Shown here one piece after another: positions 1-29,168 of a stretch of 29,168 nucleotides of DNA (positions are counted from its first letter, which is position 1; each line of letters opens with the position of its first letter). The DNA is taken from the IMG/VR virus record IMGVR_UViG_3300017772_000077, positions 1-29,168 of that record; one strand, given 5' to 3'. The position numbers and the translations under genes were made by a program. The notes beneath the pieces were generated by a model. The model was not told the origin of the DNA. It searched no databases and worked only from the letters and a program-made list of their open reading frames with translations. The stretch comes from a virus.

Positions 1-90
1 CTGAATGTTGCCGCAGGTCATCCCTTAGAATTTAACATGGTCACAGACCGTATAGAACCTATTATTAAAACTGGAGAGAACTATGCCTAA
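1..90 (+). CDS. 3' end of an upstream gene, truncated by the window edge
   Basis: Frame 1 is open from the first base to a TAA at 88-90 and encodes 29 residues ending in IKTGENYA. The stop overlaps the ATG of the next gene (83-85), the same tight coupling seen at most junctions here. The next gene's Shine-Dalgarno-like GGAGAG lies inside this reading frame. Too little remains to assign a function. That it is coding at all is inferred from the open frame and the overlap. Confidence 0.5.
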   Translation: MNVAAGHPLEFNMVTDRIEPIIKTGENYA

Positions 91-421
91 AATAAATTAC
101 GAACACTTCGACGATAAAGTTAAATTAACTGCTAGTATCGTTAGACTTAAAGATATGAATAACCCCTCACTCAATAAAGAATTCTATGAGGATACGGGTA
201 TTCAATTGGTATGGGTCAGCAATCCATTCTATGCGTGTTGGGTAGCAATCCCTGACCAACCTTGGTTAGTTGATTTATCAGCAGATATCGACTCTGGTCG
301 CATAAATAACTACATAGGAATTGAGAAAGCTGACATTAAAGATGAGTATTACATGTTAGTTGGAGAAAAGGTTTCAAGCTTCTTATCTGAAGAGGACTTG
401 TATGATATGGACTTAATATGA
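83..421 (+). CDS. Hypothetical protein, 112 aa, replication operon
   Basis: I do not recognise this protein. It is acidic at its C-terminus (EEDLYDMDLI), rich in aromatic residues in the middle (WVSNPFYACWVAIPDQPW), and has no signal peptide or clear membrane segment. The ATG follows GGAGAG by about six bases. Its TGA overlaps the ATG of the primase gene (ATGA at 418-421), so the two are probably translationally coupled. Its place beside the primase suggests a role in early or DNA metabolism, but nothing in the sequence shows one. Confidence 0.75.
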   Translation: MPKINYEHFDDKVKLTASIVRLKDMNNPSLNKEFYEDTGIQLVWVSNPFYACWVAIPDQPWLVDLSADIDSGRINNYIGIEKADIKDEYYMLVGEKVSSFLSEEDLYDMDLI

Positions 422-1191
422 GCTGGCAAGAGCAAGCTAAATTATTACCCACTGGTGGTAAAATGAAGATAGTTTGTTGTGGTAACTCTCCCTCTGCTTT
501 GATATCTAATAATAGGAAAGGAATTAGATATCATTGCTTTAGGTGTACTGATTACAATACGTTTGAGCCACATGGTGAGCGTTCAGTGTCTGAGATACTT
601 AGGGCACGTAATGAGATACAAGAACTTAAAAAGTCCAGGGACATACCTGACAGGTGTATACCACTCAACAGCCCTGATGTACCTCTAGCGGCACATGTAT
701 GGGTATTAAGAGGTGGACTCACGCCTGAGGACGCTTATAACCTTTACGGAATGAAGTACGACCCTTTCTTAAGAAGGGTTATTATTCCCCTTCGTAAGGG
801 TTTCTTATCAAGAGCTTTATATGATGAAAGACCAAAATATATTAAATCATCTTTAACTGAAACTTATGAGTTATACCGAGACAATAGTGCTGTTGTAGTT
901 ACTGAGGATATCCTTAGTGCTATTAAAGTACATAAAGCAGGATATAATTCTATAGCTATCCTAGGTACTGCAGTGAGCATCACAATGGCCCACAATATAG
1001 CACAGTATAAAGAGGCTGTTATATGGACGGATGATGACAAAGCAGGAAAGGACGCTTATGTTAAACTCAAGAAAAGGCTCGCACTTTATCCCATAAAGGT
1101 TAGACGTATATTAACCACAGACGACCCTAAACGTATTAACTTAGAAACTATAAAACAACTAATGGAGAAACGAAATGAAACTAATGATTAA
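418..1191 (+). CDS. DNA primase, stand-alone, zinc-binding and TOPRIM domains
   Basis: Makes RNA primers for lagging-strand synthesis. It corresponds to the N-terminal half of T7 gp4, but is a separate 257-aa protein. The N-terminal zinc-finger-like part has Cys20-Cys21-Gly and Cys40-x2-Cys43 (YHCFRC). The expected CxxC first pair is not obvious, so the metal ligands are uncertain. A TOPRIM domain follows, with the catalytic Glu163 (VVVTED) and the acidic triplet Asp205-207 (WTDDDKAG). The start overlaps the preceding stop as ATGA, and the end overlaps the dNMP kinase gene by 17 bases. Split primase and helicase genes are known in phiKMV-like phages. The assignment rests on TOPRIM motifs and the nearby helicase. 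Confidence 0.88.
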   Translation: MSWQEQAKLLPTGGKMKIVCCGNSPSALISNNRKGIRYHCFRCTDYNTFEPHGERSVSEILRARNEIQELKKSRDIPDRCIPLNSPDVPLAAHVWVLRGGLTPEDAYNLYGMKYDPFLRRVIIPLRKGFLSRALYDERPKYIKSSLTETYELYRDNSAVVVTEDILSAIKVHKAGYNSIAILGTAVSITMAHNIAQYKEAVIWTDDDKAGKDAYVKLKKRLALYPIKVRRILTTDDPKRINLETIKQLMEKRNETND

Positions 1192-1672
1192 CGGTTATTC
1201 AAGACATGGTAAGGATGCATTCGCTGATATACTTGTTAAGGAATATAACTTTAAAAAGAAAGATGCTTCTATGATTATAGCTAGAGACATGATTAGAATG
1301 CTTCCATATCAATGGTATGGTAAGTGCTCATTTGAAGAACAAGCTAAGCGATGTTATGAAGACAGAGTTAACAGGAGAGAATTCTGGAATGATTATATTG
1401 AAGAGTACGGTTGCGAACGACTTACATTTGAATGCTTAGATGGCGGGGACTTACGCGTAGGACTACGTAGACTGCCTGAGTTCAAGCGACTTAAGAAATA
1501 CTTTGACGCTACTGTCTGGGTTGAAGCTAATAGACGGATTAGTAACTATAACCCTGAACCTTGGCTAACAGTTAAGAAATCAGACCATGACTTTGTTATA
1601 AACAACAATGGTGACTTAGAACAATTAAGGGAGCAAGCCAGATGCTTAATGTCTGCCATGCTTAATAGGTAA
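1175..1672 (+). CDS. Deoxynucleoside monophosphate kinase-like P-loop protein
   Basis: This 165-aa protein probably phosphorylates dNMPs to dNDPs, supplying precursors for phage replication. A P-loop lies at residues 7-14 (GYSRHGKD), directly after the first beta strand, as in T4 gp1-type dNMP kinases. Other family-like features are the RDMIRMLP segment, the aromatic/basic middle (REFWNDYIEEYG), the VWVEANRRI strand and the SDHDFVINNNGDLEQL segment near the C-terminus. It begins inside the end of the primase gene, preceded by GGAG, and is followed three bases later by the helicase gene. Substrate range cannot be read from the sequence. Confidence 0.75.
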   Translation: MKLMINGYSRHGKDAFADILVKEYNFKKKDASMIIARDMIRMLPYQWYGKCSFEEQAKRCYEDRVNRREFWNDYIEEYGCERLTFECLDGGDLRVGLRRLPEFKRLKKYFDATVWVEANRRISNYNPEPWLTVKKSDHDFVINNNGDLEQLREQARCLMSAMLNR

Positions 1673-1675
1673 AAT

Positions 1676-2938
1676 ATGATAGATTTAACATTATTACAAA
1701 TGCTTAAGTATAGGGGCGAGTTCTATAGAATTAAAGGTAGGATACCTAATAAGGCTTTAGACCCCCAAACTATACAGATACTAAAAGCTTACCAAACTTA
1801 CTTCACTAATTGCCCTGAGGCTAAGAGTGTTGACGCGGCTAAGCTATTAACTATCTTTAGAGCAGAAAATCCAGAGATGGCATCTGAGACAAGGCAAGCT
1901 TATGAGAATATAATATCTCATATAGTTAACGATGTTTCAGAAGAGGAGAAGTCGGGGGTCATGCGTTCTTTATTAGAATTACGTATGGGGACTGACATAG
2001 CTAACTTAATAGATAAATGGGACTCTGGAGATGTTCCTAATCTACATGCAGAATTGAGGCAAGTATCAGATGAGTTTGAGAGAGATAGTGATATTAAATC
2101 TCTAGATTACTTAAGACCTGACCTCAATGAACTGTTAGAAGAGAGTAAAGAAACGGCAGGGTATCACTGGAGATTGAGTTCTCTCAGACAATCCCAACGT
2201 GGACTTAGGGCAGGGGACTTTGGTATCATAGCAGGTAGACCTGATAAAGGGAAAACTACTTTCCTAGCATCAGAGCTAACTCACATGGCTACTCAAATCC
2301 CTGAAGACAAAACCATATTATGGTTAAACAATGAAGGTAGAGGAGATAGAATATTCCTTAGACTAGTACAAGCGGCACTGGGTAAACAAGTATCTGATAT
2401 CAGAGCAATGTCCAACCCTATGCAAGCTTACATGAATGCAATCAAATCTAATGACCCTTATAAAATTAGAATTGTTGATATACATGGACAGGATACCTAT
2501 GCGGTAGAAAATTTAATTCGCGCTAACAATCCTGCTATAGTAGTATATGACATGATAGATAAGATACGGGGATTTGGAGGTGAAGCTAGGACTGACTTAG
2601 CACTTGAGGAAATGTACTCTTGGGCTAGGGAGATAAGTGTTAAGTACGACGCTGTTGGATTAGCTACATCACAGATTAGTAATGAGGGTGACAACTTGTC
2701 ATTCCCGTCTCTAGGAATGCTTAAGGACTCTAAAACAGGTAAGCAAGGTGCTTGTGACTTTCAGTTAATGATTGGCGCACTTAACTCTCCTGAATATGAG
2801 GGCTATAGATACTTAGGACTACCAAAGAATAAGCTACGACGTGAGGGTGCACAAGCATGTCCAAGAGCGTCAGTAGCGTTTAAACCACAAATAGCTAGAT
2901 TCGAAGACTTACCTATCGAATCAGCTTCATTAAATTAG
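1676..2938 (+). CDS. Replicative DNA helicase, DnaB / T7 gp4 C-terminal type
   Basis: Hexameric 5'-3' helicase expected to unwind DNA ahead of the phage polymerase and to work with the separate primase. The 420-aa protein has a helical N-terminal region of about 160 residues, then a RecA-like ATPase core. Walker A is at 187-195 (GRPDKGKTT), Walker B at 288-292 (AIVVYD, Asp292), and a Gln-containing sensor motif (ATSQIS, Gln333) follows. The KNKLRRE segment at 385-391 is a plausible site for the arginine finger. It lacks the zinc and TOPRIM domains of T7 gp4, which are in the gene at 418-1191. The phosphoesterase gene starts nine bases downstream behind its own GGAG. Confidence 0.92.
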   Translation: MIDLTLLQMLKYRGEFYRIKGRIPNKALDPQTIQILKAYQTYFTNCPEAKSVDAAKLLTIFRAENPEMASETRQAYENIISHIVNDVSEEEKSGVMRSLLELRMGTDIANLIDKWDSGDVPNLHAELRQVSDEFERDSDIKSLDYLRPDLNELLEESKETAGYHWRLSSLRQSQRGLRAGDFGIIAGRPDKGKTTFLASELTHMATQIPEDKTILWLNNEGRGDRIFLRLVQAALGKQVSDIRAMSNPMQAYMNAIKSNDPYKIRIVDIHGQDTYAVENLIRANNPAIVVYDMIDKIRGFGGEARTDLALEEMYSWAREISVKYDAVGLATSQISNEGDNLSFPSLGMLKDSKTGKQGACDFQLMIGALNSPEYEGYRYLGLPKNKLRREGAQACPRASVAFKPQIARFEDLPIESASLN

Positions 2939-2947
2939 GAGAATACA

Positions 2948-4171
2948 ATGGGTAAACGAATAGATTGGACTGACGAACAAATATCCAGTGCTGTTAAAAG
3001 CAGTCATGGTAATTTAACAGAGGCGGCTAAGCTTCTTAATCATACTTATGCTAACTATATTAAGACTGGTGAGATGTCTAAGGTAAGCAGACAAAACTTG
3101 CAGACTTGGATTGACCCTGAGGCAGACTTAACTGAAGTATCAGATAACTTCTCATTACAGAAAACTAACAGACGATTGCAACTTGTTAACAGTAGTCTAA
3201 GACGCTCTATAAAGGCCGCTGAGAGCGTTGCAATTACAAAGGAGCAAGTACTCATAGATATCCAAAATGCTTGTCAGCAGGCGTCTAAGAGGCTTCTAGG
3301 CCCTATTAAGATTAAAGCTAATGCTGGTACAGGTAAGGGAATAACTATTGAGTTACTTTTCTCTGATTTACAGATTGGTAAGTTAATGGGAGGCTATAAT
3401 TCAAAAGTGGCGTACAACCGAGTTAATGAATGGTCAGAGGTCGTAATGGAGCGTATCGAACAATACAAACGTTTAGGCTACAAGATTGATGGTATAACAT
3501 TAGCATTGTTAGGTGACATTATTGAATCTGATAAGAAACATGGTTTACAGTCTGCTAGGGCTTGTGACATTGGGACAGCTGACCAAATAAAGCAGAGTAT
3601 TGATATAATATATAACTTAGTTATTCGTAGACTAGCTGAGGTGGGCGCTAAGCTTACAGTTATATGTATCACAGGTAATCATGACTGGGACGGACATGGA
3701 TTGTTTATGTTCAACCCTGGCAAAGAACAGTTATCATGGCCCTTGTATCACGCCTTAAAGAGTATGACTGAGCTATCTAATATAGATGCTGAGTTTGTTA
3801 TACCTGAGGGAGCGTTTCACGTCCATGATATCTACGGTACTAAGGTTTTATATGAACATGGTGTGGGTGTTGGAGCTGGTTATACTCAGATGAAGAACCA
3901 TTTGGCTAAAAGAACTGACCAATTAAAAACATATATCACTCTGTTTAGAATGGGTGACAAACATAACATCTGTCAGTTCAATAACAATAGGTATGTAGTT
4001 AATGGTGCATTCTTTGGAGATAGTCGCAAGGGTGAAGAGTATAGTGGCATTGCAGGATACGATGGTGAGCCTGCTCAAATTATGTTCGCTCACGTTAAGA
4101 GAGAAGATAACAGACGTACTACTATCTTCGATTCATTCGCAATTCAACTCGGTCACATAGGAGAGTCATAA
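2948..4171 (+). CDS. Calcineurin-like metallophosphoesterase with N-terminal HTH-like domain
   Basis: A 407-aa protein with the full set of dimetal phosphoesterase motifs: SDLQ (Asp140, with Gln where His is common), GD at 189-190, GNHD at 243-246, YEHG (His304) and GDKH (His339). The family includes nucleases such as Mre11/SbcD and many phosphatases. Replication-operon context favours a nuclease or phosphoesterase acting on nucleic acid, but this is inference. Residues 1-55 (TDEQISSAVKSSHGNLTEAA through TWIDPEA) look like a helix-turn-helix, with a gap before residue 140 that is likely helical (KTNRRLQLVNSSLRRSIKAA). The N-terminal part could recognise DNA. Its stop is immediately followed by the ATG of the next gene. 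Confidence 0.82.
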   Translation: MGKRIDWTDEQISSAVKSSHGNLTEAAKLLNHTYANYIKTGEMSKVSRQNLQTWIDPEADLTEVSDNFSLQKTNRRLQLVNSSLRRSIKAAESVAITKEQVLIDIQNACQQASKRLLGPIKIKANAGTGKGITIELLFSDLQIGKLMGGYNSKVAYNRVNEWSEVVMERIEQYKRLGYKIDGITLALLGDIIESDKKHGLQSARACDIGTADQIKQSIDIIYNLVIRRLAEVGAKLTVICITGNHDWDGHGLFMFNPGKEQLSWPLYHALKSMTELSNIDAEFVIPEGAFHVHDIYGTKVLYEHGVGVGAGYTQMKNHLAKRTDQLKTYITLFRMGDKHNICQFNNNRYVVNGAFFGDSRKGEEYSGIAGYDGEPAQIMFAHVKREDNRRTTIFDSFAIQLGHIGES

Positions 4172-4378
4172 ATGGATACTTATGATTACATGATGAATAA
4201 TATTAATGGTTATAAGGACATTGTCTTTATAGCCGACATAGAAACAAAAGATACAATCAGATATGCTGTTGACTCAGACGTTCTTAATCTTGAGATGAAA
4301 ATTCTTATAATCAAGAGAGAGATTGAAGAAGAATATGGCCCGTCTGAATTCAAAGTAACAATACAAGGTGAGAATTAA
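4172..4378 (+). CDS. Small acidic hypothetical protein, 68 aa
   Basis: Unrecognised. It begins directly after the phosphoesterase stop, with GGAGAG about seven bases upstream of the ATG. Its TAA shares a base with the ATG of the next small gene (TAATG at 4376-4380). No signal peptide or membrane helix is seen. The composition is acidic, with a predicted alternation of strand and helix (KDIVFIADIE, LEMKILIIKREIEEEYG). Its end (FKVTIQGEN) resembles the end of its neighbour (VQVTIERD), so the two may be related or part of one complex. No function is proposed. Confidence 0.7.
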   Translation: MDTYDYMMNNINGYKDIVFIADIETKDTIRYAVDSDVLNLEMKILIIKREIEEEYGPSEFKVTIQGEN

Positions 4379-4542
4379 TGGTAACACTTAAGGTAATAAA
4401 TTCAGTAGAGGGTACTACCATGACTACTGAGAAATATGAAGACTACATAACTAATAGACAGATGCAAGATATTGCAGATGATATCGTAGCTCTTTATAAA
4501 GAGAACAACGTAGACGTACAAGTAACAATTGAAAGGGACTAA
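4378..4542 (+). CDS. Very small hypothetical protein, 54 aa
   Basis: The ATG at 4378 overlaps the previous TAA, and the frame runs to a TAA at 4540-4542, one base before the DNA polymerase ATG at 4544. The product starts MVTLKVINSVEGTT and ends VDVQVTIERD, is acidic and has no recognised motif. The polymerase ribosome-binding site (AAAGGG) lies within its last codons, so translational coupling is likely. The clean fit between two genes with one-base junctions is the main evidence that it is real. An internal ATG at 4420 is an alternative start. Confidence 0.6.
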   Translation: MVTLKVINSVEGTTMTTEKYEDYITNRQMQDIADDIVALYKENNVDVQVTIERD

Positions 4543-4543
4543 T

Positions 4544-6784
4544 ATGTATTTAATTTTCGACTCTGAGACACAAATAACAAAGAAATATAAAAGAACAGCA
4601 AATCCTTTTATAAAAGAAAACTTCGTTGTTGCGCGGGGTTGGAAAAAACAAGGTGATAACAATGCATCATGTAAGTTCTTTACAGCTACTGACAAGGAAA
4701 ACTGGTTAGTAATTGATGAAGATGTTACAGTCTTAGTAGGTCATAACATTAAGTTTGATTTACTTTACGAAATGACTGCAGGTAATCCTTATCTAAAAGC
4801 TTTCTATAAGCGTGGTGGAAGCATCTGGTGTACTCAATATGCTGAATACTTACTTAACGCTATGCAACGCAAGTATCATATGAATTCTATGGACGCTATC
4901 ATTGAGTCTTATGGAGGTCGTAAGAAGATTGATGGTATGAAAGCTATGTGGGAAGCTGGTATACAGACATCCGACATAGACCCTGACATGGTTAAGGACT
5001 ACCTGATAGGTACTGAGGCCGAGAACAGGGACTCTGGTGACATAGGCAACACTGAGCTAATATTTCTAGGTCAGCTAAAGTCTGCACAAGAGGCGGGAAT
5101 GCTTACATCAATTAAATTACGTATGGATGGGTTAGCGGCTACTACAGAGATGGAGTACAATGGCCTTAAGATATGTACTCAGACAGCTAGAGAGGACTTA
5201 CTTAGGCTTAACAGAGAATTAATAACAGCTTCTAATGAGCTGTATAATTATACTTCTGATATACCTGAGAAGGTTGGATTCAAGTGGTCATCTACTGTAT
5301 GTAAATCAGCTATTATATATGGTGGATGTATTAGATACCGAGAGAAAGATACTTATCTTGATGACAAAACAGGCAAGCTTGCAAGATTTAAAGCTGTTGA
5401 GAAATGGCCATTAGTTGGTGGAGTAGCTGTTGAACCTGATAAACTAGGTAATCAAGTACAAGATAAGTTCTTATCTGGTAAGAACAAAGGTGCATTACGT
5501 TTCAAGAATGTATCTGTTCAAGGCGAACTCAAAACTAAGTATCAAGATAGATATTATAATCTAGATGGATATGTTAATCCTGAGACAGTTGGAGCAGATA
5601 AGACTAAGAACACTGATGGCAAAGGTAATCCTTTATACTCAACTGACTCTGAGACAATGATTATGTTAGGTAAAAACTCTGACGTACCTTTTCTTAAGGC
5701 ATTGTCTGAGAAAACTAGGTTGGATAAAGAGATAGGTACTTATTATGTTACTACTGATTCTAGCGGTAATACTAAGGGTATGCTTACATGTGTTAATGGT
5801 GAAAATAATGTTTTACATCATATGCTTAACCATACTTCTACAGTTACAAGTAGATTATCTAGCTCTAATCCTAATTGTCAAAACATACCTAAAGCACCTT
5901 CAAGGGTCAAAGCTATGTTTGTTTCTAGGTTTCCTAACGGCAAAGTTGGTGAGATAGATTACTCACAGCTAGAAGTTGTTGTTCAAGGTTTATTGACCAA
6001 TGATAAGCAGCTAGTATCTGACTTAATCAATCGCGTAGACTTTCATTGTAAACGTGTATCAGCTAAGTTTGATATAGATTATAATGATGCTGTGAAGTGG
6101 TGTAAGGATGAGAACGACCCTAACTACTCTACTTGGCAACCCCGTAGACAAGGTGCTAAAGAGTTTAGTTTCCAACGTACCTACGGTGCAGGGGCAAATA
6201 CCATTGCACTATCGACGGGTATGTCAATTTCTGATGTAGAAGAATTAATTGAGGCTGAGAATAAGCTATACCCTGGAGTACTGCAATTTAATGCGGACGT
6301 AGAGGCAGAAGTTACTGCTACTGCACAAGGTTTTAGAGACCCCCTAATGGGTTACAGGGCTTTCAGACGCGGTGAGTATCAATCTCCTACGGGAACTATT
6401 TACTCTTGGCGTAGCTATGATGCACCTTCTTTCTTAAAAAACAAAGGCATAACAGATACTTTTAGTCCACCTGAGCTTAAAAACTACCCAGTACAAGGTA
6501 CAGGCGGTGAGATAGTTCAAATAGTCTTAGGTAAGTTATGGAGATACTTTGTTAAGATGGATAACTGGAATGGTAAAGCATTATTAGTCAATACAGTTCA
6601 TGACTGTGTATGGTTTGACATGGATGAATCTGTATCCGAAGAAGTCTTAAAAACTGCTAAAGTTATTATGGAAGGTGTTCCGACATACCTTAAACAACAT
6701 TTTGATATAGATTGCCCAGTACCTTTCCCAGTAGATGTAGAAATAGGTAACAATATGTTAGATTTACATCACTTGGATGCTTAA
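4544..6784 (+). CDS. DNA polymerase, family A, with 3'-5' exonuclease
   Basis: Replicative polymerase of T7 gp5 type, 746 aa. The exonuclease domain has Asp6/Glu8 (FDSET) and Asp72 (GHNIKFD); Asp166 (GDIGNTE) is a candidate for the third motif, though the usual Tyr spacing is not clear. Polymerase motifs: A with Asp472 (GEIDYSQLE), B with Arg535, Lys539, Phe543 and Tyr547 (RRQGAKEFSFQRTYGAG), a QGTGGEI segment, and C with His686-Asp687-Cys688 (VNTVHDCVW), where Glu is usual. Phe543 corresponds to E. coli Phe762. About 130 residues (255-390) separate the FKWSS thumb segment from LDKEIGTY. I chose ATG 4544, behind AAAGGG, over an upstream TTG at 4529. The stop overlaps the first tandem promoter. 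Confidence 0.95.
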   Translation: MYLIFDSETQITKKYKRTANPFIKENFVVARGWKKQGDNNASCKFFTATDKENWLVIDEDVTVLVGHNIKFDLLYEMTAGNPYLKAFYKRGGSIWCTQYAEYLLNAMQRKYHMNSMDAIIESYGGRKKIDGMKAMWEAGIQTSDIDPDMVKDYLIGTEAENRDSGDIGNTELIFLGQLKSAQEAGMLTSIKLRMDGLAATTEMEYNGLKICTQTAREDLLRLNRELITASNELYNYTSDIPEKVGFKWSSTVCKSAIIYGGCIRYREKDTYLDDKTGKLARFKAVEKWPLVGGVAVEPDKLGNQVQDKFLSGKNKGALRFKNVSVQGELKTKYQDRYYNLDGYVNPETVGADKTKNTDGKGNPLYSTDSETMIMLGKNSDVPFLKALSEKTRLDKEIGTYYVTTDSSGNTKGMLTCVNGENNVLHHMLNHTSTVTSRLSSSNPNCQNIPKAPSRVKAMFVSRFPNGKVGEIDYSQLEVVVQGLLTNDKQLVSDLINRVDFHCKRVSAKFDIDYNDAVKWCKDENDPNYSTWQPRRQGAKEFSFQRTYGAGANTIALSTGMSISDVEELIEAENKLYPGVLQFNADVEAEVTATAQGFRDPLMGYRAFRRGEYQSPTGTIYSWRSYDAPSFLKNKGITDTFSPPELKNYPVQGTGGEIVQIVLGKLWRYFVKMDNWNGKALLVNTVHDCVWFDMDESVSEEVLKTAKVIMEGVPTYLKQHFDIDCPVPFPVDVEIGNNMLDLHHLDA

Positions 6785-6806
6785 TGCTTCACTATAGAGA
6801 ATAGAA
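6779..6806 (+). promoter_or_regulatory. Phage RNA polymerase promoter P1 (tandem copy 1)
   Basis: Core TTAATGCTTCACTATA at 6781-6796, predicted start G at 6797 (GAGAATAGAA). It matches the T7 promoter exactly from -8 to -1 (TCACTATA) and also at -11 G and -13 A. It overlaps the last codons and stop of the DNA polymerase gene. The 28 bases from 6779 are repeated exactly at 6820, 41 bp downstream. Assignment to the phage polymerase encoded at 9336 is inference from the T7 family. Confidence 0.9.
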
Positions 6807-6819
6807 ACTTTTGTAAAAG

Positions 6820-6847
6820 GCTTAATGCTTCACTATAGAGAATAGAA
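6820..6847 (+). promoter_or_regulatory. Phage RNA polymerase promoter P2 (tandem copy 2)
   Basis: Exact 28-base copy of P1, predicted start G at 6838. The two are separated by ACTTTTGTAAAA, which is diverged or unique sequence. The exact identity of the copies, including about ten bases past the start, shows that the initially transcribed region is also constrained or that the duplication is recent. It drives the probable ssDNA-binding protein, exonuclease, endonuclease VII and RNA polymerase genes. Confidence 0.9.
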
Positions 6848-7050
6848 GCAAATATGCCTGCCTCAAAAGAATAAGTAAGATATATTATATACTAATAATA
6901 ATAAGATTAATACAATAAATTTTATATTAAGATATATATATAATACTAATATATAATACTAGTATATACCCTAGGGTGTATGTTATAATATAATTGTAAA
7001 CTAAAATAAATTAATAATAATAATACTAAGTCATTAATAAGGAGAAAATT
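6848..7050. other. A+T-rich non-coding region, candidate replication origin
   Basis: About 200 bases with no gene, made largely of A and T (long TAATAATA, ATATATATAATACTA and similar runs), directly downstream of two tandem phage promoters. T7's primary origin is built the same way: two tandem promoters (phi1.1A and phi1.1B) followed by an A+T-rich stretch where the transcript primes leading-strand synthesis. A near-palindrome centred on CCCTAGGG lies at 6964-6981. The last bases carry the ribosome-binding site (AAGGAGAAA) of the gene at 7051. Origin function is inference from architecture. Confidence 0.55.
6964..6981. repeat. Near-palindrome inside the A+T-rich region
   Basis: ATATACCCTAGGGTGTAT pairs with itself over eight positions, with one T-G wobble, around the central TA. 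It is the only G+C cluster in the surrounding A+T-rich DNA. It lacks a following T tract, so it is not an obvious terminator. It could be a protein-binding site or an RNA hairpin; no function is shown. Confidence 0.55.
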
Positions 7051-7977
7051 ATGACAAATTCACTAATACAAAATATTCAATCAATGGTAGAAGCTGGTTC
7101 ATTAGAAGACCAGACAGTACAGAAGACTAAGTTCGTAAGACAGATAGCACCAGAAGGTGTTACTACTGCTAGACTAGTTGGTTATGTAGAACTCGGTTAC
7201 TTACCACAGAGACCTTGGCAAGGTGAAGCTAAGCCTGATGCACCTATGGTTACTTTAACATGGGAACTTAATGGTAAAAATTATATGAAGAATGTAGCTA
7301 AAGCTGGTGAGCCTGAGAAGTTGGTTCCAACTATGCACAGAGAAACAATTAAGTTATCTACTAATGAGAGAGCTAAATACTTTAAGTTATTTAACAAGAT
7401 GCGTAGACAAGACAAGCCTGTTACTCATATGGCTCAGTTACTTGGTCAAGGTTGTATCATTCGGATTAAGCATAATGCTTCTAAGAAAGACCCTTCAATA
7501 AAATATGCTAACATCTATACAGCAGTAGATGGTTGGATGGTAACTCCACCAATCGAAACTAGTGCGGTATCTGGTGAAACTACTGAGGTCCCAGTACCTA
7601 CAGCAGTAACTCCAATGCAACTACTACTACAAGCATCTCCTAGTATCCCACAATGGAATTCAATTTACATTGATGGAACTTATACTAAGAAAATTAATGG
7701 TGCTGACGTAGAGTTATCTAAGAACTTTGTTCAGTACAAATTATTAGGTGCTAGTTCATTCAATGGTTCTGCTTTAGAGTCACTACTAAGAGATAATAAC
7801 TTATTAGCTGGTTTACTAAATGATAAGAAGGTATCTGATGCAGCGTATAACGATTCTAAGCCTCGTACAGAGGTTGTAGAAGTACCTGATGTACCTTCTA
7901 TCATAGAATCTCCAAAAGTCTCTCCAGAGGGCTTAGAAGGCTCTGTAGACCCCCTTGCAGCACTAGGTCTCGCTTAG
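7051..7977 (+). CDS. Probable single-stranded DNA-binding protein, 308 aa
   Basis: Tentative. The first 160 residues look like an OB-fold-type phage protein: ARLVGYVELGYL, then VTLTWELNGK, a STNERAKYFKLFNKMRR helix, LLGQGCIIRIKHN and KYANIYTAVDGW, a pattern of strands around one helix typical of phage ssDNA-binding proteins. It is the first gene behind the tandem promoters and lies just before the exonuclease, the position expected for a gp2.5-like replication/recombination protein. The C-terminus (PLAALGLA) is not the acidic, aromatic tail of T7 gp2.5, although the preceding 40 residues are acidic. Alternatively it could be a different DNA-associated phage protein. Ribosome-binding site AAGGAG precedes the ATG. 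Confidence 0.5.
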   Translation: MTNSLIQNIQSMVEAGSLEDQTVQKTKFVRQIAPEGVTTARLVGYVELGYLPQRPWQGEAKPDAPMVTLTWELNGKNYMKNVAKAGEPEKLVPTMHRETIKLSTNERAKYFKLFNKMRRQDKPVTHMAQLLGQGCIIRIKHNASKKDPSIKYANIYTAVDGWMVTPPIETSAVSGETTEVPVPTAVTPMQLLLQASPSIPQWNSIYIDGTYTKKINGADVELSKNFVQYKLLGASSFNGSALESLLRDNNLLAGLLNDKKVSDAAYNDSKPRTEVVEVPDVPSIIESPKVSPEGLEGSVDPLAALGLA

Positions 7978-7981
7978 TTAT

Positions 7982-8941
7982 ATGGATAGCATGCTTAAAG
8001 AGCTATCCGCTCTAGACTTAAGCTCGTATGTAGAGGACCTGAGTAGTTTCGCAGCTCAGGTCCCAGGAAGAGTAGCACATATAGATGCTGACTTCACTGC
8101 TTATCAAGTAGCGTGTGAAACTAGAGATGAGTTAGACGGATTGAAACCTCGCAGAACATTTGCTGAGATGCAAGAGCAGGTTATATCCATAGTAGAATAT
8201 CAAACACGATTAGTAGGAGCTGAGAGCTATGTTTTATATATCACACCGCCAGCCTCGACTAAGGGAGGACGGGCCACTACTGCAGTTACCAAGGAATACC
8301 AAGGTAATAGGAAGAACAGAATTAAGCCTGAACATCTTGATGACATCAGAGCATTCATGGGAGAGGCTTTACCTAGTAGAGTCGCACTCGATAGGGAGGC
8401 AGATGATTTACTTTGCCAAGCTATGTATGAAGCGATTGAAAACGATTGTCCTGAGCTTCATGTACTTTGTTCTAGGGATAAAGATTTGAATATGGTCCCA
8501 GGATATTACTGGGACTACAGAGATGAACAAGTTATGGCATTAGATGGTGATACATTTGGTTACATAGAATTAGACAGGAGTAAGAAGTCTCCTAAGGTTA
8601 CAGGTAGAGGCACTAAATTCTTTTGGGCACAATGCTTAATGGGTGATGGTGCTGACAACATTGCTGGCTTACCCTCTTATCATTTGAACGATAAGAATCA
8701 TAAGTGTGGTGCTGTTACTACTTATAAACTATTAGAAGATGCTGAATCTGATTTAGAATGTTATAACATAGTTAGAGATTTATATAGGGAGAGTAAACAT
8801 GAATGGATTAATTACAGGGATAATAAACCTACTACTTGGGGCGTTGCGCTTTATGGTGACATGGTTAGCCTATGGATGCGCCGTAGTACTGATGATACTA
8901 TCAATACTTTCATCAGTGAGGTCTTACAACAAGGGGCTTGA
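7982..8941 (+). CDS. 5'-3' exonuclease, FEN/T7 gp6 type
   Basis: Degrades duplex DNA 5' to 3' and can remove RNA primers. In T7 the homologue also breaks down host DNA and helps concatemer processing. The 319-aa protein has the metal-binding acid clusters of the family: Asp35/Asp37 (HIDADF), Asp137, Glu139, Asp141 and Asp142 (DREADD), Asp166/Asp168 (SRDKDL), and Asp222/Asp225 (GDGADNIAGLP), the last being the helix-hairpin-helix entry. About 30 residues precede the first motif. It starts four bases after the preceding stop, and its TGA overlaps the ATG of the endonuclease VII gene. No unusual features in the active site. Confidence 0.9.
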   Translation: MDSMLKELSALDLSSYVEDLSSFAAQVPGRVAHIDADFTAYQVACETRDELDGLKPRRTFAEMQEQVISIVEYQTRLVGAESYVLYITPPASTKGGRATTAVTKEYQGNRKNRIKPEHLDDIRAFMGEALPSRVALDREADDLLCQAMYEAIENDCPELHVLCSRDKDLNMVPGYYWDYRDEQVMALDGDTFGYIELDRSKKSPKVTGRGTKFFWAQCLMGDGADNIAGLPSYHLNDKNHKCGAVTTYKLLEDAESDLECYNIVRDLYRESKHEWINYRDNKPTTWGVALYGDMVSLWMRRSTDDTINTFISEVLQQGA

Positions 8942-9336
8942 GCATGGAGAGAATTAAACCAAGTCAAATTAAAGGCGTAAGAGATGCCCTACTAAAGCAG
9001 CAGGGTTACAAATGTCCTTTATGTGAATCTAGTATAGGTAAAGCTTCTTCTAAGAAGCGACCTGCACTAGACCATGACCATACTACAGGTATTATACGTG
9101 ATGTATTATGTATAAACTGTAATGGTTTAGAAGGTAAGGTATGGAATCTATTGAGACGCATGTCTAAGGGTAAGGGTAAAGAAGTTCTAGCTAACTTACT
9201 TACTTATTACGACAGACATGAAACTAAACCTCATGGAGACATACTACATAGTACTCATAAAACTGAAGTAGAGAAACGTGACCTACGTAATAAGAGGGCA
9301 CGTCTTAAACGTGCTAACTTAAAGAAAGTCAAATAA
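8938..9336 (+). CDS. Recombination endonuclease VII
   Basis: Holliday-junction-resolving nuclease of the T4 endonuclease VII family, 132 aa, expected to clear branched DNA before packaging. The zinc site is Cys26-x2-Cys29 and Cys58-x2-Cys61, and the beta-beta-alpha metal site has Asp45-His46-Asp47-His48 and Asn62 (CINCNG). This reproduces the T4 arrangement almost exactly. The C-terminal 40 residues are very basic (RNKRARLKRANLKKVK), suited to DNA binding. The gene overlaps both neighbours by a few bases. Its placement between exonuclease and RNA polymerase matches phiKMV-like gene order. Confidence 0.92.
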   Translation: MSMERIKPSQIKGVRDALLKQQGYKCPLCESSIGKASSKKRPALDHDHTTGIIRDVLCINCNGLEGKVWNLLRRMSKGKGKEVLANLLTYYDRHETKPHGDILHSTHKTEVEKRDLRNKRARLKRANLKKVK

Positions 9337-11795
9337 TGAAAACAATACAAGAGCAATTAGACTGGGAACACAGCATGGCTACTCGCGGAGTTGAAAGATT
9401 CCGTAGGATACAAGCCGATGCCTCTCAGTCCAGAGGTCACGAGACTTCTGCAGGAAGTAGGTTACTACGTTCCTATGTTATAAATATATCTGACAGGATT
9501 GCTCTCTATTTGGAGGGTAAACACCCTGAAGGAAGACGTAGAAATAAATACGCTAAACTATTAGATGCTATTGACGGGGATAAGTGTTCCATAATAGCAT
9601 TAAGAACTGTAGTTAGTGTAGTATTTAAAGATAAGATTAGTATAGCTAAAGTATGTGTAAACATCGGTAGACTATGTGAGGATGAATTAAGACTTACTAA
9701 GTTTGAGACAGAACATACGTTGTATTACGAGTCACTTGTTCGTGACATGGAACGTAAGAACCAACGTAACTATAAACATATGAGGCGTACATTAGTTAAG
9801 AAGGGCCAGGACAAGGGCTTAGAGTGGCAGTCATGGACAGAAGATGATTGCTTAGGTGTCGGAGCTTTACTACTTAGTTTACTTATGGAAGTATGTGACT
9901 TAGTAGAACGTGTAGATGCACCGCCTAATGGAAAGTACAAAGGACAAGCTTCTATTGTACCTACTGCATCGTGTCTAGATTGGATTAAGAAACACAATGA
10001 TATAGTTGAGTTAACTAGTCCTGATAGGATGCCTTGTATAAGGCCACCAGCTGAATGGACTTCAGTAACTGAGGGAGGCTTTTGGTCTCCTAACTTACGT
10101 AGACGTACACCTTTAATTAAAACTAAGCACATGACTAAAGAGAGAGAGCTTATGTATGCTGAGGCAGAGATGCCTCAAGTTATAACAGCAGTTAACTCCA
10201 TGCAAAAGACTGGATGGAGAGTTAACACTAAGGTAAAGAAAGTTATAGAAGACGTATGGACTAAAAACTTAGGTTGTGGGATGCCGCGCTCTGAGCCATA
10301 TGAGTTTCCAGAATGTCCTTTAGATGTATCTCAAATAACATCTGAGTTAAATAAAGAGAGTGTAGAATATAAAGCATTTGCAGAATGGAAAGCTATAACA
10401 AGAGAGTTACATACTCAGGAGAAAGAGCGCATTGCTAAAAACTTAGCAGTAGTACGTACCATGCGACTAGCATCAGACATGAAAGATGTTGAGCAGTTCT
10501 GGTATGTTTACCAGTGTGACTTCAGAGGCAGAGTATATGCAGCATCGTCTGGGTTAACTCCACAAGGTTCTGACCACTCTAAAGGATTAATAGAGTTCTT
10601 TACTGGAGAGCCAATTGAATCTAAAGAAGGTTTACAATGGTTCTTAGTTAACGGTGCTAATAAATTTGGTAACGATAAAGTATCTTATGAAGACAGAGCT
10701 GCCTGGGTATATGATAACAAACAACTTATTATAGATTGTGCTAATGACCCAATAAGTAATAGAAGCTTTTGGGCTAATGCTGATAAACCTTATCAATTCC
10801 TAGCATGGGTATTTGAGGCAGCTGAATTATTACAGATGTCTAATCCATTAGAATTTATATCACATTTACCAGTAGCATTAGATGGTAGCTGCAACGGACT
10901 ACAACACTTCTCAGCATTATTGTCTGATGAAGTAGGTGGTAAGTCAGTTAACCTAATGCCAACCGAGTTACCAGCTGATATCTATCAAGATGTTGCTGAC
11001 GTGTGTTATGCTAAGCTATTAGAGAGAGCTAAGTTAGGGGAAGCCCCTGCTTTAAATTGGATAAAAGCTTTAGGTCCTAAAGGTATGTCACGTAAACTAC
11101 CTAAGAAACCTGTTATGACATTGCCGTATGGTTCAACTCAACAAGCATGTACTGCTAGTATATATACTTACATACAAGAGAACTTAGTAGGTAAGTTTGA
11201 TAAGAATACATTATTCAAACATTCTATATACCTTAACCCATTATTATGGTCATCTATAAATGAGGTAGTTATAGCAGCTAGGGCTGCAATGGATTGGATA
11301 CAAGAGTGTTCAACTATACTAGCTAGAAAGAATATACCACTCAAGTACTATAGTCCTTTAGGATTCCCTGTACTACAAGCCAGCCAAAAGTATACATCTA
11401 AACAGATACGTACTCAAATAGGTGGAAGCTTACAACTAAGAGTTGCTACTTTTACAGGTGACTTAGATAGCCGTAAGCAACGTCAGGGCAGTAGTCCTAA
11501 CCTAGTACATCATGTAGACGCATGTCATATGATGATGGTTATTAATGCTTGTGCTGATGATGGTATAGATAACTTCGCAATGATTCATGATGATTTCGGT
11601 GTACCAGCTAGGTATGCAGGTAAGTTACATAAACATATAAGAGAGCAGTTTGTTGCTCTACATTCGTACACCAGTATACTAGAAGATTTCAAGAGAGTGC
11701 ATGAAGAAGCAGGAGATATAATACTACCTGAGATACCTCCCAGAGGTAACTTAGAAGTTACTCAAGTGCTTCACTCTGAATACTTTTTTGGTTAA
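9336..11795 (+). CDS. Single-subunit DNA-directed RNA polymerase, T7 type
   Basis: An 819-aa polymerase that transcribes the phage genes from its own promoters. Residues matching the T7 enzyme: DFRGR at 395-399, catalytic Asp516 (DGSCNGLQHFSA; T7 Asp537), Arg586, Lys590, Met594 and Tyr598 (T7 Arg627, Lys631, Met635, Tyr639), His731, and catalytic His751-Asp752 (T7 His811-Asp812). The specificity-loop region lies at about 685-715. The C-terminus ends YFFG, similar to the aromatic end of T7 polymerase. T7's SG in the first motif reads NG here. The gene is fourth behind promoters P1 and P2, so it probably boosts its own synthesis. Its ATG overlaps the endonuclease VII stop. Confidence 0.96.
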   Translation: MKTIQEQLDWEHSMATRGVERFRRIQADASQSRGHETSAGSRLLRSYVINISDRIALYLEGKHPEGRRRNKYAKLLDAIDGDKCSIIALRTVVSVVFKDKISIAKVCVNIGRLCEDELRLTKFETEHTLYYESLVRDMERKNQRNYKHMRRTLVKKGQDKGLEWQSWTEDDCLGVGALLLSLLMEVCDLVERVDAPPNGKYKGQASIVPTASCLDWIKKHNDIVELTSPDRMPCIRPPAEWTSVTEGGFWSPNLRRRTPLIKTKHMTKERELMYAEAEMPQVITAVNSMQKTGWRVNTKVKKVIEDVWTKNLGCGMPRSEPYEFPECPLDVSQITSELNKESVEYKAFAEWKAITRELHTQEKERIAKNLAVVRTMRLASDMKDVEQFWYVYQCDFRGRVYAASSGLTPQGSDHSKGLIEFFTGEPIESKEGLQWFLVNGANKFGNDKVSYEDRAAWVYDNKQLIIDCANDPISNRSFWANADKPYQFLAWVFEAAELLQMSNPLEFISHLPVALDGSCNGLQHFSALLSDEVGGKSVNLMPTELPADIYQDVADVCYAKLLERAKLGEAPALNWIKALGPKGMSRKLPKKPVMTLPYGSTQQACTASIYTYIQENLVGKFDKNTLFKHSIYLNPLLWSSINEVVIAARAAMDWIQECSTILARKNIPLKYYSPLGFPVLQASQKYTSKQIRTQIGGSLQLRVATFTGDLDSRKQRQGSSPNLVHHVDACHMMMVINACADDGIDNFAMIHDDFGVPARYAGKLHKHIREQFVALHSYTSILEDFKRVHEEAGDIILPEIPPRGNLEVTQVLHSEYFFG

Positions 11796-11798
11796 AAC

Positions 11799-11826
11799 GC
11801 TTAACGCTTCACTATAGAGGGATAAA
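11799..11826 (+). promoter_or_regulatory. Phage RNA polymerase promoter P3
   Basis: Core TTAACGCTTCACTATA at 11801-11816, predicted start G at 11817 (GAGGGATAAAG). It differs from P1/P2 only at one base upstream of the start (C for T at -12) and in the initially transcribed bases. It lies four bases after the RNA polymerase stop and is the only promoter of this type found ahead of the virion genes. Confidence 0.9.
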
Positions 11827-11869
11827 GCATTTTTTAATGATTTAACCTCACAAGATAAGGAGACATAAT

Positions 11870-12016
11870 ATGTCTTATAAAGAATTGTCTGATACCGAAA
11901 GGGTAAAGACAGCCATTGGCTTTGTAGCCTATGGTGCAGATATACCGACTGAACTAAAAGAACTTTTAGGTGAAGATTTAATCTTCCTAATTGAAAACCC
12001 TCAGAAGGATGTATAA
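11870..12016 (+). CDS. Small hypothetical protein, 48 aa
   Basis: The first frame behind promoter P3. ATG at 11870 follows AAGGAGA by about five bases and runs to TAA at 12014-12016, which shares a base with the ATG of the next gene. The product begins MSYKELSDTERV, is acidic and has no recognised motif. A strong ribosome-binding site and the exact TAATG junction support it as a real gene. No function is proposed. Confidence 0.65.
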   Translation: MSYKELSDTERVKTAIGFVAYGADIPTELKELLGEDLIFLIENPQKDV

Positions 12017-12210
12017 TGAAAATTGAACAAAGAACTACAGATGGACACGTAAGCCAAAAGGTTAGACGTATCCTCACATTTATGACTGCACCACGTACCT
12101 TACAAAAGGATGACGGTGAGTTTGGTATAGGTTCTGAACATGCTAAAGCTGAATTAAGAGCTGCATTGTCAGAAGTATTAGGGAGGTATCCGTGGTACGA
12201 AGGGCCTTAG
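12016..12210 (+). CDS. Small hypothetical protein, 64 aa
   Basis: Unrecognised. It starts on the stop of the 48-aa gene and overlaps the start of the acetyltransferase gene by 19 bases. The N-terminal half is basic (VSQKVRRILTFMTAPRTL), and the C-terminal half contains a likely helix (AKAELRAALSEVLGRYPW). No signal peptide. Small genes between RNA polymerase and portal are usual in phiKMV-like phages, where some encode minor virion proteins. A similar role here is only positional inference. Confidence 0.6.
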   Translation: MKIEQRTTDGHVSQKVRRILTFMTAPRTLQKDDGEFGIGSEHAKAELRAALSEVLGRYPWYEGP

Positions 12211-12608
12211 TATCAGACGTAGACCATATATTAGATATCGCAACGGTGTTTAATGATGAACATGGTTTACCAAGTATAGATGAAACAAGAGCGCGTGCTA
12301 CTCTACTCAATCTAATTGAGACAGGTGTAGTGTTTTGTAATGAAGTAGGGGCTATCGTAGGTATGACCTACACAGACCCCTTCAGAAGCAGAACCCTACT
12401 ACTAGAAATAGGTTGGTACGCTAAGGGCGGAAACATGACTGGTTTAAGATTACTTAAATCATTTATGAATGAGGCTAAGCAATTAGATGTTGATGCAATA
12501 GTATTAAGTACTTTAAGTAATAGTGACTACCGTATAGGTAAATTACTAGAGCGTAAGGGCTTCGTAGCTAGTGAAACATCTTATAATCTCGAACTAAGGA
12601 GGACGTAA
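12192..12608 (+). CDS. GNAT-family N-acetyltransferase
   Basis: A 138-aa protein with a GNAT-like layout: N-terminal strand and helix (RRALVSDVDHILDIATVF), a central strand (GAIVGMTYTDPF), the LLLEIGWYAKGGNMTGLRLL segment in the place of the acetyl-CoA-binding motif A, and a C-terminal LLERKGFVASETSYNLELRR that fits the closing strands. The glycine pattern of motif A is degenerate. It uses GTG, positioned after a strong GGGAGG at 12181-12186. The substrate is unknown. Its place in the head operon raises the possibility of modifying a virion or host protein. Its last codons (AGG AGG ACG TAA) supply the ribosome-binding site of the next gene. Confidence 0.7.
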   Translation: MVRRALVSDVDHILDIATVFNDEHGLPSIDETRARATLLNLIETGVVFCNEVGAIVGMTYTDPFRSRTLLLEIGWYAKGGNMTGLRLLKSFMNEAKQLDVDAIVLSTLSNSDYRIGKLLERKGFVASETSYNLELRRT

Positions 12609-12615
12609 TGTCAAT
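12596..12615 (+). repeat. 20-base exact repeat at a gene junction (copy 1 of 2)
   Basis: AAGGAGGACGTAATGTCAAT spans the ribosome-binding site, the stop of the acetyltransferase gene and the start of the 98-aa gene. The identical 20 bases recur at 19604-19623 between tail tubular protein B and the gp14-type gene. Both copies encode a C-terminal Arg-Arg-Thr and an N-terminal Met-Ser-Ile. Confidence 0.85.
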
Positions 12616-12904
12616 CGTAAGTGGAATACTAGCAGCTAATCAGGCTAAGAAGTCTAGGAAAGCTGCAGAGAAATCAAATGCAGAGGCAGAGACAAGAGCT
12701 ATTGAAGCTGCTGCTCTGAATGAGACACAAGAAGAAACAGGTGCTGATATAGTTTTCGGTGCAGCTAAGGGTGGTAGAACACTACTAAAAAGAAAACCTG
12801 GTCAAGGACCTACGACAGGTCCAGGACCCGCACGTATACCTAGTCTAGGTGGTTTTGGTTCAAGTGATTTCGTAGGAAGTCGTAACGCAATGAGGCTACT
12901 ATGA
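12608..12904 (+). CDS. Small basic protein upstream of portal, possible minor virion protein
   Basis: A 98-aa protein with a short hydrophobic start (MSIVSGILAANQ), a Lys/Ala/Glu-rich helix to about residue 45, and a Gly/Pro/Arg-rich tail (RKPGQGPTTGPGPARIPSL). In T7 the small basic gp7.3, needed for tail assembly, is encoded just before the portal and has a similar size and composition. Homology cannot be shown from this alone. The TGA overlaps the portal ATG (ATGA at 12901-12904). The N-terminus also resembles in style that of the gp14-type protein at 19616, with which it shares an identical 20-base start region. Confidence 0.6.
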   Translation: MSIVSGILAANQAKKSRKAAEKSNAEAETRAIEAAALNETQEETGADIVFGAAKGGRTLLKRKPGQGPTTGPGPARIPSLGGFGSSDFVGSRNAMRLL

Positions 12905-14481
12905 GTAACTACGGTAACACACCTAAAGGAAACATCGGTTCAATATGGACTGCAATGGAACAAGAGAAGGGTGACTTATTAGAACGCAGTGAGGCTTATG
13001 CTAGATGGACTCTAGCTAATATACTACGTGCTGATAGAGAAGAGCATATGCAGAATACAGAGATGACTAAAGGCTCTGTTATGATGGGTGCTAAATGGGT
13101 TAATCATTTATCTAATAGAATAGTAGATGTATTATTCCCGTTATCTAGACCTTTCTTTACTGTAGCCCCTACACCTAAAACTAAAACAGCATTGATAGAA
13201 GAGAATGGTGAAGACCAAGCTGCTATCATAAAAGAACAAATAAGAGAAGCTACTTCTAGAATTGAAGAAGAAGCTATCAGAGCCTTAAGGCTTGTTGAAT
13301 ACAGACCAGTAGCTATCGAAGCTTGTAAGCATCTTATCATAACAGGTAATGCATTACTAAGACGTATGCCATCTGGTAAAAGAATACTGTACTCTGTAGA
13401 CCGTTATGGAATACGTAGAGACATAGAAGGAAACCCTATCGAAGTTATATTATATGACCGTAAGAAGTTATGTACCTTTGACCCTAAGATGCAAGCTGCT
13501 ATAAAAGAGATTCATCCTAAGGCTAAAGATAACGATAAGATGGAACTATTGTCACATTATAAACTAGATGCAGATAAGCGATGGTGCTTTAAGCAAGAGG
13601 TTGAAGGTGTAGCTATAGGTAAACAAGTTAAGTACGCTATGAAGGACTTTGACTTACTACCATTAGCATGGAACTTACCGTCTGGATTTCATTATGCTAC
13701 AGGACTAGTAGAAGATAACTCTACTACATTCCATAAGCTAGATGTAACTACAGAGGCTCTTACAGACATGGTAGCTATTGCAGCTGATATTAAATTCTTT
13801 GTTAGACCAGGGTCTGCCCTTGGTTTACAACTAAGAGAACTTAATAATGCACAGCGCGGGTCTTACTTCGCAGGTAATGCAGAGGACATAGCTGTCCCTG
13901 AGATTAACCTAAGAGGTGACTTAGATACCATAGCGAATATAGTAGCTAAGTGGGAAGGTGACTTATCAAGAGTATTCTTATTATCTAATGTGCGTGATGC
14001 TGAACGTGTTACTGCTGAAGAGATAAGACTAGTAGCTAGAGAATTAGAGAGTTCATTCGGTGGACTATATTCTCAACTAGCTCTACAATGGCAACAGAAG
14101 GAAGCTGACTATGTGCTTTCTACAATGGATGTTGGTGATGTAGGTAAACTAGGAGATGCTTTTGAAGTATTAGTTACTACAGGTCTAGAGTCATTATCTA
14201 GAGAAGGACAGATTGATAATCTTAGGTTAGCTATAACTGACTTACAGATGTTAGAAGCTGTTCCTGAAGAGATACGTTCTATATTCAACCCGACTAGATT
14301 CGGACAATTTATATTTACTAATAGAGGAGTGGCTATGGCTGACTTCTTAAACACACCTCAGGAACTGCAAGCCATGCAAGAGCAAGAATTAGCTGCTGCT
14401 GGTAGACAGGCTGAGATAGATACTGGTGCAGCTGTAGCACAGCACGCTGGTAAAGCAGAAATTGACAGTCAACAACAATAG
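12901..14481 (+). CDS. Portal (head-tail connector) protein
   Basis: Forms the dodecameric ring at the capsid vertex through which DNA is packaged and ejected. It is 526 aa (T7 gp8 is 536). Family-typical stretches include the N-terminal helices with AKWVNHLSNRIVDVLFPLSRPFF (from about residue 64), the ACKHLIITGNALLRR segment at about 141, and the signature LLSNVRDAERVTAEEIRLVA at 360-379. The C-terminal tail is Gln/Ala-rich. It is followed nine bases later by the scaffold gene, in the order seen in all T7-like phages. Confidence 0.95.
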   Translation: MSNYGNTPKGNIGSIWTAMEQEKGDLLERSEAYARWTLANILRADREEHMQNTEMTKGSVMMGAKWVNHLSNRIVDVLFPLSRPFFTVAPTPKTKTALIEENGEDQAAIIKEQIREATSRIEEEAIRALRLVEYRPVAIEACKHLIITGNALLRRMPSGKRILYSVDRYGIRRDIEGNPIEVILYDRKKLCTFDPKMQAAIKEIHPKAKDNDKMELLSHYKLDADKRWCFKQEVEGVAIGKQVKYAMKDFDLLPLAWNLPSGFHYATGLVEDNSTTFHKLDVTTEALTDMVAIAADIKFFVRPGSALGLQLRELNNAQRGSYFAGNAEDIAVPEINLRGDLDTIANIVAKWEGDLSRVFLLSNVRDAERVTAEEIRLVARELESSFGGLYSQLALQWQQKEADYVLSTMDVGDVGKLGDAFEVLVTTGLESLSREGQIDNLRLAITDLQMLEAVPEEIRSIFNPTRFGQFIFTNRGVAMADFLNTPQELQAMQEQELAAAGRQAEIDTGAAVAQHAGKAEIDSQQQ

Positions 14482-14490
14482 GAGAGTATT

Positions 14491-15267
14491 ATGACTGAAG
14501 AAGTAAAAGAAGTAGTAGAAGAAGTAGTTTCGGAAGAAGTACCTGTAGAGGTATCTGAAGAGCCTGTAAAGGCTGTCAGTGAAGAAGAAGCTGCTGAGAA
14601 ACCTGTAGACCCTGAAGCTGATGCTGATAAGGTAGAGGATACCGTAGAGGAATCTGAAGCTGAGTTAGATGTAGAAGCTTGGGGAGACACTAATAGTGAG
14701 GTAGGCAATAGCGTACTTAGACTTATTCAGAATGCAGGTGGTACTCCAGACCAGGCTAAGGCTTTATTGTTTGAGGCAGTTCGTGATAACGATATGTCTA
14801 AGATAGATAAAGCAGAACTTACTAAATTAGTAGGTGAAGCTAATGCAACTATAATCATGACAGGTGCTTCTGCATTTGCTACTGAGATAGCTGCTAAGAA
14901 TATTGAAATAGCTAAGACAGTTAATGAAGCCGTTGGTGGCAGTGATAACTGGATAGCAGTTCAAAACTGGGTAGATACTTCTAGCATATCTGATTCAGAT
15001 AAAGCTGAGTACAATGAACTATTAGCATCAGGTGGTGCTAAAGCTAGGTTCGCAGCTACTGAACTATTAAATAAATATAATGCCGATTCAGGCAATACAC
15101 AAATTACGGACACAAACCGAATCGACCCTGATGTTGATACTGAAACCCAGTCCGAAGCTATAACCGCTAAAGAGTATTACTCTAGAATGGCTATGGCAAG
15201 TAGAAAAGGTGAGGATACAACAAGTATTAAAGCTGCTCGCGCTAGAGGCCGTAAAGCTGGAATATAA
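14491..15267 (+). CDS. Scaffolding (capsid assembly) protein
   Basis: Internal scaffold for procapsid assembly, expected to leave before maturation. It is 258 aa (T7 gp9 is about 300). The first 65 residues are overwhelmingly Glu/Val/Asp (EEVKEVVEEVVSEEVPVEVS), and the C-terminus is basic (SIKAARARGRKAGI), the capsid-contacting end in scaffold proteins. Assignment rests on composition, the acidic/basic polarity and position between portal and capsid. GGAGAG precedes the ATG. Confidence 0.88.
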   Translation: MTEEVKEVVEEVVSEEVPVEVSEEPVKAVSEEEAAEKPVDPEADADKVEDTVEESEAELDVEAWGDTNSEVGNSVLRLIQNAGGTPDQAKALLFEAVRDNDMSKIDKAELTKLVGEANATIIMTGASAFATEIAAKNIEIAKTVNEAVGGSDNWIAVQNWVDTSSISDSDKAEYNELLASGGAKARFAATELLNKYNADSGNTQITDTNRIDPDVDTETQSEAITAKEYYSRMAMASRKGEDTTSIKAARARGRKAGI

Positions 15268-15279
15268 CTCATCTATATT

Positions 15280-15300
15280 AACTGGGAATAATCCCGTAAA
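15280..15300 (+). other. Short hairpin in the capsid leader
   Basis: The 50 bases between scaffold and capsid genes contain GGGAATAATCCC, a 4-bp stem with an ATAA loop. There is no phage promoter, unlike T7, which has phi10 here. The hairpin could stabilise the capsid mRNA or mark a processing site, but it is short and may be chance. The capsid ribosome-binding site is AAGGAAA. Confidence 0.3.
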
Positions 15301-15317
15301 CAATTAAGGAAAATAAA

Positions 15318-16295
15318 ATGGCATTACCAACAGACTCAACACACTTGAGTGCTCAAGCTAACTCTGAAATGATTGAAGAGTATGCAGGTGCAGTGGATTC
15401 ACAATTCGCTAAATCATCTATCATGCGCGGTTTCGTAAACATCGATAACCTCCAAGGTACAGATACAAAAATTAAACGTCGCGTAGGACGTACACAAATA
15501 AAGAAAGTCGTCGCTGGCGTAAGACCTGATGCAGCTCCAACTGCATTCGGACGTACAGGCGTTACTGTTGACACAATCTCTCTTGCTAGAGACAACAGAG
15601 ACCTTCTTAACGAATTCCAAACTGACTTCAATGCTCGTATGGAATTAGGTAAAGACCACGGTAAAGAACTTGGTAAATTATTTGACCAAGCTCACATCAT
15701 CGCTGCTATCAAAGGTGCTGCTGCTTCAGCTCCTGTAGACGCTGACGGTTCTAACTACAACGGCGCATTCGGTGCTGGTTCAACTTCAACAATGGCTGCT
15801 TCTGGCGACGACCTAGACCCAACTAAGTTCTATGAGTACATCGCTGCACAAATCACAGCTATGGAAGAAGAAGAAATCGATATCGAAGAGTGTGTTGTAT
15901 TCGTACGTCCAACTTATCAGGACGTTCTATTGAACAATGACAAGCTTCTTAGCAGAGACTTCTCAAGCGACAATGGTGACTTCGCTAACGGTACATTCAA
16001 GACACTTAAAGGTGTTCCAATCGTATCTACTACACGTATCCCAACTGCTGCTATCACTGGACACGTTATGTCTGACAGCAAGAACTCTAACTTCTATGAC
16101 GTATCGTCTGCAGAAGCTAAGACTAAAGCTATCATCATGCATCCTAAAGCTCTATTTGCTGCCGAAACTATTCCTTTAACTTCTAAGGTATATTACGACG
16201 ACAAAGAACTTCAGTGGTTCATCGATTCATACTTAGCATTCGGTGTTAACTATGACAGACCTGATTGCGCTCGCGTAGTCCGTTCATTCGACTAG
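15318..16295 (+). CDS. Major capsid protein
   Basis: The HK97-fold shell protein, 325 aa (T7 gp10A is 345). The N-terminal segment (SAQANSEMIEEYAGAVDSQF), the KKVVAGVRPD stretch and the GKDHGKELGKLFDQAHIIAA helix are typical of podovirus capsid proteins, as are the E-loop/P-domain features and the C-terminal FGVNYDRPDCARVV. Codon use differs visibly from the neighbours, with many more C-ending codons (AAC, GAC, TTC, ATC), as expected for the most abundant product. It is followed by a strong terminator ten bases after the stop. No frameshifted longer form is evident. Confidence 0.95.
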   Translation: MALPTDSTHLSAQANSEMIEEYAGAVDSQFAKSSIMRGFVNIDNLQGTDTKIKRRVGRTQIKKVVAGVRPDAAPTAFGRTGVTVDTISLARDNRDLLNEFQTDFNARMELGKDHGKELGKLFDQAHIIAAIKGAAASAPVDADGSNYNGAFGAGSTSTMAASGDDLDPTKFYEYIAAQITAMEEEEIDIEECVVFVRPTYQDVLLNNDKLLSRDFSSDNGDFANGTFKTLKGVPIVSTTRIPTAAITGHVMSDSKNSNFYDVSSAEAKTKAIIMHPKALFAAETIPLTSKVYYDDKELQWFIDSYLAFGVNYDRPDCARVVRSFD

Positions 16296-16304
16296 AATTA
16301 ATTA

Positions 16305-16335
16305 GGCTCTCCTCTTAACTGAGGGGGGCCTTTTT
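16305..16335 (+). terminator. Hairpin terminator after the capsid gene
   Basis: GGCTCTCCTC (16305-16314) pairs with GAGGGGGGCC (16321-16330) over ten positions, two of them G-T wobbles, around a TTAACT loop, followed directly by TTTTT. It sits where T7 has T-phi just after gene 10, so it probably lowers expression of tail genes relative to capsid. Confidence 0.9.
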
Positions 16336-16345
16336 CTATTATATG

Positions 16346-16385
16346 GGTACATTATTTAGGAAGCTCTCCGCCTACTTAATGTACC
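16346..16385 (+). promoter_or_regulatory. Second, bulged hairpin before tail tubular protein A
   Basis: GGTACATTA (16346-16354) pairs with TAATGTACC (16377-16385). After a 2x2 internal loop, TAGG (16357-16360) pairs with CCTA (16371-16374), leaving a ten-base loop. Only TTTAT follows, so it is a weak terminator candidate. The long stem with an internal loop resembles RNase III processing sites in T7 transcripts, which is the preferred guess. The structure itself is plain in the sequence; its role is not. Confidence 0.6.
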
Positions 16386-16412
16386 TTTATAACAGAAAAG
16401 AAAGGTAAGACT

Positions 16413-17045
16413 ATGGCTACTAATGCTAATATTAGACTAAGCTTAATCAACAGTATGCTCAGAACTATAGGTTCTTCTCCCTTAGCTGGAGAGGACGTAT
16501 CACATCCTGATTACATAACTGCTGATGCTATAATAACTGAAGTCATAGAAGACTTCTCAAGTAAACCATTATGGTTTAACAATGGAATAGAAACTTTATC
16601 TCAGACTACTGATGGTAAAGTACCAGTACCAACTAATACTGTTTCTGCAGACCCTACTGATGGTAGTAACTTTGCAGTACGTAATGGTTATTTATATAAT
16701 GTAGATAAACGTACTGATATAATAAATAAGGATGTAGAGTGTTACGTCCATAGAGAATTAGAATTACAAGACATGCCTAAAGAGTTTATTAAATTCTTAC
16801 GTGCAGAATGTAGATTCAGATTCTATGCAGATGAAGACGGTGGTCAGATGAAACTTAACGTATATGGTCAGAAAGCTATGCAAGCTGAGATAGACCTTAA
16901 CGTAGTTAACATTGCCCGTATGGATATCAATTTCTTTGCCTCAGGCTCAGGAAGAAGTTTCTTTACACCGCGTCCATCTAACTATCAACATATAGGTGGC
17001 TCAGCTGGTTCAGGCGGAGTCAAATCAATATTTTCAACTAGCTAG
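16413..17045 (+). CDS. Tail tubular protein A (gp11-like, gatekeeper ring)
   Basis: Forms the ring that joins the portal to the tail nozzle. It is 210 aa (T7 gp11 is 196). The opening (IRLSLINSMLRTIGSSPLAG, then IITEVIEDFSSKPLWFNNGI) is characteristic of the family, and the centre has the usual LQDMPKEFIKFLRAECRF. The C-terminus is Ser/Gly-rich. It is the first gene after the capsid terminator and the bulged hairpin, with AAAGG before the ATG. Confidence 0.9.
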   Translation: MATNANIRLSLINSMLRTIGSSPLAGEDVSHPDYITADAIITEVIEDFSSKPLWFNNGIETLSQTTDGKVPVPTNTVSADPTDGSNFAVRNGYLYNVDKRTDIINKDVECYVHRELELQDMPKEFIKFLRAECRFRFYADEDGGQMKLNVYGQKAMQAEIDLNVVNIARMDINFFASGSGRSFFTPRPSNYQHIGGSAGSGGVKSIFSTS

Positions 17046-17054
17046 GAGGCTTTA

Positions 17055-19616
17055 ATGGCTGATACAAATACATTAGGAAGTATGCTTCAGGGTATTAGCC
17101 AGCAGCCTCCTCACATAAGACGCGATGGTAAAGTAACAGAACAAGTTAACTTGATGTCAGACGTTGTAGAAGGAATAAAAACTAGACCTGGTTCTAAACT
17201 ACTCGGAGTAGTAGAGAAGGGTACAGAACAAGTTATAATATATAAACCTGGTGCAACAGGACCCGCTACTGTATACACAGGATTTAGGACTACAGGTAAG
17301 TTCTATAGTTTTACATTAGAAGGTAATGTTTATCAAGTAGGTATAAGTAAGTTTGGTATAGAGATGCTTAACCAAGATGGTGTAGTTCTAACAACAAACT
17401 TAACACAAGCTGCTGAGGATTACATAGATGATACGTTAGAAGACTTAGCTATATATGTTTATGACAATGGTGAAGAAACTGTTGCTTATATATTAAATAG
17501 AAATAAAGTTATAGCTATGGATAACAGTCCTGCTACTATTGCAGCTCAAGAAGCTGAAGTAGTAAAAGACGTAGGACTAGTAACTTCTTTAGGTGGACAG
17601 TTCTCACATACTTATACAGTTAATGTTGACTGTGATGCAGGTAGCTTTGTAGGAACATATACTACACCTGATGGAACAGCAGCAGGACATGCTGCCCAGA
17701 CTACTTCTGATTATATTGCTACACAGTTAAGGAATTCCTTATCAACTGGTGCTGCTGCACTAGGTGGTTCAACAGCAGTAAGTGGTTCAGTTATAAGTAT
17801 AAGGGGATTACCAGGAATAACTATAACTACAGAAGATGGCGAAGGTGGTGTTACACTAGTAGAGTCAAGTAATGTAGCTAAGAATACAGATAAGTTAGCT
17901 GATACTGCTCCGCATGGTACACTTGTACTTGTTAAAGGATTAGACGGTAAAGCAGATGACTTCTATATGAGGTTTGAATCTAACTTTACTAATACAGTAG
18001 GTGGTGGCTTCGGTGATGAAGGTGTTTGGCGTGAGTGGTACAATGTATCTGAGCCAGCTGCTTTAGATGCTACTACTATGCCAATGAGAATTACTCCATC
18101 TGCTAATGGTTTAGTTATGTCTATAGACGTAGCTGAATGGACTCCTAGACGTACTGGTGATGAGGAAAGTAATCCTGCACCAGCATTCGTAGGTAAAGTT
18201 ATAAAAGATATAAGTGGTTTCCAATCAAGACTAGTTACTGTAGCAGGACCTGTTACTAACTTCTCTGTTACTAATGAACCAACAGACTTCTTTAAGAACT
18301 CAGCTGTAGCTGAATTAGCAACTGACCCAATAGAAATAATATCAACAACTGCTGATGAATTCAGTCTCTTATATATAGTACCCTTTGATAGGGACTTAAT
18401 ACTATTTGGAGATAGAGTACAATTTCTTGTTCAGGGTGGTAGTGCTTTAACATCAGCTAATGCTTCTGTAGTACAGACAACAGCTTATGATATACAAGAC
18501 GGTGTACGTCCTGTAGCTACAGGTAGAACAATTATGTTTCCTTATTCAATAGGTGAGTACGGTGGTGTTAAAGAATTCTATACATCTGGTGATGTTGATT
18601 CTAATCAAGCTGTATCTCTTACAGCCAGTGTACCTAAACTTTTATTAGGTAATATAGAACAGATGAAGTATTCAGATACTGCAGATACATTACTTATTCG
18701 CTGTGATGCTAACAACTGGACACTATACGGATACAAACAGTTATGGGATGGTCAAAAGAAGATACAATCTTCATGGTTTAAATGGGAATTCCCTGGTGGT
18801 ATAATCAACTATAACTTCGATAAGAATAAGTTATACGTGTTACACTACGCAAGTGGTGAACAGACTCAAGGCGAAGTATGTCAAGTAGTACTAGACTTAG
18901 ATAGTCCTGAAACAGGTAATCTAGGTTATTCATTAGCATTAGATTGTTATGAAGCATACAATGGTGATGGAACTGTTGGATTTAGTATGGGTAGAACTAA
19001 CTTACCTAACTACATAGACTCAGATGGTTACGAGTATTCTGCTTATCAATTCTTAGATGATAATTTAATTATTAGGCAAGGCCCAGGCTGTGCTAACCCA
19101 GGACAACTTGCAGAACATCTAGCTCCAGTACCTAGTACTGTTGATTTATATGCTAATGGTGATTCTAAGTGGTATGAGTATAGGTTCCCTATTGCTACTG
19201 TACCTAAGAATTCTACTTTATATGCAGGCTATGATATACAATCTACATTCAAACCTACTATGCCTTTCGTAAGAGACAGGAACAATATAGTTATGCGTTT
19301 CGTTAGATTAATTGTATCTAGGTTTATAGTTCATTTTAATAACAGTGGTCCTATGACTGCTACCGTAGGTAGTAAGTACAGGAATGCCTCTGCACAAATA
19401 ACTTCTATAAAGACGTTATCTAATACAGGTGTAGGCTTAGCCTATGACCCAGATGACCCCACAGGGTCTGGAATAAAGAGTGGAAGTTTTGATGTTCCTT
19501 TTAGAGAGCAATCAGATATTTCTGAATTAACAATTAATGCCAATGGTGGTGTACCTATTACAATCAATGAGATTGAATGGGTAGGTCAGTCTAGAGGTGG
19601 AAGAAGGAGGACGTAA
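17055..19616 (+). CDS. Tail tubular protein B (gp12-like, tail nozzle)
   Basis: The nozzle of the short tail, 853 aa (T7 gp12 is 794). The N-terminal motif GSMLQGISQQPPHIRRDGKV, followed by NLMSDVVEGIKTRPGSK, is the family signature. The middle has FDRDLILFGDRVQFLVQGG and SLTASVPKLLLGNIEQMKYS, again typical. The C-terminus ends GQSRGGRRRT. The ribosome-binding site is TAGGAGG. Its last codons (AGG AGG ACG TAA) contain the ribosome-binding site of the next gene and form copy 2 of the 20-base repeat. Confidence 0.94.
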   Translation: MADTNTLGSMLQGISQQPPHIRRDGKVTEQVNLMSDVVEGIKTRPGSKLLGVVEKGTEQVIIYKPGATGPATVYTGFRTTGKFYSFTLEGNVYQVGISKFGIEMLNQDGVVLTTNLTQAAEDYIDDTLEDLAIYVYDNGEETVAYILNRNKVIAMDNSPATIAAQEAEVVKDVGLVTSLGGQFSHTYTVNVDCDAGSFVGTYTTPDGTAAGHAAQTTSDYIATQLRNSLSTGAAALGGSTAVSGSVISIRGLPGITITTEDGEGGVTLVESSNVAKNTDKLADTAPHGTLVLVKGLDGKADDFYMRFESNFTNTVGGGFGDEGVWREWYNVSEPAALDATTMPMRITPSANGLVMSIDVAEWTPRRTGDEESNPAPAFVGKVIKDISGFQSRLVTVAGPVTNFSVTNEPTDFFKNSAVAELATDPIEIISTTADEFSLLYIVPFDRDLILFGDRVQFLVQGGSALTSANASVVQTTAYDIQDGVRPVATGRTIMFPYSIGEYGGVKEFYTSGDVDSNQAVSLTASVPKLLLGNIEQMKYSDTADTLLIRCDANNWTLYGYKQLWDGQKKIQSSWFKWEFPGGIINYNFDKNKLYVLHYASGEQTQGEVCQVVLDLDSPETGNLGYSLALDCYEAYNGDGTVGFSMGRTNLPNYIDSDGYEYSAYQFLDDNLIIRQGPGCANPGQLAEHLAPVPSTVDLYANGDSKWYEYRFPIATVPKNSTLYAGYDIQSTFKPTMPFVRDRNNIVMRFVRLIVSRFIVHFNNSGPMTATVGSKYRNASAQITSIKTLSNTGVGLAYDPDDPTGSGIKSGSFDVPFREQSDISELTINANGGVPITINEIEWVGQSRGGRRRT

Positions 19617-19623
19617 TGTCAAT
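19604..19623 (+). repeat. 20-base exact repeat at a gene junction (copy 2 of 2)
   Basis: AAGGAGGACGTAATGTCAAT, identical to 12596-12615, here joining tail tubular protein B to the gp14-type gene. The match ends exactly at the fifteenth base beyond the AAGGA start on both copies, with different bases on either side. Confidence 0.85.
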
Positions 19624-20188
19624 ACAAATGGCACAAGCTGCTATCGGCGTAGGTTCAGCTATATTCGGCCACATGGCTGCTAGAGAACAGGCCAAACACA
19701 AACGAGAAAACCAAAGGCATGGTAATGCTATTAGAGCTTTGAATGCTAACTTACAACGCAATCAATTAGAGTTACAAGAGATAGATATCCGTAACGCTAA
19801 TAGAGATGCTAGTAAGAGCATTCAGCTCAAGACAATGCAAGAACAAGCTATGGCTAAAGTAGGTGCTGCAGCTTCTGGTGTAACTGGAGGCTCAGTATCT
19901 GCTGTTATGAGAGGACTACAACGTAACTCTATGCTTACTCAAGCTAGACGCATGGAAAATACCTCAGCTCAATTTAGAAGTGTAGGTCAATCTAGACGTA
20001 ATGTTAATGTAGGTCAAATAGTAGGCGAAGATAGAACACAAATATCTAGTCCTGGTATAGGCTCATTACTACTAAACATGGGAACTGCAGTTGGTGAATC
20101 TTATTTTGATAATAAATTTGATGCTAATAGTTCAGCAGACCAAGGACTAGTAGGAAACTTATTCTCTAGGTTCTATGATAAAAAATAA
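19616..20188 (+). CDS. Internal virion protein, gp14-like
   Basis: A 190-aa protein expected to sit in the capsid core and be ejected into the cell envelope to start the DNA channel. T7 gp14 is 196 aa. It has a hydrophobic, Gly/Ala-rich N-terminus (AAIGVGSAIFGHMAA), a long charged helix (AKHKRENQRHGNAIRALNAN), the AKVGAAASGVTGGSVSAVMR segment usual in this family, and a second Gly-rich hydrophobic stretch (GIGSLLLNMGTAVGE) near the end. Position between tail tubular B and the gp15-type gene agrees. The TAATG junction couples it to the gene before. Confidence 0.85.
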   Translation: MSIQMAQAAIGVGSAIFGHMAAREQAKHKRENQRHGNAIRALNANLQRNQLELQEIDIRNANRDASKSIQLKTMQEQAMAKVGAAASGVTGGSVSAVMRGLQRNSMLTQARRMENTSAQFRSVGQSRRNVNVGQIVGEDRTQISSPGIGSLLLNMGTAVGESYFDNKFDANSSADQGLVGNLFSRFYDKK

Positions 20189-20207
20189 TTAATTAAAGGA
20201 GTTTCAT

Positions 20208-23200
20208 ATGGCTTACGGTAACAGTAGGAGAGATGAACAGAAAAGCCAGTTGGGTAGTCCTGAAGAAACGAATAGAGTTAGCGTTAGTAATAAGGCTGCT
20301 TCATTCTCACCAGGAACTCAAATGGGTGAAATGACAAATAATGCTACTATGAATGCCATAGGAGCTGTATCAAAGTTTGGTACTAAACTAGCTAATGCTT
20401 ATATACAGAAAGAAAAAGCAACTGCTAAGTTTGCAGGTGAGGCTGCATATATAGCTGGTACTGCATTTGAGGATGTAGAGGTTAGTGGTGATAAGTTTAA
20501 GATAAATGGCTTCAGAGCTTTACAGGCTAAGACAGAAGCTGCTAACATGACTCAAGATGCTTTAGACTTTGTACTTAATAAAGGCTTTGAACTAGACTCT
20601 GAAGAATTAAATATGCATTTAGCTGAGAAGTACAAAAGTACTATTGATGGGCTAGACCCTGCAGTAGGTGCAATGGTACATGATTCTTACACTAAGAGTT
20701 TACCTAATGTTATTCAGAATCATACTAAGTTAAATACTGAGTACAAGTTAAACGAAACTAGGAAAGGTCTTGAAAACCATTTACTATCATCTTTTGGTCC
20801 TGACGAATTAGAGGTGTCTGAGATTGAATCTATATTAGATGAGAACGAAGAGTTCGGTGGTGTATTCTCTAAGCGTGACCAACAGTCTATACTGTCTGAG
20901 GTAATTAATAAAAGTCTTATGGACGGTAATGTAGATTTATATCGCTCTGTTTTAAAGAGTTCTAGGTTTAAAGATTTACCTGTTCAAGTAAGACAGAACC
21001 TTAATAATAATTTTAGGGTACAGCAGAACAGAGCAATCAGTAACCTAGATTCTAAATCTAATACTGAGTTATCAGCTATACACGCTAAACGTTCTAGTAA
21101 GTCTATTAACTCTTACTCAGTCGGTGAATATTATGATGACTTAAGTAGGTTCTATCGTGCTAAGGAGATTATTTTTGAAGGTGCTCTTCAAGGGACGGCT
21201 GTAGAAAATGTAGTTCTAAGGAATACATTAGATAACAAACAGCTTACTGCTAAAATGGATAATTTCATTAAAGGTAATAACTATACTGGACAGGCACATA
21301 TACTAGCAGAGGATGCTAATATATTAGCCCCAGGTAAAACTACAACTGAAACTATAGGTATACTAGAGAGTCTTCTAGATGGCTCAGGTGGTTTAAATAT
21401 AGACACTGGTCCTGATAATGATAATACTACTGCTGCTATTATAGCTACACTACATGGAGTTGAGGCTGCTAACAAATGGATAGAAGAAGGTTCTACTCCA
21501 CAGGGTGAATATTATAATGAAGCTGTTGCTTTATATAATAAAGATACTGGTGCTCAGGCACGTTCGCAGCAACAGAGTTTAGATGTTGTAGAAAAGAACA
21601 TAACTGAAGCCAATGAAGCTGCAGAAACCAAAGCTATGGCTAATTGGAAAATAGTACAAGGTACAGTAAAACATGACATGAAGCATAACGGCTTAAGTCC
21701 AGAAGATGCTAGTAATATACTAGCTGAGGCAGCTAATGCAGACTTCGTAAAGGATGTTCCAGAAAGGTTACAAGAGGGTATACAAATACTACTCGATGAC
21801 AGTAACGATAAGAACTTAGCTAGGTATAAACAATCAGAATCTAAGGCACAAGCAGAAGTACAAGATGCAATAAATAAGTGGAAAGTTCGGGTACAGAATG
21901 CTACTAGAGATGGTAAGTTATTTGATGAAGATACTTTACTTACGATGCAACGTAACCTTAATTCTGAAGCTATGTCTATATTATCTAGGTATGGTGTTCC
22001 AACTGAGTTTATAAATAAGCATCAGTTCGCTAGTCAGATATCTAGTACACGTCAAACCTTACAAGCTGCTAATGACTTGAAGGTGTTTAATATAGAAAAA
22101 GGTATTGAAGAGGCTAGGTCTAAAGGTAAAATAACTACTCCTGCATTCGAAGCGGATACTAAGCAAGCGTTTAGTAATCTAGCTGAGGAAGGTCTTCCTA
22201 TGAATGAACTCATTAATCAGTTTGGACACGTCCCTTCTGATTTTGATAGTAGTGACCCTTTAAATAATTATCTTAATAACACTGATAAACAGCCTAACGC
22301 TGACGTTATAAAGAACATGACTCAGTTTATAAAAGCTGACTTTGACACTGAAACTACTGGAAGTGCGGGTCTACTATATAAGGATGATAATGCTAGAACA
22401 ACTGCTCATAGGTTATCTACTGTACTTAGGCAAAAGTATGGTGAGAATATAAATAATATAGATGAAGGTATAATTGCAGAAGAGTTAGAGAGAATTAAAG
22501 CTACTGACCTTGCTAATCCATTCATGCGTTCTAAAGCTTTAGAATCTGTGGCTCCTGGGAATGTAGCTGCTACTGGTGCTCTTGCTGCTGAAGCTACTTT
22601 AATAGACTTAAACAATGGTGCGCCATATAGTGAAGCTGGTCAAACAGGGCTTGTATCTAACATCAAACGTATGCTAGATAACAACCGTATTGCTGACGGC
22701 CTGTGGAATAGGGATACTTATAAAGACCCTACTACTGGTAAGACAGTTAACCGTATCGGTTGGGGTATGACTACTAAGAAACGTAGGGTAGTTCGTAAAG
22801 CAATTAGCGATGCGGACGGTCCATTACGTAGCTACATAGATGGTCCATTAGTAGCTAAGCTTAATGAATTCTATAAGCAGCGAGATGGTAGGGTATCTAA
22901 AGAACAGTTAGAAGATTATGCTAGGAGACAGATAGCAGACAACACTATTGTAATTGGCGAACAGGTTTTAGTTAATCCTAATGCCAGAGGACAATCAATA
23001 ATGAATCAAATGCATGGTGACAGAAATGTAACCACTAAAGCATCTTCTAGTGCATATATATATTCTTATCTTGCTTCTATGGCCCATGCTGGGCCAACAG
23101 TTGATGTATTAGATACAGAGACTGGTAAACCTTTGATAGGTGAAGATGGTAAGACTATAACTAAGACTAACCCGTATCATCAATTAACGGATAAGAAGAA

Positions 23201-23471
23201 TTTAACCTTTACAGGTGGAATCCTTAATAAGTTCATGAAGACTTATAATGATACTAGTCAGAGTCAAATGGATATGGATTTCTCTCAACTAGGTATGCGT
23301 GAACCAATACTACAAAGCTCATTCGATGGGAAGGGAGTACGGATATATAATGTTCCTGTAGGAATAGATTATACAGGTAATCCAGAACAACTAGAATTTG
23401 TAGGTACAATTAGTTACAAAGATATCGGTGACTTCGGATATGAGAATATCGAGAAGAAACAATCCGACTAA
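20208..23471 (+). CDS. Internal virion protein, gp15-like, enlarged
   Basis: Second core protein, 1087 aa against 747 in T7 gp15. The N-terminal region (MGEMTNNATMNAIGAVSKFG, LANAYIQKEKATAKFAGEAA) is typical for this position, and the body is long, charged and helix-rich with no signal peptide or clear membrane segment. I see no lytic transglycosylase motif. The extra length seems to fall in the C-terminal third, which includes NRIGWGMTTKKRRVVRKAIS and a later segment with IYSYLASMAHAGPTVDVLD; I do not recognise that part. The ribosome-binding site is AAAGGAG. A strong terminator follows eight bases after the stop. Confidence 0.8.
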   Translation: MAYGNSRRDEQKSQLGSPEETNRVSVSNKAASFSPGTQMGEMTNNATMNAIGAVSKFGTKLANAYIQKEKATAKFAGEAAYIAGTAFEDVEVSGDKFKINGFRALQAKTEAANMTQDALDFVLNKGFELDSEELNMHLAEKYKSTIDGLDPAVGAMVHDSYTKSLPNVIQNHTKLNTEYKLNETRKGLENHLLSSFGPDELEVSEIESILDENEEFGGVFSKRDQQSILSEVINKSLMDGNVDLYRSVLKSSRFKDLPVQVRQNLNNNFRVQQNRAISNLDSKSNTELSAIHAKRSSKSINSYSVGEYYDDLSRFYRAKEIIFEGALQGTAVENVVLRNTLDNKQLTAKMDNFIKGNNYTGQAHILAEDANILAPGKTTTETIGILESLLDGSGGLNIDTGPDNDNTTAAIIATLHGVEAANKWIEEGSTPQGEYYNEAVALYNKDTGAQARSQQQSLDVVEKNITEANEAAETKAMANWKIVQGTVKHDMKHNGLSPEDASNILAEAANADFVKDVPERLQEGIQILLDDSNDKNLARYKQSESKAQAEVQDAINKWKVRVQNATRDGKLFDEDTLLTMQRNLNSEAMSILSRYGVPTEFINKHQFASQISSTRQTLQAANDLKVFNIEKGIEEARSKGKITTPAFEADTKQAFSNLAEEGLPMNELINQFGHVPSDFDSSDPLNNYLNNTDKQPNADVIKNMTQFIKADFDTETTGSAGLLYKDDNARTTAHRLSTVLRQKYGENINNIDEGIIAEELERIKATDLANPFMRSKALESVAPGNVAATGALAAEATLIDLNNGAPYSEAGQTGLVSNIKRMLDNNRIADGLWNRDTYKDPTTGKTVNRIGWGMTTKKRRVVRKAISDADGPLRSYIDGPLVAKLNEFYKQRDGRVSKEQLEDYARRQIADNTIVIGEQVLVNPNARGQSIMNQMHGDRNVTTKASSSAYIYSYLASMAHAGPTVDVLDTETGKPLIGEDGKTITKTNPYHQLTDKKNLTFTGGILNKFMKTYNDTSQSQMDMDFSQLGMREPILQSSFDGKGVRIYNVPVGIDYTGNPEQLEFVGTISYKDIGDFGYENIEKKQSD

Positions 23472-23478
23472 CAATTAG

Positions 23479-23518
23479 TGGGGGCTTAGGCCCCCATATT
23501 TTTTATATATTTTTTTTT
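23479..23518 (+). terminator. Hairpin terminator after the gp15-type gene
   Basis: TGGGGGC-TTAG-GCCCCCA: a perfect 7-bp stem with a TTAG loop (23479-23496), followed by TATTTTTTATATATTTTTTTTT. The stem-loop GGGGGCTTAGGCCCCC is identical to the one at 27300-27315. No phage promoter lies between it and the next gene, so expression of the gp16-type gene probably depends on readthrough. Confidence 0.92.
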
Positions 23519-23537
23519 AATTAACCAGGAGGGCAAT

Positions 23538-26500
23538 ATGTCTTATTTAAACGAACTAGTCAGTAGTACCTCCAAAGGTATAGCTGACAAGAATGAAAAT
23601 ACTAAATCTGAATTGACTCAAGAGATGCTAAACGCTTCTATAAAGGAACGTAACGATGCTCAGAGAGGATTTGAAGATAACGTCAAGATGGCGTGGAGCC
23701 AGAACCATTTAGGTACTGTAGGGACTATGGCTGCTACAGAAGGTAAGCCTTATAACCTATCTAAAGAAGAAAAGGGTACTGACTATGTTAGGCAAACATT
23801 TGATGCTGCTGCTAACGTTGTACTAGGGGAGGATGTTAATTCCTTTGATTATACTAGTCCATCTGCACAGGCAGGTATGGTACTACGCGGCGTAGGTGAC
23901 TTCGTAGAAGACGCTATGGGCATGATAGGTGCTATATACTTCGGTAAGACTGCTGAGGGTAAGGATGAGATGTTTGTACCTTCAGAGCACTATGAGGCGC
24001 TTACTGAGGGCGTAGATGCTCGTTATGTACCTGATATACTAGATTCACCTAACTTAGCTGCTGCTGAGCGTAAGAAAGAGCGTGCTATAGAGGATATGAA
24101 TATAGTAAACTTGATACAACAACAAGATGGATACGCAGCAACTAGATTTGGAGTACAGTTAGTAGATGCTGATATAGCATTAACAGGTGTAACATTCGGA
24201 ACTAATAAAGCTTATAAGTTAACTAGCGTATTAGCTAAGGCTGAAAAAGCTAGAAGTAAGGGTAATGTTGCTAAGGCTGGTAAGTTATCTAAGAAAGCTA
24301 AAAAGATTACTGACAGAGGTAGACTAGCTAACTTCAGAGATGACGTTATATCTGGTTCCTTTGAAGGTGCTAAAGCTGGTGCTGTATTTGGTGTAGGTGA
24401 AGCTTACTCTAAAGTAGGTTCAGGATATGACGAAGCTGTTATAGCCACTTCATTCGGCCTAATGGCTGGTATGGTTTTAGGTGGTGGATTATCTGGTATG
24501 ACTAATGCTGGTGGTGCTGTTGTAGATGCTAACAGAAAAGCTGTATCTAAATTTAACCAAAAGCTAGATGATACTGTTACTGACGTTATAGACGAAGAAG
24601 TAGGTAAGATATCACAAGACTATATAGATAGACTAGATAGAGGTGATGAGAGTTTAGATGCTAACCCTGAGGTTGATGAATCAGCTTTAGATGGTGTTAA
24701 TACTGCTTCATTTAACGTACAGAACTCTTCTGTAGGTGCTTCACAGGTCCCTGGCAGTAAGCTAGAGGTTGATGAGGCTACTCCTATGTTAGATGCTAAG
24801 GGCGATGAGATACAAGGCGAGAGTGCTGAGATAATTAAAGAGGCTCAAGAATGGCGTGATAACAATACTTTTGAATTAGATAAAGAAGAAGTAAAGGATA
24901 CGTGGTTCTATAAAGTATCTAATAATGCTTTTGTTAGTAAGGTTACTGGTACTAGTATGGCAGCAAGAATGCATAAAACTACTTCTCCTGTTATAAACAA
25001 GATAGGTAATGTTATATTCGCTTCTGCTAATGGTTATAACCGAGCTGGTATACCTACTGCTTCTGCCTTAAAGGAATTATTTGAGGCTAAGTCTATGTCT
25101 AAGCTAAACGGAATAAGTAGAGACTTACATGCTTATGCTATTAAACGTGGTAGTAAGCGCCCTACATCTAATACTGTAGAGGAATCTCACAAAGCTGCAT
25201 TCATGCGTGAAGTTAGACTAGAGCGTAATGCTAGAAGACATGGTAAAGAAACTAGTACTGATGAAGCTGTTATAAATGCAGCTGATAAGTATGATGAAAT
25301 GTTCTTAGAAGCTTATGGACAGATGTCTAATAAACGTAATGGTAAACTAGGAAACGAAGAACATAGTGTCTTAGGATTTGAAGGTGGTCGTAATGAGAAC
25401 CCTCACTATACTCCATACGTATGGGGTAAAGAGTTATCTGGTAAAATAGAGAACGCAGCTGACCCTATAGCTATGAGGGCCGCTATACAAAAAGGTATAG
25501 CAGCTTCGTATAGGGCTGCATCTGATGAGTTTACTGAAGAAGTATCTATGGCTATTGCTAATGCTGTTATTGAGCGTGCTGTTAATAAGGCAGCTCGTAG
25601 TGGCGCTGACTCAGGTATATCTGCTTTATTAGCTAAAGACAATATCGATGAGTTACGTGAGATGCTAAAAGGTGAAGGCTTATCTGACGATGCTATAGAA
25701 GGATTTCTTAAGCGTATAGATGCTGACAAGACTGAACAAGGTAAATTAGGTATTGCTAAGAGTAGGAATGAATTAGATTTAGACCATAATATAACTCTAC
25801 CTAACGGTGAGGAAATTAAGATACTAGACTTAATGAGTAATAACTTAGAAGTAGATGCCAGAAGACATGCTAGATTAGCTGCAGGTTCATCTGCATTAGC
25901 TAAGTTCGGTATACGTAGCAGGGCAGATAGAACTGCTTTATTAACTGCTATGATGAAGGACCAGGCTAGATTAGGTATCACTAAGAGTCATCCAGATTAT
26001 ATACCTCGCGTACAAATGGAAGCTATGTTTACTGCTTTCGATGGTGGCGCACAGAAGGGTGTATGGGGTGATGGACAGTTACAAGAACAAGGTGCTGCTG
26101 TTGCTCAGATGAAGCGTATGGTTAACTTAGCATGGTTAGACAAATTAGGTCTTACTCAGTTAGGTGAATCAGGTGCTATTATAGCTCAGCATGGTTTAGC
26201 TAGTTTTATGGAACGTGGACTTGCTCCTATGTTTAATAAGTTGGCTAGAGAAAACCAAGATAGATTACTAGAGGAATTATCTTTCTTATCTGGTGATATA
26301 GGTTTTGACCATGAGATATTTACTCCTCATATTGACTTAGACGAAATGTCTGGTGCAATAGAGGATAAGATGTTCAGAGGCTTACAAAAGCATTCTCAGA
26401 ACTTATCTAACATACAAGCATTCTTATCTGGGTTTAACCACATACGAGCTTTCCAACAGAAGACTGCTGCTGCAGGCGCTGCTGACAATATATTCAGGAC

Positions 26501-27296
26501 TCTTAATAAGAGCTTGGACCATTGGCGAGAGTTTGGTGAATTAAACATGACTAAGAAAGAAGCTGCTAGGTTCTTAGATGACTATAACTACAGACATGAT
26601 GATGTAGATGGTTTAATGAAGCTAATAGATAATGGTACTGTTACATTCAGGACTAATGGGAAACATACGTTTGTTGATAGACTTAATGTCAATAAATGGG
26701 ACCCTGATACTGCTGATGCATTCGGTGCTAACATAATATCTTCTGTTAACCAAACTACTCAGAAAGCTGTTGCTGGTGAACAAGACCCGTTCATGTTTAC
26801 TAAGGGTGGTGCTATAATGACTCACTTAAAGACGTTCCCAATGCTTGCTTTACAGAAGCAAACTATAAGACACTTTAAGCATATGGATGGCAAGGCGTTA
26901 GCTGCAGCTATGTACGGATTAAGTACAGCTGGATTGATATCTATGGTTAAGGCACTACAAGATGGTAAAGAGATGTCTGCTATGGACCATGCTGGACGTG
27001 CTATAGCTTACAGTAACACTACTGGTTTCTTATTCATGGCTACTGACCCTATTGGAACTATGCTAGGTATAGATGAGATGCGTTATAATAAGTACGCAGA
27101 CCAATCTTCTTTTGTGCCGCCTATATTCTCCTATGGAGATGACTTAATTAGGCTTCCAGGTGCTCTTGCAAAGGGTGCGATAGGTAAGGCTGACTATCAA
27201 GATAAAGCTGCTATACGTACAGCACCTTTCACAGGTTTAGTTGGTGTAAGTAGATTAGTTGATATGGCTACTACATATAATATAGACGATATATAA
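23538..27296 (+). CDS. Internal virion protein, gp16-like, without visible transglycosylase
   Basis: Third and largest core protein, 1252 aa (T7 gp16 is 1318), which with gp14 and gp15 forms the trans-envelope ejection channel. The C-terminal 250 residues carry the family pattern: MTHLKTFPMLALQKQTIRHF, AMYGLSTAGLISMVKALQDG, MDHAGRAIAYSNTTGFLFMA and DPIGTMLGIDEMRYN. Gly-rich hydrophobic segments occur near residues 270-330 (GAVFGVGEA, GLMAGMVLGGGLSGM). The N-terminal 150 residues, where T7 gp16 has its lytic transglycosylase, show no such domain; they begin MSYLNELVSSTSKGIADKNE. The ribosome-binding site is AGGAGGG. Identical terminators bracket the gene. Confidence 0.9.
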   Translation: MSYLNELVSSTSKGIADKNENTKSELTQEMLNASIKERNDAQRGFEDNVKMAWSQNHLGTVGTMAATEGKPYNLSKEEKGTDYVRQTFDAAANVVLGEDVNSFDYTSPSAQAGMVLRGVGDFVEDAMGMIGAIYFGKTAEGKDEMFVPSEHYEALTEGVDARYVPDILDSPNLAAAERKKERAIEDMNIVNLIQQQDGYAATRFGVQLVDADIALTGVTFGTNKAYKLTSVLAKAEKARSKGNVAKAGKLSKKAKKITDRGRLANFRDDVISGSFEGAKAGAVFGVGEAYSKVGSGYDEAVIATSFGLMAGMVLGGGLSGMTNAGGAVVDANRKAVSKFNQKLDDTVTDVIDEEVGKISQDYIDRLDRGDESLDANPEVDESALDGVNTASFNVQNSSVGASQVPGSKLEVDEATPMLDAKGDEIQGESAEIIKEAQEWRDNNTFELDKEEVKDTWFYKVSNNAFVSKVTGTSMAARMHKTTSPVINKIGNVIFASANGYNRAGIPTASALKELFEAKSMSKLNGISRDLHAYAIKRGSKRPTSNTVEESHKAAFMREVRLERNARRHGKETSTDEAVINAADKYDEMFLEAYGQMSNKRNGKLGNEEHSVLGFEGGRNENPHYTPYVWGKELSGKIENAADPIAMRAAIQKGIAASYRAASDEFTEEVSMAIANAVIERAVNKAARSGADSGISALLAKDNIDELREMLKGEGLSDDAIEGFLKRIDADKTEQGKLGIAKSRNELDLDHNITLPNGEEIKILDLMSNNLEVDARRHARLAAGSSALAKFGIRSRADRTALLTAMMKDQARLGITKSHPDYIPRVQMEAMFTAFDGGAQKGVWGDGQLQEQGAAVAQMKRMVNLAWLDKLGLTQLGESGAIIAQHGLASFMERGLAPMFNKLARENQDRLLEELSFLSGDIGFDHEIFTPHIDLDEMSGAIEDKMFRGLQKHSQNLSNIQAFLSGFNHIRAFQQKTAAAGAADNIFRTLNKSLDHWREFGELNMTKKEAARFLDDYNYRHDDVDGLMKLIDNGTVTFRTNGKHTFVDRLNVNKWDPDTADAFGANIISSVNQTTQKAVAGEQDPFMFTKGGAIMTHLKTFPMLALQKQTIRHFKHMDGKALAAAMYGLSTAGLISMVKALQDGKEMSAMDHAGRAIAYSNTTGFLFMATDPIGTMLGIDEMRYNKYADQSSFVPPIFSYGDDLIRLPGALAKGAIGKADYQDKAAIRTAPFTGLVGVSRLVDMATTYNIDDI

Positions 27297-27299
27297 ACG

Positions 27300-27325
27300 G
27301 GGGGCTTAGGCCCCCTTTAACTTTA
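27300..27325 (+). terminator. Hairpin terminator after the gp16-type gene
   Basis: GGGGGC-TTAG-GCCCCC (27300-27315), followed by TTTAACTTTAATT. Stem and loop are identical to 23480-23495, with a weaker T tract. It lies between the gp16-type and tail-fibre genes, and again no promoter follows it. Confidence 0.85.
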
Positions 27326-27330
27326 ATTAA

Positions 27331-27336
27331 AGGAGG
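27331..27336 (+). promoter_or_regulatory. Ribosome-binding site that fixes the tail-fibre TTG start
   Basis: AGGAGG lies five bases before TTG 27342-27344. No ATG is available near it: the next in-frame ATG is about 300 bases downstream and would remove the conserved fibre domain. An in-frame GTG at 27357 is too far from the site to be preferred. Confidence 0.75.
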
Positions 27337-27341
27337 CTAGA

Positions 27342-29168
27342 TTGGCCCTAACTACAGTGGAATATACATACTCAGGGCAAACGTCGTTCGTTCTCCCTTT
27401 CCCATTAGGTATACTTAATAGGACTTATGTAACTATTCAAATAAACAGTCAAGTAGACGGTTCAGGCGAGCCTCTTTACTACACAGATTTTACATGGTTA
27501 AGTGACGGTGAAGTTGAAATAAACAACTTAACAACAGGTGACTTAATTAAAATAGCTAGGGTTATACCTAGTGACTTGTTACTATCAGATTATACATCTG
27601 GTTCTAATATAACAAGAGAGAATTTAAACATAGCTAATAAGCAGTTGATGATGTTGGTTCATGAAGTTAAGGATGAGAGCAGTACTCAAGGAAGTAAACT
27701 TGATACTATTGAACCTAATGCTAAAGATGACCAGACTCCTGCTGAAATAAAAACAGCTTATGAAAGTATTGCTGATACTAATGCATTTACAGATGCAGAT
27801 GAAAGCAAGTTAGACGGAATAGAGTCAGGTGCTGACGTAACAGATACAGCTAATGTAACTGCTTCAGGTGCTTTAATGGACTCTGAGGTATCAGACTTAG
27901 CAGGTATTAAATCTGTTAACATATCTACTCTACAAGTAAAACCTTCTGAAGGTCCATTTGTAGATGGTGATAAGTCTAAGTTAAATACTATAGAGACTAA
28001 TGCTGACGTTACTGATACAGCTAACGTAGTAGCAGCTCTAACTGCAGGTACTAATATAACTATAGCATCAGACGGTACTATAGCTTCTACTGCTACAGGT
28101 AGTGGTGGTGGTGGTGGTGTCTCTGATATAGTAGACGACCTTACTCCCCAGCTTGGAGGAGACCTAGACCTTAATGGACAGGATATAAGTGGTACAGGTA
28201 ATATAGCTATTACTGGTACAGTTAATACTAGAGATATGGCTGTTGATGGTGCTAAGCTAGATTCAATAGAAGCAGGTGCTACTGCTGACCAAACTAAGGC
28301 TGATATAGATGCATTGAATATAGATGCTGATACATTAGACGGACAACAAGGTACTCATTATCTAGACTATAACAATCTAGTTAATACACCTACTATACCT
28401 GGTTCTGGGCCTTCTGGATACGCTACTGAGTCTTATGTAGACACAGCAGTGGCTGACATAATAGACTCTGCTCCTGGTACGTTAGATACGCTTAATGAAC
28501 TAGCAGATGCTCTAGGTGATGACCCTAACTTTGCTACTACTACAGCTACTAACCTTAGTCTTAAGCTACCTAAAGCTGGTGGCACAATGACAGGTGCATT
28601 AACTGTGCAAGCTGATGCAACCTTTACAGGTGGTGGTACAGGCTCAATCGTTATTAATGACGAAGATAGCTCATTATGCCCTACTATGACATTTACACGT
28701 AACGGTGGTGGTACAACTACTAATGACTTTATTAAGTTTGAGAACAGTGGTGGTGAAGTAGCTACTATAGATGCTACAGGCGGTGCATTTCTAAGTAAAG
28801 TAAGTGTAAATACATCAGGTGCTTCTAATTCATCTAAGGGCCTTGCTATTACTACTAGCGGTACTAACTTCGAAAGTGATGGCGGTATAATAAGTATTGA
28901 CCATGCGGCAAGTGGCGCTGTTACAGGTGGTTATTTTAGTAAGTATAGTGCTGGTGGTACATTACGTCACTCTATTAAAGGCGATGGTACTGGTTACTTT
29001 GCGGGGCTCTTGGGCATAGGTACTACAAGTCCTAACCATGAGATACACATTGAAAGCACATCACCGACTATTCGTTTAGTTGATTCTGATGGTAGTAATA
29101 CACTAGATATTACACAAAGTGGTTCGGCTTCTTACTTAACTTTTGATAACAATATGCGCTTTAGAAAC
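27342..29168 (+). CDS. Tail fibre protein, 5' part, truncated by the window edge
   Basis: Receptor-binding fibre; 609 codons are in the window with no stop. Residues 1-110 resemble the T7 gp17 N-terminal domain that attaches the fibre to the tail (VEYTYSGQTSFVLPFPLGIL, IKIARVIPSDLLLSDYT, ITRENLNIANKQLMMLVHEV). The shaft has at least four short repeats of the form SKLDGIESGADVTDT, then a five-Gly linker, TPQLGGDLDLNGQDISGTGN, TLDGQQGTHYLDYNNL, ESYVDTAVADIID and LPKAGGTMTGAL, all usual in marine phage fibres. The last part (GIGTTSPNHEIHIESTSPTI) is also a common fibre segment. The receptor-binding tip is outside the window. The start is TTG behind AGGAGG. The translation was made by hand. Confidence 0.88.
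   Translation, partial: MALTTVEYTYSGQTSFVLPFPLGILNRTYVTIQINSQVDGSGEPLYYTDFTWLSDGEVEINNLTTGDLIKIARVIPSDLLLSDYTSGSNITRENLNIANKQLMMLVHEVKDESSTQGSKLDTIEPNAKDDQTPAEIKTAYESIADTNAFTDADESKLDGIESGADVTDTANVTASGALMDSEVSDLAGIKSVNISTLQVKPSEGPFVDGDKSKLNTIETNADVTDTANVVAALTAGTNITIASDGTIASTATGSGGGGGVSDIVDDLTPQLGGDLDLNGQDISGTGNIAITGTVNTRDMAVDGAKLDSIEAGATADQTKADIDALNIDADTLDGQQGTHYLDYNNLVNTPTIPGSGPSGYATESYVDTAVADIIDSAPGTLDTLNELADALGDDPNFATTTATNLSLKLPKAGGTMTGALTVQADATFTGGGTGSIVINDEDSSLCPTMTFTRNGGGTTTNDFIKFENSGGEVATIDATGGAFLSKVSVNTSGASNSSKGLAITTSGTNFESDGGIISIDHAASGAVTGGYFSKYSAGGTLRHSIKGDGTGYFAGLLGIGTTSPNHEIHIESTSPTIRLVDSDGSNTLDITQSGSASYLTFDNNMRFRN
27690..28311 (+). repeat. Four degenerate peptide repeats in the tail-fibre shaft
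   Basis: Copies begin at residues of about 117 (GSKLDTIEPNAKDDQT), 154 (ESKLDGIESGADVTDT), 211 (KSKLNTIETNADVTDT) and 304 (AKLDSIEAGATADQT). All share KL(D/N)-x-IE-x-(G/N)A. Spacing is irregular (37, 57 and 93 residues). A (GGT)5 tract encoding Gly lies between the third and fourth copies at 28104-28118. Confidence 0.8.

Follow-up and report, generated by a model that had tools for sequence, protein, structure and literature searches.

Does a pair of identical phage promoters followed by an A+T-rich tract, lying just behind a DNA polymerase gene, mark the place where an uncultured phage starts copying its DNA? The question is raised by a virus record of 29,168 bases (hereafter the window), a fragment with unmapped ends that lacks the leftmost part with the early genes. 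According to the original prediction, this locus would be a T7-style origin that had moved next to an ssDNA-binding gene, and the main replication origin of the phage. The source phage is a T7-like member of the Autographiviridae of the phiKMV type, a large group in which, to our knowledge, replication origins have not been finely mapped.

The gene order of the window, as assigned with Pfam and PHROG, runs from primase, DnaB-type helicase and an exonuclease-like protein to a family A DNA polymerase (DNAP) and a protein of family phrog_862, followed by a 5' exonuclease, endonuclease VII, a T7-type RNA polymerase (RNAP) and then the structural genes (coordinates in Table 1). The RNAP gene thus closes the replication module ahead of the structural genes, which is the organisation described for phiKMV (PMC3765740). 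Further downstream, a hairpin with a trailing run of T residues (CTCTCCTCTTAACTGAGGGGGGCCTTTTTCT) occupies positions 16300-16335 directly 3' of the capsid gene, a position like that of the T7 terminator Tphi.

Table 1. Features of the window around the post-DNAP locus
Feature	Position	Strand	Remarks
Family A DNA polymerase gene	4529..6784	+	Pfam DNA_pol_A, E=2e-35; PHROG DNA polymerase; stop codon TAA (6782-6784) inside promoter copy 1
Phage RNAP promoter, copy 1 (D1)	6779..6806	+	Sequence and register conserved in relatives
Phage RNAP promoter, copy 2 (D2)	6820..6847	+	28 bp identical to D1, 41 bp downstream
Non-coding A+T-rich tract	6848..7050	.	Candidate unwinding and primer region; also 5' leader of the next gene
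Imperfect palindrome (hairpin) ATATACCCTAGGGTGTAT in the tract	6964..6981	.	Leader fold z -2.2
phrog_862 protein gene	7051..7977	+	PHROG match; conserved C-terminal DPLAALGL tail; AF2 model
T7 gp6/5' exonuclease-like gene	7982..8941	+	PHROG exonuclease
Recombination endonuclease VII gene	8938..9336	+	Pfam Endonuclease_7
Single-subunit (T7-type) RNA polymerase gene	9336..11795	+	Pfam RNA_pol, E=2e-105
Third promoter (R), single copy	11799..11824	+	Variant GCTTAACGCTTCACTATAGAGG, just after the RNAP gene; only a 51-bp leader follows

The repeat, GCTTAATGCTTCACTATAGAGAATAGAA, is present as two exact 28-bp copies with a start-to-start distance of 41 bp, just as first described. When up to 3 mismatches are allowed, it has 2 matches in the window against 0.00 expected in shuffled sequences, and strong promoter copies total only three in 29 kb, namely this pair (D1 and D2) and the single copy R. 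From -7 to +1 the promoter reads CACTATAG, which is exactly the T7 consensus. A promoter over or just after the DNAP stop codon (D) is conserved across the clade of the window, and, although its sequence varies between phages, the post-DNAP and post-RNAP promoters agree at 16 to 20 out of 20 positions across some 15 genomes. An exact search with the promoter through 2.9 million viral contigs gave no match, so that no near-identical relative was found. Judged by sequence and conservation, the repeats are genuine promoters of the phage's own single-subunit RNA polymerase, and the promoters expected at a T7-type origin would thus be in place, as two exact and conserved copies with a third at the end of the RNAP gene.

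The tract behind the promoters spans 203 bp with 82.8% A+T (87.1% in its core, 6871-7040) and is the A+T-richest place of the whole window: its best 100 bp reach 90% (z 5.6), against 75% at the next best place and 61.5% for the genome. It is free of genes, as had been claimed, with no ORF of at least 40 aa on either strand of 6785-7050. Its description as almost pure A/T is a slight exaggeration, as the first 25 bp or so and the CCCTAGGG hairpin contain G/C. Searches of the interval by blastn against phage genomes and against Rfam returned no match, and sigma-70 promoters in the tract were not above chance.

The resemblance to T7 goes beyond mere looks, given the strength of the tract and the behaviour of T7 itself as a control. 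Analysed with the same script, the T7 primary origin also consists of two tandem promoters and an outlier A+T-rich non-coding tract, whose z of 4.2 compares with 5.6-5.7 in the window. The two sites differ in promoter spacing (75 bp in T7, 41 in the window) and in tract length (about 80 bp in T7, 203 bp in the window), and function is proven in T7 only. Moreover, the T7 origin follows the early RNAP gene, whereas the site of the window follows DNAP and has the RNAP gene 2.3 kb downstream; a place beside the RNAP gene is, however, a location specific to T7 and not a mechanistic requirement.

Comparison of the same interval in about 40 genomes, comprising viral contigs found via DNAP, phrog_862 and RNAP together with reference phages, gave a mixed answer: the promoter is conserved and the tract recurs in several relatives, but the closest ones have no tract. 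In the closest clade (L009-L014 and G003, 83% DNAP identity) the D promoter is kept as one copy with a 49-base leader, which partly realises the situation that the original prediction had named as contrary evidence, that is, relatives with the promoters and without the A+T-rich tract. L003 has two D promoters and a 129-base gap at 74% A+T, whereas in L057 (79% identical to L003) the D promoter is single and the gap measures 52 bases, without tract. Two D promoters with a tract are also found in L028, and one with a tract in L026 and L029; the tract is further present in L062 and in Stappia phage SI01. In the records of L003, L026, L028, L029 and L062 (fragments with 62-68% DNAP identity) it is the A+T-richest spot. 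Agrobacterium phage Atu_ph03 likewise carries it at D, and Paracoccus phage ParMal1 carries one after the RNAP gene. As the closest clade and L057 live with a single promoter and a leader of 49-52 bp, the tract is dispensable at D. The window, L003 and L028 lie on separate branches of the DNA polymerase tree, and the sequence duplicated is in each case the phage's own promoter, from which we conclude that tandem D promoters probably arose more than once, on these three branches. The junction between DNAP and phrog_862 also takes small-gene insertions (L030, 244-779; L066; L112; L008, phage ParKuw1, 38433-38795), the one in ParKuw1 being annotated as a pyrophosphatase.

The supposed move of the origin next to DNAP therefore has to be read as a clade-wide trait: the post-DNAP location is real but not peculiar to the phage of the window, since it is common to its clade and to phages of Rhizobium, Agrobacterium and Stappia, and a phage promoter is annotated at the equivalent position of phiKMV, a precedent already published (PMC3765740). 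In phiKMV, as in the window, this promoter (13979-14015) stands directly before the phrog_862 homologue (ORF21) in the same gene order; unlike in the window, gp20 lies in between, the promoter is single, no A+T-rich tract accompanies it and the A+T peak comes after RNAP. For phiKMV, an origin within the DNA polymerase gene that fires bidirectionally has been reported, and the same was predicted for JG068 from GC skew (PMC3765740). These statements anticipate the location but carry little weight as evidence, and the window differs from them in showing no skew minimum at DNAP.

To see which promoters carry a tract, the roughly 210 bp downstream of each were scanned in 80-bp windows, and the A+T maximum was converted to a z-score relative to that genome; promoter site sets and z cut-offs were picked after seeing the data. 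The median was 4.1 at D (n=15) and 4.8 (n=12) in region A, a long stretch of non-coding DNA ahead of the early genes, against 1.5 for capsid and 1.3 for tail promoters and a 95th percentile of 2.6 for random stretches. At R it was 6.4 in phages without D (n=4) and 1.6 in those with D (n=14), the difference between D and R having a P of 1e-4 that is indicative only, as the phages are related and such values overstate independence. Relatives have the tract behind one or two of their promoters, either D or R, plus region A. Among the 38 genomes with both intervals, outlier tracts (cut-off z 3.7) were found at D only in 9, at R only in 11, at both in 1 and at neither in 17. Strict exclusivity of D and R tracts was nevertheless rejected as not significant (1 'both' observed, about 3 expected), and it stays suggestive only.

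In T7, the same measure gave 4.9 for phiOL, 4.4 for phi6.5, 4.2 for phi1.1A/B and 3.3 for phiOR, and 3.0 or less for the other promoters; these four are also the four A+T-richest 100-bp places of its genome. The primary origin of T7 is phi1.1A/B, and secondary starts are associated with phiOL, phi6.5, phi13 and phiOR, phi13 being unremarkable in A+T (z 2.1). A+T-richness does not distinguish the two kinds of origin in T7. High A+T is common in non-coding leaders. On this analysis the outlier tract appears as the mark of a promoter subset, replication-linked in T7, and not as a general property of phage leaders.

These observations favour, as the best single reading and one that we hold to be about evenly poised between right and wrong, a T7-type, RNA-primed DNA replication start site formed by the D promoters and the tract. 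The promoters would transcribe the cassette from phrog_862 through exonuclease and endonuclease VII to RNA polymerase; the phage RNA polymerase would open the easily melted tract, and short transcripts from it would be extended by the phage DNA polymerase. Each genome would have at least two such promoter-plus-A+T sites, D being one and the other lying outside the fragment, in region A.

The gene next to the site may indeed encode an ssDNA-binding protein, although profile similarity gave no sign of the T7 family: hhalign probabilities for T7 gp2.5 were 1.9% (9 sequences) and 0.4% (55 sequences). Its AlphaFold model reached a pLDDT of 88 when built from 55 relatives and 40 from 9 sequences. 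The top PDB match of the modelled fold was PrgE of plasmid pCF10 (E 0.016, not significant by itself), which we take to be an OB-fold ssDNA-binding protein; viral fold matches include DUF669 and one single-stranded-DNA-binding protein, and the DPLAALGL tail fits an SSB-like role. The predicted fold thus weakly suggests a plausible ssDNA-binding, OB-fold-like protein. A sequence search of PDB with one query from the family (A1) found no match, and the ribosomal L24 matches of another (A3) were weak (E 0.012) and were disregarded.

The claim that D is the main replication origin is a different matter and is not supported, as the closest relatives have no tract there and the nearly universal region A falls outside the fragment; with region A missing, the 'main' origin is unreadable from the window. 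In nearly all complete relatives, region A ranks first or second among the A+T peaks, and phage promoters occur in it. GC skew, which had been proposed as a check, showed no switch at the D site, with a steady rise in both the window and G003, but neither did it switch at the known origin of T7; since T7's own origin is invisible in skew, this marker is uninformative.

Accordingly, the alternative that survives best holds region A to be the main origin and the post-DNAP site to be secondary, a back-up or without such function. We give it a substantial chance, though one short of even, and it overlaps with the RNA-primed start site preferred here because the latter leaves the most-used site open. 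Besides the prominence of region A, the G003 clade speaks for it, having lost the D tract while keeping an A region with two promoters. The contig concerned (L033-L035, 41957 bases), though classed as linear, has identical first and last stretches of about 145 bases, which suggests a complete genome that is either closed or terminally redundant; two further promoter-like copies lie near 40174 and 40390, within a non-coding region of about 0.8 kb. On the other side, region A resembles T7 phiOL and phiOR, with their A+T-rich downstream tracts near the genome ends, and these counterparts are A+T-rich yet secondary, so that the role of A may instead lie in DNA entry, packaging or early transcription. 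The D site of the window, unlike phiOL and phiOR, is internal and drives a gene cassette.

The locus might also serve transcription only, the doubled middle promoter and long AU-rich leader raising or timing expression from phrog_862 to RNAP with no role in replication, which we regard as possible but rather unlikely. The promoter annotated in phiKMV before the homologous gene (PMC3765740) and the closest relatives, with promoter and no tract, agree with it, as does the duplication of promoters by T7 under selection for more transcription (PMC6171733). It leaves unexplained, however, the lack of such tracts at R, capsid and tail promoters within the same genomes, and the occurrence of the tract at R where D is absent. 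Improbable, in our view, is that the tract is a decayed gene, formerly between DNA polymerase and phrog_862, that drifted to high A+T: several relatives do have an inserted gene at this spot, but the 83-90% A+T tops everything else in the window, no residual coding frame is left, and like tracts occur at the same spot in several relatives, two of them with tandem promoters. An initiator-protein origin (O/Rep-type), with the downstream gene product binding the repeats and melting the tract, is very improbable, since the only hint of it is a sub-threshold match (49 vs 75 bits) of phrog_862 to the NCBIfam 'phage replication initiation protein, NGO0469 family', a name with a weak annotation basis (PMC1931599), and since the repeat is a T7-type promoter recurring after the RNAP gene and the predicted downstream fold is weakly like an ssDNA-binding OB protein.

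A motif, GTATC[N]GT, recurs just after phage promoters of the relatives, in the pre-early region A and in D or R leaders, and is absent from the tract of the window. With N = T it overlaps ATCTGTT, the class II pause/termination signal of T7 RNA polymerase (PMC11617373), of which the T7 + strand has a unique copy within its left terminal region (base 161). It was found in 4/18 D leaders of the Rhizobium/Agrobacterium clade (0.05 expected) and in 7/41 R leaders of Paracoccus-type and other phages (0.4 expected), ratios that are optimistic as the motif was chosen post hoc. Sites include L004 (ParMal1; about 21346, 21441 and 39737), L008 (about 43963) and L007 (Atu_ph03; about 11928), among others, and in ParMal1 the motif supplies the 3' arm of a hairpin (CAGATACCGGG...CCCGGTATCTG). 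The R leaders of L028 (9540-9600) and L029 (10460-10500) have CGTAGCCAATCTGCG in common within a stem-loop-like stretch, a possible structured RNA behind the RNAP-end promoter.

Returning to the RNA-primed start site, we tentatively extend it to the whole group, well aware that the extension may fail: the internal start of phiKMV-type phages could be a module, made of an A+T-rich tract and sometimes a doubled promoter or the class II pause-like GTATCNGT motif, that shifts by lineage between the post-DNAP and post-RNAP promoters, alongside the pre-early site. The origin prediction that we found for this group (PMC3765740) is based on GC skew, a marker that does not work for T7; the present comparison predicts instead that one or two promoters per genome carry an A+T-rich tract, at a place that would vary by lineage.
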